Positions 1 to 64,000 of a DNA stretch of 64,000 bases are shown here, in pieces. The number at the start of each line of letters is the position of its first letter. Position 1 is the stretch's first letter. The notes under the pieces are model-generated. The model saw nothing but the letters and a program-made list of their open reading frames with translations, did not search any database and was not told the DNA's origin. A program made the position numbers and the translations under genes. The stretch is from Candidatus Eiseniibacteriota bacterium (lineage in GTDB: Bacteria > Orphanbacterota > Orphanbacteria > Orphanbacterales > Orphanbacteraceae), in the NCBI GenBank assembly GCA_029262235.1, contig JAJCZU010000004.1, forward strand, positions 310,001-374,000, written 5' to 3'.

Positions 1-456
1 TCGTTCCAGCGCCGTGATCGACTCTTCGTAGCGACCGGTCATGCGAAACAGCGCCGCGAGACGCTCCAGTGTCGCGGCTACTTGCGCGTGGTCGTGTCCG
101 AGAACCTGTTCCTGCACGGCCGCCGCCTGGCGCAGGCTGTTCTCGGCTTCTTCGTCGCGCCCGCTTTCCGCGTAGAGCGTGCCGAGTTCGGAAAGTGCCA
201 TGCTCAGGCGAAGATCGGGAGCGCCGAGCTCTTCGGCGCACATCCTGGCCTGAAGAAATTCGGCTTCGGCCCGGTCGAACTCGCCCCGCTCAGAGGCTCT
301 GGTGCCGGCGTGGAAGGATTGCTTCCAGCACTCTTCCGGTCCGGGCGGACCGCCGCAACCGAACGCGAACGTCAGCAGGCAGGCGCAGAGCGCCGCTGCG
401 ATTCGGCGCGATCGTTTCGCCGCGGGCGTGGTGATGTTGCGATTGTACGACTGCAT
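1..456 (-). CDS. TPR lipoprotein, partial (C-terminus outside window)
   Basis: Read on the minus strand this is an open frame of 152 codons running off the left edge. It begins MQSYNRN, has a basic stretch and a hydrophobic segment, and reaches a Cys at about residue 34 (TFAFGC then GG), which looks like a lipoprotein signal with a non-canonical lipobox. From about residue 40 it shows TPR_12-type (kinesin-light-chain-like) helices: ELGTLYAESGRDEEAENSLRQA, then AATLERLAALFRMTGRYEESI. A purine-rich GGGGGAGA lies about 10 nt upstream of the ATG. The protein is probably anchored to a membrane and works as a protein-interaction scaffold; partner and function are unknown. It diverges from the beta-helix gene to its right. 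Confidence 0.72.
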   Translation of the reverse strand, partial: MQSYNRNITTPAAKRSRRIAAALCACLLTFAFGCGGPPGPEECWKQSFHAGTRASERGEFDRAEAEFLQARMCAEELGAPDLRLSMALSELGTLYAESGRDEEAENSLRQAAAVQEQVLGHDHAQVAATLERLAALFRMTGRYEESITALER

Positions 457-548
457 GCGCGTCCGGATCTCCCCCGATTCAAGGGATCTTACGTGATTCG
501 TTCCCGCATCGCCGCATTTTCCACCGCGCGGCGTGCCGATCGGCTGTG

Positions 549-557
549 TGCTATCAT
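549..557 (+). promoter_or_regulatory. Extended -10 promoter for the beta-helix gene
   Basis: TG-C-TATCAT, about 30 nt upstream of the first ATG, matches the TG-N-TAnnnT pattern repeated through the window. The core CTATCATAG is palindromic, so the minus strand carries TATGAT and the site could also serve the divergent TPR gene. No convincing -35 is visible. Confidence 0.5.
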
Positions 558-585
558 AGATTGAGATCTGATTGATTCACCCGCC

Positions 586-2502
586 ATGGCAAAAAGTGAA
601 TCGGGGAACCTCATGTTGCCGGCCTTCCGCTGTCTTGTCTGCGTTGCGATTCTCCTGTCACTTCCGGCACTGTCTCCTGCGCGCACCTGGGTCGTGCAGT
701 CTGACAGTAACGGCGACGCTCCCTCGATTCAGGCCGGCATCGATTCTGCGGCCACGGGCGATACGGTGCTCGTGCTCCCCGGCATCTACACGGGTGAAAG
801 CAACCGCAACATCACCTTTCTTGGCAAAGCGATTACAGTACGCGCGCCGGCCGGCCGGGATTCCACGACCGTGGATGCCGAGCGTCTGGGGCGCGGATTT
901 CTGTTCACATCCGGCGAAGGCGCCGACTCCCGGCTGGAAGGATTCACGATTCGAGAAGGAAGCGGCGGCAGTTCCCATACCAGCGACGGTGGCGGCATTC
1001 TCTGTTTCGCCTCTTCGCCCACGATCGTCGGCTGTCGATTCACGGAGTGCACGGCGAACGATCTCGGCGGTGGCGTTCATCTCGACAGCGGGTCGGCGGC
1101 GACAATCGAAGACTGTGAGTTTTCCGACAACCGGGCGAGGCACGGGGGCGGCATCAGCATGCTGCTTTCCGATGGCATCGTCCTGAACTGCAGTTTCGAC
1201 GGCGATTCCGCCGAGAACGACGGCGGCGGAATCCGGTGCGCGGGGTCCTCTGCAACGATTTCACAGTGCTCGTTTACGAACTGCGCGGCAGACGACCATG
1301 CGGGGGGACTTCTTCTGGAAGGAGAATCGGCAGGCACCGTCACGGACTGCCAGTTCACGGGCAACAGGGCAAAGTTCGGCGGTGGCCTGAGCGTCTGGTT
1401 CTCGGAACCGGTGATTACGAATTGTGTGCTGACGGGCTGCACGGCACGAGAGGACGGCGGGGCGGTCAGGGTCGAGGGTGTTTCTGCGGTGGGCGAATCC
1501 CTCCAGGTTTCCGCATATTTCGAAGACGTCGTAATGACACAAGGTCATGCAGACCGCAGCGGCGGTGGGATCTTCGTGATCGAACACGACGCTGTGTTCG
1601 TGGATTGCCGGGTCGACAGCAACATTGCCGAAAGAGGCGGCGGCGGAATCTACGCGAAGCACAGCTCGCCCGCATTCACGGGACTGCGCGTAGTCGGCAA
1701 CACCGCGGGGCTCGATGGCGGCGGAATCTGTCTGGCCGCTACCGGCACGGTCTCCTTCGAGAACGGAGTCGTGTCCGCGAACACATCAATGAGAAGCGGC
1801 GGCGGAATCTGCGTCACCGGTACGGCAGGCGCGCTGATCGGGGCATCCACGATCGCCCGGAACGCGGCCGACAGTCTGGGCGGAGCGATTCATGTGCGGG
1901 CCGGCGCCTCCGCTCAGATCGATCATTCGATCGTGGCGTTCAATCAGGATACAGAAGCGGTTTCGTGCGACAGCGGATCGGTGACCGTTGCGTGTTCGGA
2001 TATTTTCGGCAATACCGGCAGCGACTGGGGCGGCTGTATCACCGCGCAGCAGGACTCGAACGGCAATCTGACGCAGGACCCCCTGTTCTGCTATCCGGCG
2101 CAGAACGACTATCGACTGGCGCTGAATTCCCCGTGCCTCGATGCGGCGGGCTGCGGTCTGATGGGGGCGGAAGACGGATGCGGGATCGCTACGGACGTTC
2201 GCTCGTCGGACCCCCTGCCGCGTGGCGGCTTCCATCTGCAGGGGAACGAACCGAATCCGTTCAATCCCGGCACGACGATCCATTTCACACTGTCGTCTGC
2301 CGCTCATGTTCTTCTGACCGTGCACGACATTTCCGGTCGAAGGATCGTTACGCTCGTCGACGAGTACGCAGAACCGCAGGCGATGTCCCGCTTCTGGGAC
2401 GGGCGCGACGAGTCCGGCCGCCTCGTGAATTCCGGCATCTACTTCGCCCGCCTGTCCGCCGGCCCGCTGTCCGCAACACGCAAACTGCTGCTCGTTCGCT
2501 AG
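586..2502 (+). CDS. Secreted right-handed beta-helix protein with FlgD-like sorting tail
   Basis: 638 residues from the ATG at 586. A second ATG at 613 gives a cleaner signal peptide (MLPAFRCLVCVAILLSLPAL) and may be the true start. Residues about 35-520 form a parallel beta-helix of polymorphic-outer-membrane-protein type, with recurring GGGI/GGGV turns followed by short C-F/R strands (SGGGICV, RGGGGIYA). Residues about 548-638 carry the NPFNPGTTIHF, DISGRRIVTLVD, WDGRDESGR, SGIYFARL and LLLVR signature of FlgD/Ig-like C-terminal sorting domains. It is predicted to be exported and displayed at or released from the surface. Beta-helices of this class include adhesins and polysaccharide-binding proteins; no catalytic residues are recognised. 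Confidence 0.85.
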   Translation: MAKSESGNLMLPAFRCLVCVAILLSLPALSPARTWVVQSDSNGDAPSIQAGIDSAATGDTVLVLPGIYTGESNRNITFLGKAITVRAPAGRDSTTVDAERLGRGFLFTSGEGADSRLEGFTIREGSGGSSHTSDGGGILCFASSPTIVGCRFTECTANDLGGGVHLDSGSAATIEDCEFSDNRARHGGGISMLLSDGIVLNCSFDGDSAENDGGGIRCAGSSATISQCSFTNCAADDHAGGLLLEGESAGTVTDCQFTGNRAKFGGGLSVWFSEPVITNCVLTGCTAREDGGAVRVEGVSAVGESLQVSAYFEDVVMTQGHADRSGGGIFVIEHDAVFVDCRVDSNIAERGGGGIYAKHSSPAFTGLRVVGNTAGLDGGGICLAATGTVSFENGVVSANTSMRSGGGICVTGTAGALIGASTIARNAADSLGGAIHVRAGASAQIDHSIVAFNQDTEAVSCDSGSVTVACSDIFGNTGSDWGGCITAQQDSNGNLTQDPLFCYPAQNDYRLALNSPCLDAAGCGLMGAEDGCGIATDVRSSDPLPRGGFHLQGNEPNPFNPGTTIHFTLSSAAHVLLTVHDISGRRIVTLVDEYAEPQAMSRFWDGRDESGRLVNSGIYFARLSAGPLSATRKLLLVR

Positions 2503-2544
2503 GCGCGCCGGGGCACGACCGCACACTCTCCGGGAAATCGCGTA

Positions 2545-2553
2545 TGGTATAGT
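2545..2553 (+). promoter_or_regulatory. Extended -10 promoter for the FG-GAP gene
   Basis: TG-G-TATAGT lies about 58 nt upstream of the ATG at 2612 and fits the recurring TG-N-TAnnnT pattern. No clear -35 element is present at 17 nt. Confidence 0.5.
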
Positions 2554-2611
2554 ATAAGGTTCATGCACCCGACAGAATGAAGATCAGGGCCACATCCCCC
2601 GAAGGAACACC

Positions 2612-4372
2612 ATGAAATCCCTTCTGTTTGTCTGCGCATCGCTCGCGGTTCTCACTTCGTACGTACATGCCACATTTGTGGAGCTCACGGAAATCGGAGC
2701 CGGACTTTCGATTCCCTGCGCGTGGGGGGATTATGACGGAGACGGCGATCCGGATCTGGCCGTAGGGAACCTGAACCAGCCGAACCGGCTCTATGTGAAC
2801 AACGGTGACGGAACGTTTACTGAAACCGCGGCGTTCGGCACGGGTGCCACGTTCGCCGTTTCGTGGGCGGACGCGGACAACGACGGCGATCTCGATCTCG
2901 CTGTCGGGAACGGTCAGGGCGGGCAGAACTACCTGTACCGGAATGACGGCGCCGGATCGTTCGCGGAACTGGCGCGCTTCGGAATGTCGATCACGAACGC
3001 GGTGGCGTGGGCCGACTACGATCGGGACGGTGACCTCGACCTGGCGGTCGGGAACGGCCTGCAGGGCGCGAACCAGCAGAACTATTTATACAGAAACGAC
3101 GGTGGCCTCGTGTTCGCGGAGCTCGCGATGTTCGGCGCGCGTCAGAGCGCCTCGATGGTCTGGGGTGACGCAAACGGCGATGGTCATCCCGACATGGCCG
3201 TCGGGAACGGCGGCTACGGTTTCAATCAAAACAACCGGCTTTTCGTGAACAACGGCGACGGCACGTTTACGGGTACGGTGCAGTTTTCGCAGTCCACCGA
3301 TACGGCATGTCTGTCGTGGGGCGATGCGGACAACGACGGCGACCTCGATATGGCCGTGATGAACTGGGACGCGCAGCAGAACTATTTATATAGAAACGAC
3401 GGCGGCCTCGTCTTCGCCGAAATCGCGATGTTCGGTGCGCGCGACCCGAACACGTGCGCGTGGGGCGACGCGGATCTCGACGGCGACCTCGATCTCGCCG
3501 TCGGCAACGGCGACTTCACGAGCGCGGAACAGAACTACCTCTATCGCAATGATGGCGCGGGCGCATTCGCCGAGATCGCGGCATTCGGCACGGGCTCGAC
3601 AGACGGCGTCGCATGGGCCGACTATGACGGTGACGGCGATCTCGATCTGGCCTCCATCAACGAACACACACCGACGCAGAACTACCTGTATCGCAACGAT
3701 CAGGCGGCGGGCGACTGGATCGCGGTGAAACTGACGGGCCACTTCCACGATACCGGTGTCGGGTATTCGAATCGCGACGGCATCGGCGCGCGCGTCTCCG
3801 TTTTCGAGAGCGGCTTTCTCGGTGACCCGGCGCACCTGCTCGGCTTTCGCGAGAAGGACGCACACGGCGGATTCTCGTCGCAGAACGACGGCACGCTTCA
3901 CTTCGGCATTCCGGGGGAATCTTCGGTCGACGTTCGGATCGTATGGCCGGGCTCCGGCGGTACGCAGATCACCCAGAACGTCCTCGGCGCGGCTGCGGGT
4001 CAGGTGCACGCCATCGAAGAAGCAGGGGCTCCGACAGGCGTTCTTCCGGCCGGGCAGGACCCGCGCGATACTTTCCGTATCGTGACCGCACCGAATCCGT
4101 CCGCTTCGTCGGTCCATTTTTACGTGGACGGTGCGTCCGTTTCGCGCGGAACGGCGAACGTCGCCGAGACCGGGAAAGCCGGAGTGCTCGAGATCTTCGC
4201 GCTCAGCGGCCGTCGCGTTGCCAGACTGCCGCTTCTTGCTGATGGCAACGGCGTGCTCCGGGGCGCGTGGGACGGCCGGGCCGACAGCGGCGATCGCGCC
4301 GGCCCCGGCGTATACTTTGCGCGCATTGCGGGAGAGAGCACTCACGCGAAGAGGTTCGTGATTCTGCACTGA
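2612..4372 (+). CDS. Secreted FG-GAP/ASPIC-UnbV repeat protein with degenerate sorting tail
   Basis: 586 residues with a signal peptide (MKSLLFVCASLAVLTSYVHA). Residues about 25-365 contain repeated FG-GAP/VCBS blades, each with a Ca-binding-like DxDxDGDxDL loop (DYDGDGDPDLAV, DADNDGDLDLAV) followed by NYLYRNDG. Residues about 367-475 resemble the ASPIC/UnbV domain (FHDTGVGYSNRDGIGARV, FGIPGESSVDVRIVWPG). The C-terminus is a divergent FlgD-like tail (APNPSASSVHF, ALSGRRVARL, WDGRADSG, PGVYFARI). The predicted fold is an extracellular beta-propeller that binds Ca2+ and perhaps carbohydrate or protein. Two blades 300 bp apart are nearly identical at DNA level. SD GAAGGA precedes the ATG. Confidence 0.85.
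   Translation: MKSLLFVCASLAVLTSYVHATFVELTEIGAGLSIPCAWGDYDGDGDPDLAVGNLNQPNRLYVNNGDGTFTETAAFGTGATFAVSWADADNDGDLDLAVGNGQGGQNYLYRNDGAGSFAELARFGMSITNAVAWADYDRDGDLDLAVGNGLQGANQQNYLYRNDGGLVFAELAMFGARQSASMVWGDANGDGHPDMAVGNGGYGFNQNNRLFVNNGDGTFTGTVQFSQSTDTACLSWGDADNDGDLDMAVMNWDAQQNYLYRNDGGLVFAEIAMFGARDPNTCAWGDADLDGDLDLAVGNGDFTSAEQNYLYRNDGAGAFAEIAAFGTGSTDGVAWADYDGDGDLDLASINEHTPTQNYLYRNDQAAGDWIAVKLTGHFHDTGVGYSNRDGIGARVSVFESGFLGDPAHLLGFREKDAHGGFSSQNDGTLHFGIPGESSVDVRIVWPGSGGTQITQNVLGAAAGQVHAIEEAGAPTGVLPAGQDPRDTFRIVTAPNPSASSVHFYVDGASVSRGTANVAETGKAGVLEIFALSGRRVARLPLLADGNGVLRGAWDGRADSGDRAGPGVYFARIAGESTHAKRFVILH
3074..3442 (+). repeat. Two near-identical blade segments spaced exactly 300 bp
   Basis: The segments 3074-3142 and 3374-3442 inside the FG-GAP gene are almost identical. 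Both start with CAGCAGAACTATTTATA and both use the locally unusual codons TTA (Leu) and AGA (Arg), where the other blades use CTG/CTC and CGG/CGC. The 300-nt spacing is 100 codons, so it keeps frame. This points to recent duplication or gene conversion between blades. Confidence 0.7.
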
Positions 4373-4381
4373 CGTGCGACG

Positions 4382-4390
4382 TGCTAAACT
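4382..4390 (+). promoter_or_regulatory. Extended -10 promoter placed for a leaderless kinase mRNA
   Basis: TG-C-TAAACT ends 9 nt before the ATG at 4400. Transcription would start at or within a few nt of the initiation codon. No Shine-Dalgarno sequence fits in between, so a leaderless transcript is likely. Confidence 0.5.
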
Positions 4391-4399
4391 CGCCGTCCG

Positions 4400-7357
4400 A
4401 TGCTGAACCGCACACTGGCACACTACGAAATCCTCGAGAAACTCGGCGAAGGCGGCATGGGCGAAGTGTACCGTGCCCGCGATCAGAAGCTCGGGCGCGA
4501 CGTTGCGCTCAAAGTACTGCCGCCCGATGTCGCGCGTAATGCGGAACGCCGCCGGCGATTCGAACGCGAAGCGCGGGCCGTCGCCGCGCTCAACCACCCG
4601 AACATCGTCACGCTCTATTCGATCGAAGAAGCCGAAGGCGTTCATTTCCTGACCATGGAGCATGTTGAAGGGCAGACACTGTCCTCATCGATCACCCCGG
4701 GCGGGATGGAGCTGCCGGAATTTTTCCGTGTTGCGATTCCGCTCGCCGACGCGCTCTCCTCCGCGCATGCGAAGGGAATCGCGCATCGTGATCTGAAGCC
4801 GGCGAACATCATGTTTGACGCGGCCGGGCGCGTTAAGATCCTCGACTTCGGGCTCGCGAAGCTCCTCGATACGGGCGGTGAGGGTGAAGAGACGCTGGTT
4901 GCGGGCCCCGATGGCGTAACGGGAGAGGGGCGCATCGTCGGCACGGTCGCGTACATGTCGCCCGAACAGGCGGAAGGGCGCGAGATCGACGCCCGGTCTG
5001 ACGTCTTCTCGCTCGGCGTCGTGCTCTATGAAATGGTCACCGGCGCGCGCCCGTTCCAGGGCAAGACGAACATCTCCACGATCTCGGCGATCCTGAAAGA
5101 CGAACCCGTGCCCGTTACGGAAATGCGACCGGTCGCGCCGCGTCATCTCGGGCGCATCATCGCGCGGTGCCTCGCGAAAGACCCCGGTCGCCGCTACCAG
5201 ACCGCGATCGATGTACGAAACGAACTCGAGGGTCTGAAAGAAGAGCTCGTATCCGACTCCGAAATGCAGTCGCGATCGGGCATGCATTCACAGACGGGGG
5301 GACCGGCAGTCGCCGGCGCCGCTGCGGCGGGGGCCGGCGGAACGGTGGGGGCGGGCGCGGGTCCGGACAATCCGGAATTCCTGTCGTGGAGTTCGAAGTC
5401 CGACGCGGAGTCCGACCTGGCCGGCCGGATCTCGCCTTCCACGCTCGCGGCGATCGCGTCCGATCTCGCGGGATCCGATTCCGACTCCGATTCGTCTCCG
5501 ACAATTGTGGCCGGCTTTCACATTCCCGGCCGTGTCGCGGCGCTCGTGCTCGGCGTCATCGCGGCGGCGGTGATCGCGTTTTTCATGCTGCGCGGTGAAA
5601 GCGAAAGTGAGCCACGGATCACGGCCACGCTCGATCCTCCGAAGACGCCTGCCACACAGGGAGGGGGCGACGCAGCGACGTCGCTCTCGCACGAAGACCG
5701 CAGGCGCATCGTCGTGCTCCCGTTCGAGAACCTGGGCTCGGCCGACGATGCGTATTTCGCGGCCGGTATCACCGAGGAGATCACGAGCCGCCTGGCGCGC
5801 GTCGGCGACCTCTCCGTGATATCGCGTACGACCGCCGTGCAATACGACCGCACAGGCAAGACGATGAGCCGGATCGGCGAGGAACTCGATGTCGAGTATG
5901 TGCTCGAAGGAACCGTTCGATGGGAGAAGCGTACGGATGCGACGAGTCGCGTGCGCGTTACGCCGCAGCTCATCAAGACGTCCGATGACACGCATGTATG
6001 GTCGAACAGCTACGATCGCTCGATGGACGAAATCTTCCGCGTGCAGTCCGAGATTGCGGAAGAGGTCGTCGGCAAGCTCGACGTTACGCTTCGATCGACC
6101 GACCGGGCCGCGATTGAAGAACAGCTCACCGACAACATCGAAGCGTGGCACGCGTACCGGCGCGGTCTCGCGATCCTGGAATCGGACTACGACAATCTCG
6201 CAAGCTGGGAGCTCGCTGTCGACATGTTTCAGCAAGCCGTCACTCTCGACCCGGCATTTCATCGCGCCTGGATGGAGCTCGCCCGCGCTCATGCGGCGTT
6301 CAATCACTGGCAGTGGGACACGTCGGACGAGCGACGCGCGCTCTCGAAGGCGGCCGTGGATCGCGCGTTCGCGCTCGAGCCCGACTCCCCGTGGTCGCAG
6401 TTCGCGCTCGGATATTACTATTATCACGGATGCAAGCAGTACGAAGAGGCGTGGCAGGCATTCGCCAGGGCGCAGCAGGGACTCGGCGAGGACGCCGAGA
6501 TACTCGAAGCACTCGGCAACGTGCGTCGCCGTCAGGGGAAGTTCGAGGATGCTCTCGAATACTACCGCAGGGCCATGGAGGCCGCACCACACGAGATTTG
6601 GAAGCTTCTCTTCTACACCGAAACCCTGACGCAGGTCCTGGGAGATTTCGCGGGCGGCGTCAATTACTACAACGACATAATCTCCATGGCGCCCGACCTT
6701 CGCCAGGCCTACACGTTCGGGAGCTATAACTACATCAACATGGGGGACCGTGAAGCCGCACGTCGCCTTTACGAGTCGTGCCCGACTCCGGCGCAGAGAG
6801 AAAAGGACTTCGAGTCCGACTACTTCATACAGACTACGCTACGTGAATATGATGCGGCCTTTGCGGCGGCTTCCCGCATGGAAACGGAATTGATCGATTC
6901 GCAGGTTCATCTGTTTACGCGTTCCGACATGCTCGGAGCGATTCACGCTTTTCGCGGCGAACACGATCAAGCGCGTGCGCGTTTCGAGACCGCGCGCCGG
7001 GCTCTGGAAGAGCGTGCGCAGGAGATGCCCGACGACGCGCGCACGCACAGCCGGCTCGGCATTGTCTACGCGTGGCTCGGCCAGGCAGACGACGCGGTGC
7101 GCGCAGGAAAGCGTGGCGTGGAACTCTATCCGCGCAGCATCGATGCCATTATCGCGCCGAACCGCGTCGCGGACCTCGCGAGAATCTATGTGATTCTGGG
7201 CGACCACGATCGGGCGATCGATGTAATGGAAGCGATCGTCGGAGTTCCGCCGTGGCAGGCGATGAGCCCGGGCCACATCAAGCTGCATCCTCTGTACGAC
7301 GAGATCCGCGATCATCCGCGGCTGCAGGCGCTCTTGAAGCGTGTGGGGGCGGGCTGA
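4400..7357 (+). CDS. Ser/Thr protein kinase with TolB-like and TPR regions
   Basis: 985 residues. The N-terminal PknB-type kinase is complete: glycine loop LGEGGMGEVYRA (15-26), lysine in VALKVL (38), HRDLKPAN (129-136), DFG (149-151), APE-like MSPEQ. An Ala/Gly/Ser-rich linker leads to one membrane segment (about 375-397, VAALVLGVIAAAVIAFFML). After it, residues about 435-565 form the TolB/FlgO-like domain often fused to such kinases (IVVLPFENLG, YFAAGITEEITSRL, VEYVLEGTVR). The remainder to the C-terminus is TPR helices. The kinase should face the cytoplasm and the sensory and TPR part the periplasm. The SDR gene follows after 2 nt, suggesting co-transcription. Its substrates cannot be inferred. 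Confidence 0.92.
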   Translation: MLNRTLAHYEILEKLGEGGMGEVYRARDQKLGRDVALKVLPPDVARNAERRRRFEREARAVAALNHPNIVTLYSIEEAEGVHFLTMEHVEGQTLSSSITPGGMELPEFFRVAIPLADALSSAHAKGIAHRDLKPANIMFDAAGRVKILDFGLAKLLDTGGEGEETLVAGPDGVTGEGRIVGTVAYMSPEQAEGREIDARSDVFSLGVVLYEMVTGARPFQGKTNISTISAILKDEPVPVTEMRPVAPRHLGRIIARCLAKDPGRRYQTAIDVRNELEGLKEELVSDSEMQSRSGMHSQTGGPAVAGAAAAGAGGTVGAGAGPDNPEFLSWSSKSDAESDLAGRISPSTLAAIASDLAGSDSDSDSSPTIVAGFHIPGRVAALVLGVIAAAVIAFFMLRGESESEPRITATLDPPKTPATQGGGDAATSLSHEDRRRIVVLPFENLGSADDAYFAAGITEEITSRLARVGDLSVISRTTAVQYDRTGKTMSRIGEELDVEYVLEGTVRWEKRTDATSRVRVTPQLIKTSDDTHVWSNSYDRSMDEIFRVQSEIAEEVVGKLDVTLRSTDRAAIEEQLTDNIEAWHAYRRGLAILESDYDNLASWELAVDMFQQAVTLDPAFHRAWMELARAHAAFNHWQWDTSDERRALSKAAVDRAFALEPDSPWSQFALGYYYYHGCKQYEEAWQAFARAQQGLGEDAEILEALGNVRRRQGKFEDALEYYRRAMEAAPHEIWKLLFYTETLTQVLGDFAGGVNYYNDIISMAPDLRQAYTFGSYNYINMGDREAARRLYESCPTPAQREKDFESDYFIQTTLREYDAAFAAASRMETELIDSQVHLFTRSDMLGAIHAFRGEHDQARARFETARRALEERAQEMPDDARTHSRLGIVYAWLGQADDAVRAGKRGVELYPRSIDAIIAPNRVADLARIYVILGDHDRAIDVMEAIVGVPPWQAMSPGHIKLHPLYDEIRDHPRLQALLKRVGAG

Positions 7358-7359
7358 CG

Positions 7360-8193
7360 ATGGAACGAAAACAGATGCCTTTGAGCAATACCGTATCGGT
7401 CGTTACGGGAAGCGGTCGTGGTATCGGGCGCGCGATGGCGACCGCTCTCGCGCAATCCGGCTCCGCGGTTGCGGTTCTCGCGCGAACACGCCCCGAGGTT
7501 GACGAGACGGTCGCGCTGATCGAGAGCGAAGGCGGGCGCGCTGCCGCATGGACTGTCGATGTAACGAATGCGACGAACGTCGAATCCACGATCACGGCGA
7601 TCGAAGAGAAGCTCGGTCCGGTATCGCTGCTCGTGAACAACGCAGGGACGGGCCTGGGAAGCGGGCGGCTCTGGGAAACGGATCCCGGGGAATGGTGGCG
7701 TGGAGTCGAAGTTAATCTCCGCGGCCCGTACAACTTCTGCCGTTCCCTCGTTCCGCGTATGATCGATCGTAAATCGGGGCGAATCGTCAACGTCGCTACG
7801 CATCTCGCGATGAATCCCGTGCCGCTGGCTACGGCCTATTCGTGCTCCAAGGCGGGGCTCCTTCGCATGAGCGACAGCCTGGCGGCATCGCTGCGGGACT
7901 ACGGCATTCCGGTGTTCGCGATCAGTCCCGGGTTTGTCTGGACGTCGATGACGCGGCGCGCGGTCGAGGAGGCGAAGAGGCTCGATCCGAATCATAAAGG
8001 GGTGCCTGACCGCGACGCGTTTCCGCCCGAGCTGGCGGCGAATCTCGTCGTGCGCCTGGCGTCGGGCGAAGCGGATGCCCTCACCGGTCGCTACTTTCAT
8101 GTAAGAGACGATTTCGATGCGCTGCTCAGAGACGCGAATCGCATCGAGCGCGACGACCTGCTCGCGCTCCGCTTCACGGAATGGAACAATTGA
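7360..8193 (+). CDS. Short-chain dehydrogenase/reductase (SDR)
   Basis: 277 residues from the ATG at 7360, two nt after the kinase stop (an alternative ATG is at 7375). A classical SDR Rossmann fold is visible: TGSGRGIGRA cofactor motif, DVTN acidic loop, LLVNNAGTG, the YSCSK active-site Tyr/Lys, then the ISPGFVWT loop. The usual catalytic Ser, 13 residues before the Tyr, appears as Thr (VATHLAMN). Cofactor preference and substrate are not readable; most relatives are annotated 3-oxoacyl-ACP-reductase-like. The reading frame continues upstream of 7360, but the SDR fold begins here and the upstream part overlaps the kinase. Confidence 0.85.
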   Translation: MERKQMPLSNTVSVVTGSGRGIGRAMATALAQSGSAVAVLARTRPEVDETVALIESEGGRAAAWTVDVTNATNVESTITAIEEKLGPVSLLVNNAGTGLGSGRLWETDPGEWWRGVEVNLRGPYNFCRSLVPRMIDRKSGRIVNVATHLAMNPVPLATAYSCSKAGLLRMSDSLAASLRDYGIPVFAISPGFVWTSMTRRAVEEAKRLDPNHKGVPDRDAFPPELAANLVVRLASGEADALTGRYFHVRDDFDALLRDANRIERDDLLALRFTEWNN

Positions 8194-8297
8194 TCCATTT
8201 CCTCCTTCCTGTCCCATCCCGTCGCTCATAAGACCATAAGATCCCCCCGGAACCGTATTCCGCCCGGTGGAAACGCTCAGGGTCCGCGTTGAATCCG

Positions 8298-8308
8298 TCG
8301 ATAATCGA
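8298..8308. promoter_or_regulatory. 11-bp palindrome upstream of the HEAT gene
   Basis: TCGAT-A-ATCGA is a perfect odd palindrome 35 nt upstream of the TTG start. A weak TTGAAT at 8289 and CATAAA at 8311 (16-nt spacing) flank it, so it could be an operator over a promoter. This is a sequence observation only. Confidence 0.3.
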
Positions 8309-8342
8309 TACATAAAGTCAGTATTACTCAAGGAGCGGAAGT

Positions 8343-10178
8343 TTGCAGTCGACAGGCGCGACAACAATGACCGGCACGAAGCGTGTCGCGGGGCGGTCAG
8401 AGCTCGATGACCGCATTGCGGACTGGGTGCGCCGCTTCGTTCGTGGGCTAAAAACGTGCCGTCTGTACGACAGTGAGAACCCGGCTGTCATCCACGCACG
8501 CGAACACGTCTCGGAATCGCTGCTCGAACTTCTTCCGCACTGCGGGGGAGAGCTCATCCTCACGTTTCGCTCCGAATCGATCTTCCACAAACGAACGAGT
8601 GTCTACGAAATCGCGGACGGCGAGGAGAATCCGATTCTCGCCTTCTTTCGTGACGGCGTGCGGTTGATCAAATTTCTTTCCGGCGTGACCGCGCATGAAA
8701 TCGACATCCTGTTCGATCAGATATTGATTGCGGCGGAGAGGGGCGGAAGTGCGGACCTTGCCATACTGATCTGGGATCATGACCTGCCGCATATCAGAGT
8801 CGAATGTGTGCCGGTTGCCACCGAAGGCGGTATCGACGAACTGAACGCGCGCGGAGGCGGGCCGGGTCTTCCGGAGCCGCTCACGTTCTGGCCGCGCCGG
8901 GACGCGAACGGTGGGGCGTACGCGAGCGGTGAGGCGACAGGGGGCGGTGATCCGAGCTTCGGCTCGCTGGACGCCGCCGTGGCAGGAGCATCTGCAGCGC
9001 GCGCTCCCGAAGCAGGCGCTCCCGCGATCGAGGTGGCCGGCGGACGCTCCGACGACTGGTTGTCCCTCGAGGGAGCGAGTGACGTGGAAGTAGAACTCGG
9101 AAGGCTCGAAGCGATTGCGGAACGAGAACGAGCACGATTCCTCGATGATCGTGACGAAGAGCAGAAACAGTCGCTCGCGCGTTCCGCACTCGAAACGGCG
9201 GCTCTCTGCGTGGAAATCGCGGGGGACACCGGAAAGGGAGCGGACGGCTTCGCGCAGTTCGTTCCACGGGTCCTGATCGAAAGCGTACGCTGCGCGGACT
9301 GGACGTGTGCAGGCGAATGCCTGCGGTTCCTTCGCACGCTGGACCCCGACCGCACCGCGGAGCACTCTCTTCTCGTGGAACTCTCCGCGGATCGCGGATA
9401 CGTGACGACGCAATGTGTGGAACTGCTTGACGCCCAGCCGGCCGCGCACGTGGAGAAGTTCTTCGCGTTCGCACATGAGGTCGGAGAGGGAGCGGTGGAA
9501 TGGCTCATGCGAATTCTCGCGCAGAGCGAGAAGAAGGAAGTGCGCCGTCCGCTCACGCGTGTGATCGCGGATATCTGCCGTTCGAATCCCGGCCTGCTCA
9601 GGCAATGGCTCGTGAATCCGGAGTGGTTCGTCGTTCGAAACGTGATCCATATCTGCGGATGGATCGGCGCCGAAGACGTGACTGAATTGCTTCAACTCGC
9701 CATGGAACACCCGGAGCCCCGTGTACGCCAGGAGGTTATCGCCGCACTCGGCCATCTCGACCCGGGCGCGGCCCGGCCCCTGCTCCTTCGTATGCTGAGT
9801 CGCGAAGAAGGCCACATGCTCGGAGCGGTGCTTCATCAGCTGCTGCCGAATCGCGATCCTGCCGTTTCGCGCATCCTGCTCCGCAAAGTGACGGCGCCGA
9901 GCTTCGCGGAGCGGCCGCGGGAAGAACGCGAAGAGCTGTTCTCGGCGCTCGCGCAGACCGGCAGCAAGGGCATTCTCCCGCTCCTGCGCAACGATCTCAT
10001 GAAGGGCGGGTGGGATGCGTGGCGCCCGAACGCCCGTCGGAAGGCGATCGCGGACTGCCTCGCCGGTATCGGTACGGAACCCGCTCTCGAGATCCTGCGG
10101 GCGGGCGCGCGCACATGGCGTCCCGGTATTCGGTTCGTCTGCAGACACGCCATCGCGAGAGGACCTCATCATGAGTAA
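8343..10178 (+). CDS. HEAT-repeat protein with RLYDxxN N-terminal module
   Basis: 611 residues. The start is a TTG, chosen because AAGGAG (8330-8335) sits 7 nt upstream; an ATG at 8367 is the alternative. The N-terminal about 140 residues (FVRGLKTCRLYDSENPAVI, LILTFRSESIFHKRTSVYE) align by eye with the N-terminus of the next gene. Residues about 190-240 are low-complexity and Ala/Gly-rich. The C-terminal half is a helical HEAT-like solenoid (PEPRVRQEVIAALGHLDPGAARPLLLRML). It overlaps the HD-GYP gene by 8 nt, implying translational coupling. It is probably a scaffold or sensor partner in a cyclic-di-GMP or stress-response module; no enzyme motif is visible. Confidence 0.75.
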   Translation: MQSTGATTMTGTKRVAGRSELDDRIADWVRRFVRGLKTCRLYDSENPAVIHAREHVSESLLELLPHCGGELILTFRSESIFHKRTSVYEIADGEENPILAFFRDGVRLIKFLSGVTAHEIDILFDQILIAAERGGSADLAILIWDHDLPHIRVECVPVATEGGIDELNARGGGPGLPEPLTFWPRRDANGGAYASGEATGGGDPSFGSLDAAVAGASAARAPEAGAPAIEVAGGRSDDWLSLEGASDVEVELGRLEAIAERERARFLDDRDEEQKQSLARSALETAALCVEIAGDTGKGADGFAQFVPRVLIESVRCADWTCAGECLRFLRTLDPDRTAEHSLLVELSADRGYVTTQCVELLDAQPAAHVEKFFAFAHEVGEGAVEWLMRILAQSEKKEVRRPLTRVIADICRSNPGLLRQWLVNPEWFVVRNVIHICGWIGAEDVTELLQLAMEHPEPRVRQEVIAALGHLDPGAARPLLLRMLSREEGHMLGAVLHQLLPNRDPAVSRILLRKVTAPSFAERPREEREELFSALAQTGSKGILPLLRNDLMKGGWDAWRPNARRKAIADCLAGIGTEPALEILRAGARTWRPGIRFVCRHAIARGPHHE

Positions 10179-11682
10179 CGAACAGGGCGGTCACGGCTCC
10201 CCTCGCGCCGTGGCATCCATCGGCCCCGAACTGATCCTGCATTTGAACGGGCTCTTTCGTGCGGCCCGTCTCTATGATGTCGCGAACCGCGTCGTGCAGA
10301 CGAACCTCAGGACACTGGTCGAGACGCTCGCGCACGTTGATGGTGACGAGGTGACGATACTCGTTCTCGGCGAGAACATGTATCTGAACGGCGACCGCAT
10401 CAAGCTGGAACGAAAACACATGCCGCATCTGCGCAAACTCTCTTCAGAGCTTGCGTCCCGTGAACTCGGTGGACTTCGGATCATGTCCGAAGCCCCGGCG
10501 GAAGAATGGGAAACGTTCCTCGTACAGTTCGTACAGTTCGTGCAGCCGGTGGAAGCCGATGACGCGGAAGCGAGCGAGGCGGAAGCCGTTTCGTTTGCGC
10601 ATATGCTGCGTACCGCAGGGGTCGAACGAATCGTTCCGATTTCCGCACAGGACGTCGGGGCCGCAATTGCGTTCGATACGGACGCAGGAAGTTCCCGGCA
10701 TGATGGAAACGCGAACGGCGCGGACTCCGCGGACTCCGGAGACGGAAGCGTGAGCCGCACGGGAGCGCACGCCTGCGATGTATTCACGCACGCCGTTGCG
10801 GGGGCACAGACTCTCTTCGAGAGTACGGCACAGGGGGGAACCCGCCTTCTTCGCCAGGCACGCCGCATCGTACAGCCGCTCGTGGAAACGATCATGGGGA
10901 GCGAACAGTCGATCTACAGAATGGGCGCTCTGAAAGAACACGACGAATACACCTACGCGCACTGCGTGAACGTTGCGATTCTTTCGATCGGGATCGGAAA
11001 TCGCCTCGGTATTTCGCGCAAGGGAATCGCCGGCCTCGGAATGGCTGCGCTGCTTCATGACATCGGAAAACTGTCCGTGCGACGCGAAGTTCTACAGAAG
11101 AGCGGCCGGCTCACGCCGGACGAATGGAAAGAGATTCAGCGCCACCCCCTGGAAGGGGCGCGGCTGCTGAGCCGGCAAACAGGACTGACGCACGGGTCGC
11201 TCGAATCGATTCGGGCGGCACTGCTGCATCATCGTACGTACGACGGCGCGGGCTATCCGGAGGCGCCGCACCCGTTGCGTCAGCCGACGATTGCACGGAT
11301 CATATCCGTCGCAGACTGCTTCGACGCGATGACCGGGCATCGCGCGTATCGTGAGAAGCCGCTCACAGGCTACGAAGCGTTGCATCAAATGATCGGGGCG
11401 GAGGCGTCGCGGTTCGATCCCGCCGTGCTCTGGGCGCTTGTCCAGACGGTCGGGCTCTATCCTCCCGGCACGATCCTCGAAACCGAGAGCGGGTACCTTC
11501 TTCTCAGCAGGGAGCCGAATCCGAAGGACATCCGGCGGCCGACGTGCGTCGTTCTGCGGGAACCCGGCGGCACCATCGCCGACAATATCTGGGATCCGCT
11601 GCCTGACGGCGAACACGTGCGCGCGGTTCTGACCGATCAGGACATCGAGGCCGACGTGGAAGCGCTCCTGTCCCCTTATTAA
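10171..11682 (+). CDS. HD-GYP domain phosphohydrolase
   Basis: 503 residues from the ATG at 10171, inside the end of the HEAT gene. The N-terminus carries the same module as its neighbour (LNGLFRAARLYDVANRVVQ, VLGENMYLNGDRIKLE). A Ser/Gly/Asp-rich linker precedes the HD-GYP domain: YTYAHCVNVAIL, LLHDIGKLSVRREVL (about residue 296), then HHRTYDGAGYP, where the consensus HHE has Arg in place of Glu, then ADCFDAMTGHRAYR. HD-GYP proteins hydrolyse cyclic-di-GMP or related dinucleotides using a bi- or trinuclear metal centre. The metal-binding His/Asp set looks intact. Its 3' end overlaps the convergent malic enzyme gene by 4 nt. Confidence 0.9.
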   Translation: MSNEQGGHGSPRAVASIGPELILHLNGLFRAARLYDVANRVVQTNLRTLVETLAHVDGDEVTILVLGENMYLNGDRIKLERKHMPHLRKLSSELASRELGGLRIMSEAPAEEWETFLVQFVQFVQPVEADDAEASEAEAVSFAHMLRTAGVERIVPISAQDVGAAIAFDTDAGSSRHDGNANGADSADSGDGSVSRTGAHACDVFTHAVAGAQTLFESTAQGGTRLLRQARRIVQPLVETIMGSEQSIYRMGALKEHDEYTYAHCVNVAILSIGIGNRLGISRKGIAGLGMAALLHDIGKLSVRREVLQKSGRLTPDEWKEIQRHPLEGARLLSRQTGLTHGSLESIRAALLHHRTYDGAGYPEAPHPLRQPTIARIISVADCFDAMTGHRAYREKPLTGYEALHQMIGAEASRFDPAVLWALVQTVGLYPPGTILETESGYLLLSREPNPKDIRRPTCVVLREPGGTIADNIWDPLPDGEHVRAVLTDQDIEADVEALLSPY

Positions 11683-13334
11683 TCAGCCTGGATTCGATAC
11701 TCCGGCACGTACATTTCGTTCGCGATGAACGCCTTGAGATCGTCCGGTCTCGGAACGGTCGCCAGTCCGTTTTCATAGGCGACCTCCGCTACGGCCACGG
11801 CGATGGCGAGTGAGATATCGTTGATGTCGGTGAGGGACGGGAAGATGCGCCCCTTCGCGAGATCCGCCTCGGAAACGATGTCGGCGAGAGTGCGCGCCGC
11901 GGCTGTAAACATGCTGTTCGTCACATGGCGCGCCCGGCTCGCGATCACGCCGAGGCCGAGTCCGGGGAAGATGTACACGTTGTTCCCCTGGCCGGGTACG
12001 AGCGTTTTCCCTTTCACTTCGACCGGATCGAACGGACTGCCGCTCGCATAAACGGCGCGCCCGTCGGACCAGCGGTACGCTTCTTCGGCTGTGCATTCCG
12101 CGGACGAGGTCGGATTCGAGAGCGCCAGCACGATCGGACGTTCGTTGATGCGCGCCATTTCGGCAATCATCTCCTGATGGAAGCTGCCGCCCTGACCGGA
12201 AACGCCGATCAGAATCGTGGGTTTCATGGCGCGGATTGCCGTCATGAGGTCCGACGCCGGCGCCACGTCGTGCGCATAGGGCAGCTTGTGCACGTCGAGT
12301 CCCTCGCGATTCTTGGCGACAAGCCCCCGGGAGTCGACGAACCAGCAGTTCTTCCGCGCGTTTTCGATCGAAACGCCGGTCTCGATGACTTCCGTTACGA
12401 CGAGATCCGCAATGCCGATGGCGGCCCCGCCGGCTCCGAGAAACAGAATGCGCTGGTCTTCGATCCGCCCGCCGGTAATGCGGAGCGCGGAGAAGATCCC
12501 CGCCAGAGTGACGGCGGCCGTGCCCTGAATGTCGTCATTGAACGTACAGATCCGATCGCGAAAGACATCAAGCAGTCGGAACGAGTTCTGCTTTGCGAAA
12601 TCTTCGAACTGAATCAGGATCCCCGGCCATTTGTCGTTGGCCGCGGCGACGAACTCCTCGACGAGTGCGTCGTACTCGGCGCCCCGCATCCGCGGCTGGC
12701 GCATGCCGAGATAGAGCGGGTCGGCAAGCAGCGCTTCGTTGTTCGTTCCGGTATCGAGAGTGACAGGAAGAGTGTGCTTCGGGGCGATCCCAGCACACGC
12801 CGTGTAAAGACATAGCTTGCCGACGGGGATCCCCATGCCGTTCGTGCCGAGATCGCCGAGGCCGAGTATGCGCTCGCCGTCCGTCACGACGACAACGCGC
12901 ACGTCACTTTCCGACCAGTTGTCGAGCAGTTCGCGGACGCGGCCCTTGTCGTGAATGGAAATGTACATTCCGCGGGTCCTGCGGAAGATGTGTCCGAACT
13001 GCTGGCAGGCGAGACCGACGGTCGGCGTGTAGACGATCGGCATCAGCCGTTCGATATGGTCTCGCAGAAGCCGGAAGAACAGGGTCTCGTTCGTGCCCGA
13101 AAGCGCGGTCATGTAGATGTAGCGCTCGAGGTCGTCCTGCTTTGCGTTGTAGTGTCCGAGCGCGCGCGCAAGCTGCTGCTCGATCGTTTCCACGGCGCCG
13201 GGAAGCAGTCCGTGAAGTCCGAGAACATCCCGTTCGCGTTCGGTGAATGCCGTGCCCTTGTTGCGGCGCGGGTCGTGCAGCAGTGCGAGGCCGCGTACCT
13301 GTCGCCGTGTCTTCGGTTCCGCTTGTCCGCTCAT
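11679..13334 (-). CDS. NAD(P)-dependent malic enzyme
   Basis: 551 residues, the length of the SfcA/eukaryote-type malic enzymes. The start MSGQAEPK at 13334 is set by AAGGAG 7 nt upstream. Visible motifs are YTPTVGLACQQFG (catalytic Tyr, about residue 100), LGDLGTNGMGIPVGKL (catalytic Lys), FEDF and FNDDIQGTAA (metal ligands, about 264), the nucleotide loop LGAGGAAIGIAD (about 298) and ALSNPTSSAECTAEEAY. It converts malate to pyruvate and CO2 while reducing NAD(P)+, in the cytoplasm. Its stop codon overlaps the stop of the convergent HD-GYP gene. No partner gene of the pathway is adjacent. Confidence 0.95.
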   Translation of the reverse strand: MSGQAEPKTRRQVRGLALLHDPRRNKGTAFTERERDVLGLHGLLPGAVETIEQQLARALGHYNAKQDDLERYIYMTALSGTNETLFFRLLRDHIERLMPIVYTPTVGLACQQFGHIFRRTRGMYISIHDKGRVRELLDNWSESDVRVVVVTDGERILGLGDLGTNGMGIPVGKLCLYTACAGIAPKHTLPVTLDTGTNNEALLADPLYLGMRQPRMRGAEYDALVEEFVAAANDKWPGILIQFEDFAKQNSFRLLDVFRDRICTFNDDIQGTAAVTLAGIFSALRITGGRIEDQRILFLGAGGAAIGIADLVVTEVIETGVSIENARKNCWFVDSRGLVAKNREGLDVHKLPYAHDVAPASDLMTAIRAMKPTILIGVSGQGGSFHQEMIAEMARINERPIVLALSNPTSSAECTAEEAYRWSDGRAVYASGSPFDPVEVKGKTLVPGQGNNVYIFPGLGLGVIASRARHVTNSMFTAAARTLADIVSEADLAKGRIFPSLTDINDISLAIAVAVAEVAYENGLATVPRPDDLKAFIANEMYVPEYRIQAD

Positions 13335-13435
13335 CGTCAACTCCTTGCATGATGTACCCTTGCACGGTACACCCGGCTCGCTGCGGGGGCCAGCGGAGAG
13401 AGTGCGCAGACGTGTCGCAGCTCCCGGGGGCGACG

Positions 13436-14503
13436 TCAGATCCAGCCCTTGCGACGGAAATAGAGCAGCATGAGGATCGAAAGGAGGCCGACCGCTCCCC
13501 AGAAAGCGGGATACCCCCAGCTCCATCCCAGTTCCGGCATACTCCACGGCCCGGCCGTACGGTCGAAGTTCATGCCGTATACCCCGGCGAGAAAAGTGAC
13601 GGGGACGAAAATCGAAGCGAGGACAGTCAGGACCTTCATCACCTCGTTCGTTCGATTGCTCACGCTCGACAGATAGACGTCCAGCATGCTGGTCACGAGA
13701 TCACGATAGTTTTCGATCGTGTCCATGATCTGCACCGCATGTTCATAGCAGTCGTGCAGGTAAATTCTGGTGTTCTTGTGGATCAGGGGCGTTTCGATTC
13801 GTTCGAGCTGGCTCAACACTTCGCGGTGAGGCCATGCCGCCCTTCGCAGAAGCAGGAAGTCACGCTTGATCGCATGAATCTGATGAAGCGTGTCGCGGTC
13901 GGGATTCTCCACGAGTTCGTCTTCGAGTGTTTCGATCCGCTCGCCGTACTCTTCCAGCACGGGAAAGAACTGATCGACGACCGTGTCGATGAGTGCGTAC
14001 GCGAGATAGTCGGCCGTCTGTGAACGAATTTTGAGGCTGCTTTCGCGAAGCCTTCGCTGGACGCCTTCGAAGAGATCGGAGGGGCCGTCATGAATCGAAA
14101 TCACGAAGTTGCGTCCGAAGAAAAGACTGACCTGACCGGCCCCGACCGTCTCCTGAATACTCACGTGGCGAAGCACCACGAAGACGTACCCCTCGTCGAG
14201 GTTCAGCTTCGGTCGCTGCCCGTGATTGATGACATCCTCGAGCGCAAGGGGATGGAGCCCGAACCGCTCGCCCAGCTGATGGAGCATGGCGGTGTCGTCG
14301 GAACCCTTGACGTCGATCCATATGTTCCCCGTACCCGGCGGCCCCGGAATCACGTCGCTGTTCGTCAGTTCCTGCTCCTCCAGCCTGCCGGGTCCGTACG
14401 TGATGACGGTCAGCTTTGAGGAAGGGCTCGGACCGCCGCCCTCCGGGGGGGACAATCCCGGAGACGAACCAGGTTTCGAGTATCGTTTGTATAGAGGTTT
14501 CAT
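13436..14503 (-). CDS. corA: CorA-family magnesium/cobalt transporter
   Basis: 355 residues from MKPLYKRYS at 14503, with GGGGAG about 7 nt upstream. The frame stays open further upstream without supporting signals. A large cytoplasmic alpha/beta-helical domain (NIWIDVKGSD, LHPLALEDVINHGQRPKL, YVFVVLRHV) is followed by two C-terminal membrane segments. The diagnostic YGMNF lies at about residue 307, at the end of the first membrane helix, and the protein ends in the basic tail YFRRKGWI. CorA forms a pentameric Mg2+ channel in the inner membrane. It runs in the same direction as the malic enzyme gene but is 101 bp away. Confidence 0.93.
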   Translation of the reverse strand: MKPLYKRYSKPGSSPGLSPPEGGGPSPSSKLTVITYGPGRLEEQELTNSDVIPGPPGTGNIWIDVKGSDDTAMLHQLGERFGLHPLALEDVINHGQRPKLNLDEGYVFVVLRHVSIQETVGAGQVSLFFGRNFVISIHDGPSDLFEGVQRRLRESSLKIRSQTADYLAYALIDTVVDQFFPVLEEYGERIETLEDELVENPDRDTLHQIHAIKRDFLLLRRAAWPHREVLSQLERIETPLIHKNTRIYLHDCYEHAVQIMDTIENYRDLVTSMLDVYLSSVSNRTNEVMKVLTVLASIFVPVTFLAGVYGMNFDRTAGPWSMPELGWSWGYPAFWGAVGLLSILMLLYFRRKGWI

Positions 14504-14651
14504 CAGAATCTCCCCGCGTCGCGCGACTGATTCGGAATGGGAATGCTCAATCAGCATCGTACACCGTCTTCCGGGCAGGAAAGGGGAAAGGAAGGGCCTG
14601 GAGTCCCGGTTCGGCCCCCCGGAAGGGCTTTCCACTTTGTCACAGCGCATA

Positions 14652-14660
14652 TGTTATAAT
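14652..14660 (+). promoter_or_regulatory. Extended -10 promoter for the propeller protein gene
   Basis: TG-T-TATAAT, a perfect -10 hexamer with the TG extension, about 84 nt upstream of the ATG at 14744. No consensus -35 is seen. The gap 14504-14743 otherwise holds only the upstream region of corA. Confidence 0.55.
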
Positions 14661-14743
14661 GAGGTCTGAGGCCCAGAGCTACCCTCGAGCCCCGCAACCG
14701 GAAACGACAACAGTGACACCGCCTGGGGGCGGAGGAAAGAATC

Positions 14744-16480
14744 ATGTCTCGTTCGCATGCTCTGCGGGGTCTCGTCCTCGCGCTACTCCTGATCTCATTC
14801 CATGCAGTGACTGCGGACGCCGCCCCGGCGAATCGAGGCGAGTGCCTTGCCACGCGCGGAATCGCAGCAGGACCGGCCGGCCGCGAACTCGTGTCCGTCA
14901 ACCCGGCGACAGGGGTCGCCACCGCAGTCGGCAGCCATCTCGTGAACGACATGCCGGGCCTCGCGATCAACTCGACGGGAAGCATTTACGGCGGGGGCGG
15001 CGCGACCGCGGGCGCCGACACTCTTTTCCACATCGACCGGGCAACAGGGCAGGCTACGCCGATCGGCAGCATGGGGTTTCAATCTCTCCGTGCGATGGCC
15101 TTCAGCGACTTCGACGGGCTTTACGCGATCGGCGGACTCGGGGCCGACACTCTCTTTCTCATAGACACGTTGACTGCCTTCGTGGCGCCGATCATTCCGG
15201 TGACCGGGGCTGCGATCGACGGCATGGCTTTCGACCCGAGTGACGGAACGCTTTACGGCGTCGGATCGTGGAGCAGTTTTGACGATACGCTTTATCAGAT
15301 CAGTTTCGGTACAGGAGTCGCGAGCGTAGTCGGGTCGTTCGGTCTCGGATCCGAAATCGGGGATATTCATTTCGATGGCGCGGGGAACCTGTTCGGCACG
15401 GTCGGCGGCAGCAGTGCGAACGATTTCGTGAGCGTGGACAAGGGAACGGGCGCGGCCACCGTAATCGGAGCGACCGGATCGATCGCACTGACAGGACTCT
15501 CGTACTTTGCGGAAATCGCCCCGGGGCAGGGCGGGATCGCGTACGCGACGACCGGTCTGAATGACGGCGGCCGTCTGCTGCGCCTCGATACACAAAGCGG
15601 CGCCGCCACGCTGATCGGAATGCTGCCCGGCGTCGATCTGATGTCGGCCGTGGCGATCCGGTCGGACGGGGCGCTGTTCGGAAGTGAAGGCTTCTCGAGC
15701 AACTTCTATCGCGTGAGCGCGGACGGAGGCGGCGCGGAGCACATCGGAACGCCGGGCATCGAATTCCGGGGTCTCGCGTTCGACGAAAACGACAACCTGT
15801 TCGGCGTGGACGTACTGAATCATCTGTATCGCGTGGACGTTTCGAACGGATCCGGTCAGTTGATCGATACGATTGCCGTGCTCGGCCTGTCCGGCCTGGC
15901 ATTCGACCCGATCACAGGCGCTCTTTTCGGCTGCAGTATCAATCCGGGGATGCTCTACACCATCGACACGACCGACGCGACTACGATGCAGATCGGGTCC
16001 ATCGGTCACATTCGCATGACCGACCTGTTCTTCGACAGCGCGGGTGATCTGTTCGCGACAAACGGCGGCGGCCAGTCGATCAACGAACTGCTTTCGATTA
16101 ATCGTACGACCGGCGCGGGAACCGTAATCGGGCCCACCGGCTTTGCCAGCGTTTCGGGCCTGACGCATATGCTGTCGGCAACGCCGACGGGAACACCCGG
16201 CTCAGTGCCGGTTCCTGCCGCGAACGCGATGCTCATGAATGCCCCGAACCCGTTCAACCCGACAACGCAAATCCGCTTCGTTCTGCCAGCAGCCGGTCCG
16301 GTGCGCATCGATCTGTTCAATCCGCAGGGCCGGTACGTGGCCACGCTGCTCGACGAGAACCGGGGCGCCGGCGCGCACGACCTTTCGTTCGAGGCGCATG
16401 ACCTGGCAAGCGGCACGTACTTCTATCGCATGCGGGCAGGCAACCTCGTTGCCGTGCAGAAGATGACCCTCGTACGATAG
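14744..16480 (+). CDS. Secreted beta-propeller-like repeat protein with sorting tail
   Basis: 578 residues with signal peptide (MSRSHALRGLVLALLLISFHA, cleavage near TADA/A). Residues about 35-480 consist of about ten imperfect repeats of the type LFHIDRATGQATPIGSMGF then LRAMAFSDFDGLYAIGG, resembling DUF4394/NHL-like propellers that read as time/identity records in other FCB bacteria. The C-terminal 80 residues carry NAPNPFNPTTQIRFVL, DLFNPQGRYVATLLDE, ASGTYFYRM and MTLVR, the FlgD-like sorting tail. GGAGGA precedes the ATG. It is probably an extracellular surface protein; ligand unknown. It converges on the TPR gene with 3 nt between stops. Confidence 0.82.
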   Translation: MSRSHALRGLVLALLLISFHAVTADAAPANRGECLATRGIAAGPAGRELVSVNPATGVATAVGSHLVNDMPGLAINSTGSIYGGGGATAGADTLFHIDRATGQATPIGSMGFQSLRAMAFSDFDGLYAIGGLGADTLFLIDTLTAFVAPIIPVTGAAIDGMAFDPSDGTLYGVGSWSSFDDTLYQISFGTGVASVVGSFGLGSEIGDIHFDGAGNLFGTVGGSSANDFVSVDKGTGAATVIGATGSIALTGLSYFAEIAPGQGGIAYATTGLNDGGRLLRLDTQSGAATLIGMLPGVDLMSAVAIRSDGALFGSEGFSSNFYRVSADGGGAEHIGTPGIEFRGLAFDENDNLFGVDVLNHLYRVDVSNGSGQLIDTIAVLGLSGLAFDPITGALFGCSINPGMLYTIDTTDATTMQIGSIGHIRMTDLFFDSAGDLFATNGGGQSINELLSINRTTGAGTVIGPTGFASVSGLTHMLSATPTGTPGSVPVPAANAMLMNAPNPFNPTTQIRFVLPAAGPVRIDLFNPQGRYVATLLDENRGAGAHDLSFEAHDLASGTYFYRMRAGNLVAVQKMTLVR

Positions 16481-16483
16481 AGC

Positions 16484-18151
16484 CTACTTCGCTGTCGCCA
16501 CTTCCCCCGTTCGACAGAAACAGGAAACGTCTGTGGAAATGTCCGCGCGCGTCCAGGCCGCGGCAAGCTGCGCTTCACACGCGGCCGCCTGCTTCGCCTG
16601 TCCCTGGCGCTCGAGCGATTCGGCAAGCCCCGCCAGCGACCAGCCGTTTCGCGGATGGCGTCTCAAGTCCTCCCGATAAACCTGCTCGGCTTCCCGCACT
16701 TTCCCCTGCTCGAGAAGCAGTGCTCCGAGCGCATGTCGCGCCGGCTGCATCCATCCCCACGGTTCGTCGTAGTTGAGCGCATCATCGAGCAGCACCGCAT
16801 CACGCAGATTCTCCCACGCGAGGTCGTAGTTTCCTTTGCGATACTCGACTTCGCCCGTCGCCATCGCGAGTGCGATTTCGAGAATATCCCCGCACGAGTT
16901 ATTGAAGAGCAGGCGTGAGGCGGGAACCAGCTCTTTTGCCTCGATCAAAGCTGCGAGCTCTGCTTCGGCTTCCGGTACGCGGATCAGAGAAGCGAGGGCG
17001 AGCGTCCGCGCGTAGTGATAGATCGCGCGCGAGTACGGTTGCTCGACCGGAGGTGCGGGCTCCTGCAGAATCTGCTTCCAGTCGCCATAGCGGACGAGCA
17101 CATGAAAACGGGTCGGGACGAATGCTTCGACAAAGTCAGGGATGTCCGCAAGTAGTTCGGGGGGCACTTCCCTGGCCAGCTCGTCGGCGGCCTTCATCGC
17201 GAGCGAGCGCTGCCCGTCGAACATGGCCCCGTACACGAGAAAATGCAGGTCGTGCAGCCGGTAGAGCGTAAAGAAATTCAGGCGCCCTTCCCGTTCCACG
17301 AACCTGTAGTCGGCCTCGATCGCCTTCTGGTTCGCTTCGATTACTTTGTCGTAGTCGCCGAGCAGAACATCGATATGCGACGGCATGTGAACGAGATGGC
17401 CCGCGTCGGGGATCCGGTTCCGCAGACTGTCGGCCGCCGCGCGCGCGAGCGACGGATCGGGGGAAGGCTCCATCGTGTGAATGTAGAGATGGCAGAGCGC
17501 GACGTGCGCAGGCCAGCGCGCGAGTGCGGGTTCGAGTACCGAGCGGATCTCGGGCGTCTCCGGCGCCGGTTTGCCGTCGGGGGCCCAGAGCATCCAGGGG
17601 CGCAGCATCATGAGCGACTCGGCAAACAGCGCGGCGACGTCGGGATCGTCCGGATACTCTTCGTACACTCTCCGCATCGCACCGGCGTATGCCAGTTCGA
17701 GAGGTTTGCGATCGTCCGGCGCCGGCCACGCGTATCGCGTGCGGAGCGCCGTGATCAAGGCCTTTTCGACGGGGGTCGCGTTCTCGAGCCGCGCGGCCGC
17801 CTCGGCTGCTGCCTCGAACGCGCGCTTCGACGCTTCGGGTTCCATCATCGGATTGTTGTAGTTCGGCCCGAGTGCGTATGCGATTCCCCAGTGCGCCATC
17901 GCCATCTCAGGATCGATCGCGAGCGCCTTCTCGAAACAGCGCACCGCCTCTTCGTGATTGAAGCCGTAGCACTGCACGAATCCACGCACGAACCAGCGGG
18001 CAGCATCGGGTGAGGCCGCCGTGACTACACGGTTGAAGTCGCCTAGATCGAAATAGTCCGAGGGAGTCGTGTCGGTGTCGGCGAACGGAACGAAAGCAAC
18101 AAATGCGAGAATGAGCGCGCAAATCGAAACCGGAACACGTGCGGACAGCAT
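16484..18151 (-). CDS. Exported TPR protein
   Basis: 555 residues from MLSARVPVS at 18151, chosen because it opens directly into a signal peptide (ICALILAFVAFVPFA) and has GGAGGG about 6 nt upstream; the frame extends 16 codons further. TPR helices run along the whole chain (GFNHEEAVRCFEKALAIDPEMAMAHWGIAYALG, EVYREDLRRHPRNGWSLAGLAESLERQGQ). The N-terminal block with MAHWGIAYALGPNYNNP and TRYAWP resembles a conserved family of periplasmic or secreted TPR proteins without assigned activity. It is followed on the other strand by a separate lipoprotein gene, so no operon is implied. Confidence 0.8.
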   Translation of the reverse strand: MLSARVPVSICALILAFVAFVPFADTDTTPSDYFDLGDFNRVVTAASPDAARWFVRGFVQCYGFNHEEAVRCFEKALAIDPEMAMAHWGIAYALGPNYNNPMMEPEASKRAFEAAAEAAARLENATPVEKALITALRTRYAWPAPDDRKPLELAYAGAMRRVYEEYPDDPDVAALFAESLMMLRPWMLWAPDGKPAPETPEIRSVLEPALARWPAHVALCHLYIHTMEPSPDPSLARAAADSLRNRIPDAGHLVHMPSHIDVLLGDYDKVIEANQKAIEADYRFVEREGRLNFFTLYRLHDLHFLVYGAMFDGQRSLAMKAADELAREVPPELLADIPDFVEAFVPTRFHVLVRYGDWKQILQEPAPPVEQPYSRAIYHYARTLALASLIRVPEAEAELAALIEAKELVPASRLLFNNSCGDILEIALAMATGEVEYRKGNYDLAWENLRDAVLLDDALNYDEPWGWMQPARHALGALLLEQGKVREAEQVYREDLRRHPRNGWSLAGLAESLERQGQAKQAAACEAQLAAAWTRADISTDVSCFCRTGEVATAK

Positions 18152-18199
18152 GGGAGACCCTCCATGGTGGCGAAAGAACGACGAAGGCTGGCTGCGCAA

Positions 18200-18208
18200 A
18201 GACTAGCA
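18200..18208 (-). promoter_or_regulatory. Minus-strand extended -10 for the TPR gene
   Basis: Read on the minus strand the site is TG-C-TAGTCT, about 50 nt upstream of the start at 18151. It matches the window-wide TG-N-TAnnnT pattern. Confidence 0.4.
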
Positions 18209-18299
18209 CAGCCAGGGTTGAATTTCGCGCTCGATCCCTTCTGGCTTAATCATGAAAATGAATTGGTTGACTGGTATCTCGTCCACCCTTCAAACATTC

Positions 18300-18308
18300 T
18301 GCTATATT
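18300..18308 (+). promoter_or_regulatory. Extended -10 promoter for the caspase-like lipoprotein
   Basis: TG-C-TATATT, about 77 nt upstream of the ATG at 18385. It fits the recurring pattern; no clear -35. Confidence 0.5.
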
Positions 18309-18384
18309 GAAAAGAAGGACACTCCCTTGCTTGCGAGTGTGCCTCCGTTCGCCCCGCGCTGATTCCTTCCTCCCTGGAGGTCGT

Positions 18385-20799
18385 ATGTCTCCCCGATCGA
18401 TCCTCGCGCGGATCCGCCGTGTGATCCCGCAAGTGCTTCTCTTTCTGTTCTTTGCTCAGTTTGCCTGTGGGGGAGGAAGCGACAATCCGGCTGACCCGGG
18501 CAATGGCGACGGGAACGGCGACGGAGGATCGACCCCCACGGAAGCTTCGCTCAGCGGCTACGTCTATCAGACGAATCCGGTGCACGTCATCGATGCCCCG
18601 GCCAATGCGCCCGCAGGTTCTTCGCCCGTAAATGCCGCCGGCGTGCGTGCGGTGAATATCGACAACACGGAAGTCGGAAGCGACGCAACGGGGGCCGACG
18701 GATTCTTCGCGATCGAGGACCTGCCCGCGGGCTACGTGCGGCTCGAAGTGACGCTCCCAGGTAGCGCTTCGCCTGACACATCGCTGGAAGTTACGGCGGT
18801 TGCGGGGGCGCGGATCGTCGTGGGGCGTACGTTCACGATCGATCGCGCGGCCGCGGTCGCTGCGGCGGGCGCGGGCGTTTCCGAGGACGCGCTCATTCTC
18901 GGCACACTGCAACCGCTGCCCGCCGGCACGGTTGTCGAAGCGCTGCGCGATTCTGACGTCGTTGAAACGCTGCGCACGCTGAGCACGGATGAGTGGTTCT
19001 TCTTCGTCGATCTCAACCCGCTTGCCGCGTTCGATCATCGCGCGGACTTCGTCTACGTAGACGCCGCAACGGGGGCCGTCGTGACGCAGACCGCGAATGC
19101 GAGGCCGCATGTGAACGGCCGCCTGCTCTGGGGGAGCGATCGCGAGTATATCGCCTACAGGAATGTCGACTGGGATGCCGTGGGCGTTACTGAGCAACCG
19201 CTCGCGTCGGCGGCTGCGGGCGCGGAAGTCGTGCAGCTTCCGCCGGAGGCGCAGGAGAAGGGCGCCCCGTTCAGAGAATCGCCGCGCGCGAAACGGGCGG
19301 GGGATCCCGAGGACGTGTTTACGTTCAACCTCACGCTCAGTGCGGAGACGTCGAACGTCATCAACGGGAACCGCATGGAGAACGCGTTCGAGGCGCAGGG
19401 GATTCCGTCGCTCAACCGTTTCGATCTGTACACACCCGATCTGATGCCGGGCGAGCTTGGGCCGGCGGTCGCGGCGGTCACCAACGGACTGAACGAGGCG
19501 ATGCAGGAACGAATCGACGAGGGGGGCGACCCGACGCTCGTGTTTTATCTTTCCGGGCACTCGGGAGTGATCGATGATGTGCCGACGGGGAATCTGCTTG
19601 TCGATCTCGCGACGGGTCGGAACGTGGCGCGAGAGATCTGGTTCTTCTCTCTGCAGAATACCGTGGCGACACGCGTGCGCGTGATTCTGGAAACATGTTA
19701 CGCCGAGATTCAAGCGAAGGAACTGAAGAAACACTTCGGGAACATCCCGTTCGAGAACCGTCCCGATCTGAAAGTCTATGCGGCCAGTGAAGAAGACGAA
19801 ACCGCGAACGGCCGCCCCTACTGGCAGCGGTTCGTTTATCTCGGAGCGATCACGCCCGGCGGTACATACACCCGCGCACTTCTGCCGCACTTCCGGATCG
19901 AGGACGGCGATGTGGCCGGGCTGAAGGACGAGGAAGGGGAACTGATCCCGGAACTGCGTGAACTCACGACGGCAGTCTTCAACACGCAGCATCCCCTGCT
20001 CTGCTGTCTCGAAGGCGGACGCACGACGGCGCCACCGACCAGCCTGATCGACGTCGATTCGCGGTCACTGGCGTTTCAGCACATTGTCGGCGAGGGCAAC
20101 TGCCCCGTATCGACCGGCGCCGTGACGCTCACAAACACTTCGAATCGAACCGTGGAATGGTCTGCCGAAGATACCGGCGACAACGAACGCATTGCTCCCG
20201 AACCTGCCGCGGGCACCCTGGCGCCGGGGGCAAGCGTCGAGATCGACATGAAGTTCCTGTGCAATACGGAAGAGTCGTTCGAAACCTCTGTGCGCATCGG
20301 GGCGGCGACCCTGGACGGGACGGTGCAGGACGAGATCACGATCAGCGTCGGCGGCTCGATCACGACCGATACCGGCGGCGGTGACGTCGACGGGATCCGC
20401 ATGACGGTCAGCGGTGACGGAGCGGACAAGATCGTCGAGTTCAAGGCGAGCGAGGACGAGGCGAATGTACTGGAACTGATCGGAACGTGGTTCGCAACCG
20501 CAGGCGTGAAGCTCGACGACAAGGACTACAATCTCAGCTTCCAGACGCCGAGCGGAGGCGTGATCCCGGGTACGTTCGGGATCGTGTTCGGCGAGTTTTC
20601 GGATGTCGCCGTGAACCTCACGTACCGCGAGACCGTGGGAGAAGACATGGGGAGGGCGAGCAAGGGGGAAGGCACGCTTACGGTCGACGTGGCGGATGGC
20701 AGCCGGTTCGCCGGATCGTTCTCGTTCAGCGCGACGCTTTCGGGACAGATCAGCGGAACGCGGATCATCGTCGGCGATTTCGATATCCCGGCGGATTGA
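18385..20799 (+). CDS. Lipoprotein with caspase/legumain-like domain
   Basis: 804 residues from MSPRSILARI at 18385, supported by GGAGG just upstream; the frame is open for 26 further codons. A hydrophobic segment ends in AQFACGGGSDNPADP, a probable lipidation site. A carboxypeptidase-regulatory or Ig-like fold follows (LSGYVYQTNPVHV to RLEVTLPG). The middle (about residues 370-460) shows the clan CD dyad pattern: TLVFYLSGHSG (His) and, after a beta strand, VRVILETCYAE (Cys), as in caspases, legumains and gingipains. The rest is beta-rich with an ASPM/SPD-2/Hydin-like stretch (GNCPVSTGAVTLTN). It is possibly a surface-anchored protease; activity is unproven and self-processing or degeneration cannot be excluded. 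Confidence 0.68.
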   Translation: MSPRSILARIRRVIPQVLLFLFFAQFACGGGSDNPADPGNGDGNGDGGSTPTEASLSGYVYQTNPVHVIDAPANAPAGSSPVNAAGVRAVNIDNTEVGSDATGADGFFAIEDLPAGYVRLEVTLPGSASPDTSLEVTAVAGARIVVGRTFTIDRAAAVAAAGAGVSEDALILGTLQPLPAGTVVEALRDSDVVETLRTLSTDEWFFFVDLNPLAAFDHRADFVYVDAATGAVVTQTANARPHVNGRLLWGSDREYIAYRNVDWDAVGVTEQPLASAAAGAEVVQLPPEAQEKGAPFRESPRAKRAGDPEDVFTFNLTLSAETSNVINGNRMENAFEAQGIPSLNRFDLYTPDLMPGELGPAVAAVTNGLNEAMQERIDEGGDPTLVFYLSGHSGVIDDVPTGNLLVDLATGRNVAREIWFFSLQNTVATRVRVILETCYAEIQAKELKKHFGNIPFENRPDLKVYAASEEDETANGRPYWQRFVYLGAITPGGTYTRALLPHFRIEDGDVAGLKDEEGELIPELRELTTAVFNTQHPLLCCLEGGRTTAPPTSLIDVDSRSLAFQHIVGEGNCPVSTGAVTLTNTSNRTVEWSAEDTGDNERIAPEPAAGTLAPGASVEIDMKFLCNTEESFETSVRIGAATLDGTVQDEITISVGGSITTDTGGGDVDGIRMTVSGDGADKIVEFKASEDEANVLELIGTWFATAGVKLDDKDYNLSFQTPSGGVIPGTFGIVFGEFSDVAVNLTYRETVGEDMGRASKGEGTLTVDVADGSRFAGSFSFSATLSGQISGTRIIVGDFDIPAD

Positions 20800-20827
20800 A
20801 AAACGGTCTGTCCCGCTCTTATTCTCC

Positions 20828-20840
20828 TGGAATATTGAAC
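20828..20840 (+). promoter_or_regulatory. TGGAATATTGAAC element, copy A
   Basis: A 13-bp sequence found exactly in two other intergenic regions of this window (28014-28026 and 40671-40683), each time shortly after an upstream gene and before a secreted-protein gene. It lies 54 nt before the -10 at 20882. Its role is unknown; a regulator binding site is the simplest idea. Confidence 0.5.
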
Positions 20841-20878
20841 TGTCGATGGTTCGTGGCGACAGGACTCTCTTCTCGTTG

Positions 20879-20887
20879 TGCTATCCT
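20879..20887 (+). promoter_or_regulatory. Extended -10 promoter for the YD/RHS pair
   Basis: TG-C-TATCCT, about 84 nt upstream of the ATG at 20971. It would drive both the mini YD-repeat gene and the overlapping RHS gene. Confidence 0.45.
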
Positions 20888-20970
20888 TTCTGATACGACC
20901 GATGGCGGAAGCGACGCCGGTTCGTCCCGCCTGTTCGCATCGATATCATGCCAGCAAGGAGAAACATCTC

Positions 20971-21489
20971 ATGAACCTGCGCGTTTTCCTGCTTCTCGCA
21001 GCCCTTGCCGCCGTCTTCGTGCCGCACGCTGCTTTCGCCCAGCAGACCATTGCGTACGAGTACGACGAAATCGGCCGGCTTACGCGCGCCATCTACGACG
21101 ACACTCTCTCCATCACCTATGACTACGACGACAGCGGCAATATCGTGTCGATCGTCGTGGGGCCCATCGTCGTCAGTGTTGACGAGGAAGGGGGAACGGA
21201 CGGCCTGCCGCGCGTTTTCGCGCTTCGAAAGAGCCGCCCGAACCCGCAGCGCGGGTCCAGTCTGATCAGCTACGACATGCCGCGGTCGACCGATGTACTT
21301 CTCGAAGTATTCGAAATCTCGGGGCGACGCGTGCGCACGCTCGTCGACAAACAGCGTCCCGCGGGATTTCACACGGCCGTCTGGGACGGCCACGATGCCG
21401 ACGGGAGGCCGGTCGCGAGCGGTACGTATCTCTATCGATTGAAAGCCGGTGATTTTACGGCCACGCGCAAGCTGACGGTGCTCCGATGA
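20971..21489 (+). CDS. Mini YD-repeat secreted protein with sorting tail
   Basis: 172 residues; the ATG at 20971 follows AAGGAG at a 9-nt distance. A signal peptide (MNLRVFLLLAALAAVFVPHAAFA) precedes one to two YD/RHS repeats (YEYDEIGRLTRAIYDD, ITYDYDDSGNIVSI). The remaining about 90 residues are a FlgD-like sorting tail (RPNPQRGSSLISYDM, EISGRRVRTLVDKQ, WDGHDADGRPVASGTYLYRL, LTVLR). In effect it is a miniature RHS protein joined to a surface-sorting signal. It overlaps the large RHS gene by 4 nt (ATGA), so the two are probably translated together. The large RHS protein itself lacks such a tail, which suggests the small protein could anchor or guide it; that is inference. Confidence 0.82.
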   Translation: MNLRVFLLLAALAAVFVPHAAFAQQTIAYEYDEIGRLTRAIYDDTLSITYDYDDSGNIVSIVVGPIVVSVDEEGGTDGLPRVFALRKSRPNPQRGSSLISYDMPRSTDVLLEVFEISGRRVRTLVDKQRPAGFHTAVWDGHDADGRPVASGTYLYRLKAGDFTATRKLTVLR

Positions 21490-24400
21490 GGCGGGCGAGG
21501 TGGATCGTTGCCGCGCTTCTTCTGCTTCTCGCGGCATCGAGTGCATCGGCTCACCTCGTGACGCCGAACGCGACTGCCATCAGAATCGGGGATACGGATT
21601 ACATCTACGTAGCCGATCTCTTTACATGTCAGGCGACGATCACCGCGACAGTCGCGGACACGGGTGTCGCGAAGATCTACGAAGTGAGCATGGTGACGGG
21701 CCAGAAGGTGCCTGGCGCGGGTAAGACCGTCACGGTTCCCAGTCGGATCGACCAGGTTTTTCTCATCGAAGCTTCCCGGGCGATGGTGCTCAGCTCCTCG
21801 ACAAGCGTCACAGTCTGCTGGACGGGCGATGATTTTCCCGGGCCGGGCGCCTGCGTCGAGAACAACTGTCCTGGCGGTGTGTCGATCCCGATCATCGTCT
21901 CGGACTTTCCGCAGACCCACGCGCATCGAGCCGGCGCCGAACTCGTTCGAGACCCGATCAACACGGCAAGCGGCGAACTGATCATTCCCGAGCAGACTCA
22001 TCTCGCGCTCGGCGGGCCGATGAATCCCCGATTCGCGACGTACTACGCGTCGCGCCTTGCGGCCGAGGGAGACGTGGCGGCGGACATGGGCCCGAACTGG
22101 ACTCACAATTACGACTGGGCGCTCACGTTCCCCGGAAATCAGCTGGAAGTCGTGACCCCGAAGGGACGCGTGATTCGATTCGAGAAGGGCTTCTTCGATA
22201 CGACATGGACGCTCGGCGGAGCCAGTGACATTCCGTTCCAGCTCGTGGAAAGCGGCTCGAACTACATCCTCGGGAATCCGCAGAACGGGTTGATGTATAC
22301 GTTCGGCCCCGCAGGGAGGCTGCTGTCGATCGAAGACGGGCCGGGGAACTTGCTCACGTGCTCCTATACGGGATTCAACTACCTGTCGCAGGTTGCGGAC
22401 GGCCTCGGTCGCGTGCTTACTTACACATATGATGGCGCGAACCGCCTCATGAACGTCTCTGACGGGACGCGCAACGTCGGGCTGGCGTACGACGGTTTCG
22501 GTCGCCTGCAGACACTCACGGATGCCCTTTCGGGAACGACCACCTATACGTATGACGCCGGCGACCCGGGTGCTGCGCTTCTTGCGTCGTGGACGTTGCC
22601 GCGCGGCAACACGCCGTACATGCATACGTTCGACGCGAACGGACGTGCGCTCACGCAGACAGATGCGCTCGGCAAGACCTTCATGCTTTCGTACAACGAC
22701 ACGACCGGCCGTACCACGATTACCGACCCCGATTTTAATACGTTCGAGCATCTGTACGATACGCTCAGCCGTCTCGTCGAGCTGAAGGATCAGGCGAACG
22801 GAATCATGACCATGAGCTACGACGCCGACGGCCGTCGCACAGGGATCACGGATCAGGTGAGCGATCAGACATCGTGGACGTACGATCCGGCAAGCGGTTA
22901 TATCAACTCGTTCGACGACGCCGATGCGGGGAACGCCACGTTCACGTACACGGCCCGCAGTGCCGGGAACGGGCTCACGTTCTACGACATCACGCAGATC
23001 GACTGGGCTGACGGCGCGACCGAGAGCTATACGTACGACGGGTTCGGCAATCTCACGTCGCATACGGATCCGGAAAGCAACACGTGGACGTACACGCATA
23101 ACGGATTGGGCCAGGTTCTGACGGCGACGAACCCGAAGGGCGGCGTGACCACCTATACATACAATGTCGACGGCACGACCGACACGGAAACGGATCCGTC
23201 GACGAACACGACGACGTACGGGTATGACGGGCTGCGCAGGCTCGACCAGATCACGTTCGCCGACGCGACCAGTCTCACGGCTGTGTATGACGCGCTCGAC
23301 CGCATCACGAACATAACCGACGAGGAATCGAAGAACTGGGGATTCGGTTACGACGGGAACGGGAACACGACTTCACGCACGACGCCGCTCGGGTACGTCT
23401 GGCAGTTCGGCTATGACAACGTCGATCGCGTGACATCGCTCACGAACCCGTTTACGCAGGCCACCACATATGTCTATGACGGCTACGACCGCCTCGTGAC
23501 ACGCACCGACGCGAACACGAACACGGATATGCTGGGGTACGACGCGATGGGAAACCTGACGTCGATCACGGATCCCGGCTCGAAGGTATGGTCGCAGGTC
23601 GTGAACTCCGAGGGGTTCACGACGTCGCTGACGAACCCGCTTTCGAAAACGACGACGCTGAGCCCGGACATTCTGGGCATGTACACGACGATTACGACAC
23701 CGCTCGCGCACTCGGTCGTTGTCGGGCACGACGCGCTCGGGCGCGTAACGTCCGTGATCGACCCGCACGGGGAAACGGCGAGCCTGACACGCGACGATCG
23801 CGGCCTTGTCACGTTCGCCGGCCTGCAGCGGAGCGGCGTTTCCGCGAGCTTCGTCCGGGACGGACTCGGCGTTCTGACGTCAGTCACCGGCCCGCGCGGC
23901 GGCGTCTGGCAGCGCACGATCGACAATCACGGGCGGATGACGGCCGAGCAGGATCCGGTCGGCAATGTGCAGACGTTCACGTACACGAATCGCAATCTCG
24001 TTTCGACGCTGGGATTCCCCGGCGGGCTCGGCTCGGTCACGTTCACGTATGACGGCCGCAATCTCCTCACGCGGCGCCAGTACACCGACGGTACGGACCA
24101 GATGTTCGTGTACGACAACGACGCGCGCCTCACCTCGGCCGAAGGCGTTTCGTTCGTATGGGACGACGCGGATCGAGTGACGGACTGCAACGGCATCACG
24201 ATGACGTACGACGCGGCGGCGCGGCTCTCGACGGTGACCTACGCGCCGGGGAAAGTGGTCACGTACACGTATGACTCGCGCGACAATCTGGCGACGGTCG
24301 CGGACTGGGTGGGGGGCGTGACCACGTTCGTGCACGATGACGCTTCGCGGCTTACTTCGATCACGCGTCCGAACGGCATCACGACGACGTACACGTACGA

Positions 24401-25661
24401 TGACGAGGACCGGTTTATTGCGATTACCGAAACGGGGCTTTCGTCGATCGCGTTGACGCGCGATGCGGCGGCGCGCATTACGCAGGCGGCCCGAAACACG
24501 CCGCTTCAGGGAACGCCGGCGCTTGCCGGCCAGGCGTTCACGTTCGATCTCGCGGATCAGATCTCGACTTACACATACGATGCCATGGGCCGCGTGACGA
24601 ATGACGGCGTGCGGACGTACACGTGGGATCTCGCCTCGCGCCTCGTTTCGTACAATGACGGCGGCGGGCCCGTTACGTTCACGCATGACGTCGAGGGCAA
24701 CGTCGTATCCCGTACGCAAAGTGGAACGACGCGCGACTACGTCTGGAATCACACGCTGATCCTGCCGGCGATTTCGATCGTGCGTGAGAGCGCGGCGGAC
24801 CTTCGCTACTACGTGTTGACGCCGGGCGGCACTGTTCTGCACAGCGTGGAAGCTGCGGGCAACGCGCGGCACTTTTATCACGCCGATGAAGTCGGCAGCA
24901 CGATCTTTCTGACGGACGACGCCGGCCTCGTGACGGACTCGTATCTCTACACGCCGTTCGGCAAGCTCATCGCGCAGACCGGGGCGACCGACAACCCGTT
25001 CACGTTTCACGGAACCTACGGGGTTTTGAGCGAAGGTGATCTGTATCACATGCGCGCGCGTGTGTATGACGCCGGGAGCAGGCGATTTCTTTCGCGCGAC
25101 CCGCTCTTTGTTCTCGAGCCGCGCACGGTGAACTTCTACCAGGCCTTCTTCAACAGCCCGCTTGCCTACATCGATCCGGAGGGCACGCGGATCGCGGTCG
25201 ATGTCGATGCTTCGGGGCGGCGCACGTTCCGGGACGACTGGAAAGGGGCGGCGCTCTTCGAGATTCACGATCGCGAGTTTCAGCGTCTGCTGAAGTCGGT
25301 GGAAGGGCAGCCGCCGGCGGTGCGGCGGCGCACTTTGCAGCCTCGCGTGGACGAATGGTTCCGGCTCGAGCGCGAGCGGATCCGTCAGCGCGCCCGGGCC
25401 GTGGCCGCCGCGGGCGGTCGCGATGTCATGAGCAACCAGAGGGAGCTTCGAGACTGCGCGCTGCTGATTCGGAAGTTCCGGTCACTCGTATACGCGCCGG
25501 CGCGGGCGCAGGCCATCATCGATCCGGAGGCAGTGCGTCGGCAGGAAGCCACGGCGGGGAGGAATCACTTCGGGGTGCTTCCGTTCTATCAGACAACGAC
25601 TCCGGTCGTGCCGCTTAATCCGCGGCCGGAAGATATGACCCGGTGCGTGCACCCCCGCTAG
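21486..25661 (+). CDS. RHS/YD-repeat protein with variable C-terminal tip
   Basis: 1391 residues with a signal peptide (MRRARWIVAALLLLLAASSASA). A short beta domain precedes a DUF6531-like region (VRDPINTASGELIIPEQTH, DMGPNWTHNYDWAL) at about 155-230. From about 270 to 1130 there are dozens of YD repeats (YTYDGFGNLTSHTDPE, YGYDGLRRLDQITF) that would form the hollow RHS shell. The RHS-associated core runs to about residue 1232 (YHADEVGSTIFLTDDAG, YTPFGKLIAQTG, RVYDAGSRRFLSRDP, FNSPLAYIDPEG). The last about 160 residues are unrelated, highly charged and Arg-rich with no recognised toxin motif. No codirectional immunity gene follows: the next gene is convergent and overlaps by 4 nt. Confidence 0.9.
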   Translation: MRRARWIVAALLLLLAASSASAHLVTPNATAIRIGDTDYIYVADLFTCQATITATVADTGVAKIYEVSMVTGQKVPGAGKTVTVPSRIDQVFLIEASRAMVLSSSTSVTVCWTGDDFPGPGACVENNCPGGVSIPIIVSDFPQTHAHRAGAELVRDPINTASGELIIPEQTHLALGGPMNPRFATYYASRLAAEGDVAADMGPNWTHNYDWALTFPGNQLEVVTPKGRVIRFEKGFFDTTWTLGGASDIPFQLVESGSNYILGNPQNGLMYTFGPAGRLLSIEDGPGNLLTCSYTGFNYLSQVADGLGRVLTYTYDGANRLMNVSDGTRNVGLAYDGFGRLQTLTDALSGTTTYTYDAGDPGAALLASWTLPRGNTPYMHTFDANGRALTQTDALGKTFMLSYNDTTGRTTITDPDFNTFEHLYDTLSRLVELKDQANGIMTMSYDADGRRTGITDQVSDQTSWTYDPASGYINSFDDADAGNATFTYTARSAGNGLTFYDITQIDWADGATESYTYDGFGNLTSHTDPESNTWTYTHNGLGQVLTATNPKGGVTTYTYNVDGTTDTETDPSTNTTTYGYDGLRRLDQITFADATSLTAVYDALDRITNITDEESKNWGFGYDGNGNTTSRTTPLGYVWQFGYDNVDRVTSLTNPFTQATTYVYDGYDRLVTRTDANTNTDMLGYDAMGNLTSITDPGSKVWSQVVNSEGFTTSLTNPLSKTTTLSPDILGMYTTITTPLAHSVVVGHDALGRVTSVIDPHGETASLTRDDRGLVTFAGLQRSGVSASFVRDGLGVLTSVTGPRGGVWQRTIDNHGRMTAEQDPVGNVQTFTYTNRNLVSTLGFPGGLGSVTFTYDGRNLLTRRQYTDGTDQMFVYDNDARLTSAEGVSFVWDDADRVTDCNGITMTYDAAARLSTVTYAPGKVVTYTYDSRDNLATVADWVGGVTTFVHDDASRLTSITRPNGITTTYTYDDEDRFIAITETGLSSIALTRDAAARITQAARNTPLQGTPALAGQAFTFDLADQISTYTYDAMGRVTNDGVRTYTWDLASRLVSYNDGGGPVTFTHDVEGNVVSRTQSGTTRDYVWNHTLILPAISIVRESAADLRYYVLTPGGTVLHSVEAAGNARHFYHADEVGSTIFLTDDAGLVTDSYLYTPFGKLIAQTGATDNPFTFHGTYGVLSEGDLYHMRARVYDAGSRRFLSRDPLFVLEPRTVNFYQAFFNSPLAYIDPEGTRIAVDVDASGRRTFRDDWKGAALFEIHDREFQRLLKSVEGQPPAVRRRTLQPRVDEWFRLERERIRQRARAVAAAGGRDVMSNQRELRDCALLIRKFRSLVYAPARAQAIIDPEAVRRQEATAGRNHFGVLPFYQTTTPVVPLNPRPEDMTRCVHPR

Positions 25662-26365
25662 ACGGCGAGGTCGAGATATTCGCGCACGACGTCGACCAGG
25701 GCGTCGGATGCGGGCGGCGTGAAAACGGGGGAAGTGGCGACGAATACCCACGAGAATTCATCCCGCGTCGTGAAATCGTCGATCGGGATCACGTCGAGCG
25801 GAATCGATGGTTCGCGCGAAGCGCCCGTAACCGGCACACCCTGCGACCACGGACGCAGCTGAATGCGCGTTCCTTCGTCGTTCAGCAGATTCTTCGGCAC
25901 GGCCTGAAAGTCTTCCGGATGGCGTATCAGCGTGAGCGCGGAGATCCACCGGCAGGCAAGAGCGTAGAGCAGATAGTTTCCTGAGTTCATCGCGCTCCAC
26001 GGAACGTGGGGCCTCGATTCCACCGGTTTCAGCAGAACCCGCCCCTGCACTTCCTCGTGGCTGTCGTCGCCGAGGCCGCCGCCCAGATCGTCGTGCGCGT
26101 CCAGATGATAGAGGTGAACGGACGCGTCCATGTCTCCCGAGGCGATCAGCGATCGCCACACGGGGAACAGCTCGTCATGCTGCGTGATGATGCAGCCTCT
26201 CGGCTTCTTCTTACGACTGAGACCGCACTGCTGCTCGAGGTATCGTCTGAACTCGTCCGGCGTCCGGCAGGAGTAGTCTACTTCCGAGAGCCGGCCGTCG
26301 TCGGGCCCGCGGTAGAGGGCGATCGGGGTCACGAAGGCGTCGATATCGAGATTCAGGACTTTCAT
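25658..26365 (-). CDS. UPF0489 family protein (peptide-arginase-like)
   Basis: 235 residues from MKVLNLDIDAFVTP at 26365; GGAAAGG is upstream. The frame stays open for 55 more codons, but the family similarity starts here. Motifs fit the UPF0489 fold related to arginase: IITQHDELFPVWRSLI and YHLDAHDDLGGG (metal-binding Asp/His), with FVATSPVFTPP near the end. Characterised bacterial members (OspR-type peptide arginases) turn Arg into ornithine in ribosomal peptides; most members have no known substrate. No YcaO, radical SAM or obvious precursor gene is adjacent. Its 3' end overlaps the RHS stop codon by 4 nt. Confidence 0.72.
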   Translation of the reverse strand: MKVLNLDIDAFVTPIALYRGPDDGRLSEVDYSCRTPDEFRRYLEQQCGLSRKKKPRGCIITQHDELFPVWRSLIASGDMDASVHLYHLDAHDDLGGGLGDDSHEEVQGRVLLKPVESRPHVPWSAMNSGNYLLYALACRWISALTLIRHPEDFQAVPKNLLNDEGTRIQLRPWSQGVPVTGASREPSIPLDVIPIDDFTTRDEFSWVFVATSPVFTPPASDALVDVVREYLDLAV

Positions 26366-26488
26366 TTTCGCGCCTTTCCAGAGCACACTTCTACCCGCGG
26401 GGAGCTGCAGGACTTCAGCAGGCTGTTTGCGGTGTCTGAAGGCCCGCGCGAAGATTACCACAGGGCTTGGATTGCTCAGGCGGAGAAG

Positions 26489-26497
26489 TGGTATTAT
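26489..26497 (+). promoter_or_regulatory. Extended -10 promoter before the small charged protein
   Basis: TG-G-TATTAT, about 50 nt upstream of the ATG at 26549; likely to drive this gene and the ATP-grasp gene 45 nt further on. Confidence 0.5.
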
Positions 26498-26548
26498 CTC
26501 GAAACGGAATACAACAACGACTTTTTTCAATAGAACGGGGTGCTAGCG

Positions 26549-26833
26549 ATGGCCAGACGAGGAAAATTCGGAGCGGAGAAGCGGCAGAAGGAATTGAAGA
26601 AGAAGAAGAAGCGTGAGGAGAAGCTCGCGCGGAAGCACGGCAAGCTGCCGGAGGGGTCCGAGGAAGAGACGGAGACCACCGAAGAGGGCAACGACGAGAA
26701 AGCGGAAGATCAGGAAACGACGGACAAAGACGAGAAAGCCTCTGACGACAAGGAAGAAGCGAAGGACGACGAAAAGGCTTCCGACGACAAGGAAGAAGCG
26801 AAAGACGACGAGAAGGCCTCCGACGAGAAGTAG
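26549..26833 (+). CDS. Small highly charged protein with 13-residue repeats
   Basis: 94 residues from the ATG at 26549 (an in-frame GTG lies at 26540). The first half is strongly basic (RRGKFGAEKRQKELKKKKKR), the second half acidic, with two and a half copies of DEKASDDKEEAKD. It has no Cys, no membrane segment and hardly any hydrophobic residues, so it is predicted to be disordered. The basic part could bind nucleic acid or ribosomes. No family is recognised beyond similar short basic proteins seen in other GC-rich genomes. It lies in the same direction as the ATP-grasp gene and may share its mRNA. Confidence 0.6.
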   Translation: MARRGKFGAEKRQKELKKKKKREEKLARKHGKLPEGSEEETETTEEGNDEKAEDQETTDKDEKASDDKEEAKDDEKASDDKEEAKDDEKASDEK

Positions 26834-26878
26834 TCGGAAGCTCACGAACGGCCCCCGCGATCGGACTGCTGGAGAAGC

Positions 26879-27997
26879 ATGACCGTGAAGAATGAGTTCG
26901 CGCGCTTCGGCATCCTGGCCAATGTAACGCGCGGGAGCGATCTCGAATTCCGGTTGCGCGGTCTCTACTATGTGATTCGCTCGCATCGAAGCGAACTGAT
27001 GACAAAGTATCGGCTGCCGCTCGGGGAGCGATGGAAGGCATGGCGCCACGGTTTCAGTTCCATGTCCTGGGTGATCTACAATCTCGCGGAGAACAACCCC
27101 GCACACTATCTGAGCAATCGCTACTCGCGGCGCCATCTCTACAGAATCAACGGCCACTACAATCCGATCCTGGGCAACAAGCTCGTACTCTCCCGCCTCC
27201 TTGCCGTTCACGGCCTGCCTCATCCCGAGGTCGTGTCGACGATTCAGGGGGGCTGCCTGACAGATGATGGCGTTCCGTCCGGCACGGACAGGGCGCGCAC
27301 TCTTGCCCGCACGCTGAAGCGCTGCCCGCGCCAGGTTTTCCGGCCGACGTGGTCGGGCATGGGGAGGGGCGTGTTCTTCCTGAAGCACGAGGACGGGGTG
27401 CTTGCGCTGAACGGTGTCCCGGTGACGATCGAAGAAGTGTCGGCGCTTCTCTCCGGGCTGGATCACTACATGGCAACGGCTTTCGCAGACCAGGCCACCT
27501 ATTCGAGAAGAATATTTTCCGGTTCAACCAATACACTTCGGGTTCTTACCCTGTGGGACTCCGAAGCCGGAGAACCGTTCATTGCCGCCGTGTCTCATCG
27601 TTTCGGCTCGTCCCGCTCGGCGCCGCTCGACAACTGGCATCAGGGACGCGGAGGTATCTGCGCCGCGGTCGATGCGACGACCGGCCTGCTGGGAAAAGGT
27701 GTCACGCTCACAAAGGACCGCAAGCTGGCGTGGCATTCTTCCCATCCGGAAACCGGCCGACCCATCGAAGGCGTGGCCATTCCCGGGCTCACGAAGTGCC
27801 TCGACGGGTTGCGCACCGCCGCCGGTCGCTTTCCGTTCTGCCCCCTGATCGGCTGGGACGTCGTTCTGACGGATGACGGCTACAGTATCCTCGAAGCAAA
27901 CACGACCCCGGGCATGTGGGTCTGGCAGGTACACACGCCCCTTCTCATCGATCCCCGTACCAGGAGAGTGCTTGCACGCTGGGGCCTGCGGGGCTGA
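26879..27997 (+). CDS. Sugar-transfer-associated ATP-grasp family protein
   Basis: 372 residues; GGAG lies close before the ATG. The central and C-terminal parts match the ATPgrasp_ST family: HYNPILGNKLVLSRLLAVHGLPHPEVV, FRPTWSGMGRGVFFL, STNTLRVLTLWD and GWDVVLTDDGYSILEANTTPG, the last resembling the ATP-grasp metal-binding Asp/Glu/Asn strand. ATP-grasp enzymes join a carboxylate to an amine or thiol through an acyl phosphate; relatives often lie in polysaccharide gene clusters. The substrate cannot be read here. Neighbours are a small charged protein upstream and an exported Cys-rich protein downstream. Confidence 0.78.
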   Translation: MTVKNEFARFGILANVTRGSDLEFRLRGLYYVIRSHRSELMTKYRLPLGERWKAWRHGFSSMSWVIYNLAENNPAHYLSNRYSRRHLYRINGHYNPILGNKLVLSRLLAVHGLPHPEVVSTIQGGCLTDDGVPSGTDRARTLARTLKRCPRQVFRPTWSGMGRGVFFLKHEDGVLALNGVPVTIEEVSALLSGLDHYMATAFADQATYSRRIFSGSTNTLRVLTLWDSEAGEPFIAAVSHRFGSSRSAPLDNWHQGRGGICAAVDATTGLLGKGVTLTKDRKLAWHSSHPETGRPIEGVAIPGLTKCLDGLRTAAGRFPFCPLIGWDVVLTDDGYSILEANTTPGMWVWQVHTPLLIDPRTRRVLARWGLRG

Positions 27998-28012
27998 GGC
28001 GCAGCAATCTCC

Positions 28013-28027
28013 GTGGAATATTGAACC
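28013..28027 (+). promoter_or_regulatory. TGGAATATTGAAC element, copy B
   Basis: GTGGAATATTGAACC, 15 bp identical to copy C at 40670-40684, 16 nt after the stop of the ATP-grasp gene and 59 nt before the -10 at 28073. An AT-rich stretch follows it. Confidence 0.5.
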
Positions 28028-28069
28028 TCAAATTTTTGCTTCTATTCTTGTTATCATGGTTCGTTTGAG

Positions 28070-28078
28070 TGGTAAAAT
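28070..28078 (+). promoter_or_regulatory. Extended -10 promoter for the Cys-rich exported protein
   Basis: TG-G-TAAAAT, about 42 nt upstream of the ATG at 28121. A second -10-like TATCAT lies at 28052. Confidence 0.45.
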
Positions 28079-28120
28079 AACAGGCACACCTGTCCTTACT
28101 ACCTCAAGGAGGAGCAACCC

Positions 28121-28966
28121 ATGATTCCTCGCTATCAAATCACACGTTCCTGTTTTCGTACCCTCTCCTGCATCGCACTGCTTCTGCTTGCCGTTTCCCT
28201 CGCTGCCGTTCCCGCCGACGCGCAGATCGCGATCGGCTTCTGCCAGGGGGCCGGCGGTTTCCACATCTATTCGGTCTCGTTTCTCGTCTGCTGTGAAGGG
28301 GATCTCGTTCCCACGCTTGTTACCGCAAGCACGCCGCCGGTCGACTGCTCTTCGGCCGCAGCGGTGATGGCGGCGATGAACGCCGCGATCGGGGGCATGC
28401 TGTGGGACGGCGCTCCGATCTTCGGCGCCCCCGTTCCCGTGGCATCGCCCGTTCCGGGCCAGGCGCGTTTCGAGTACCCGCTCGCGCCGGGTTTCCTCGC
28501 CGCCGGATGCTGTATTGTCGGCGGATCGGTCGATGTTCCGTGCGGCACGATGTCACTTCGAATCAATCCGCCGTGCGCGAAGAATGGCGATGGCGGTGGC
28601 GGCGGGCGGCCGACGAAACTCTGCATCGATTCGGGACCGCCCCCGGTGCCGATCGACCTGAACATCATGGTGGAAGGGTGCCCGCTGATCGCGGTCGCTC
28701 TCGACGGCACGGAAACAGCCGCGGAAGTGCGCGCGAAAGTCGTGGCGGCGCTGCTTCTCGCGGGATACACCGCTTTCATTAACGACGAAGACAAAGTGGA
28801 AATCACGGGCGACTGCGGCGGGGCTCTGCCGACCGGGATCGATGAGTTCGGACTGACCGGGGGAGTGCCGATGGATCTCGGCGTTGAAATCTGTCCGCCG
28901 CCCGACGATCCCACGGCAACGGAAGAGACCACCTGGGGAGCATTCAAGGAACGCTGGAGGAACTAG
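28121..28966 (+). CDS. Exported Cys-rich protein, unknown function
   Basis: 281 residues with a good SD (AAGGAGG about 8 nt before the ATG) and a signal peptide (LSCIALLLLAVSLAAVPADA/Q). The mature part holds about a dozen Cys, several as CC pairs, suggesting disulfides outside the cytoplasm. A Gly-rich linker (DGGGGG) at about residue 155 divides it into two beta-rich halves. It ends in an acidic stretch and a short amphipathic helix, ATEETTWGAFKERWRN, instead of the FlgD-like tail found on other secreted proteins here. No family is recognised. It is transcribed alone, with a strong hairpin terminator downstream. Confidence 0.7.
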   Translation: MIPRYQITRSCFRTLSCIALLLLAVSLAAVPADAQIAIGFCQGAGGFHIYSVSFLVCCEGDLVPTLVTASTPPVDCSSAAAVMAAMNAAIGGMLWDGAPIFGAPVPVASPVPGQARFEYPLAPGFLAAGCCIVGGSVDVPCGTMSLRINPPCAKNGDGGGGGRPTKLCIDSGPPPVPIDLNIMVEGCPLIAVALDGTETAAEVRAKVVAALLLAGYTAFINDEDKVEITGDCGGALPTGIDEFGLTGGVPMDLGVEICPPPDDPTATEETTWGAFKERWRN

Positions 28967-28975
28967 CCGCCCGTA

Positions 28976-29416
28976 TCAGTCATGATCCCCGCCGAACGTA
29001 ACAAGGAGGCCCTGGATCAGGGCCTCTTTGTCGTCTGCGCTCAGACGGCTCTCTGGATGCAGATACCGGTATTCCTTGAGCGGCATCTCTCCTTCTTCCA
29101 CCATTTCGGCCGCTTCGTGCGCATGACGCTGCGGCTTGTCGAACGTCGAGAAGTTGAGCTCGGAGCGGCCTTCCTCCACGTGCTCCTGGATCTTCCAGGA
29201 GAGCGGGGCGATCGAGGCGTACCACGGCCATTTCGTTTCATGACTGTGGCAGTCGAAGCACGCGCGTCGGGCCAGTTCTTCCGTGCGGGGCGAGTCCCAG
29301 TCCGGCGACCCCGTGATCGGTGGATTTGTATGGTCGCGCCCGCGTGGTATCAGCTGAATTCCGACAAAAACGATCAGCAGAGCGGCGCCCGCCCGATAAA
29401 GAACAGTTCGAAGCAT
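28976..29416 (-). CDS. Membrane-anchored haem-binding domain protein
   Basis: 146 residues. One N-terminal membrane segment (LYRAGAALLIVFVGIQLIP) is followed by a periplasmic domain with one CxxCH motif (CFDCHSHETKWPWYASIAPLSW), the pattern of the haem-binding (Haem_bd) family often annotated as cytochrome-c-like. The remainder (HEAAEMVEEGEMPLKEYRYLHPESRLS) matches the same family. A covalently bound c-type haem and an electron-transfer role are likely. It is convergent with the Cys-rich gene, 9 nt apart, and its last codons contain that gene's terminator hairpin. Confidence 0.85.
   Translation of the reverse strand: MLRTVLYRAGAALLIVFVGIQLIPRGRDHTNPPITGSPDWDSPRTEELARRACFDCHSHETKWPWYASIAPLSWKIQEHVEEGRSELNFSTFDKPQRHAHEAAEMVEEGEMPLKEYRYLHPESRLSADDKEALIQGLLVTFGGDHD
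29003..29029 (+). terminator. Intrinsic terminator inside a convergent gene
   Basis: GAGGCCCTG - GAT - CAGGGCCTC forms a perfect 9-bp stem with a 3-nt loop, extended by AAG/TTT pairing to about 12 bp, with a short T run. It lies about 37 nt after the stop of the Cys-rich gene but inside the coding end of the convergent haem-binding gene. Confidence 0.6.
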
Positions 29417-29441
29417 TCCAACCTCCCGAAAATCCTGATAC

Positions 29442-29450
29442 TGCTATATT
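29442..29450 (+). promoter_or_regulatory. Extended -10 promoter for doxX
   Basis: TG-C-TATATT, identical to the site at 18300, about 44 nt upstream of the ATG at 29494. Confidence 0.5.
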
Positions 29451-29493
29451 CTTTCACGTCGGCGTATCGATCGCAATCAGGAGGTTCAGCTTC

Positions 29494-29943
29494 ATGTCGT
29501 TTTTGAAGAAATTCGTTTCCAGTGACCAGATCAATCGGGACCTCGGTCTCCTCGTCATACGTCTGGGGATCGGTCTCAGCATGTTCCTGTTTCACGGTTA
29601 TGGGAAGATCGCGGGCGGGCCCGAACGGTGGGAAAGCATCGGCGGCAGCATGGCCACGTTCGGCATTACGTTCCTGCCGACATTCTGGGGATTCATGGCC
29701 GCGTTCAGCGAGTCGGCGTGCTCGATCCTGCTGGTCCTGGGCCTGTTCTTCCGGCCGGCGGCGGGGTTACTGGCGTTCACGATGTTCGTCGCCGTAATGC
29801 GCCACCTGAACCTGCCCGACGACAATCCGTCCGCGGGGTGGAGCGGCGCCTCGCACGCGCTGGAGCTGGGCAGCATCTATCTGGGCCTGCTCATGACGGG
29901 CCCGGGTCGTCACGCGCTCTCGATCGGCATGCGCCGGAGCTAG
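29494..29943 (+). CDS. DoxX family membrane protein
   Basis: 149 residues from the ATG at 29494, preceded by AGGAGG about 9 nt upstream. Four membrane segments and the family pattern are visible: LGLLVIRLGIGLSMFLFHGYGKI, FWGFMAAFSESACSILLVLGLFFRPAAGLLAFTMFVAVMRH, ALELGSIYLGLLMTGPGRHALS. DoxX-like proteins sit in the inner membrane and are linked to quinone, thiosulfate or redox-stress functions; the precise role here is unknown. It is divergent from the haem-binding protein gene, with which a redox link is conceivable. Confidence 0.87.
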   Translation: MSFLKKFVSSDQINRDLGLLVIRLGIGLSMFLFHGYGKIAGGPERWESIGGSMATFGITFLPTFWGFMAAFSESACSILLVLGLFFRPAAGLLAFTMFVAVMRHLNLPDDNPSAGWSGASHALELGSIYLGLLMTGPGRHALSIGMRRS

Positions 29944-30044
29944 GGCGAGCGGTCGATGCGTGCGCGCGTGCTTTCGCGTCGACGCCATCGGTTCGTCGCG
30001 TTAGAATCGCCCCGAACGCACGATGAAATGGACGGAGGACGAGT

Positions 30045-30728
30045 TTGGGCGGTCTCAGGAAGGCACTGAAAGACGCGATCCGTGAGAACGATACGCTGCT
30101 CAGGTTGTACGAGAACTACTCGTTCTCGCGGCACAAAAGCGCGATTCAGGCGGGGGCGGCGCGCGGCGATCTCAAAATTCATCTCGGGTGCGGCCCGCAG
30201 ATTCTGCCCGGCTGGATCAACGTCGACCTCTATGTGGACGGCGACGTACTCACTTCGGTACTGCCCCATGGGCTGCAACGTTTTCCGAGTAACTCCACGA
30301 AGTTCATCTACGCTTCGCACGTCGTCGAGCATATCGGCTACCCCGGCGAGGCGACGATGTTTGCCGAAGAGTGCCATAGGATTCTGGTGCCCGGCGGCGT
30401 GGTGCGCGTAATCGTGCCCGGCATTCAGAAGATTATCGAAGCTTATGTGCGGGACGACGCGGCCTTCTTCGAGATTCAGTCGACTCTCCACCCGGCGTGG
30501 TGCAAAACGAAGCTGGAACACCTGATGTATGCGCTGCAGCAGGACGGGCATCACAAATACGGGTACGACTTCGAAACGATGTCACTCCTTTTCGAGAAAG
30601 CGGGCTATTCGAAAGTCGTCGAGAGCGACTGCAATGCCAGCGAGTTCGAAGAGCTCCGCATGGATTACCGCGCCACGAAGGACAACCACGGCAACTACCT
30701 TTCGCTGTTCGTAGACGCCGTCAAGTAG
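30045..30728 (+). CDS. SAM-dependent methyltransferase-like protein
   Basis: 227 residues. The start is a TTG at 30045, set by GGAGG at 30034-30038 (6-nt spacing); nearby ATGs are in other frames. It shows the class I methyltransferase core: IHLGCGPQILPGWINVDLY (SAM-binding loop and acidic strand), then FIYASHVVEHI and EECHRILVPGGVVRVIVPG, with KTKLEHLMYALQQDGHHKYGYDFETM typical of sugar or polysaccharide-linked methyltransferases. The N-terminal ENDTLLRLYENY helix is extra. It lies next to an ArnT-like glycosyltransferase on the other strand, which fits a cell-envelope glycan role. Confidence 0.82.
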   Translation: MGGLRKALKDAIRENDTLLRLYENYSFSRHKSAIQAGAARGDLKIHLGCGPQILPGWINVDLYVDGDVLTSVLPHGLQRFPSNSTKFIYASHVVEHIGYPGEATMFAEECHRILVPGGVVRVIVPGIQKIIEAYVRDDAAFFEIQSTLHPAWCKTKLEHLMYALQQDGHHKYGYDFETMSLLFEKAGYSKVVESDCNASEFEELRMDYRATKDNHGNYLSLFVDAVK

Positions 30729-30765
30729 CGCCGCTCCGCCTCGCTCCATTCCGACCGCTCCTCGC

Positions 30766-32367
30766 TCATTCGTTCAGGGGCGGGCGGAAGCAGAACACGC
30801 GCAGATCCTCGCGCGTCCTCGTACGATCGGGCGCAAAATCACCAAGCTGTCTGTAGAGATGAACGTTGAGCGGGCCGGCGGGGTAGTCGACGACCCAGAG
30901 CGTCGGCTGTTCAGGCCCCGGTTGCCGCGCCCTGTCGGCGATCGCGCGCGCGTCCCGGTCGAGCTGCGCGGGATTCTCGAGAAGCGCCGCCGGTTCGAAC
31001 AGACCCATGTGATCCGCAAGTTCGCGCGGAAACGATTCGAGAGAAAACGCCGTGCCGAGGCGGCGCAGCGAATATTCGACAGTGCTGCGACGCGGACCCG
31101 CGAACACGACGAGATCCTGCTCGCGCGCGTTCTCGGCGAGGTAGTGCGCGGTCCGAACGTCGTCACGTCGCGGTTCCGCCAGGTAGTAGGGACGACCCGC
31201 GGAGAGGGCGAGTCCGATCAGGAGCGCAACGGCGACTCCCTGCGCAGGGCGGGGGCGAAGCAGCGCGAAACCGGATCCGGCGAGAAGCGCGAATGCCGGG
31301 AACGCGATCACGTCGTAGCGCCCCGCGATATAGAGGGGGATGAACAAGGAAGCGCCCCATGCCGCGAGCAGGGGAACCATTAAATAGGAGAGTGAAATCG
31401 CGTCGCTGAGTACGGGTTCCCGCGCCGGCTTCTCGCCCCCTTCTTCGCCCGCGTCCGTCCCCCGGCCCGCGAGCGCGTGAACGGCGGCGCGAATCGCCGG
31501 GAACAGCAACACCGCAAAAAGCGCGCGCGCGATCCAGACCTGGGACGCGTTCGTGCCGATTCCGAAGTACGCGAAGTAGTCGGGAATGCCGCCGCCGATC
31601 ACGAACGAATCGATCGACATCGGCACCTTCAGGATCGGCGGCACGCCGGCCATGACGCGCGCGATCCAGTTCGTGCGGGCAAACTCGGCCTGCTTCAGTA
31701 TCACCGGGAGCCAGAGAAGATACGGGAGCGCGGCCGCGACCTGCGCGGCGACGAACGCCGGCAGCTGCGTGAAACGCGCGCGGGCCGGCAGTTGCGTGTT
31801 GCGCCCCCGGACCAGCAGCAGCACCCATCCTGCGGGAAACAGAAACAGCCCCCAGTTATGAGTGAGCGGCGCGAGCGCCGTTACGAGCGCATAACCCGCC
31901 CAGCGCATACGCCCGCCCCGCGCAGCGGCGCGGCTCAGCATCCAGAGAGAGAGCAGCGCAATGAGCGGAAGCAGCGTGTACATGCGCGCCGTCTGCGCGT
32001 TGTAGATCTGGAGCGGATGGAGCGCATACACCGCCGCGGCGAAGAGGCCCGCCGGCGGACCGCGCCACGCGGCACCGGCCAAGTAGAGCAGGCCAACGAG
32101 AATGACGCCGCAGACTACCGAGAGCCCGCGGACCGCCCGTTCGCTGTCGCCGAAAACCTCGACCCAGTAGTGGAGAACCAGATAGTAAACAGGCGGGTTC
32201 GCGTCATTGCGAAGGCCTTCGATCACGCCGGCCAGATCGCGCTCGGCGATCAGTACGGAATTCGCCTCGTCGATCCAGAGTCCGTGACGGTCGATTTCAT
32301 GAAGACGCAGGAATGTAGCTACGGCGAGCAGCAGGAAGAGAAGCACGAGTGAAAGGGGGCGCGCCAT
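30766..32367 (-). CDS. ArnT/PMT-like (GT39/GT83) membrane glycosyltransferase
   Basis: 533 residues with about 12 hydrophobic segments. The N-terminal helix is followed by EIDRHGLWIDEANSV, the acidic loop that holds the catalytic Asp in lipid-phosphate-sugar-dependent transferases, then NDANPPVYYLVLHYWVEVFG and SERAVRGLSVVCGV, typical of the PMT_2 domain. The C-terminal about 120 residues form a soluble outer domain. Such enzymes use polyprenyl-phosphate sugars to decorate lipids, proteins or glycans on the outer side of the inner membrane. The acceptor is not readable. Confidence 0.86.
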   Translation of the reverse strand: MARPLSLVLLFLLLAVATFLRLHEIDRHGLWIDEANSVLIAERDLAGVIEGLRNDANPPVYYLVLHYWVEVFGDSERAVRGLSVVCGVILVGLLYLAGAAWRGPPAGLFAAAVYALHPLQIYNAQTARMYTLLPLIALLSLWMLSRAAARGGRMRWAGYALVTALAPLTHNWGLFLFPAGWVLLLVRGRNTQLPARARFTQLPAFVAAQVAAALPYLLWLPVILKQAEFARTNWIARVMAGVPPILKVPMSIDSFVIGGGIPDYFAYFGIGTNASQVWIARALFAVLLFPAIRAAVHALAGRGTDAGEEGGEKPAREPVLSDAISLSYLMVPLLAAWGASLFIPLYIAGRYDVIAFPAFALLAGSGFALLRPRPAQGVAVALLIGLALSAGRPYYLAEPRRDDVRTAHYLAENAREQDLVVFAGPRRSTVEYSLRRLGTAFSLESFPRELADHMGLFEPAALLENPAQLDRDARAIADRARQPGPEQPTLWVVDYPAGPLNVHLYRQLGDFAPDRTRTREDLRVFCFRPPLNE

Positions 32368-32505
32368 CAGGCGGGAATCATAGCACGGGCGAGCCGGCTC
32401 TTGCCGATCCCTTCGCGCTGCTCTATGCTACGTGCGTTCCGGCGCCGACCAGCGCGCCGACCAACGCGCCGGAGAGTTTCACCCCCCAATCCGCCTGGTC
32501 TGAGG

Positions 32506-34095
32506 ATGAACAGAGAAATCCTGCTGACAAAGGTCGATGAGCCGCACGCCCCCACGATGGCCCGTACGTCCCGGCCGTCGAGCCGGCTCCCGGACGATCT
32601 TCTTCTCGAAGCGGTGCGCCGCCTCGGAATCCTCAGCCTCGTATTCGCCTTCGCGTTCTTTGTCGCCAACTTCGTGTTTCAAGGCATCGGCTGGCTCATG
32701 GGCGGACAGTTCGTGTTCTTCGACAGCTTCAGCAACTGGGGCCCGGCCACCATCTCGATCACGATCTCGTTCGCCATGTACGGGGTGACGCGAAGCAGCC
32801 GCCTGACCCCGCAGACCGTTCTTGCACTCGGTCTCGTCTATCAGGTCCTCTTCTGTTTCGGCGTTGCCATGGCGGAGTACTGGGGACGGACGATTACTCC
32901 GGGGCAGCTGGATTACGTCGGCCTTTCCTGGGTTGCGGTCTGCATGATCTTCTTCGCTGTCGTGATTCCCTCGAGACCCCGGAGCGCGCTCTTTACGGCG
33001 CTCGCTTCCGGCGCCACGATTCCGGTCGTTTTCGTGCTGTCCTCGGTCTTCGGGGGCGCTTCGTATGGAGTGTCCCTTCCGCAGATCGTGATCCATGGGA
33101 GCCTGATTTATCTTCTCGTCGCCGTGCTCGCATATCTGGGTGCGCGCTCCGTCTACAAGCTCGGAACCGAACTGACGAAGGCGCGCGAAATCGGCAGCTA
33201 CCGTCTGATCGAACTGCTGGGCAAGGGGGGGATGGGTGAAGTGTGGAAGGCGAACCACAAGATGCTCGCGCGTCCGGCCGCGATTAAACTGATCCGCCCC
33301 GAAGTTCTCGGCGAGCGCGGTCCGGCGGGCATGGAGACGCTGCTCAAACGTTTCGAGCGCGAAGCGCAGGCCACGTCGCTGATGCGTTCGCCGCATACGA
33401 TCGAAGTGTACGATTTCGGAATCGCGAGCGACCGCGCGTTCTACTACGTGATGGAATACCTGGACGGCTTCGATACGGAATCTCTCGTGAAGCGGTTCGG
33501 ACCGCTCCCCGCCGAGCGCGTCGTTCACATCATGCGTCAAGTGTGTCATTCGCTCGGGGAGGCGCACGAAGCGGGGCTCATCCATCGCGACATCAAGCCC
33601 GCGAACATTTACGTGTCGCGCTACGGGCGTGAGGTCGATTTCGTCAAGGTGCTCGACTTCGGGCTGGTCAAGTCGCGCCGCATGCAGCCGGCCGACCCGA
33701 AGCTGACCGCCGCGAACTTCTTCGAAGGGACGCCGGCGTATACTTCACCCGAGCAGGTTCTCGGTAATCGCCCCATCGATCCGCGCACCGACATTTACGC
33801 GGCAGGCTGCGTGGCGTACTGGCTTCTCACGGGGTGTCTCGTATTCGAAGGCACGACGGCGATGGAGACGATGTCGCTGCATGCGCAGTCCAGCCCGATC
33901 TCGCCCGCGGAGCGCACGGAAATCGACGTGCCGGGGGAACTGAGTGACCTCATCATGCGCTGTCTCGAAAAGGATCCCGATCGCAGGCCGGCAACGGCAG
34001 ACGAACTCGAGAAGCTGCTCGGGGATTGCGGGACGGGCGGATCGTGGACGCCCGCGCGCGCGAAGCAGTGGTGGGACACGCACCGACCGCAGTAA
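32506..34095 (+). CDS. Ser/Thr kinase with N-terminal multi-pass membrane domain
   Basis: 529 residues from MNREILLT; the start is uncertain (open upstream to a TTG at 32401, another ATG at 32557, none with a strong SD). Residues about 45-225 carry six hydrophobic segments, followed directly by a cytoplasmic PknB-type kinase: LLGKGGMGEVWKA, AAIKLI, HRDIKPANIYV (about 360), DFGLVK and TPAYTSPEQV. This order, membrane part first and kinase last, is the reverse of PknB. Unusually the kinase insert before the invariant Glu contains KRFEREAQATSLMRSPHTIEVYDFG. The membrane part has no recognised sensor family and could detect a lipid-soluble or membrane signal. Confidence 0.87.
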   Translation: MNREILLTKVDEPHAPTMARTSRPSSRLPDDLLLEAVRRLGILSLVFAFAFFVANFVFQGIGWLMGGQFVFFDSFSNWGPATISITISFAMYGVTRSSRLTPQTVLALGLVYQVLFCFGVAMAEYWGRTITPGQLDYVGLSWVAVCMIFFAVVIPSRPRSALFTALASGATIPVVFVLSSVFGGASYGVSLPQIVIHGSLIYLLVAVLAYLGARSVYKLGTELTKAREIGSYRLIELLGKGGMGEVWKANHKMLARPAAIKLIRPEVLGERGPAGMETLLKRFEREAQATSLMRSPHTIEVYDFGIASDRAFYYVMEYLDGFDTESLVKRFGPLPAERVVHIMRQVCHSLGEAHEAGLIHRDIKPANIYVSRYGREVDFVKVLDFGLVKSRRMQPADPKLTAANFFEGTPAYTSPEQVLGNRPIDPRTDIYAAGCVAYWLLTGCLVFEGTTAMETMSLHAQSSPISPAERTEIDVPGELSDLIMRCLEKDPDRRPATADELEKLLGDCGTGGSWTPARAKQWWDTHRPQ

Positions 34096-34131
34096 GACGC
34101 GGGCGTGGCGCGTTCCATCAGTTGACCGCGC

Positions 34132-35541
34132 CTAAATCCCGTGCTTCTTCATCCTGCGCCAGAGCGTGCTGCGATCGATGCCGAGCAGCGCGGCCGCCCT
34201 GGTACGGTTCCCGCCGACGGATCGCAGCGCTTCCTGAATGCGCCCGGCTTCCGATCGCCCCGCTTCGCGCCCGTTCGCCTCCCCGCGACCCGTGTCGCCT
34301 GCGCCGGCCGCACTGCCTGCATTGCCCGGCCCGCCCGCAAGCGAGCGCACATGCGCCGACGCTTCCACGATTTCGGGCGGCAGGTCCTCGAGCAGCAGCA
34401 GCTTCCCCGTACTCTTGACGGCGCCATGTTCGATCGCGTTCTGCAGTTCGCGCACGTTCCCGGGCCACGCGTGGTTCATGAGGGCTCGCATCGCGTCCGG
34501 TGACAGCGCTTCGACCGGCTTACGCATGCGTTCGGCAAAGCTTCGCAGGAAAAGAGCGGCGAGAGCGGGGATGTCCGTGCGCCGTTCGCGAAGCGGCGGC
34601 AGCTCGATCGGGATCACGTTCAGGCGAAAGAACAGATCTGCACGAAACGAACCGTTGTCGACGAGCCCGCGAAGCGGACGGTTCGTCGCGGCGAGAATGC
34701 GCACGTCGATCGGAATCGTGCGCGCGTCGCCGACGCGTTCGATCTCGCGCTCCTGCAGCACGCGCAGCAGTTTCACCTGAATGAGCGGGGAGAGGTCGCC
34801 GACTTCATCGAGAAAGATCGTACCGCCGTCGGCGAGTTCGAAGCGTCCCTTCTTGTCGTGCAGCGCTCCGGTGAACGCGCCGCGCACGTGGCCGAACAGC
34901 TCGCTTTCGAGAAGGGATTCTGAAAGCGCCGAGCAGTTGATCTTGATGAACGGTCCCGACTGGCGCCGGCTGGATCTGTGAATGGCGTCCGCGACGAGTT
35001 CCTTGCCGGTCCCGCTCTCGCCCTGAATCAGCACGGTGGAGTCGGTCGGGCCGACCTGGTCGATCAGTTCATAGATCTGCTGCATCGCGTGCGCGCGCCC
35101 CACCATGCCGTGCAGTGAGCTGCGATCCTCGAGCCGGGTCTCGAGTTCGCGCACATGCGTGATGTCGCGCACGATCACGACACCGCCCGCCGGCGCGTCG
35201 TCACGGTCGAGAAGATGACTCGCGCTCAGCAGCACGCGCAGTTCGTTCCCCTGACTGTCGAAGATCACGTTTTCACGGTCGCGGGCCGGCTCCCCGGTTT
35301 CGATCGCGCCTCGCAGCAGATCTTCCACCGGCCACAGTCTTCCCGAGAGCAGGTCGCCGACCGGACGAGCGATGCCGTCGCGCTCTTCCATGCGGAGCAT
35401 CTTCTGCACGGCAATATTCATGTTGGTCACGGCGAGATCCGGGTCTACCGTGATAATGCCGTCGGCCACGCTGTGAAAGATCGCCTCCATGTTCGCCTTC
35501 TGCGCGAGGCAGACTTCGAGATTGCCGAGAGGGCGTTGCAT
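34132..35541 (-). CDS. Sigma54-dependent activator (PAS-AAA-Fis)
   Basis: 469 residues from [14 protein letters not shown] at 35541 (AAAGG about 10 nt upstream; the frame is open 29 codons further). It has a PAS domain ([26 protein letters not shown]), then an AAA+ core with Walker [12 protein letters not shown], the GAFTGA sigma54 loop, Walker B FLDEVGDL, and an arginine-finger region. The end is a Fis-type helix-turn-helix ([27 protein letters not shown]). There is no receiver domain, so it should sense a ligand or redox signal through PAS. It diverges from the RND operon, whose promoter is of sigma54 type, and is the obvious candidate activator. Confidence 0.93.
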
Positions 35542-35556
35542 GACGATGGGCCTTTC

Positions 35557-35630
35557 TGTTGCACTGGTGTTGTAGTTGCAACACATATGATGCACTCGAA
35601 ACACCTGAGGCGCAACGCAGTGTTGCACTG
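35557..35630. promoter_or_regulatory. Repeated palindromic sites, candidate enhancer for the sigma54 activator
   Basis: TGTTGCACTG occurs exactly at 35557-35566 and 35621-35630. GTGTTG-N6-CAACAC (35567-35584) and GCAAC-N5-GTTGC (35612-35626) are inverted repeats of the same TGTTGC/GCAACA core. They lie 62-135 nt upstream of the -24 element, the right distance for an enhancer-binding protein. A further ATTGCAAT palindrome is at 35661-35668. Confidence 0.6.
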
Positions 35631-35691
35631 AAAGTTTGGTAACTACTTATAACATGTTTCATTGCAATCGATTAACATGTAAATACGAATC

Positions 35692-35707
35692 TGGCATTGT
35701 TGCTGCA
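35692..35707 (+). promoter_or_regulatory. Sigma54 (-24/-12) promoter of the RND operon
   Basis: TGGCATTGTTGCTGCA keeps the invariant GG and GC at the required 10-nt separation (TGGCA at -24, TGCA at -12). It lies about 93 nt upstream of the TTG start at 35800. The sequence is also part of an inverted repeat CATTG-N6-CAATG (35695-35710). Confidence 0.72.
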
Positions 35708-35799
35708 ATGACTAGGGGCATCACAGCATTATCATTCGTTTCGCTGCGCTCCCCGGGGCGCGCCAGGACGCGGGCCAATCCCGCGGGGAGGTTTCGAGA

Positions 35800-38151
35800 T
35801 TGAAGCGGTTTCTGGTCAACCTGTCCACGAATCATCCGAAGCTCGTGATTGCGGGGGCGCTCGTGATCTCGCTGCTTTTCGCATCCCAGCTCCCGAAGAT
35901 CCATATCGATACGGACCCCGAAAACATGCTCCGGGCCGACGAGCCCGTGCGTCTCTTTCATCATGACGTGAAGGAGACTTTCAACCTGCACGACATGATC
36001 GTGCTCGGGGTCGTCGTCGAGAGCGGCGCGTTCACTCCCGAGACGCTCGGCCGCGTGGCGCGCATTACGGAGAAGATCGCGGCGATCGACGGCGTGATCG
36101 AATACGACATCTACGCGCCGACGGAAGTCGACGACATCTTCACGACCGGCGACGGTACGCTTCGCGTCGAAACGCTCATGGGCGAAGTTCCGAAGGATCG
36201 CGCCGCAGCGGAGCGGGTTCTCACGCAGATCACGAAGAATCCGATTCTTCGCGGCAAGCTGGCTTCGGATGACGGGCAGGCGCTCGCGATTTTTGTTCCG
36301 CTTGAAGACAAGCACCTCGCCCACGCCGTCGCGCTCGAGATGGAACGCATCGTCGAAGAGGAAGGCGGCGACGAGGAGTACCACATTGCCGGCATCCCGA
36401 TTGCCGAATCGCGCTTCGGCGCGCAGATGTTCGTGCAGATGGCCGTCTACGCCCCGATCGCGTTTCTGCTGATCTTCCTGCTGATGCTCTACTTCTTCCG
36501 GAGCGGGGTGATGGTCGCCGCGCCGATGATGGTCGCGATGATGAGTGTTACCTGGGCGATGGGCCTTCTGATCGGCACCGGACACACCGTTCATATCATG
36601 AGTTCTATGATTCCGATCTTTCTGATCCCGATCGCCGTGCTCGACGCGATTCATATCCTGAGCGAGTTCCATCACTACTATCGCGGTCCCGGGAGCATGC
36701 GCGAAACGATTCGCGCGACGATGGACGAACTGTTCCAGCCGATGCTCTTTACGTCCGTGACGACCGCGATCGGCTTTTCGTCGCTCTATCTGACGCCGAT
36801 TCCGCCGGTGCAGGTTTTCGGCCTGTTCGTGGCATTCGGCGTCGGCGCGGCGTGGTTCCTGTCGATCACCGTGATTCCGGCCTACGCGATGCTCGTTCCG
36901 GAAAAGGCGATGGCGAAATTCGGCGCGGTTTCCTTCGAGGGCGATCATTCGCAGGGTTTCATGCCGCGGATGCTGCAGCACATGCGCCGGTTCGCGCTTC
37001 GTCGCGCCAGACCGATCGTGATCGTCGGCGCGCTCCTCTTCGCCGTGTCGGCCTACGGACTGACGAAGATCGTCGTGAACGATAACCCCGTGCGCTGGTT
37101 CAAGAAGAGCCATCCCATTCGCGTGGCGGACGAAGTCATGAACGAGCATCTCGCGGGAACGTATATGGCGTTCCTCGCGATCGATGCGGGCGCGCCCGAC
37201 GGGATGAAAGATCCGGCCGTGATGAAATACGTCGAAGGGCTCGCGGACGCGCTCGCGAAGCATCCGAACGTAGGGGCCGCCACTTCGATCGTGGACGTCG
37301 TGAAGAAAGTGCGCGGCGAACTTCTCGGCGACCCGAACGAAGCGGTGCTCCCCGCCAGCCGGAACGAAATCGGGCAGAACCTGTTTCTCTACGAGATGTC
37401 GGGGGGCGACCCTGACGACCTCTTCAAACTCATTACGCCCGAAGCGGATCGTGCCGTGATCTGGGTGCAGATGCTCCAGGGCGAGAACAGAGAAGTGAGC
37501 AGCGTGGTCGCGCTGGCGGACGAGTACATGCGTGCGAACCCGCCACCGGGACTCGCAATCGAATGGGCCGGGCTTCCGTATATCAATGTCGTCTGGCAGC
37601 AGCGCATGGTCTCGGGAATGGGCAAAGCGCTCGCGGGCAGCTTCGTGGTGGTGCTCATCATGATGATGGCGCTCTTCCGGTCGTTCAAGCTCGGGCTGCT
37701 TTCGATGGTGCCGCTCACCGCGACCATCACGCTCGTTTACGCCATGATCGGGTTCTCGGGGAAGGCGTACGACATGCCGGTGGCCGTGCTCTCGGCACTC
37801 GCGCTCGGCCTTTCGGTCGACTTCGCGATTCACTTTCTGCAGCGAACGCGCGAACTCTACCGCGAAAGCGGCAGCTTCGAGACCGCGATGGAAGTCATGT
37901 TTCACGCGCCCGCGCAGGCCATCGTGCGCAACATCATGGTGGTTTCACTCGGCTTCGTGCCGATGTTCTTCGCGAGCCTCGTGCCGTACATCACAGTCGG
38001 CGCGTTCTTCTTCGCGATCATGCTGATCAGTGGATTTACAACGCTTCTCGTCTTTCCCGCGATCCTGTCACTCGTGAACCCGGCGTTTCTCGGCGCGGGG
38101 GGGAGTGCGGGCGCGGCGCAGGGCAAGGGGCAGGCAGCGTCGCATTCATGA
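35800..38151 (+). CDS. MMPL/RND-family exporter
   Basis: 783 residues. The start is a TTG at 35800 with GGGGAGG about 9 nt upstream. Two repeats each carry one N-terminal membrane helix, a large periplasmic loop and a five-helix block: first half (FLLIFLLMLYFFRSGVMVAAPMM, SSMIPIFLIPIAVLDAIHILSEFHHYY), second half (FVVVLIMMMALFRSFKLGLLSMVPL, ALALGLSVDFAIHFLQRTREL). The sterol-sensing-like arrangement and DAIH/DFAIH motifs fit the MMPL/hopanoid-type RND branch, which exports lipids or hydrophobic molecules using the proton gradient. First gene of a four-gene set under the sigma54 promoter. Confidence 0.9.
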   Translation: MKRFLVNLSTNHPKLVIAGALVISLLFASQLPKIHIDTDPENMLRADEPVRLFHHDVKETFNLHDMIVLGVVVESGAFTPETLGRVARITEKIAAIDGVIEYDIYAPTEVDDIFTTGDGTLRVETLMGEVPKDRAAAERVLTQITKNPILRGKLASDDGQALAIFVPLEDKHLAHAVALEMERIVEEEGGDEEYHIAGIPIAESRFGAQMFVQMAVYAPIAFLLIFLLMLYFFRSGVMVAAPMMVAMMSVTWAMGLLIGTGHTVHIMSSMIPIFLIPIAVLDAIHILSEFHHYYRGPGSMRETIRATMDELFQPMLFTSVTTAIGFSSLYLTPIPPVQVFGLFVAFGVGAAWFLSITVIPAYAMLVPEKAMAKFGAVSFEGDHSQGFMPRMLQHMRRFALRRARPIVIVGALLFAVSAYGLTKIVVNDNPVRWFKKSHPIRVADEVMNEHLAGTYMAFLAIDAGAPDGMKDPAVMKYVEGLADALAKHPNVGAATSIVDVVKKVRGELLGDPNEAVLPASRNEIGQNLFLYEMSGGDPDDLFKLITPEADRAVIWVQMLQGENREVSSVVALADEYMRANPPPGLAIEWAGLPYINVVWQQRMVSGMGKALAGSFVVVLIMMMALFRSFKLGLLSMVPLTATITLVYAMIGFSGKAYDMPVAVLSALALGLSVDFAIHFLQRTRELYRESGSFETAMEVMFHAPAQAIVRNIMVVSLGFVPMFFASLVPYITVGAFFFAIMLISGFTTLLVFPAILSLVNPAFLGAGGSAGAAQGKGQAASHS

Positions 38152-38174
38152 CGCGCATAACGGAGGGATATACG

Positions 38175-39056
38175 ATGAACTCGATTCGCATTGCTATTGC
38201 GACCGCTTTGTTTGCGGCGGCTATGACATTGACCGGCGTGGCAAACGCCCAGACGACGGGGGGCGAAGCGCCCGGCACGACGGCCCGCGTTGTGACCGAA
38301 GCTCCGGCGACGGCCGCTCCGACTGCCGAAGGGATCATGAAGCAGGCGCACATGAACCTTTTCTACCCGGCCGACAACGGGCGCGCGGTCGTGCACATGG
38401 ATCTCACCGACAAGCGCGGCAAAACGCGAACGCGCGACTTCATCATGCTGCGCCTCGACGTCGAAGACGGCGGCGAACAGAAGTACTACACGTGGTTCAC
38501 GGGTCCGAGCGACGTGAAGCGCACGAGCTTCATGGTGTGGAAGGATCCGATGAAGGACGACTCGCGCTGGATCTACATCCCCGCGCTCGATCTCGTGAAG
38601 CGGATCTCGGCCAACGACAAGGCGTCTTCGTTCGTCGGAAGCGACTTTTCGTACGAAGACGTTTCCGGGCGCCACTGGAGCGATGACGACCACAAGCTGC
38701 TGCGCGAAGAAGAACGCGACGGCGAAATGGCATGGGTCATCGAAAGCACGCCGAAAGAGAAGGACTCGTTCGCGAAAAAGATTTCGTGGGTCGGCAAGGA
38801 CAGGAAGCTCGTCCTTCGCGAGGAATACTACGACGACAAGGACGAACTCGAGCGCGTATTCACCGCCGCGGGGTTTGTTGATATAGACGGTATTCTGACT
38901 GTCACGAAACGTACGATGACGAACGAGAAGAAGAAGCACACCACGGTCGTCGAGTTCAGCGAAGTCACCTACAACGTAGGCATCAAGGACGAGATCTTCA
39001 CCGAGCGTTATCTGAAGTCGCCGCCGAAGGCGCTGCTCGAGGGTGAAGGTTCGTGA
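38175..39056 (+). CDS. LolA-like outer membrane lipoprotein-sorting protein
   Basis: 293 residues from the ATG at 38175 (GGAGGG at 7-8 nt). It has a signal peptide (IAIATALFAAAMTLTGVANA). The mature domain matches the LolA-like family associated with RND/MMPL genes: GKTRTRDFIMLRLDVEDGGEQKYYTWFTGPSDVKRTSFMVW, DDSRWIYIPALDLVKRISANDKASSFVGSDFSYED. These periplasmic proteins have an unclosed beta-barrel that carries lipid. It is likely to hand cargo between the exporter upstream and the outer-membrane barrel downstream, whose ATG overlaps its stop codon. Confidence 0.85.
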   Translation: MNSIRIAIATALFAAAMTLTGVANAQTTGGEAPGTTARVVTEAPATAAPTAEGIMKQAHMNLFYPADNGRAVVHMDLTDKRGKTRTRDFIMLRLDVEDGGEQKYYTWFTGPSDVKRTSFMVWKDPMKDDSRWIYIPALDLVKRISANDKASSFVGSDFSYEDVSGRHWSDDDHKLLREEERDGEMAWVIESTPKEKDSFAKKISWVGKDRKLVLREEYYDDKDELERVFTAAGFVDIDGILTVTKRTMTNEKKKHTTVVEFSEVTYNVGIKDEIFTERYLKSPPKALLEGEGS

Positions 39057-40309
39057 TGCGCGTTCGTGAAACAGTCATGGCGGTGCCGGCGTTCGTTTTC
39101 GCTCTCGCGCTCGCGGCCCCGGCGGTCGCGGACGTTGCGATCGACGGCTTCGTCGAGGCCGACTACGGCGTGGCCACCGTCGAAGGGCGGCCGCAGGGCG
39201 ACATCATGCTGAGCGAAACGCGCGGCCAGGTGCGGCTCAGCTCGTACGGCGAGCGCGGCGACGCGTTTCTGCGACTCGACGTGCTGCACGACCGTGTGGG
39301 CAGCGACGAAACTGAGATCGAACTGCGCGAAGGGTATCTGCGCTTCACACTGTTCGGCGACAATGTAGAAGCAAAGGTCGGACGCCAGCCGCTCACGTGG
39401 GGGACCGGCGACCTTCTGTTCGTGAACGATCTCTTTCCGAAAGACTGGGTGTCGTTCTTCGCCGGACGCGACGATCAATATCTGAAAGCGCCGGTCGACG
39501 CGCTCCGTCTCGGCATCTTCAATCTGCCCGTAACGGTCGATCTCGTGCTGATGCCCGCGTTCACGCCCGATCGCACGCCGACCGGCGAGCGTCTCTCCGT
39601 GCCCGGCGCGGGCGCCGCAGCGATCCCCGGCATCGAAACGCCGTCAGGATCGATCGAAGACGGCGAAGTAGCCCTTCGCCTGAGCCGCTACGTCGGCGGC
39701 GCATCCGTCGCACTCTATGGCTACTACGGCTTCTTCCCGACGCCCCAGGGCGCGCGCGACGGATTCGCGAAGACGTCCGCGACCGGCTTCTACCATCCCG
39801 AACTCTCCGTCTACGGCGCGAGCGCGCGGGGCGCGGCGCTATCGGGTGTATACTCACTGGAGGCGGGCTACTACGATTCGCGCGAAGATCGCGGCGGCGA
39901 CGATCCGCTCGTGCCGAACTCGTCGCTCCGTCATATCGCCGGTTTCGAGCGACAGGTCGCCGAAGATCTGACCGCGAGCGTGCAGCACTACGGCGAATGG
40001 ATGCAGGATTTCAGCGCGTACGAAGACGCGCTTCCCGATGGCGCGCCGACCGCCGACGAGTATCGCCAGCTTGTTACGCTCCGTCTCGAGAAGCTCGTGC
40101 ACTATCAGACCGTGCGGCTTTCGCTGTTCGGATTCTGGTCGCCGACAGACGAAGACGGTCACGGCCGCGCGCTCGTAAGCTATGACGTGAGCGACGAAGT
40201 GAAGATCTCGGTCGGCGCGAACGTATTCACGGGGAGCACTCGCGCCACGACGTTCGGCATGCTCGACGACGACGACAACGTATTCACGCGCGTGCGCTAC
40301 AGCTTCTGA
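39056..40309 (+). CDS. Outer-membrane beta-barrel protein of the RND operon
   Basis: 417 residues from the ATG at 39056, which shares one nt with the upstream stop (TGATG); a GTG at 39053 is the alternative. A signal peptide (MAVPAFVFALALAAPAVA) is followed by alternating amphipathic strands rich in Tyr/Phe (GDAFLRLDVLHDRV, VALYGYYGFFPTP, TVRLSLFGFWSPTDED) and a C-terminal Phe (VFTRVRYSF), the signature of an outer-membrane barrel. Similar DUF1302-type barrels accompany MMPL exporters and LolA-like proteins in other diderms. Its job is probably passage or assembly of the exported lipid at the outer membrane. Confidence 0.82.
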   Translation: MRVRETVMAVPAFVFALALAAPAVADVAIDGFVEADYGVATVEGRPQGDIMLSETRGQVRLSSYGERGDAFLRLDVLHDRVGSDETEIELREGYLRFTLFGDNVEAKVGRQPLTWGTGDLLFVNDLFPKDWVSFFAGRDDQYLKAPVDALRLGIFNLPVTVDLVLMPAFTPDRTPTGERLSVPGAGAAAIPGIETPSGSIEDGEVALRLSRYVGGASVALYGYYGFFPTPQGARDGFAKTSATGFYHPELSVYGASARGAALSGVYSLEAGYYDSREDRGGDDPLVPNSSLRHIAGFERQVAEDLTASVQHYGEWMQDFSAYEDALPDGAPTADEYRQLVTLRLEKLVHYQTVRLSLFGFWSPTDEDGHGRALVSYDVSDEVKISVGANVFTGSTRATTFGMLDDDDNVFTRVRYSF

Positions 40310-40379
40310 TCGCACGGCGTTCCGGCTTCGCCGGTACAGAGTCACAGAAGACGCACCGCACATATAAGAGGAGAACGAT

Positions 40380-40589
40380 ATGTCACAGAAAGAAATGTTC
40401 CGCGCGATCGTAGGAACGATGATCCTGGCCAGCGTGGCGCTGACCTACTTCGTGAGCCCGTGGTGGCTGCTGTTTACGACCTTCATCGGCGCCAACATGC
40501 TGCAGTCGGCGTTCACGAGCTTCTGCCCGATGGACATGATGCTGCGCATGACGGGCAAGCCGGAAGTGCGGGGCGGAAAGAAGGCGTAG
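40380..40589 (+). CDS. DUF2892 (YgaP-like) small membrane protein
   Basis: 69 residues, ATG after AGGAG. Two hydrophobic segments and the family pattern FRAIVGTMILASVALTYFVSPWWLLFTTFIGANMLQSAFTSFCPMDMMLRMTG. DUF2892 domains form the membrane part of YgaP rhodanese; stand-alone copies are common and of unknown role, with a conserved Cys before the Pro-Met. It is 70 nt after the barrel gene and in the same direction, so it is probably the last gene of the sigma54 unit. A CCGGC-TTC-GCCGG mini-hairpin lies in the gap. Confidence 0.85.
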   Translation: MSQKEMFRAIVGTMILASVALTYFVSPWWLLFTTFIGANMLQSAFTSFCPMDMMLRMTGKPEVRGGKKA

Positions 40590-40669
40590 TCGGAACGGCG
40601 GGCCCTCGGACATGGGAAGATTAAGCGTACGATGCGGGCGCGCGGCGCCGTGACGGAACCGGTGCGGGG

Positions 40670-40684
40670 GTGGAATATTGAACC
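40670..40684 (+). promoter_or_regulatory. TGGAATATTGAAC element, copy C
   Basis: GTGGAATATTGAACC, identical over 15 bp to copy B. It lies 80 nt after the DUF2892 stop and about 43 nt before the -10 of the giant secreted-protein gene. Confidence 0.5.
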
Positions 40685-40710
40685 ACGCCCCTTCGACTGC
40701 TTTAACCCTG

Positions 40711-40719
40711 TGATATAAT
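40711..40719 (+). promoter_or_regulatory. Extended -10 promoter for the FG-GAP/beta-helix chimera
   Basis: TG-A-TATAAT, with a possible TTCGAC -35 at 40692-40697 (16-nt spacing). The start codon is at 40809. Confidence 0.6.
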
Positions 40720-40808
40720 CCTCCGAACATCACAGGCCGATCTCCGCGCTCCCGCTGGGTGCGCCCATCCGCCGGAGATCAACACATCCATCTCCGGAGG
40801 ATTGCGCC

Positions 40809-43800
40809 ATGCAGAGACGTGCCGTTGCCTACCCGCATCATTCACACGTTCTCGCTATTCTTTTCACGATCTTCATTCTACTGCCCGATCCTGCCCACGC
40901 CGACTGGGTGAACATCGCCACCGCGCCGCTCAACAACGGCGACGACGGCCGGGGCGCCGCGTTCGCGGACATCGACGGTGACGGCGACCTCGACCTCTAC
41001 CTCGTTAACTCGGGCCAGGCGAACGTGCTCTTTCGAAACGACGCGGGAACGTGGATTGCAACCGGTCTCATCGGTGATGCGAATGCGGGCACGGGTGTCG
41101 TGTTCGGCGACTTCGACAACGACGGCGACCTCGATATCTATCATTCACTGGCCGCCTCGGGAAACAACAGGCTTTACGAAAACGACGGCACGGGCGCCGG
41201 TTGGACGAACGTCGCGGCCGCGGCCGGCGTCAACAGTTCGGAAAACGGCTGGGGAAGCGCCTGGGGCGACATCAACGGCGACGGGTATCTCGACCTCTAT
41301 ACGGTAAACGGCAACGATCAGAACAAGCTCTACCTGAACAACGGCGACGGCACGTTTACCGACACCGGACTGCTCACCAACACCAACAGCAGCGGGCGCG
41401 GCGTCGCGTTCGCCGACATCGACAACGACTGTGACCTCGACCTCTATGTCGTGAACGACGGCGCGGACAACCGCATGTTCCGGAACGAAGGGGAGGGCAC
41501 GGTATGGGTGGACATCGCGTCAGGGGCTCTGGCTAATGGCGGCGGCGCGGGGCAAGGTGCGGTGTTCGGCGATATCGACAACGACGGCGACCTCGATCTC
41601 TATCTTTCGAACGACGGCAGCGCCAACAAGCTCTTCCGTAACGACGGTCCCGGTACGCTGGTGGAGGTCACGACATCCCCTCTGGACGACCCCGGCACCG
41701 CGCGCAATGTGGCGTTTGCGGACGTCGACAACGACGGTGACCTCGATCTCCATCTGGTGAAAGCGGGAGGGGCGGATCGCTTCTTTCGGAACGAAGGCGA
41801 CGGCGTCACGTGGGTCAGTCTGATCGGCGGGACGATCGCCGATGGCGGACAGGGCCGTGGGGCCACGTTCGGCGATATCGACGGGGACGGCGACCTCGAT
41901 CTCTATCTGACAAGAGACGGCCAGGGGAACCGCATGTTCCGGAACGATCACGCGAACGGGAACCACTGGCTCCATGTGAATCTCGAGGGAAGCGCCACGA
42001 ACCAGGGCACGATCGGCGCCCGCGTTCGCATCGTAGCCGGCGGCACGAGCCAGATCCGCGAGATCTCGGGCGGCTCCGGCTACCTGTCGCAGGACGCGCC
42101 GATCGCGGCGTTCGGCCTCGGCGCGAACACGACCGTCGACTCCGTGCTCGTCCACTGGCCGGGCGAACGCCTCTCGCGGGCCGTGAACGTCACCGCCGAT
42201 CAAGTACTCACGTTCTACGCACCGTACGAATCGTCTGTCGGCGATTTCGACACGCTTTACGTAAGCCAGACGGCCATGGGCCTGAACGACGGCAGTTCCT
42301 GGGCCGACGCCCATTCCGACCTTCGCTCCGCACTCGTGGCTGCGGCGGGCGCTACGCAGGCCGAAGTGTGGGTCGCTGCCGGCGTCTACCTGCCGTCCTG
42401 CCTGGATCGCACGCAGCCGTTCCCCATAGCGGGCACGGACTTCGACGGCGCCAGACTTTACGGCGGTTTCGACGGCACCGAGTTGACGCGCGAGGACCGC
42501 GACCCGGTGGCGAACCCGACCATCCTGAGCGGAGACATCGGCGTACCCGGTGACAGTCTCGACAACAGTTACCATGTCGTCTTCCTGGCACTCAGCTCCC
42601 GCCTCGACGGGTTTACTGTCCGGGACGGCGTCGCCGACGGAACCGGATCCGACATATTCCCCGGAGCAGCCGGTGGCGCCGGCCTTCTCTACTCTCAGAA
42701 TGTCGGTGGTGGTGTCATTGCGGAGGGCGCGAGCGTGTTCGGTGGCGTGGCGACGACGATGGCGCACTGCCATCTCGTGAACAACACCGCGCTTTTCGGA
42801 GGGGCGCTCTACACCGATATCGATTTGATCGACGTCGTGGGCACACGCTTCGAAGACAACTTCGCGGGCGCAGAAGGGGGCGCTGTCTACGTCGCAAAAC
42901 CGACCTTCTCTGTGACTGGCTATCCGACCCTCGATTCCTGCACTTTCACCGGCAACGCCGCTCCGAACGGGAACGGAGGCGCCGTGGCGATCGTGCGCAA
43001 CTCGCAAATTATTGATTCGCGGCTGCTCTTCCGCGACTGCGTATTCGAGAAAAACAACGCCCTGTCCGGCGGCGTGGTTCACTCCTGGGGGTCGGAAGTC
43101 GACTTCGAACGATGCCAGTTCGACTCGAACACCGCGAGCTTCGGCGGGTGCGTAACGGCCGACTCGGTCAGCGTGCTCACGGCGCTCGACTGCGACTTCG
43201 AAGCGAACCGCGCGTTCGGCGACGGGGGGGCGTGCAACGTCGTCGTCGGCAGCGACATGTCGTTCGTGAACAGCCGCTTCTTCGAGAACGTGGCCGAGGG
43301 AGACCCGGGCGCATCAGGCGGCGGTTCGCCGTTCGGCGGCGGCGCCATCGCGCTCTTTGACGCGAGCGCCGACCTCACGAACTGCACGATCGTCCGGAAC
43401 GAACTGTTGAGCTTCGGCCTCGGCGACCGCGCGGGCGGCATCTTTCTCGACCCCACCGCGAGCGTCGACATCGTGAACTCGATCCTCTGGGGGAACCTCG
43501 CGCCGATCGGCAACACGCAGCGTCAGAACATCTTCGTCACGACCGGCGGCACCGCGACCGTGAACTACACGGACATCGGCGGGTGGACCGGGGGCCTCGG
43601 CGGCGTCGGAAACTTCGGGGCCGATCCGCTGTTCGTAGACGAAGCGAACGGCGACCTGCACCAGAGCCCGCCTTCTTCGCCCGTGTTCAATGCGGGCGAC
43701 AACACCGCGCCGAACCTCGCCGCGTTCGACCTTGACGGGGCGCCGCGCATCGACGGCGCCTTTGTCGACCTTGGTGTGTACGAACCCGTGATCACGGAAG

Positions 43801-44114
43801 TCGACGAAGGGGACGGCGCCGACGCACTGCCCCGCACCCTCGCGCTTCATCCGGCCGCGCCGAATCCGTTCAATCCCACCACGCGGATCCGGTTCGACCT
43901 TCCCGCAGCCGCGGATGTGCGGCTCGAAATCTACGACGTTTCCGGCCGCCGTGTGCGCACGCTCTTCGACGCCCGCGCGCAGAAAGCCGGCGCGTTCGAA
44001 GCTGTCTGGAACGGCCGCGACAACGCGGGACGCCCGGCGGTATCGGGCGTTTACTTCGTCCGTATGAAGTCCGGCGCGTTCGAAGCGAAGCAGAAAGTCG
44101 TGCTCGTCCGGTAA
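40809..44114 (+). CDS. Giant secreted FG-GAP + ASPIC/UnbV + beta-helix protein with sorting tail
   Basis: 1101 residues with a signal peptide (VLAILFTIFILLPDPAHA). Residues about 30-385 are FG-GAP blades with DxDGDGDLDLYL loops. About 390-475 matches ASPIC/UnbV (HWLHVNLEGSATNQGTIGARV, GSGYLSQDAPIAAFGLG). From about 490 to 990 it is a polymorphic beta-helix (SSWADAHSDLRSALVAA, WVAAGVYLPS, then GGAVYV turns). Residues about 1015-1101 are a full sorting tail (APNPFNPTTRIRFDL, DVSGRRVRTLFD, WNGRDNAGRPAVSGVYFVRM, VVLVR). It combines the architectures of the two secreted proteins at 586-4372. Predicted to be a surface-displayed adhesin or ligand-binding protein. Confidence 0.88.
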   Translation: MQRRAVAYPHHSHVLAILFTIFILLPDPAHADWVNIATAPLNNGDDGRGAAFADIDGDGDLDLYLVNSGQANVLFRNDAGTWIATGLIGDANAGTGVVFGDFDNDGDLDIYHSLAASGNNRLYENDGTGAGWTNVAAAAGVNSSENGWGSAWGDINGDGYLDLYTVNGNDQNKLYLNNGDGTFTDTGLLTNTNSSGRGVAFADIDNDCDLDLYVVNDGADNRMFRNEGEGTVWVDIASGALANGGGAGQGAVFGDIDNDGDLDLYLSNDGSANKLFRNDGPGTLVEVTTSPLDDPGTARNVAFADVDNDGDLDLHLVKAGGADRFFRNEGDGVTWVSLIGGTIADGGQGRGATFGDIDGDGDLDLYLTRDGQGNRMFRNDHANGNHWLHVNLEGSATNQGTIGARVRIVAGGTSQIREISGGSGYLSQDAPIAAFGLGANTTVDSVLVHWPGERLSRAVNVTADQVLTFYAPYESSVGDFDTLYVSQTAMGLNDGSSWADAHSDLRSALVAAAGATQAEVWVAAGVYLPSCLDRTQPFPIAGTDFDGARLYGGFDGTELTREDRDPVANPTILSGDIGVPGDSLDNSYHVVFLALSSRLDGFTVRDGVADGTGSDIFPGAAGGAGLLYSQNVGGGVIAEGASVFGGVATTMAHCHLVNNTALFGGALYTDIDLIDVVGTRFEDNFAGAEGGAVYVAKPTFSVTGYPTLDSCTFTGNAAPNGNGGAVAIVRNSQIIDSRLLFRDCVFEKNNALSGGVVHSWGSEVDFERCQFDSNTASFGGCVTADSVSVLTALDCDFEANRAFGDGGACNVVVGSDMSFVNSRFFENVAEGDPGASGGGSPFGGGAIALFDASADLTNCTIVRNELLSFGLGDRAGGIFLDPTASVDIVNSILWGNLAPIGNTQRQNIFVTTGGTATVNYTDIGGWTGGLGGVGNFGADPLFVDEANGDLHQSPPSSPVFNAGDNTAPNLAAFDLDGAPRIDGAFVDLGVYEPVITEVDEGDGADALPRTLALHPAAPNPFNPTTRIRFDLPAAADVRLEIYDVSGRRVRTLFDARAQKAGAFEAVWNGRDNAGRPAVSGVYFVRMKSGAFEAKQKVVLVR

Positions 44115-44118
44115 CGCT

Positions 44119-44188
44119 GGATACTCGGAGAGTCGTCCTCGTTCAAGGGGCGCGGATACTCGGAGAGTCGTGTTCGTTCGGGAGGCGG
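44119..44188. repeat. Two tandem 35-bp units after the giant secreted-protein gene
   Basis: GGATACTCGGAGAGTCGT is present exactly at 44119-44136 and 44154-44171, a 35-bp period, and the remainder of each unit is also similar. It lies directly downstream of the stop at 44114. No hairpin with a T run is evident. The stretch 44189-44240 holds nothing recognisable. Confidence 0.6.
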
Positions 44189-44240
44189 GAGTGTCTCACA
44201 CGATCACGGGAAGAAGCGTGTTCTCACTGCACTGGAGCGA

Positions 44241-44558
44241 TTAACGTTTCTCCGCCTCGAGCTGCGCCAGTTCGTGCCGTGCTTCTTCCGTCTGCTCGGC
44301 ATCTTCGCCGAAGAGCTTGACGCGAATGGCGAGCGCGCGGCGAAACGGTTCGATCGCCTGGTCCGGGTATCCGCGCCGGACGTGGTTCCGGCCGAGGTTC
44401 ATCAGTGAGTTCGCAACCGGCTCGCTGTCAGGTCCCTCGGTCGCTTCCCATGCGGCCACCGTTCTTCTTCGCCACGGTGCGGCCTCCTCGTCGCGGCCTG
44501 CTTTTTCGAGCGCGTACGCGATGTCATTGGTTACGCGAAGCGTGATCGAGCAGACGCA
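44241..44558 (-). pseudogene. TPR protein fragment
   Basis: The minus strand encodes LRVTNDIAYALEKAGRDEEA, then AAWEATEGPDSEPVANSLMN and a second TPR ending HELAQLEAEKR. This is two TPR_12-like units similar in style to the lipoprotein at 1-456. There is no ATG, signal peptide or SD at the beginning, and an in-frame stop lies just upstream of the homologous part; the first usable start is a GTG at 44459, in mid-repeat. It is best read as the C-terminal remnant of a TPR gene cut at about 44545. Confidence 0.5.
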
Positions 44559-44679
44559 GGCGGCCGTCGAAACGGCAACGGTGCTCTACGAGCAGGTCAC
44601 GCAGCTCCAGAAAGACATCGAGTCGCTGTCCTATCACTATTATATGGGCGCGCCCTGGCGAGTCTTTGAGCGCGCCTGA
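44521..44679 (+). other. Short plus-strand coding-like remnant
   Basis: A 52-codon frame whose distal part reads VIEQTQAAVETATVLYEQVTQLQ, then KDIESLSYHYYMGAPWRVFERA and a stop. It looks like an amphipathic or coiled-coil helix with normal codon usage. Upstream of about 44545 the frame dissolves into the antisense of the TPR fragment, so two unrelated pieces meet there. No family is recognised; it could be the tail of a lost gene. Confidence 0.3.
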
Positions 44680-44737
44680 TCGCCTGTCCGCGCCCTCCGG
44701 GCCACGAAATTTCGCCTCGTCCTCAATATCCGCTTGA

Positions 44738-44763
44738 TATATTTAGATAATTAGCTAAATATA
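44738..44763. promoter_or_regulatory. SdpR operator overlapping the promoter
   Basis: TATATTTAG - N8 - CTAAATATA is a perfect 9-bp inverted repeat ending 5 nt before the ATG at 44769. It contains a TG-A-TATATT extended -10 (44735-44743) and an alternative TTGATA/TAAATA pair. AT-rich operators of this type are typical of ArsR/SdpR autorepressors. No SD lies between it and the start codon. Confidence 0.75.
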
Positions 44764-44768
44764 AACTC

Positions 44769-45062
44769 ATGAACAAGGTATTCAAAGCGCTGTCGGATCC
44801 GACCCGGCGTCATGTGCTCGAGCTGTTGCGAACGGGACCGATGACGGCCGGAGAGCTCTCCGATCACTTCGAGGTCTCGAAGCCCACGATGTCGGCGCAT
44901 TTCGCGGTGCTTCGTGAAGCCGATCTGGTCGACGCGGTGAAAAGCGGCCGATCGATCACCTACCGGCTCAAGATGTCGGTGCTGGAAGACGCGCTGCTGA
45001 GCTTCGCGGGCGTGTTCGGCCTGAAGATCGACTCAAACAACAAGGAAGGATCATCCTCATGA
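44769..45062 (+). CDS. ArsR/SdpR-family autorepressor
   Basis: 97 residues. A winged helix is evident: MNKVFKALSDPTRRHVLELLRTGPMTAGELSDHF, then the recognition helix VSKPTMSAHFAVLREADLV and the wing VKSGRSITYRL. There are no metal-binding Cys pairs, as in the SdpR subgroup. The gene overlaps the downstream sdpI-like gene by 4 nt (ATGA) and has a perfect palindrome on its promoter, so it should repress its own operon. In Bacillus SdpR is sequestered by the SdpI/toxin complex at the membrane; whether that holds here is unknown. Confidence 0.9.
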   Translation: MNKVFKALSDPTRRHVLELLRTGPMTAGELSDHFEVSKPTMSAHFAVLREADLVDAVKSGRSITYRLKMSVLEDALLSFAGVFGLKIDSNNKEGSSS

Positions 45063-45484
45063 AGGATCGTCGGATGTCACTACGTAATCACATGATCGGG
45101 GCGGGCCTGTTCCTGCTCGTCACGATCGCGCTCGTCGCCGCAAGACGCGCGGGCGCCATCGCACCCGACATCGTCGAGCGGGGAGTCAACGTCATGATCG
45201 GCCTCTACTTTATCATCATCGGGAACTACATGCCGAAGACGATCGAGAAGAAGCACGGGGTCGCCTGCCGGCCTTCGCGCGTGCAGTCTCTGCAGCGCTT
45301 TTCGGGATGGATCTTCGTGATCATGGGCTTCGTTTACGCGGGCGCGGCGCTGCTTCTGCCGGTCGAACAGGCGGAGACGTTCACGAAGTTCGTGCTGATC
45401 CCGGGCGTCGTTCTCGTCATGGGCAGAATGGCGTGGGTCTGGTTCACCTGCAAGCGGGGCGTTTCGACGAGTACGGGCGTCTGA
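45059..45484 (+). CDS. SdpI-like membrane protein
   Basis: 141 residues; AAGGAAGG lies upstream of the ATG. Three to four membrane segments and the conserved SdpI signature IIIGNYMPKT are present, followed by QRFSGWIFVIMGFVYAGAALLLP. SdpI proteins give immunity to the SdpC toxin in Bacillus, and the paired SdpR/SdpI genes are widespread without SdpC. No SdpC-like gene is visible nearby. It probably signals to the overlapping repressor. Confidence 0.85.
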   Translation: MKDRRMSLRNHMIGAGLFLLVTIALVAARRAGAIAPDIVERGVNVMIGLYFIIIGNYMPKTIEKKHGVACRPSRVQSLQRFSGWIFVIMGFVYAGAALLLPVEQAETFTKFVLIPGVVLVMGRMAWVWFTCKRGVSTSTGV

Positions 45485-45541
45485 GCAGAGGCCTCGCTGT
45501 ACAGCCAGTCACTCGCCCACACAGGTCGAGGGACGCCCCTG

Positions 45542-45913
45542 TCACTTTTCGCCATGCACGCGGCTCGCCAGTTGCGCGACCTGAATCTCCAGACGCTTGA
45601 TCTCGCGCAGCACGGCGTTGTGGCGCACGGTGTTCCAGAGCGTCACCGAAAGCCCCATGACACAGACCGTACCGGCGAGAAAGATCGACGAGTACATGAT
45701 CTGGTCGCGCGTCGTCTCGGCGTCCATGAAGCGCATCGCTCCGATCACGGCGATGCATGCAAAGACGATGATCTTCGCGATTCCCGCGAAGTTGATCCAG
45801 CGGGCTTTCCCGCGAAACGTGGCGAGCACCATGTCGCGCACGCCCTCTTCGTCGCTCCCGCCGATCGCACCGGCGCGAAGGGAGTCACGGATTTTGTCGT
45901 CGAGTTCATTCAT
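45542..45913 (-). CDS. Small membrane protein paired with ECF sigma factor (DUF6768-like)
   Basis: 123 residues from MNELDDKIRDSLRAG at 45913, whose ATG overlaps the stop of the sigma gene (ATGA). The N-terminal helix is acidic. Two membrane segments follow (INFAGIAKIIVFACIAVIGAM and SSIFLAGTVCVMGLSVTLW), then a coiled coil (LREIKRLEIQVAQLASRV). Small two-helix proteins of this type sit next to ECF sigma factors and may act as regulators or membrane partners; a classic anti-sigma zinc motif is absent. Confidence 0.68.
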   Translation of the reverse strand: MNELDDKIRDSLRAGAIGGSDEEGVRDMVLATFRGKARWINFAGIAKIIVFACIAVIGAMRFMDAETTRDQIMYSSIFLAGTVCVMGLSVTLWNTVRHNAVLREIKRLEIQVAQLASRVHGEK

Positions 45914-46467
45914 TTTCGTTTTCCTTTCCATGCCTTCGCGAGTTTTTCGCGGGCGTAGTGCAGTCTCGATTTCACCGTGCCTTCGGGCAGTCCGAGAGCG
46001 TCGGCAATTTCGGCGATCGAGAATTCTTCGAGATATTTGAGCGTCAGAACGGCTTTGTCGTCGGCGGGGAGTCGATCGATCGCCCCCCGCAGGTCACGGC
46101 CGGCCGATGAACCGCTCGCCGGCGCGTTCCTCGCTTCGTCGGCGCGGATGAGCTCGGCGTTCTCGAGTTCGCCGTGCAGCTTTCGCCTGCGCTGTTCGCC
46201 CCGGATCCAGTCGGTGGCGCGCCTGTGCAGCACGCGGTAGATCCACGCGGGGAAGCAGGCCGGGTCGTCGAGGCGCGCGATCCCGCGCACGACAGCGATC
46301 CAGCTCTCCTGCACTACGTCACGCGCGGTCGACTCGTTTCCGGTCAGCCGCCATGCGTAGCGCACGAGGCGGGGATGCCAGCGCGCGACGAGTTCGGCGA
46401 TCGCCGCTTCGTCCCCCTCCTGACACCGGATCACGAGGAGTTCCTCTTCGATTCTGCGTAGGTTCAT
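45910..46467 (-). CDS. ECF-type RNA polymerase sigma factor
   Basis: 185 residues; GGAGAG precedes the ATG. Region 2 is clear (LVARWHPRLVRYAWRLTGNESTARDVVQESWIAVVRGI, then DDPACFPAWIYRVLHRRATDWIR), an acidic linker follows, then region 4 (AIDRLPADDKAVLTLKYLEEFSIAEIADALGLPEGTVKSRLHYAREKL). It directs RNA polymerase to a small regulon in response to an envelope or stress signal. It is translationally coupled to a two-helix membrane protein, the likely controller. Confidence 0.93.
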   Translation of the reverse strand: MNLRRIEEELLVIRCQEGDEAAIAELVARWHPRLVRYAWRLTGNESTARDVVQESWIAVVRGIARLDDPACFPAWIYRVLHRRATDWIRGEQRRRKLHGELENAELIRADEARNAPASGSSAGRDLRGAIDRLPADDKAVLTLKYLEEFSIAEIADALGLPEGTVKSRLHYAREKLAKAWKGKRK

Positions 46468-46557
46468 TCTGCTCTCCGGAGAAAGGTCGTCCCGTTCTCC
46501 CGAAAGGTTCAGTCAATCAAGGAAAAGGCGGACAGACTTATTGCGCGCAGGCCAATA

Positions 46558-46566
46558 TGGTATAAT
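46558..46566 (+). promoter_or_regulatory. Extended -10 promoter for the M23 peptidase gene
   Basis: TG-G-TATAAT, a perfect hexamer with TG extension, about 68 nt upstream of the ATG at 46634. Confidence 0.6.
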
Positions 46567-46633
46567 CACAAACTATCCTGACCTTCTTCTGCCCCGAGTT
46601 CCGGTCCTTGCCTGACGAAAGGATGATTCAAAA

Positions 46634-48055
46634 ATGAAGCAAGTCTTTCGATTCTCCGCACTTCTCCTTCTGTTAACTGCCGCCCCGCCCGTTCTCGCTG
46701 ATCTGGCGCCCGGAGGCGGCGGTGAGTATGTTTTCGAGCGATATACGAACTGTCTGACGCCCGAAGCGCGCGCCGACATCCAGGCGAGGATCGACGCGAA
46801 TGTCGCGATTCTGCGCGCGGAAGGCCGGCTCCTCGAAGAGTCGTCGAAGAAAGTATTTATGGAGTGGCCCCTCGCCGCGGCCCCATCGTACACGCACTAC
46901 GGCTTCCACGCCGTGTCGGGTTTCGTCGACGAGGAACTGGCGCCCGGAACACTCGACTGGAACTGTGGCGCGATTACTTATGACGGCCACTTGGGGACCG
47001 ATTACTACCTGTGGCCGTTCGACTGGAACCTCGTCGCGCAGGACGCCATCCACGTCGTCGCGGGAATGCGCGGCGTGATCACTCTGAAGGACGACGGGTA
47101 TCCGGACACGAGCTGCGACTGGGTCACGAACCCGAACTGGAACGCGGTTTACGTGCAGCACGCGGATAATTCCGTTGCGTGGTACGGCCATATGAAAAAC
47201 GGGTCGCTGACCGCCAAGAGCGTGGGGGACACGGTGGAGATCGGCGAGTTTCTCGGCGTCGTTGCGAGCTCGGGGATCTCGACGGGGCCGCATCTTCATC
47301 TCGAAATGAAGCGCGGGAACGGCACGCTGATCGACCCGTACGCGGGGCCGTGCAACGGGACAACCGCGGGCACCTGGTGGGCTTCGCAGCGCCCGTACTA
47401 CGACTCCGCGATTAACGCTCTCATGACGCATTCCGCACCGCCTGCCTGGCAGGCGTGCCCGAATCAGCACGTTACGAACGAAGAGAATTTCTTCGTCGGC
47501 GGAGAGCAGGTTTACTTCGCCGCCTACTATCGCGATCAGCTCGCGGCGCAGAATACGGTCTACACGGTCTATCGGCCCGACAATTCCGTCTGGCAGACGT
47601 GGAACCATGCCAGCGGGGCTACCCACTACTCGTCTTCCTACTGGTACTGGTTCTGGAGTCTGCCCGCTACTCCGCAGGAGGGTTGGTGGAAGTTCGAAGC
47701 CGTGTATGAGGGCGGTACGTACGAACACGCTTTCGTCGTAGGAAACCCGACTTCGGTTGCGGCCGGCGAAACGGTCCCGCGCACCGGCCTCCTGCGCGCG
47801 CATCCGAATCCGTTCAACCCGACGACGACGATCACGTACGTTCTGGCCGAGCCGGGTCATCTCACGATCGACATGTTCGACGCGCGTGGCGCGCTCGTGC
47901 GGACGCTTGTCGACCGCGAAGAGGGCGCGGGCGAGGGGAGCGCCGTCTGGAACGGTCGCGATGCGAAAGGATCGAGCGTGCCGTCGGGCACGTACTTCGC
48001 ACGCTATCGCGCGAACGGGGAACAGGAGACGCAGAAGATCATTCTGCTTCGCTAG
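46634..48055 (+). CDS. Secreted M23 metallopeptidase with sorting tail
   Basis: 473 residues with a signal peptide (FRFSALLLLLTAAPPVLA). The LytM/M23 core is intact: GHLGTDYY (Zn ligands His/Asp, about residue 119), VAWYGHMKNGS, and STGPHLHLEMKR (HxH, about 219). A beta-rich region (WQACPNQHVTNEENFFVGGEQVYFAAYYRDQ) follows, then a FlgD-like sorting tail (HPNPFNPTTTITYVL, DARGALVRTLVDRE, WNGRDAKGSSVPSGTYFARY, IILLR). M23 enzymes cut peptidoglycan cross-bridges or Gly-rich peptides. A surface or secreted location suggests attack on other cells or proteins rather than its own wall. Confidence 0.9.
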   Translation: MKQVFRFSALLLLLTAAPPVLADLAPGGGGEYVFERYTNCLTPEARADIQARIDANVAILRAEGRLLEESSKKVFMEWPLAAAPSYTHYGFHAVSGFVDEELAPGTLDWNCGAITYDGHLGTDYYLWPFDWNLVAQDAIHVVAGMRGVITLKDDGYPDTSCDWVTNPNWNAVYVQHADNSVAWYGHMKNGSLTAKSVGDTVEIGEFLGVVASSGISTGPHLHLEMKRGNGTLIDPYAGPCNGTTAGTWWASQRPYYDSAINALMTHSAPPAWQACPNQHVTNEENFFVGGEQVYFAAYYRDQLAAQNTVYTVYRPDNSVWQTWNHASGATHYSSSYWYWFWSLPATPQEGWWKFEAVYEGGTYEHAFVVGNPTSVAAGETVPRTGLLRAHPNPFNPTTTITYVLAEPGHLTIDMFDARGALVRTLVDREEGAGEGSAVWNGRDAKGSSVPSGTYFARYRANGEQETQKIILLR

Positions 48056-48130
48056 AAACAACTCCTGAGAGGCATGCGTAAGCAGAACCCTATGCGTCAT
48101 GTCGCTCTTATCTTTTTCGCGCGCGACTGA

Positions 48131-48301
48131 TCTCAGTCGGCCCCGCTGGTGGATCCCGAACCGGAACTCGCAGCGCGCTTCACCATATTCTCGATCGCCG
48201 TCATCGGGATCGCCGTCATCTTTACCTGGCTTTACAACAGCACGCGCGGTTCGCTCGCGGTCGTCATTCTCGCGCACGGCGCCGTGAACGCCCGCGCGTG
48301 A
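48131..48301 (+). pseudogene. CPBP (CAAX protease/bacteriocin-processing) family remnant
   Basis: The frame reads DPEPELAARFTIFSIAVIGI, then AVIFTWLYNSTRGSLAVVILAHGAVNARA and a stop. TWLYNSTRGSL and HGAVNA are the last conserved motifs of CPBP/Abi intramembrane proteases. The N-terminal motifs (EExxxR, FxxxH) are absent and an in-frame stop lies at 48128, so only the end survives. The flanks 48056-48130 and 48302-48425 show no gene; ATGCGT is repeated near 48075 and 48092. Confidence 0.65.
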
Positions 48302-48429
48302 TCGACGTGGACGGACCCCCGACCGGCGTATCCCGTACGCACGCGAGCTGACTCCGCGACTGACCTTCGGGGTGCCTCACGAAACGTCCTCCGGGAGCGG
48401 CCTCACGAAACGCGTTCTCCTGCCGCCTG

Positions 48430-48438
48430 TGCTAGAAT
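48430..48438 (+). promoter_or_regulatory. Extended -10 promoter for the Rieske-ThDP gene
   Basis: TG-C-TAGAAT. An ATG at 48445 begins 6 nt after it, so the transcript may start on or next to the leader-peptide codon. Confidence 0.5.
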
Positions 48439-48444
48439 GCGGCC

Positions 48445-48513
48445 ATGTCTGTCGCGATCGCCTCTGCATTCATTCGTACTTTTCATTCCCTCCTTCAGGA
48501 TCGAAATTCATGA
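48445..48513 (+). CDS. Putative 22-residue leader peptide coupled to the Rieske-ThDP gene
   Basis: ATG at 48445 opens a frame starting MSVAIAS and ending LLQDRNS. Its TGA overlaps the ATG of the Rieske-ThDP gene (ATGA at 48510-48513). It starts right at the predicted transcription start, as expected of a leaderless upstream ORF. Its stop position is exactly right for translational coupling. It could also be chance; no regulatory codon run is present. Confidence 0.35.
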   Translation: MSVAIASAFIRTFHSLLQDRNS

Positions 48514-50456
48514 GCAAGACCGTCTGGCACAAAGTACTCGAGGACAAATCCGAACTTCCCGAAGGGCGCGTGACTACGGTAACGGCGGGTCACCTCGGGA
48601 TCTGTCTCACGCATTTCGAAGGGAAATTTGCGGCCCTCGACAATCGCTGCCCGCATCAGGGGGGACCACTCGGCGAGGGGTCGATCGAGAACGGCATGCT
48701 GCGCTGCCCGTGGCACGGCTGGGACTTTCATCCGTGCACGGGACTGCCGCCCGGCGGCTATGATGACGGCGTCGCGACGTTTCCCGTGAAGGAGGAGAAC
48801 GGCGCTGTTTTCGTGGGTATTCGAGAAGAGGCCGCGCATACGGAAACGGTCGCCGACGTCATGATCCAGACGATGACGAACTGGGGCGTGGACACCGTGT
48901 TCGGCATGGTCGGGCACAGCAATCTCGGTGTCGCCGACGCGATGCGGCGCATGGAGAAGCAGGGAAAACTGCGCTACTACGGCATTCGCCACGAAGGGGC
49001 GGCTTCGTTCGCCGCGTCCGCCTACGGCAAGCTCACGGGGCGGCCGGCCGCGTGTTTTGCGATTGCGGGCCCGGGCTCCACGAACATGTTCACGGGGCTC
49101 TGGGACGCGAAGGTCGATCGCGCCCCGCTGCTCGCGCTGACGGGCCAGGTCGACACGCAGGTGCTCGGCACAGGCGCGTTTCAGGAAGTCGATCTCGTGC
49201 GCGCGTTCCAGACCGTGGCCGACTTCAATCACTCGGTGCAGGCGAAGAGCAAACACGCCGAACTCATGTCGCTCGCAATCAAGCACGCGCTCCTGAACCG
49301 CGACGTTTCGCATATCACGTTTCCCGACGAAGTACAGGTAACCCCGAAGGCGAAAGGGGAGAAGGCGCAGACGCCCGAAGGACGCATGGCGCCGCACACG
49401 ATCGCACCGCCGGTCGAATCGCTGACCGAAGGGGTGCGCTTGATCCGCGCGGCGAAACGGCCCGTTATCATTGTCGGCTACGGCGCGCGCTTCGCGATGG
49501 ACCGGATCACGGCGATGGCGGAGAAACTCCACGCGCCTGTGATCACGACGTTCAAGGCGAAGGGGCTCATTGCCGACGACCATCCGAACGGCTGCGGTGT
49601 GCTCGGCCGGTCGGGAACGCCCATCGCCTCCTACTTCATGAACGAGTCCGATCTTCTGGTCGTGTTCGGCGCGTCGTTCTCGAACCACACCGGGATTACG
49701 CCGAAGAAACCGATCATCCAGGTCGACTTCGACCCGAACGCGCTCGGTAAATTCCATCCCGTGCAGGTGCCGGTCTGGGGCGAGATCTCCGTTACGGTCG
49801 ATTTGATGCTCGCAGGAATGGGAGACAACCTGCCCGCTATCGACACGCGCCCTGAAATCGCGGAGCGCTGGCGGCTCTGGCGCGAGGAAAAAGCGAGCAG
49901 GCTGCGCGACGATCGCGGCGCCGGCATCAGCTCCATTGCCGTCTTCGACGCCATGAACCGTGTCGTGCCCGACAACGCCGTGATCGCGGTCGACGTGGGG
50001 AACAACACGTACTCGTTCGGGCGTTACTTCGAATGCAAACACCAGTCGATCCTGATGTCCGGGTATCTCGGCTCGATCGGGTTTTCGTATCCCGCGGCGA
50101 TGGGAGCGTGGGCGGCATGCGGTGACAAGCGCCCGGTCTGGTCGGTGTCGGGCGACGGCGGTTTCGGGCAGTACCTTGCCGAAGTCACCACGACCGTAAA
50201 GTACGACATGGCGATCAAACACGTTCTCCTCAACAATTCCGAGCTCGGCAAGATCTCGAAAGAACAGCGCGCGGCCGAGCTCGATGTCTGGCAGACGAAA
50301 CTGCACAATCCGAATTTCGCGGAGTACGCCACGAACTGCGGCGCGCTCGGCATTCGCGTCGAGAAGCGCGAGGATCTCGAACCGGCGATGAAGAAGGCGC
50401 GCGATCATGGCGGACCTGTGCTGCTCGAAGTGCTGTGCGACGTGGCGTTGATCTAG
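48510..50456 (+). CDS. Rieske [2Fe-2S] domain fused to ThDP-dependent pyruvate oxidase/decarboxylase-like enzyme
   Basis: 648 residues from MSKTVWHKV at 48510. Residues about 5-105 form a Rieske ferredoxin with CPHQGGPL (C47, H49) and CPWHGWDF (C67, H70). From about 115 a full three-domain ThDP enzyme follows: RHEGAASFAA with the cofactor-activating Glu (about 162), a central domain (RPVIIVGYGARFAMD), and the ThDP motif GDGGF ending in NN (about 548-576). The fold resembles pyruvate oxidase (PoxB) or acetolactate-synthase-like decarboxylases. The Rieske cluster could take electrons from the keto-acid-derived carbanion. Substrate not known. Confidence 0.88.
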   Translation: MSKTVWHKVLEDKSELPEGRVTTVTAGHLGICLTHFEGKFAALDNRCPHQGGPLGEGSIENGMLRCPWHGWDFHPCTGLPPGGYDDGVATFPVKEENGAVFVGIREEAAHTETVADVMIQTMTNWGVDTVFGMVGHSNLGVADAMRRMEKQGKLRYYGIRHEGAASFAASAYGKLTGRPAACFAIAGPGSTNMFTGLWDAKVDRAPLLALTGQVDTQVLGTGAFQEVDLVRAFQTVADFNHSVQAKSKHAELMSLAIKHALLNRDVSHITFPDEVQVTPKAKGEKAQTPEGRMAPHTIAPPVESLTEGVRLIRAAKRPVIIVGYGARFAMDRITAMAEKLHAPVITTFKAKGLIADDHPNGCGVLGRSGTPIASYFMNESDLLVVFGASFSNHTGITPKKPIIQVDFDPNALGKFHPVQVPVWGEISVTVDLMLAGMGDNLPAIDTRPEIAERWRLWREEKASRLRDDRGAGISSIAVFDAMNRVVPDNAVIAVDVGNNTYSFGRYFECKHQSILMSGYLGSIGFSYPAAMGAWAACGDKRPVWSVSGDGGFGQYLAEVTTTVKYDMAIKHVLLNNSELGKISKEQRAAELDVWQTKLHNPNFAEYATNCGALGIRVEKREDLEPAMKKARDHGGPVLLEVLCDVALI

Positions 50457-50458
50457 GT

Positions 50459-51160
50459 ATGAGACTGACGCGACATTCGGAAGGCCATCGGGTCGGGATC
50501 GGCGGATGGCTTCGCGCGGCGGTTCTCGGCGCGAACGACGGCGTGGTGTCGACCGCCAGCCTCGTGATCGGCGTTGCCGCGGCGGACGCCTCGACGCCGG
50601 CGATCATCACCGCCGGCCTTGCCGGTCTCGTGGGCGGCGCGCTTTCGATGGCAGTCGGCGAATACGTGTCCGTCAGTTCTCAGCGCGATGTCGAAGAGGC
50701 GGATCTCGAGCAGGAACGCGCCGAGCTTCGCGATCAGCCCGAGCACGAGCTGCACGAACTCACATGGCTCCTGACGACGAAGGGCATGAGCATGGAGACG
50801 GCACGCGCGGCCGCGCACGAAATGACGGAACACGACGCACTGGGAGCGCATGCACTCGAAGAACTCGGGATTCGGCCCGGCGAACTGGCCCGCCCGATGC
50901 AGGCGGCCGTCGTTTCGGCGCTGGCATTTGCGCTCGGCGCCGCGCTGCCCCTTCTCGCAATCGCGCTCTCTTCGGTCTCCACCCGCATGGGGATCACGGC
51001 TGCCGCCACTCTGCTGACGCTGACCGTTCTCGGCGCGTGGAGTGCGCGGCTCGGCGGTGCCCCTGTCGGGCGCGCGGTGCTCCGCGTCCTGCTGGGCGGC
51101 GTGATTGCCATGGGGCTCACGGCCGCCATCGGCTATCTTTTCGGCGCGGCGGTCGGGTAG
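50459..51160 (+). CDS. VIT1/CCC1-family Fe/Mn transporter
   Basis: 233 residues from the ATG at 50459, 2 nt after the previous stop. The family signature WLRAAVLGANDGVVSTASLVIGVAAAD is followed by LAGLVGGALSMAVGEYVSVSSQRDVEEADLEQER, an acidic cytoplasmic helix (metal-binding Glu residues) and three further membrane segments. VIT1/CCC1 proteins export Fe2+ or Mn2+ from the cytosol. Its close spacing to an Fe-S enzyme suggests co-transcription and a link to iron handling; inference only. Confidence 0.9.
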   Translation: MRLTRHSEGHRVGIGGWLRAAVLGANDGVVSTASLVIGVAAADASTPAIITAGLAGLVGGALSMAVGEYVSVSSQRDVEEADLEQERAELRDQPEHELHELTWLLTTKGMSMETARAAAHEMTEHDALGAHALEELGIRPGELARPMQAAVVSALAFALGAALPLLAIALSSVSTRMGITAAATLLTLTVLGAWSARLGGAPVGRAVLRVLLGGVIAMGLTAAIGYLFGAAVG

Positions 51161-51225
51161 AGAAGATCACCCGCGCATCCAGGCCGTTCTCGAAAAGATG
51201 GCATATCCTGACTGGAGCTGATCGC

Positions 51226-52449
51226 GTGCCTGCCGATAAACTGCTTGTCGTTTACGTCGATGGCTGGGACCGGCGGTATCTCGACGAAACCCGCGCGCCG
51301 TTCATGCACGAAGTATTCACCCGCATGCCATGGACCAAAACAATCGCACCCGCCAGCGTCGATCTCCTGCCGACGATTCTGACCGGCACCCGCCCCGACC
51401 AGCACGGTATGTACGGGGTCAGGCTCAGGACGCCCTGGCCCCGGTCTCACCTCGACCGCGCTGTCGATCTTGCGCCCGACTGGCTCACGACCTCGATTCA
51501 GTGCGCACTCTTCGGAATCGCGGGGGAGTTCGATCTGCCGGCCGTTCCGCCGCGCCGGCGTCGGCAGTTCCACATGCACCGCAGCAAGGTGCCTCGCAGC
51601 AAGCGGGGTCTTTCCGTACTTCTCGAACTGGGCGGCCGGCCGACGTGCCTGGGCGTCGTGGGAGAGGAGCACAGCCGCTATATCTACAGCACCGCGTCGG
51701 ATCCGACACGAAGTCACTTGAAAGACGTGGGTAACGGCGATTGCGAACTCGAATTTCTGCAGATCTACGCCATGGATCTCGTGTATCGATGGAACTACGA
51801 GAACACGCGCATGATCGAAAAGTACTCGAGGCGGGTAGACGAATTTCTGCGCCGGCTGCATGAGAAGTGTCTCGCAACGGGCGTGACCCTCGTGATCTTG
51901 AGCGATCACGGGTACGACGCTACGGAGGGTTCGGTGAACGCGGCGCGCGCGGTCGACACTCTTCGCCTTCCCCGCGATGAATACACGGAGTTCATCGAAA
52001 TCACTTCGATCCGCTACTGGTTTCACAGCGAGCGTGCACGTCGCGAGATTACGGCAGCTCTTGCAGCGCTCGACCACACGGCTCTGCATGAGGCGGCCGA
52101 ACTGCGGCAGTGGGGAGTCGAACTGCAGGGCAATCAGTACGGCGATCTGTTCTGCTTTACCGATCCGGGGTATGTGTTCTTTCCGAACGATTTTCACAAC
52201 GCGCTCGGGAATCTCATGCTCGGGATCCTGGACCCGAAGCAGCGGGGGCGCCTCAGCAGTCCGAAGCATCGCGGCAACCACGTGCTGCATCCCGGTACGC
52301 AGGCGGCCGCCGGTTTTATCGTGGTGCTCGACGACCGCTATCGCGCCACGGATTCCGAGGCCGCGCTCGAGGACATCGCCCCCACACTTCTTTCGATTCT
52401 CGGGCGTGCCGTTCCCGATTCGATGGCCGGGAGGGCGCTCTTCGTGTGA
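51226..52449 (+). CDS. Alkaline-phosphatase-superfamily phosphodiesterase
   Basis: 407 residues. GTG start at 51226, set by GGAG at 51214-51217; the frame is open far upstream but overlaps the transporter gene. Motifs of type I phosphodiesterase/nucleotide pyrophosphatase proteins: LLVVYVDGWDRRYL (metal Asp), LPTILTGTRPDQHGMYG (catalytic Thr) and TLVILSDHGYD (metal Asp/His), with NHVLHPGTQAAAGFIV carrying the last metal His. Acts on phosphodiesters, phosphonates or sulfates; no signal peptide is visible, so it is probably cytoplasmic. Relatives accompany glycan or lipid metabolism. Confidence 0.82.
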   Translation: MPADKLLVVYVDGWDRRYLDETRAPFMHEVFTRMPWTKTIAPASVDLLPTILTGTRPDQHGMYGVRLRTPWPRSHLDRAVDLAPDWLTTSIQCALFGIAGEFDLPAVPPRRRRQFHMHRSKVPRSKRGLSVLLELGGRPTCLGVVGEEHSRYIYSTASDPTRSHLKDVGNGDCELEFLQIYAMDLVYRWNYENTRMIEKYSRRVDEFLRRLHEKCLATGVTLVILSDHGYDATEGSVNAARAVDTLRLPRDEYTEFIEITSIRYWFHSERARREITAALAALDHTALHEAAELRQWGVELQGNQYGDLFCFTDPGYVFFPNDFHNALGNLMLGILDPKQRGRLSSPKHRGNHVLHPGTQAAAGFIVVLDDRYRATDSEAALEDIAPTLLSILGRAVPDSMAGRALFV

Positions 52450-52503
52450 CGAGATCAGCCTGTTCCCGCCCGGGCATCCACGGACGAAAGCCCCATTTTC
52501 GTA

Positions 52504-52512
52504 TGCTATGAT
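52504..52512 (+). promoter_or_regulatory. Extended -10 promoter for the second caspase-like gene
   Basis: TG-C-TATGAT. It ends 9 nt before the ATG at 52522, the same spacing as for the kinase at 4400. Confidence 0.5.
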
Positions 52513-52539
52513 TGCGGGCGAATGAAAGGCAGGTTATTC

Positions 52540-54639
52540 ATGAAACGACCACTTACCTCTCACGCAATTCTGTTCGTATTTCTCTCGCTCCTGTTTGCGC
52601 TTTCCTGTTTCCACTCAGACAGTCCGACCACGCCTGACGAGGCTGAGAACAACGACCGGGCCGTCACCGCGATCGCCGAGGCGATCCACGCGAAGTTCGC
52701 GCCACCCGATACCGCGATCGTTCTCTTTACGGGGCCGGTCGAGCCCGGGACGATTCTTGCCGAGAACGTGCACGAAGACAGCGGGCGCGCCGAACTCGCG
52801 GTGCCCGATTCCGCGGGCGAGTACTACGCGATCCTGATCGACTACCAGCCGGGGCGACTGTTTCAGCACGCGGTTCGCTACGGCTGGATGGAGGTCGCGC
52901 GCGGCGACTCCGGCTCGACGACGGGGGACTACTGGATCACGGTACTGCGCCCGGGAGTAAGTCCCGCGCCGTTTCAGGCGCTGCAACTGGATGAAGTGGG
53001 AGGCGTCGAATACTATGCCGTCGACGGAGAGGGAGGGCCCGATCTGCAGAGCTTCTCCCATAAAGCAATTGCGGAAGATCCCTTGACGGACGACGCGGGC
53101 GTCTTCGTGCAGTCGCGCGACATCGCGCGCGCGCCGATCAGCCTCGGGATCGTGTTCGACGGCGGGGCGCGCAAGGGCATTCTGCAAGGGGGACCGCGCA
53201 CGCTCGACAACAAATTCATCTCGGAGGCGAAGAACCTTTCCGAGAAGAGCGCGGATCCCGTTGCCGCGTGGCTCAAGTCGCGGAAGTTCGTCGTCATGCG
53301 TGTCAGTCAGTACTGGGGGAACGACAAGCCGTACCTGAAGTCGGCGTCGGATCTCGTCGAGCTGATCAAAAAGTACGCCGAGTACTACAAACTCCAGGGG
53401 AAACCGGACGGCGGCTGCGACAACTTCTACTTCTATATGACGGCGCATGGATACAAGGACGGGAAGGGTGCTTTCGAAATCCATCCCCCCTCGGGCAACG
53501 GAAACTTTGACGTTCTCAGCCTCTCCACGTTCCTGGATGCGTTCGAAAGTTTTCCCGACTTTGTAAAGGTCACGATCCACGTCGACAACTGCTACGCGGG
53601 CAAAGTGATTACGGAGCATCGGCCGAAGATCGCGACGCTCTGCAAGAGTCTCTGCGCGCTTACGATCATGGCGTCCGTGGATTCCGTCCACGAGGCCTGG
53701 GTGCCCGATCTCGCGCATGACAGCGGCACGGAGGATTTCATGGACGGCGCGACCGTGGACCATGACGGTGACGGCGTGAAGGGCGACGTGCGCGACCGGT
53801 TTGAAGAGATGAAGTCGCAGGGCGGCAGTTTGAACCCGATGTCGTTTCACTGCCCCGACGGAGGATCCTGGTGCGTGCTCGACGGCCCCGTCGCGACGCA
53901 GCAGGCGTGCGCCGCGATCGCGGAGACGTACGTCGCCTCGGTCGGTACGGTAACGGACCCGGGCGGACATGCCGCGTCCGTGGGCGATCCGTTCGAAGGT
54001 ACGATCACAATCTCGTCCGGGGAGACGTTCACGGTTACGGGAATGCCGCCGTTCGTCGACGTGACGGGCGCCATCGACGAGGACTGCAACTTCGCCGCGT
54101 CCGGATTCGGCGAGGCCGCCGGCGCCGGGGACGTGCTCGTCGAGATGCGCGGATGGTACGAGAACGGCAGTGTCGATTTCACGTACGTCATGGGGTTACG
54201 CGGCGAGCTCGGCGGCGACGAGGCGATCACGTTCGATGGAAGCGCGACGGTCTATGAAGCGCCGAACCTCCTCTGCCCGGAACTCATCACGACCTGGGAC
54301 TGCACGGTGGGGAGCGTATTCGATCCGGCCGGGCACAGGCAGTTCGTGGGCGAACCGTTCGAGAACCCGATTACGATCACGGCCAAAGGCGAAAACGGTT
54401 TCACGGCGGTGGGCATGCCGCCGTTCGTGAACGTCTCCGGGACAATCCTGCCGAACGGCTGCGAGTTCTTCGGGACCGCACGCGGAAACGTAGCCGGAGT
54501 CCCGAACGTTCTCGTCGAATTCGGCGGCAGTGTGGAGAAAGGGACACTCCTCGACTACCGCTATATCATGGGTGCCGAGGGAGAGCTGGGGGGAGGCGCG
54601 GCCATCACGTTCTTTGGAAGGGGGACGGAGCGGGAATAG
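52540..54639 (+). CDS. Lipoprotein with caspase/legumain-like domain and duplicated C-terminal module
   Basis: 699 residues from MKRPLTSHA at 52540, or 705 from the ATG at 52522. The start at 52540 has an AAAGGCAGG upstream and opens directly into a lipoprotein signal (LFVFLSLLFALSC). The central region (about 290-370) carries the clan CD dyad: NFYFYMTAHGYKDGKG (His) and VTIHVDNCYAGKV (Cys), closer to legumain/caspase consensus than the gene at 18385. The C-terminus has two tandem about 95-residue beta modules (GMPPFVDVTG, FTYVMGLRGELGG; GMPPFVNVSG, YRYIMGAEGELGG). A surface-anchored cysteine protease is likely but unproven. Confidence 0.72.
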   Translation: MKRPLTSHAILFVFLSLLFALSCFHSDSPTTPDEAENNDRAVTAIAEAIHAKFAPPDTAIVLFTGPVEPGTILAENVHEDSGRAELAVPDSAGEYYAILIDYQPGRLFQHAVRYGWMEVARGDSGSTTGDYWITVLRPGVSPAPFQALQLDEVGGVEYYAVDGEGGPDLQSFSHKAIAEDPLTDDAGVFVQSRDIARAPISLGIVFDGGARKGILQGGPRTLDNKFISEAKNLSEKSADPVAAWLKSRKFVVMRVSQYWGNDKPYLKSASDLVELIKKYAEYYKLQGKPDGGCDNFYFYMTAHGYKDGKGAFEIHPPSGNGNFDVLSLSTFLDAFESFPDFVKVTIHVDNCYAGKVITEHRPKIATLCKSLCALTIMASVDSVHEAWVPDLAHDSGTEDFMDGATVDHDGDGVKGDVRDRFEEMKSQGGSLNPMSFHCPDGGSWCVLDGPVATQQACAAIAETYVASVGTVTDPGGHAASVGDPFEGTITISSGETFTVTGMPPFVDVTGAIDEDCNFAASGFGEAAGAGDVLVEMRGWYENGSVDFTYVMGLRGELGGDEAITFDGSATVYEAPNLLCPELITTWDCTVGSVFDPAGHRQFVGEPFENPITITAKGENGFTAVGMPPFVNVSGTILPNGCEFFGTARGNVAGVPNVLVEFGGSVEKGTLLDYRYIMGAEGELGGGAAITFFGRGTERE

Positions 54640-54680
54640 ACCAACTGGCCGGTTGTTGCACCCTTACTATGAAAATCCGT

Positions 54681-54686
54681 TATGAT
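54681..54686 (+). promoter_or_regulatory. -10 element for edd-eda
   Basis: TATGAT, about 43 nt upstream of the ATG at 54729. Unlike the other promoters here it lacks the TG extension. Confidence 0.4.
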
Positions 54687-54728
54687 CGGAATCTCATAGA
54701 GCAAGGGATATAACCAGCACGGGGAGTC

Positions 54729-56588
54729 ATGAACAAGCAAGTCTCAGCCGTTACGGAACGGATTGTCCGAAAGAGCCGTGCCTCGCGCGAGGCGTACCTG
54801 GCCCATATCGAACGCGCGAAGGGAGCCGGTCCGTCGCGCTCGAGCCTTTCCTGCGGCAACCTCGCGCACGGGTTCGCCGCGTGCGCACCGGTGGAGAAGA
54901 AGGATCTCGCAGCCGACGTCAAGTCGAACATCGCGATCATCTCCGCCTACAACGATATGCTCTCCGCCCATCAGCCGTATCGCGACACGCCGGAGCTCAT
55001 CAAGAGTGCCGTTCTCGAAGCGGGCGGCGTCGCGCAGTTCGCCGGCGGGGTGCCCGCCATGTGCGACGGCGTCACGCAGGGACAGCCCGGCATGGAGCTT
55101 TCGCTTTTCAGCCGCGACGTGATCGCGATGTCGACGGCAATCGCGCTCTCGCACAACATGTTCGACGGCGGCCTCTGTCTCGGCATCTGCGACAAGATCG
55201 TGCCGGGACTTCTGATCGGCGCGCTCTCGTTCGGCCATCTCCCGTTTATCTTCGTTCCATCAGGACCCATGAAGTCGGGCATTACGAACGACAAGAAAGC
55301 AAAAGTGCGCCAGCAGTTCGCGGCAGGCAAGATCGGACGCGACGAACTGCTCGCTTCGGAATCGAAGGCGTACCACAGTCCGGGAACCTGCACGTTTTAC
55401 GGCACGGCCAACAGCAACCAGATGCTGATGGAGATCATGGGCCTGCATCTTCCGGGCGCCTCGTTTGTGAACCCGGGAACGGATCTGCGTCATGCGCTTA
55501 CGCGGGCGGCTTCGCAGAAGGTGCTGAAGCTCACGGCCCTGGGCGATGACTATCGGCCGATCGGGCGACTCATGAGCGAAAAGACGATCGTGAACGGCAT
55601 CGTCGGGCTGCTTGCGACGGGCGGGTCCACGAATCACACGATTCACCTCGTCGCGATTGCGCGCGCCGCCGGAATCCGCATCGACTGGGACGACTTCTCG
55701 GCGCTGTCTGATGTGGTGCCGCTCATGACGCGCATCTATCCGAACGGCAGCGCGGACGTGAACCATTTTCACGCAGCCGGGGGAACGGGCGTGTTGATCC
55801 GCTCCCTCCTGCAGGGCGGCTTCCTGCATGAAGACGTGGAGACCGTTACCGGCGGGAACGCGGGACTGAGCGAATACTGCAGCGAGCCGGTGCTCGACGG
55901 GAGCGGAAACCTCACATGGCGCGACGCTCCGGAACAGTCGCACGACACGACCGTTCTCGCTTCGATCGACGCACCGTTTGCGAAAGACGGCGGTCTCAAA
56001 CTTTTGAAGGGGAATCTGGGACGCGCCGTCATCAAGACGTCGGCCGTAAAACCGGAGCTGTGTACGGTGACCGCGCCCGCGGTCGTGCTCGACCATCAGG
56101 ACGAACTGGCGGCGAAGTATCACGCGGGCGAACTGCCCGACGACTTCATTGCCGTGCTCCGCTTTCAGGGGCCGCGCGCGAACGGCATGCCGGAGCTGCA
56201 CAAGCTGACGCCGCTGCTCGGCATCTTTCAGGACGCGGGCCGCAAAGTCGCGCTCGTTACCGACGGTCGCATGTCGGGCGCGTCGGGGAAAGTGCCGGCC
56301 GCGATTCACGTTTCGCCCGAGTGCGTGAACGGGGGGGCGCTGGCGAAAGTACGAAACGGCGACATGATTGCGCTCGACGCCGCGGCGGGGACGCTGCAGG
56401 CGCTGGTGCCCGAAGACGAATGGGAGCGCCGCGCGCCGCACACGCCCGATCTTCACGAGAATGAAATCGGCATGGGCCGGGAGCTGTTCGGCGGCTTTCG
56501 TACGAACGCGACGAGTGCCGAAGAGGGCGCCGTGACGTTCGTGCACCGCTTTACGATCGCGGAGCAGATGACCATGGAGACGACATGA
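54729..56588 (+). CDS. edd: 6-phosphogluconate dehydratase
   Basis: 619 residues, about the usual length. Fe-S dehydratase motifs are [23 protein letters not shown] (about residue 112), [16 protein letters not shown] and [27 protein letters not shown] (about 218), with Cys residues to hold the [4Fe-4S] cluster; [23 protein letters not shown] closes the active site. The [14 protein letters not shown] block distinguishes Edd from dihydroxyacid dehydratase. Converts 6-phosphogluconate to 2-keto-3-deoxy-6-phosphogluconate. It overlaps eda by 4 nt (ATGA). Confidence 0.95.
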
Positions 56589-57226
56589 GCCCGGCAGCAG
56601 GGTCCGATATCCAGGCGATTCTCGCACTCGCCCCCGCGATTCCGGTGCTCGTGATCGACGATCTCGATGACGCGGTGCCGCTCGCAAAGGCGCTCTGTGC
56701 GGGGGGACTGCGCGTTCTGGAAGTCACGTTTCGCACGCCTGCCGCGCAGGAGGCGATCGTCGCCATGCGCGAGGCCGTGCCGGAAGCCGTTGTCGGAGCC
56801 GGCACGATTCTCGATCAGCGCGGAATCGACGCGGCGACAAGTGCGGGGTCAGCGTTTCTCGTGAGCCCGGGCGCGGGACCGAAGCTGCTCGATGCCTTCG
56901 TTGCGTGCGGGACGCCGTTTCTCCCGGGTATCGCCACTCCGAGCGAGGCGATGACTCTGCTCGAGCGCGGGATCACGCACATGAAGTTCTTCCCGGCCGA
57001 ACCGGCAGGGGGCGTTTCGATGCTGCGCTCGATCGGCGGGCCGCTTCCCGATCTGCGATTCTGTCCCACGGGCGGAGTCAGTGAGTCCAACGCGCCGGAC
57101 TATCTCGCGCTCCCGAACGTGGTTTGCGTCGGGGGATCGTGGATGGCGCCGACGAAGCTCGTTCGCGCGAAACGCTGGGACGAGATCGAACGGCTGGCGC
57201 GCGCGGCCGCCGCGCTGCGATCTTGA
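56585..57226 (+). CDS. eda: KDPG/KHG aldolase
   Basis: 213 residues; ATG overlaps the edd stop. Visible are [17 protein letters not shown] (catalytic Glu), [43 protein letters not shown] (Schiff-base Lys in MKFFPAE) and [20 protein letters not shown]. It splits 2-keto-3-deoxy-6-phosphogluconate into pyruvate and glyceraldehyde 3-phosphate. With edd it forms a complete Entner-Doudoroff core; no zwf or pgl is in the window. Confidence 0.95.
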
Positions 57227-57240
57227 TCGAAGTGATTGCA

Positions 57241-57666
57241 TGAATGCCCGAGTCCCCATCGCGGTCAATATGGCGATCGCCGCCATCCTGCTCTTTGCGG
57301 GAGCGTCCGTCCACGCCGGCATCACGAAGGAACTCGTCCTCGATAATCTCACGCTTCCGATTTACGCCACGGCGCCGCCCGGCGACACGCGGCTCTTTCT
57401 CGCGGGACAGCGCGGCACGATTCATATAATAGAGAACGACACGCTGCGCGCCGACCCGTTCCTCGATATCGATTCGCTTGTTCATTTCACGGGAATCTTC
57501 AACTCCGAGGGCTTCTACGGGCTGGCGTTTCACCCCGACTATGCGACGAACGGGTATTTCGAACGGCCGCGACGACAACGGGAATGTTCTCCCGGCTGGT
57601 GTTTACTTCCTCCGATTCGAAAGCAACGGGCAAACCGAGACACGCCGCGTCACGCTTCTTCGCTGA
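57241..57666 (+). pseudogene. Sugar dehydrogenase with internal deletion, joined out of frame to its sorting tail
   Basis: The 5' part encodes a signal peptide (VNMAIAAILLFAGASVHA) and the start of a PQQ-type glucose/sorbosone dehydrogenase propeller (LPIYATAPPGDTRLFLAGQRG, then GFYGLAFHPDYATNGYF). About 57560 this stops, and the +2-shifted frame continues NGRDDNGNVLPAGVYFLRFE to VTLLR and a stop at 57666, a typical sorting-tail end. The catalytic domain and most of the tail are missing, so a deletion of roughly 1 kb or more with a frameshift removed the centre. The unshifted frame ends at 57677 without meaning. Confidence 0.75.
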
Positions 57667-57734
57667 CACCCGGCTGAAATCGTGGCCGCGTGATCCCGCA
57701 TTCTCACCCTCGGCTCCAGGCGCAGAGTGTCCAG

Positions 57735-57759
57735 AAAAGGCCTGATTTACGGGCTTTTT
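57735..57759. terminator. Hairpin with flanking A and T runs
   Basis: AAAAGGCC - TGATTTAC - GGGCTTTTT forms an 8-bp stem with one mismatch followed by T residues, symmetrical enough to work in both directions. It lies about 70 nt after the broken dehydrogenase gene and probably ends the edd-eda transcript. Confidence 0.5.
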
Positions 57760-57784
57760 GGGTACTGGATAGCAAGGATTCACC

Positions 57785-57814
57785 TTGATTTCTGCAGGTT
57801 TGTCAGGCTATACT
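57785..57814 (+). promoter_or_regulatory. Sigma70-type promoter
   Basis: TTGATT - 18 nt - TATACT. It is one of the few sites here with a recognisable -35 as well. Transcripts from it would carry a leader of about 180 nt before the ATG at 58004. Confidence 0.5.
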
Positions 57815-58003
57815 CATGAAGGTTCCCAAGCCCTCCGGGGCAGTGCCCGAATTAGCCGAACGCATAAAAAATAGAGTACAAGAACTAGTGTACGGAAAAA
57901 TGCCGGAAGCACGGTCAACAGACCGGTATCTGCGCATCGAATGGATTCTCGGATCCGCGTCCCCGGGCGCGGAGGTACTCACGCATCTCGATGGAGGGCT
58001 CTC
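57815..58003 (+). other. Leader region of the cohesin/dockerin gene
   Basis: Less GC-rich than its surroundings. It holds an inverted repeat GTACA - N8 - TGTAC at 57876-57893. A 65-codon frame from 57816 is open (MKVPKPSGAVPEL to GGLSCF) but starts only 1 nt after the -10, has no SD and overlaps the next gene, so it is probably not translated. The region may act as a regulatory leader; nothing more can be seen. Confidence 0.3.
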
Positions 58004-60676
58004 ATGTTTCTAGCTACCCGCCTGGGCGTCGCGGTTCTCACCGTGCTCGCTCTCTCGTTCACCCTTGCTCCTGTTGCCGATGCCGACAGCCTGAACAGTG
58101 GCTTCGTGCGTTACTTCGACAACGGCTCCCAGGGAGAACTCAACCTCTCCGATGGAAGCGTCTGGGTGCTCTCGTTTCACAACCTCGACCTCAGCGCCTA
58201 TACCGGTATTTTCGAATTGAAAGCGGGCGACCGTCCGAACGGGTTCGAACAGATCGCGTTTCGGATCGACAAGGACTTCGGCGGCGCCGGAGCTCATAAA
58301 CTGGAACTGTACGATGTCGGTTTCACGGGACCGTTCAGCACGCACCAGCTCGGTGCCGGCGAAGGAACGCTCCCGTTCGACATGCGTCTCGTGATGGTGC
58401 AGAACGTGGATGACACGTGGGACATCACGCCGCACTTCCGACTGGACAGCGGCGACTGGACGAACTTCACGGGCGGCGGCATCCAGACCGTGAGCTCGTT
58501 CGATCTTACGACGTCGAACATGACGCTCCAGTTCGGCGCGGGCGGCACCGGCACGGCCGTGTTCGATCCGCCGACGGCCGACACGGGCAACGTGCTCGGC
58601 CAGCCGGCCACGATGGAACTCTCGGGCGTGGCGCCCTCGAATACGCTCGCGATCGACTACGCGGGCGGCGCAAGCGGCAAGATCTACGGTTACTCGATCA
58701 AGATCGCGTGGGATGGCGCCGTCATGTCGACGACTCCCGTGCAGATCAGCGAAGGCAACCTGCTCTCCGACGTCGGATCGACGTTCTTCACCGCTACCGT
58801 AACGGGTACGGATGAAATCACGATCGACGCCGTGCTTCTCGGCGCGCAGTCGGGCGCCGGCGGCCCGGCCAACATGTTCACGGTGGAATTCGACGGCGTT
58901 TCGTGCGATACGAGCCTCGTCGACATCACGGTCATGAGCGCGGTCGACAGCGCGAACGCTCCGCTCACGGGTTTCGATGACGGCGATGCCACGGTGTTCT
59001 CCGATCTCGCGGTTCCCGTGTTCACGATCAACGGTCCGTTCCCGGACGGCCTTTGCCTCTACGAAACGCCGATCCTCGATCTCTCCGCGCTCGACGCGTG
59101 CAGCGATCTGGACACGGCGTGGTACCGCGTCGACGGCGGCGCATGGCTCACCGACGTGAACTTGTTTGCCGATTACGTCGGAACGAACTGGACGAACGCG
59201 GCGTGGAGCTTCCCGCTCTTCAACCCGATCGCCGAAGGCGCGCATACGATCGAGTTTTACACGAAGGACGACTTCGGTAACCCGAGCGCGATCCAGACAT
59301 ACAACTTCATCAAAGATACGATCGATCCGCCTGCGGCCACGGCTGCGTTCTCCGATCCGGATAACGGGCGCGTGAATCTGAGCTGGACGAATCCGGTATC
59401 CGATCTCGATCACGTACGCGTGATGCGGAAAGAGTGGAGCGCGGGTTCGTATCCCGAGTTCCCGCAGCCGGCCGACGGCTATCCGACCGACACGCTCGAC
59501 GGCGTACTCGTCTACAGTGGTACGGCCGAGTCGTTCGTCGACACGCTCGCCCCGCGCGGCGTTTACTTCTACCGCACGTTCACGATCGATTGCGCGAGCA
59601 ACGTAACCGGCGGCGCCGTTACGGGTGGCGCGATCCCGGGTCCGTTCGATTCGGGCGACCGTTCCACGAACTACTGGCTCGGCGACGTCACGCAGAACGG
59701 CGGCGGAGGCTACGACGGCAACGTCGACTTCTTCGACCTGAACGCGCTTTCCGCCGGGTACCGCGCTTACAGCCCGGGCAGCCCGCCGGTCCCGCCGTTC
59801 GATGAACTCGATATCGCACCCACGGATGACGGCAGTCGCTTCGGCATTCCGATTCCCGATGACAATATCGACTTCCCCGACCTCGTGATCTTCGCGCTGA
59901 ACTTCGGCGAAGTGTCGCCGAAAGAGCAGCAGGTCGTACGCCTGGCCGGGAACGATCGCGCGAGCAAGGCCGACAAGCCGACGCTCGAACTGATCGCGCA
60001 GGAAGAGCCCGTGCTCGACGGCGAAAACATGCAGGTCACGCTCGCGCTGAGCGGCAACGACCGTGATGTGAAAGCCGGAAGCGTCGTGCTCGCCTATGAC
60101 GCAAGCAAGGTCGAGTGGGTCAGCACGCGCAGCTCGGACGCCGTGGCCGGCAGCGGCCTCGTCTTCGTTCACAGCGGCGTGCTCGAACCGGGCAAACTGT
60201 ACGTCGACCTCGCGGCACTCGGCGCGAACACGGTCTTCGAAGGATCGGGCGATCTCGTGACGCTGAACTTCCGTTTGAAGGAAGGCGACGGCATCGACCT
60301 GACGTTCCTCTCGACGGACATTCGTGACGGAGACAACACGCAGATCACGACGGGCACGAGCGATCTTGCCATGAGCGGATCCGCGGATCTCGTCCCCACG
60401 GTCACGAGCCTGAAGGGCGCCGTGCCGAACCCGTTCAACCCGACCACGTCGATTCGTTTCTCGCTGGCAGCAGCCGGCAACGTGCGCGTCGAGATCTTCG
60501 ACGTCCGCGGCCGCCGCGTTCGCTCGCTCCTGAACGAGTCGCGCGAAGCCGGCGAGCATCAGCTCGTCTGGAACGGCAAGAACGACGACAATGAAACCGT
60601 GGCTAGCGGAACGTACTTCGTGAACATGTCGGCCGACAACTTCAAGTCGACGTCGAAGCTCACCCTGCTCCGATAG
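58004..60676 (+). CDS. Secreted protein with dockerin-like and cohesin-like domains and sorting tail
   Basis: 890 residues from MFLATRLGV at 58004, with GGAGGG upstream, and a signal peptide to about ADA/D. Residues about 25-550 are beta-sandwich and fibronectin-like domains. At about 556-635 a dockerin-like Ca-binding pair appears (WLGDVTQNGGGGYDGNVDFFDLNALSAGY, then PDDNIDFPDLVIFALNFGE). At 660-790 follows a cohesin-like fold (VKAGSVVLAYDASKVEWVS, LVTLNFRLKEGDGIDLTFLS). The last 90 residues are a FlgD-like sorting tail (VPNPFNPTTSIRF, DVRGRRVRSLLNES, VASGTYFVNM, LTLLR). It could join a surface scaffold with the next gene's product. Confidence 0.82.
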   Translation: MFLATRLGVAVLTVLALSFTLAPVADADSLNSGFVRYFDNGSQGELNLSDGSVWVLSFHNLDLSAYTGIFELKAGDRPNGFEQIAFRIDKDFGGAGAHKLELYDVGFTGPFSTHQLGAGEGTLPFDMRLVMVQNVDDTWDITPHFRLDSGDWTNFTGGGIQTVSSFDLTTSNMTLQFGAGGTGTAVFDPPTADTGNVLGQPATMELSGVAPSNTLAIDYAGGASGKIYGYSIKIAWDGAVMSTTPVQISEGNLLSDVGSTFFTATVTGTDEITIDAVLLGAQSGAGGPANMFTVEFDGVSCDTSLVDITVMSAVDSANAPLTGFDDGDATVFSDLAVPVFTINGPFPDGLCLYETPILDLSALDACSDLDTAWYRVDGGAWLTDVNLFADYVGTNWTNAAWSFPLFNPIAEGAHTIEFYTKDDFGNPSAIQTYNFIKDTIDPPAATAAFSDPDNGRVNLSWTNPVSDLDHVRVMRKEWSAGSYPEFPQPADGYPTDTLDGVLVYSGTAESFVDTLAPRGVYFYRTFTIDCASNVTGGAVTGGAIPGPFDSGDRSTNYWLGDVTQNGGGGYDGNVDFFDLNALSAGYRAYSPGSPPVPPFDELDIAPTDDGSRFGIPIPDDNIDFPDLVIFALNFGEVSPKEQQVVRLAGNDRASKADKPTLELIAQEEPVLDGENMQVTLALSGNDRDVKAGSVVLAYDASKVEWVSTRSSDAVAGSGLVFVHSGVLEPGKLYVDLAALGANTVFEGSGDLVTLNFRLKEGDGIDLTFLSTDIRDGDNTQITTGTSDLAMSGSADLVPTVTSLKGAVPNPFNPTTSIRFSLAAAGNVRVEIFDVRGRRVRSLLNESREAGEHQLVWNGKNDDNETVASGTYFVNMSADNFKSTSKLTLLR

Positions 60677-60691
60677 CATCATTCATCTCGA

Positions 60692-60717
60692 GGCCGGGGG
60701 GACGAATCCCCCCGGCC
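60692..60717 (+). terminator. Perfect 10-bp hairpin between the two cohesin-like genes
   Basis: GGCCGGGGGG - ACGAAT - CCCCCCGGCC. No T run follows, so it may act as a Rho-assisted or partial terminator, or as an mRNA stabiliser that sets the ratio of the two products. The next SD (AAAGG) lies 17 nt further on. Confidence 0.5.
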
Positions 60718-60746
60718 GACTTCGCTTCCCATAAAGGTGGACTTCG

Positions 60747-62249
60747 ATGCACGTTGCCGTTCTTCGGCGGTACTCCGGAATCGCGCTGCTGATTCTGGTA
60801 CTTGGCGCATTCGCGGGATTTGCTTCGGACGCCGACGCGCAGCCGATGCTCTCCTTCCTGCCCGATACTTCGTTCGTGAGCGTAGGGGACACCTTCGACG
60901 TGTCTCTGATGGTAGACGCCTTCGTCGACACGATGTCGAACTTCGATGTCGTTTTCGCATTCGATCCGAACGTGCTCGAGTTCGTAGACGCCGAGGCAGG
61001 AAGCCTCTACACATCCGTCGGCTGGCAGGACTTCTTCAATGCCGAGGAAGAATCGCTCGGTACATGGGAAGTCTTCCAGGTCATCTTTCCGTTCGACAGC
61101 TACATCCTGCCACCCGGTGAGCTGGCCATCATGACGTTCCGAGCCGTAGGCGACGGCGCGACGGACATCTTTTTTCGATCGGCGACGATCACCGATATCA
61201 ACCGCGTGAACATCCCAGGCACAGTCGCACTCAGCGGTCAGGTTGTCGTATCGCTCAGCCTGACGCCCGTGATCGACACCGTGTTCACGCATCCGCTGAC
61301 GAGTCAGCCCGTGGGGGCCTCGACGTTTATAGGCGAGCTTTCGGGAACGTATACGATCGACGGCTTCGTGATCGAGGGAACGACCAGCGTGGGAACCACT
61401 CCGGTCGGGATCGATCATCAGACAGGCATTGTTTACGCGTTCGGCGATTCACTCGATGGCGTGAGCATGCGGTACGAGGTCGACTTCGAGTTTCTCGAGG
61501 GGCTTTCCGATTCCGGACTGACGACATTCAGTGATACGTACGGTCTCGCGTGCCATTTCTGCAACTCGGTCGGATGCGGTGTTCCGGAAGGGTGCGCCAC
61601 CGACGTGAATACGACCGTCAGGCTCGGGTATCGCGTGAACGCGGGCGGGCTCAGCTATTATCTGCGCGACCGTCCCGACGAAAATCAGCCGGCGAACTAC
61701 TACACCGGGCGACCGCTTTTCGGCGACGAGGCCACGACGAAAATCACGGCCGCCGTCGAAATCGTGGGGAACACCACCGCGGGCTATCTGATCAAGAACG
61801 GGATCGTGTACAAGGTGGGGCCGACGCTCTTCAACCCGTTTCCGCACAGACAGTGGGAGGCGAAGGGTGAGTTCTGGCCGGAGGGCCGCTACTACAAGGC
61901 GCGGCTTTCGAACGTGCGCTGCATGACGCTGAACGCGCAGATTCCGACCGACGTCGACAAGCCGGAAGAATCGGTGCCCGCGCCGCAGGCCGTGGCGCTC
62001 AGCGTGAGCCCGAATCCGTTCAACCCGGTGACGAGAATCTTCTACGATGTCCCCGTAGCGGGGCCGGTCGATCTGCGAGTCTATGATGTCAGGGGACGGC
62101 TCGTCAGCACACTGATCGACGGGGAGTACCATCCCCAGGATCGTTTCGCGATCGACTACAGGGCGCAGGATGCGGCATCGGGAATCTACTTCGTGCGTGT
62201 CGACTCGCGCGGCGGAACGGCTACGAAGAAGCTCGTGCTGATCAGGTAA
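60747..62249 (+). CDS. Secreted cohesin-like protein with sorting tail
   Basis: 500 residues, ATG with AAAGG(T)GG upstream, signal peptide (LLILVLGAFAGFASDADA/Q). Residues about 30-165 match a cohesin fold (SVGDTFDVSLMVDAFVDTMSNFDVVFAFDPNVLEFVDAEAG, LAIMTFRAVGDGATDIFF). The centre has a Cys pair (CHFCNSVGCGVPEGC). Residues about 415-500 are the FlgD-like sorting tail (SPNPFNPVTRIFYDV, DVRGRLVSTLIDGE, ASGIYFVRVD, LVLIR). It follows the dockerin-like/cohesin-like gene by 70 nt and is probably co-transcribed, which suggests a structural partnership. Confidence 0.82.
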   Translation: MHVAVLRRYSGIALLILVLGAFAGFASDADAQPMLSFLPDTSFVSVGDTFDVSLMVDAFVDTMSNFDVVFAFDPNVLEFVDAEAGSLYTSVGWQDFFNAEEESLGTWEVFQVIFPFDSYILPPGELAIMTFRAVGDGATDIFFRSATITDINRVNIPGTVALSGQVVVSLSLTPVIDTVFTHPLTSQPVGASTFIGELSGTYTIDGFVIEGTTSVGTTPVGIDHQTGIVYAFGDSLDGVSMRYEVDFEFLEGLSDSGLTTFSDTYGLACHFCNSVGCGVPEGCATDVNTTVRLGYRVNAGGLSYYLRDRPDENQPANYYTGRPLFGDEATTKITAAVEIVGNTTAGYLIKNGIVYKVGPTLFNPFPHRQWEAKGEFWPEGRYYKARLSNVRCMTLNAQIPTDVDKPEESVPAPQAVALSVSPNPFNPVTRIFYDVPVAGPVDLRVYDVRGRLVSTLIDGEYHPQDRFAIDYRAQDAASGIYFVRVDSRGGTATKKLVLIR

Positions 62250-62261
62250 CCATCTTCCTTC

Positions 62262-62287
62262 GCCCGGATCCGCATGCGCGGCCGGGC
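62262..62287. terminator. Hairpin between convergent genes
   Basis: GCCCGG and CCGGGC pair around an inner CGCATGCG palindrome. No T tract, but the position between two converging stops fits a bidirectional terminator. Confidence 0.4.
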
Positions 62288-62310
62288 CCTCTGGCACGAT
62301 TCGATTCCCG

Positions 62311-63111
62311 TTACTTGCGGCGACGTCTGCCCCCGCCGTATTTGAGCTTCGTCACGACGTACGTTCCGCTTCGTTCATCCGTTTTCAGATCGATGTGACC
62401 GGCTTCCTGTGCCTCTTCGAGCAGTTCGCTGAAGCTGCGGTACCCGTAGCCCGACTCGGTGAACGACGGTCGCTTCCGCTTCATCGTATCCTTCACGAGC
62501 GAACTGTAGATCACGTCGTAATTTTCGCGCTGCAGAGCGCGAATCGTGTCGAAGAGCAGGAAGTACACCTCGCGCTTGTCGGCCGGGATCTTCTTGCCGC
62601 CCTTGACGACGGTTTCCGGCTCGCGCCCCGCGGTCAGATCTTCGTAATAGATGAACTCGTCGCAGTTGTCGGCGAGCAGCTTCGATGTCGATCCCTTCAT
62701 GCCGAGCCCGATCACATGCTTGCCGTTCTCCTTCAGCTTCGAGACGAGCGGCGAGAAATCGCTGTCGCCCGAAACGATGACGAACGTGTTGATGTGCTCT
62801 TTGCTGTAGCTTAAGTCCATCGCGTCGACGCAAAGTCGGATGTCGGCGGAATTCTTGCCCGTCATCGCGCGCTTCGGAATTTCGATGAGTTCGATGCCGG
62901 CTTCGTGAAGCTGCCTCGTATATTCACGAAAACTGCCCCAGTCGGCATAGGCCGTTTTCACGAGCACTTTGCCTTTTTCGAGAAGACGGTCGAGTACGGG
63001 CACGATTTCGAAGGAACTTCCCTTGCGCCCCGTGAATCCGAGCGCCAGGTTTTCGAAGTCGAGAAAGACGGCGAGGTTACGCTCCTGCGTACTCACCTTG
63101 GTGCTGCTCAT
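62311..63111 (-). CDS. NYN-domain nuclease-like protein with OST-HTH/LOTUS domain
   Basis: 266 residues. The N-terminal NYN/LabA-type PIN-fold nuclease is visible as LAVFLDFENLALGF, KNSADIRLCVDAMDLSY and VIVSGDSDFSPLVSKLKENGKHVIGLGMKG, with conserved Asp residues to bind Mg2+. A charged linker leads to a C-terminal winged helix (DVIYSSLVKDTMKRKRPSFTESGYGYRSFSELLEEAQEAGHIDLKTDERSGTYVV), an OST-HTH/LOTUS domain that binds RNA. The protein ends in a basic GGGRRRRK tail. A cytoplasmic role in RNA processing or turnover is likely. It stands alone on the minus strand. Confidence 0.9.
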   Translation of the reverse strand: MSSTKVSTQERNLAVFLDFENLALGFTGRKGSSFEIVPVLDRLLEKGKVLVKTAYADWGSFREYTRQLHEAGIELIEIPKRAMTGKNSADIRLCVDAMDLSYSKEHINTFVIVSGDSDFSPLVSKLKENGKHVIGLGMKGSTSKLLADNCDEFIYYEDLTAGREPETVVKGGKKIPADKREVYFLLFDTIRALQRENYDVIYSSLVKDTMKRKRPSFTESGYGYRSFSELLEEAQEAGHIDLKTDERSGTYVVTKLKYGGGRRRRK

Positions 63112-63275
63112 GCGGCACTCCTGTGGTCAGGGGATCGATGAAGATTACCGCATTCATTCTGCCACCGCCGGGGCGGGCCGTCCAGCGTGCTTTCGAGCGA
63201 CTCCGGTCTTCGCCTTCGTAGTATTCTGAGAGGGGTCGCGGGCGGCACACATCGCGGAGAGGACACGGAGTAACT

Positions 63276-64000
63276 GTGAAGAAACATCTGGCACTTCTGC
63301 TTCTGCTCGCGGTCGGCTTCTTCGTTTACCGCTCTCTTCAGCCGCGGAACTTCCGGCCCTTTCACAACGACGAGTATTTCATCGCGGACGAAGTTGCCGG
63401 GCATGTGCATCGCCCCGGCATTGTGCGCGAATGGGAGTGGCAGGAACATGAGGCAGGTGTCGTCCGCATGGCGACCAACAATCTCGGATTTCGCAGCGAC
63501 AGAGATACACGGACGGAGAAGAGTCACGGAAGCGTGCGAATTCTCGTGACGGGAGACTCGCACACGGACGGGCTCGTCGAGAATCGCGCTACATTCTGCA
63601 CTCTGCTCGAGAGTCGACTGCATGCCGCAGGAGAGTCCGCGACTTTCGAAGTGATCAATGGCGGCGCCGGAATGTACGGGCCATACAACTACCGCGGCAT
63701 GCTTTCGAAGTATCTTTTTCTGAAGCCCGATCTTTTTCTTGTCGTTGTCTATTCCGGAAACGATTTTCTGGATGGACTGCGAACGAGTTCCCTGCGGCGT
63801 ACCATTCGCATTCCGAGAAGGCCGCGTGGTTACTACAGCAGGATCAAAGAGGCGAATCGCCAGCATTCCGGATCCGTGTGGCAGGCTTTCAATCAGGACT
63901 ATTTCTTCGCCCGCTATCCCGAATGGAAAGAGAGCGTGGTATCCATTGCGGTGGAACAACTGCTGGGCGCGAAAGCGGTCTGCGATTCGAACGGGATCGC
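63276..64000 (+). CDS. SGNH/GDSL-like hydrolase, partial (C-terminus outside window)
   Basis: 241 codons visible. GTG start at 63276 with GGAG 5 nt upstream. It begins KKHLALLLLLAVGFFVYRSL, a signal anchor. Then NNLGFRSDRDTR and ILVTGDSHTDGLV carry the GDS block with the nucleophile Ser; FEVINGGAGMYGPYNYRGML fits block II (Gly) and VVVYSGNDFLDG fits block III (GxND). The block V Asp/His lies beyond the window. Such membrane-anchored SGNH proteins are often O-acetyl transferases or esterases of envelope glycans. An open minus-strand frame over the same DNA is taken to be a shadow. Confidence 0.85.
   Translation, partial: MKKHLALLLLLAVGFFVYRSLQPRNFRPFHNDEYFIADEVAGHVHRPGIVREWEWQEHEAGVVRMATNNLGFRSDRDTRTEKSHGSVRILVTGDSHTDGLVENRATFCTLLESRLHAAGESATFEVINGGAGMYGPYNYRGMLSKYLFLKPDLFLVVVYSGNDFLDGLRTSSLRRTIRIPRRPRGYYSRIKEANRQHSGSVWQAFNQDYFFARYPEWKESVVSIAVEQLLGAKAVCDSNGI

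Follow-up and report, generated by a model that had tools for sequence, protein, structure and literature searches.

The window analysed here, a 64,000-nucleotide stretch of DNA from a Candidatus Eiseniibacteriota bacterium, encodes at positions 48,510 to 50,456 (plus strand) a protein of 648 amino acids in which a Rieske iron–sulfur domain precedes a complete ThDP enzyme. With a probability of roughly 0.6, the protein is a soluble, iron–sulfur-fused 2-oxoacid oxidase of the pyruvate oxidase branch, with its electrons leaving through a low-potential Rieske cluster to a protein partner and not to quinone or O2. To our knowledge, the textbook flavin–ThDP enzymes POX and PoxB have O2 or quinone as their only acceptors. 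A family found in bacteria and haloarchaea that combines a covalently attached iron–sulfur carrier with a natural exchange of that carrier and a redox neighbour that is conserved would open a third route for the electrons beside these two.

While the ThDP core belongs to a known type, neither the family of fusions nor the exchange of its carrier has been described, as far as the open literature shows, although InterPro or UniProt may list the architecture without a function. A search of the open-licence literature returned nothing relevant on a Rieske–ThDP or a Rieske–glutamate-synthase protein, nor a characterised family member, nor papers on the active sites of POX or PQO; a report in a subscription journal could exist. 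In the RefSeq plasmid records examined, the proteins bear only the name “thiamine pyrophosphate-binding protein”, and the fusion is thereby hidden.

Gene and Domain Organization

The open reading frame runs from an ATG at 48,510 to a TAG stop at 50,454–50,456. This start is backed by an alignment: 46 homologues also begin there, and a longer GTG start at 48,372 is left unsupported. Four Pfam matches, all exceeding their gathering cut-offs, follow one another on the plus strand: a Rieske [2Fe-2S] domain (PF00355, E 1e-14; residues 10–78, 48,537–48,743), the N-terminal (PYR) domain TPP_enzyme_N (PF02776, E 6e-34; residues 113–230, 48,846–49,199), the central TPP_enzyme_M (PF00205, E 3e-33; residues 309–430, 49,434–49,799) and the C-terminal (PP) domain TPP_enzyme_C (PF02775, E 2e-33; residues 495–641, 49,992–50,432). 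The two parts thus lie in a single chain, as had been proposed in a sequence-only reading of this DNA.

Within the Rieske fold, the CxH...CxxH ligand set is formed by C47-P-H49 (48,648–48,656) and C66-P-W-H69 (48,705–48,716). The sequence-only reading had correctly described this set as complete and named C47/H49; its second pair, C67/H70, was numbered one residue too high. Its description of a complete ThDP fold was accurate, with the activating Glu at E162 in the PYR domain alongside F224 and Q225, and the GDG...NN motif at 548–550 and N575–N576 in the PP domain, together with V496, K581 and E585. The central domain is the one that binds FAD in PoxB, POX and AHAS. An AlphaFold2 model of the fusion has a mean pLDDT of 87.6 and a pTM of 0.85, with a low-confidence loop at residues 217–228 that contains F224 and Q225. 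The ThDP active site of the fusion is formed between subunits.

Relationship to Known ThDP Enzymes

A family search for the same fusion, as the sequence-only reading had recommended, yielded 123 homologues from bacteria and haloarchaea, and the conservation counts given here refer to these. The placement of the family among ThDP enzymes is made at 26–34% identity. The closest solved relatives by sequence are PoxB (E 4e-66) and POX, and the top Foldseek matches of the model are from the same enzymes (3eya, 1y9d and 4fee; TM by target 0.76–0.86). In the tree, the family joins PoxB/POX at forks of 99–100%. The best NCBIfam score is that of the PRK08611 pyruvate oxidase, at 402 bits against a cut-off of 742; the PoxB model PRK09124 (295 against 792) and the AHAS equivalog TIGR00118 (296 against 538) likewise remain below their cut-offs.

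Escherichia coli PoxB, the pyruvate dehydrogenase (cytochrome) or pyruvate:quinone oxidoreductase (3ey9, 3eya), shares with the family the three ThDP domains, the activating Glu, the pocket and the FAD-domain segments. However, it has no Rieske domain, carries F465 and possesses a C-terminal membrane tail, whereas the family has the Rieske domain and a Lys, and its chain ends at about PoxB residue 530, where this membrane- and lipid-binding tail would start. The POX/SpxB enzymes of Lactobacillus and Bacillus (1pow, 4fee) have the fold and pocket in common with the family but differ in F479, in the absence of the N-terminal Rieske domain and in a longer C-terminus: 132–143 residues follow the GDGGF motif in two POX sequences, compared with 101–102 in the family.

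The N-Terminal Electron Carrier

A full set of Rieske ligands is present in 122 of the 123 members, and the closest solved relatives of this domain are the dioxygenase-type soluble Rieske ferredoxins. These include the naphthalene NDO ferredoxin (2qpz) and CarAc (1vck), which share the Rieske fold and the CxH...CxxH set. The ferredoxins of dioxygenase systems have low potentials and are diffusible, whereas the Rieske domain of the family is fused to a ThDP enzyme.

The sole member without a Rieske domain (L125, G194:C291:7004-8626) comes from one genome that is 86% complete. It carries two rubredoxin-type domains ahead of the ThDP part instead, a Rubredoxin match and a RUBY_RBDX match, the latter a rubrerythrin-type rubredoxin. 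Three further members, from genomes G222 (L124/L173), G443 (L170) and G550 (L169), are extended to about 860–870 amino acids in the order CDGSH-Fer4_19-CDGSH-Rieske-ThDP. Every collected member has some one-electron carrier at its N-terminus, of one type or another. Because folds that differ but have one-electron transfer in common sit at a single end of this enzyme, the exchange is the best evidence on the role of the N-terminus and suggests that it moves electrons for the ThDP site.

Active Site and Putative FAD Domain

Residues E162, F224, Q225, D495, V496, D549, K581, I582, E585 and Q586 never vary among the 123 members. F224, Q225, V496 and E585 align with PoxB F112, Q113, V380 and E469, which, with their POX equivalents, form the pyruvate pocket. 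A PoxB-like active site is supported, with both ThDP and pyruvate-pocket residues kept in every member.

One position departs from this pattern. K581 (codon at 50,250–50,252) aligns with F465 of E. coli PoxB and F479 of L. plantarum POX, the residue between ThDP and FAD in these enzymes. It is Lys in 123/123 members, while other relatives have Phe, Met, Gln or other residues and none of the comparison set has Lys. Judged by this alignment, Phe is not universal in the POX/PoxB branch. The invariant Lys could signal a substrate more acidic than pyruvate.

The alternatives to a pyruvate oxidase wired to an iron–sulfur carrier overlap with it in part. The first concerns the substrate, which might be a dicarboxylic 2-oxoacid (2-oxoglutarate, for example) or else a dicarbonyl arising from stress; K581 would then pair with the additional negative charge, and the fusion might belong to a stress module. 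K581 and the GKISKEQ motif, neither of which resembles pyruvate oxidases, are consistent with such a substrate. So are the neighbouring genes for a Rieske-glutamate-synthase-like protein (2-oxoglutarate/glutamate chemistry), an FMN reductase and a Na+/H+ antiporter, as well as the MerA-like and dihydrolipoyl dehydrogenases encoded on haloarchaeal plasmids. This reading is nonetheless somewhat unlikely, as the pocket residues F224, Q225, V496 and E585 of PoxB/POX are all retained.

The second alternative concerns the flavin. It has been considered that FAD is lost or only structural, with electrons jumping to the Rieske cluster straight from the ThDP carbanion or radical. This route would fit both the Lys that never varies at the F465/F479 position and the presence of a one-electron carrier, of whatever type, in every collected member. 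However, the FAD domain retains G323xG325, T347F348, G366xSG, GxSFS and D406, with G323, G325, T347, F348, G366, S368, G369, G387, S389, F390 and D406 each found in 123/123 members. The segments that align with the FAD segments of PoxB (251–254, 274–278 and D292) are invariant or nearly so. Moreover, other flavin-dependent relatives with Met or Ala-Phe at the F465 position in the alignment still use FAD. Since the FAD-domain segments are conserved, FAD may well be kept by the family, and a direct transfer from ThDP to the cluster is unlikely. The sequence-only reading had suggested that the cluster could accept electrons directly: the accepting role gains indirect support from the rubredoxin swap and the CDGSH/Fer4 additions, while for the word “directly”, meaning without FAD, the strongly conserved FAD-site segments of the middle domain stand on one side, and the invariant Lys and the missing PoxB C-terminal tail on the other.

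A non-oxidative carboligase or decarboxylase of the acetolactate synthase type, with FAD and Rieske cluster serving structural, protective or redox-sensing roles, is quite improbable. In its favour, structures of AHAS and HACL are almost equally good matches, AHAS keeps a non-redox FAD and Rieske domains can in principle act as sensors. However, oxidases rank first in both sequence and fold, the tree unites the family with PoxB/POX, and the carrier exchanges preserve electron-carrier chemistry without a common fold, which would be unexpected of a structural element.

Proposed Electron Route

The fusion, the ligand sets, the PoxB-type pocket, the Phe-to-Lys change, the loss of the tail, the carrier exchange and the gene neighbours are read from the sequence; we infer the substrate, the direction of the electrons, the presence of FAD and the partner. 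In the favoured iron–sulfur-fused oxidase, ThDP would decarboxylate a 2-oxoacid, with pyruvate as the most likely one. Both electrons of the (hydroxyethyl)ThDP would then exit singly by way of the low-potential Rieske [2Fe-2S] cluster at the N-terminus, perhaps with a retained FAD as an earlier stop. The cluster is proposed to hand them to a soluble or membrane-bound Rieske or flavin partner, while neither membrane quinone nor O2 would receive them. A good candidate for this partner is the co-inherited Rieske-FMN glutamate-synthase-like protein, and in many Bacteroidota a heme-b membrane protein ending in a Rieske domain may take its place.

If this is true, the enzyme would be an iron–sulfur-wired pyruvate oxidase that is PFOR-like in effect and of different ancestry. 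The likeness to PFOR/OFOR lies in ThDP-dependent decarboxylation with electrons leaving through iron–sulfur clusters. PFOR/OFOR enzymes have another ThDP architecture, are CoA-dependent and use 4Fe-4S ferredoxin clusters, in a domain layout that is non-homologous to that of the family. More broadly, and only tentatively, the family may constitute a distinct group of 2-oxoacid oxidoreductases in bacteria and haloarchaea. Its POX-type ThDP core would feed covalently attached, exchangeable carriers (Rieske, rubredoxin or CDGSH/4Fe-4S), bypass quinone and O2, and deliver electrons to the Rieske-FMN glutamate-synthase-like enzyme or the Rieske-tailed heme-b protein, as an analogue of PFOR. The family makes a clear question testable, namely whether the attached cluster is reduced by the substrate, with or without FAD.

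Distribution and Descent

The family occurs in Bacteroidota, Acidobacteriota, Balneolota, Actinomycetota, haloarchaea and several further phyla. A scan of GTDB species contigs revealed at least 568 relatives, the best 80 of which are all full-length fusions (67–76% identity), mostly from marine Bacteroidota, with Balneolota and Acidobacteriota in addition. Plasmids of Halorubrum, Halorarius, Haloferax and Salinirubellus carry the fusion at 60–61% identity, and a Mycobacteroides abscessus plasmid does so at 55%. A chance or assembly fusion, a frameshift and contamination are ruled out because the fusion is found end to end in all 80 best loci and on these haloarchaeal and mycobacterial plasmids (55–61%). 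A search for viral relatives found none.

Occurrence is patchy: the fusion is present in 5/386 sampled genomes around the window's genome, its own included, and in 34/379 sampled genomes of one larger phylum. It was found in none of six other genomes of the window's phylum, one of which is only 82% complete. A restriction to the window's lineage is ruled out by this absence and by the presence of the fusion in other phyla. All sampled family members form one clade (support 100/100), in which the window sequence groups with Bacteroidota, Balneolota and Acidobacteriota sequences at a 100/99 fork. As only one of seven genomes of the phylum has the fusion and the tree places it among other phyla, horizontal acquisition by the window's genome is likely.

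Gene Neighbourhood

Of the Bacteroidota-type loci, 55 have nearly complete flanks. Among these, a Na+/H+ antiporter is encoded in 51, the Rieske-glutamate-synthase-like (FMN) protein (Rieske-GltS) in 45, a family of about 250 amino acids of unknown function (c3) in 33, and a ferric-reductase-like membrane protein with a C-terminal Rieske domain in 23. The Rieske-GltS gene adjoins the fusion in 57 of 80 Bacteroidota-type loci and in 17 loci of further phyla; c3 does so in 14 loci of those further phyla (flanks there are mostly about 1.5 kb, and a few of the loci cover the same place). Two haloarchaeal plasmids also have Rieske-GltS beside the fusion (56% identity), and on haloarchaeal plasmids the neighbours include the MerA-like and dihydrolipoyl dehydrogenases. 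An FMN_red protein recurs beside the fusion in M. abscessus and in G222 (54–57%).

This association suggests Rieske-GltS as a partner of the fusion. It is not an obligatory one, since it was undetected in several fusion-bearing genomes (e.g., G012, G194, G222 and G550) and is present without a detected fusion in G001 (82% complete) and G005. In the window's genome, both Rieske-GltS (C10:71766-73358, on another contig; 64% identity) and c3 (C4:742377-743183) lie away from the fusion.

In Rieske-GltS (e.g., L030 ORF 4), a Rieske domain is joined to a glutamate-synthase-like domain that binds FMN and has a C-x5-C-x4-C motif. The c3 family (e.g., L022 ORF 4) has an invariant WPHHFD motif and gives no significant match in a Pfam search. 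The ferric-reductase-like heme membrane domain with its C-terminal Rieske was seen in 30 Bacteroidota-type loci (e.g., L077 ORF 9, 343 amino acids); Pfam detects no FAD/NAD domain in it, and it was not found in the window's own genome. In G443 and G550, the fusion gene is followed by a rhodanese gene and a histidine-specific methyltransferase (EgtD-like) gene.

Directly downstream in the window, a gene for a VIT1-family (CCC1-like Fe/Mn) transporter (50,459–51,160, plus strand; PF01988, E 2e-64) starts 2 nucleotides after the fusion stop and is probably co-transcribed with it. As a conserved partner it is ruled out, a VIT match occurring in none of the other loci retrieved. Further along, an ORF at 54,729–56,588 resembles, as judged by eye, phosphogluconate dehydratase (Edd) and would place a gene of a pyruvate-yielding pathway near the fusion.
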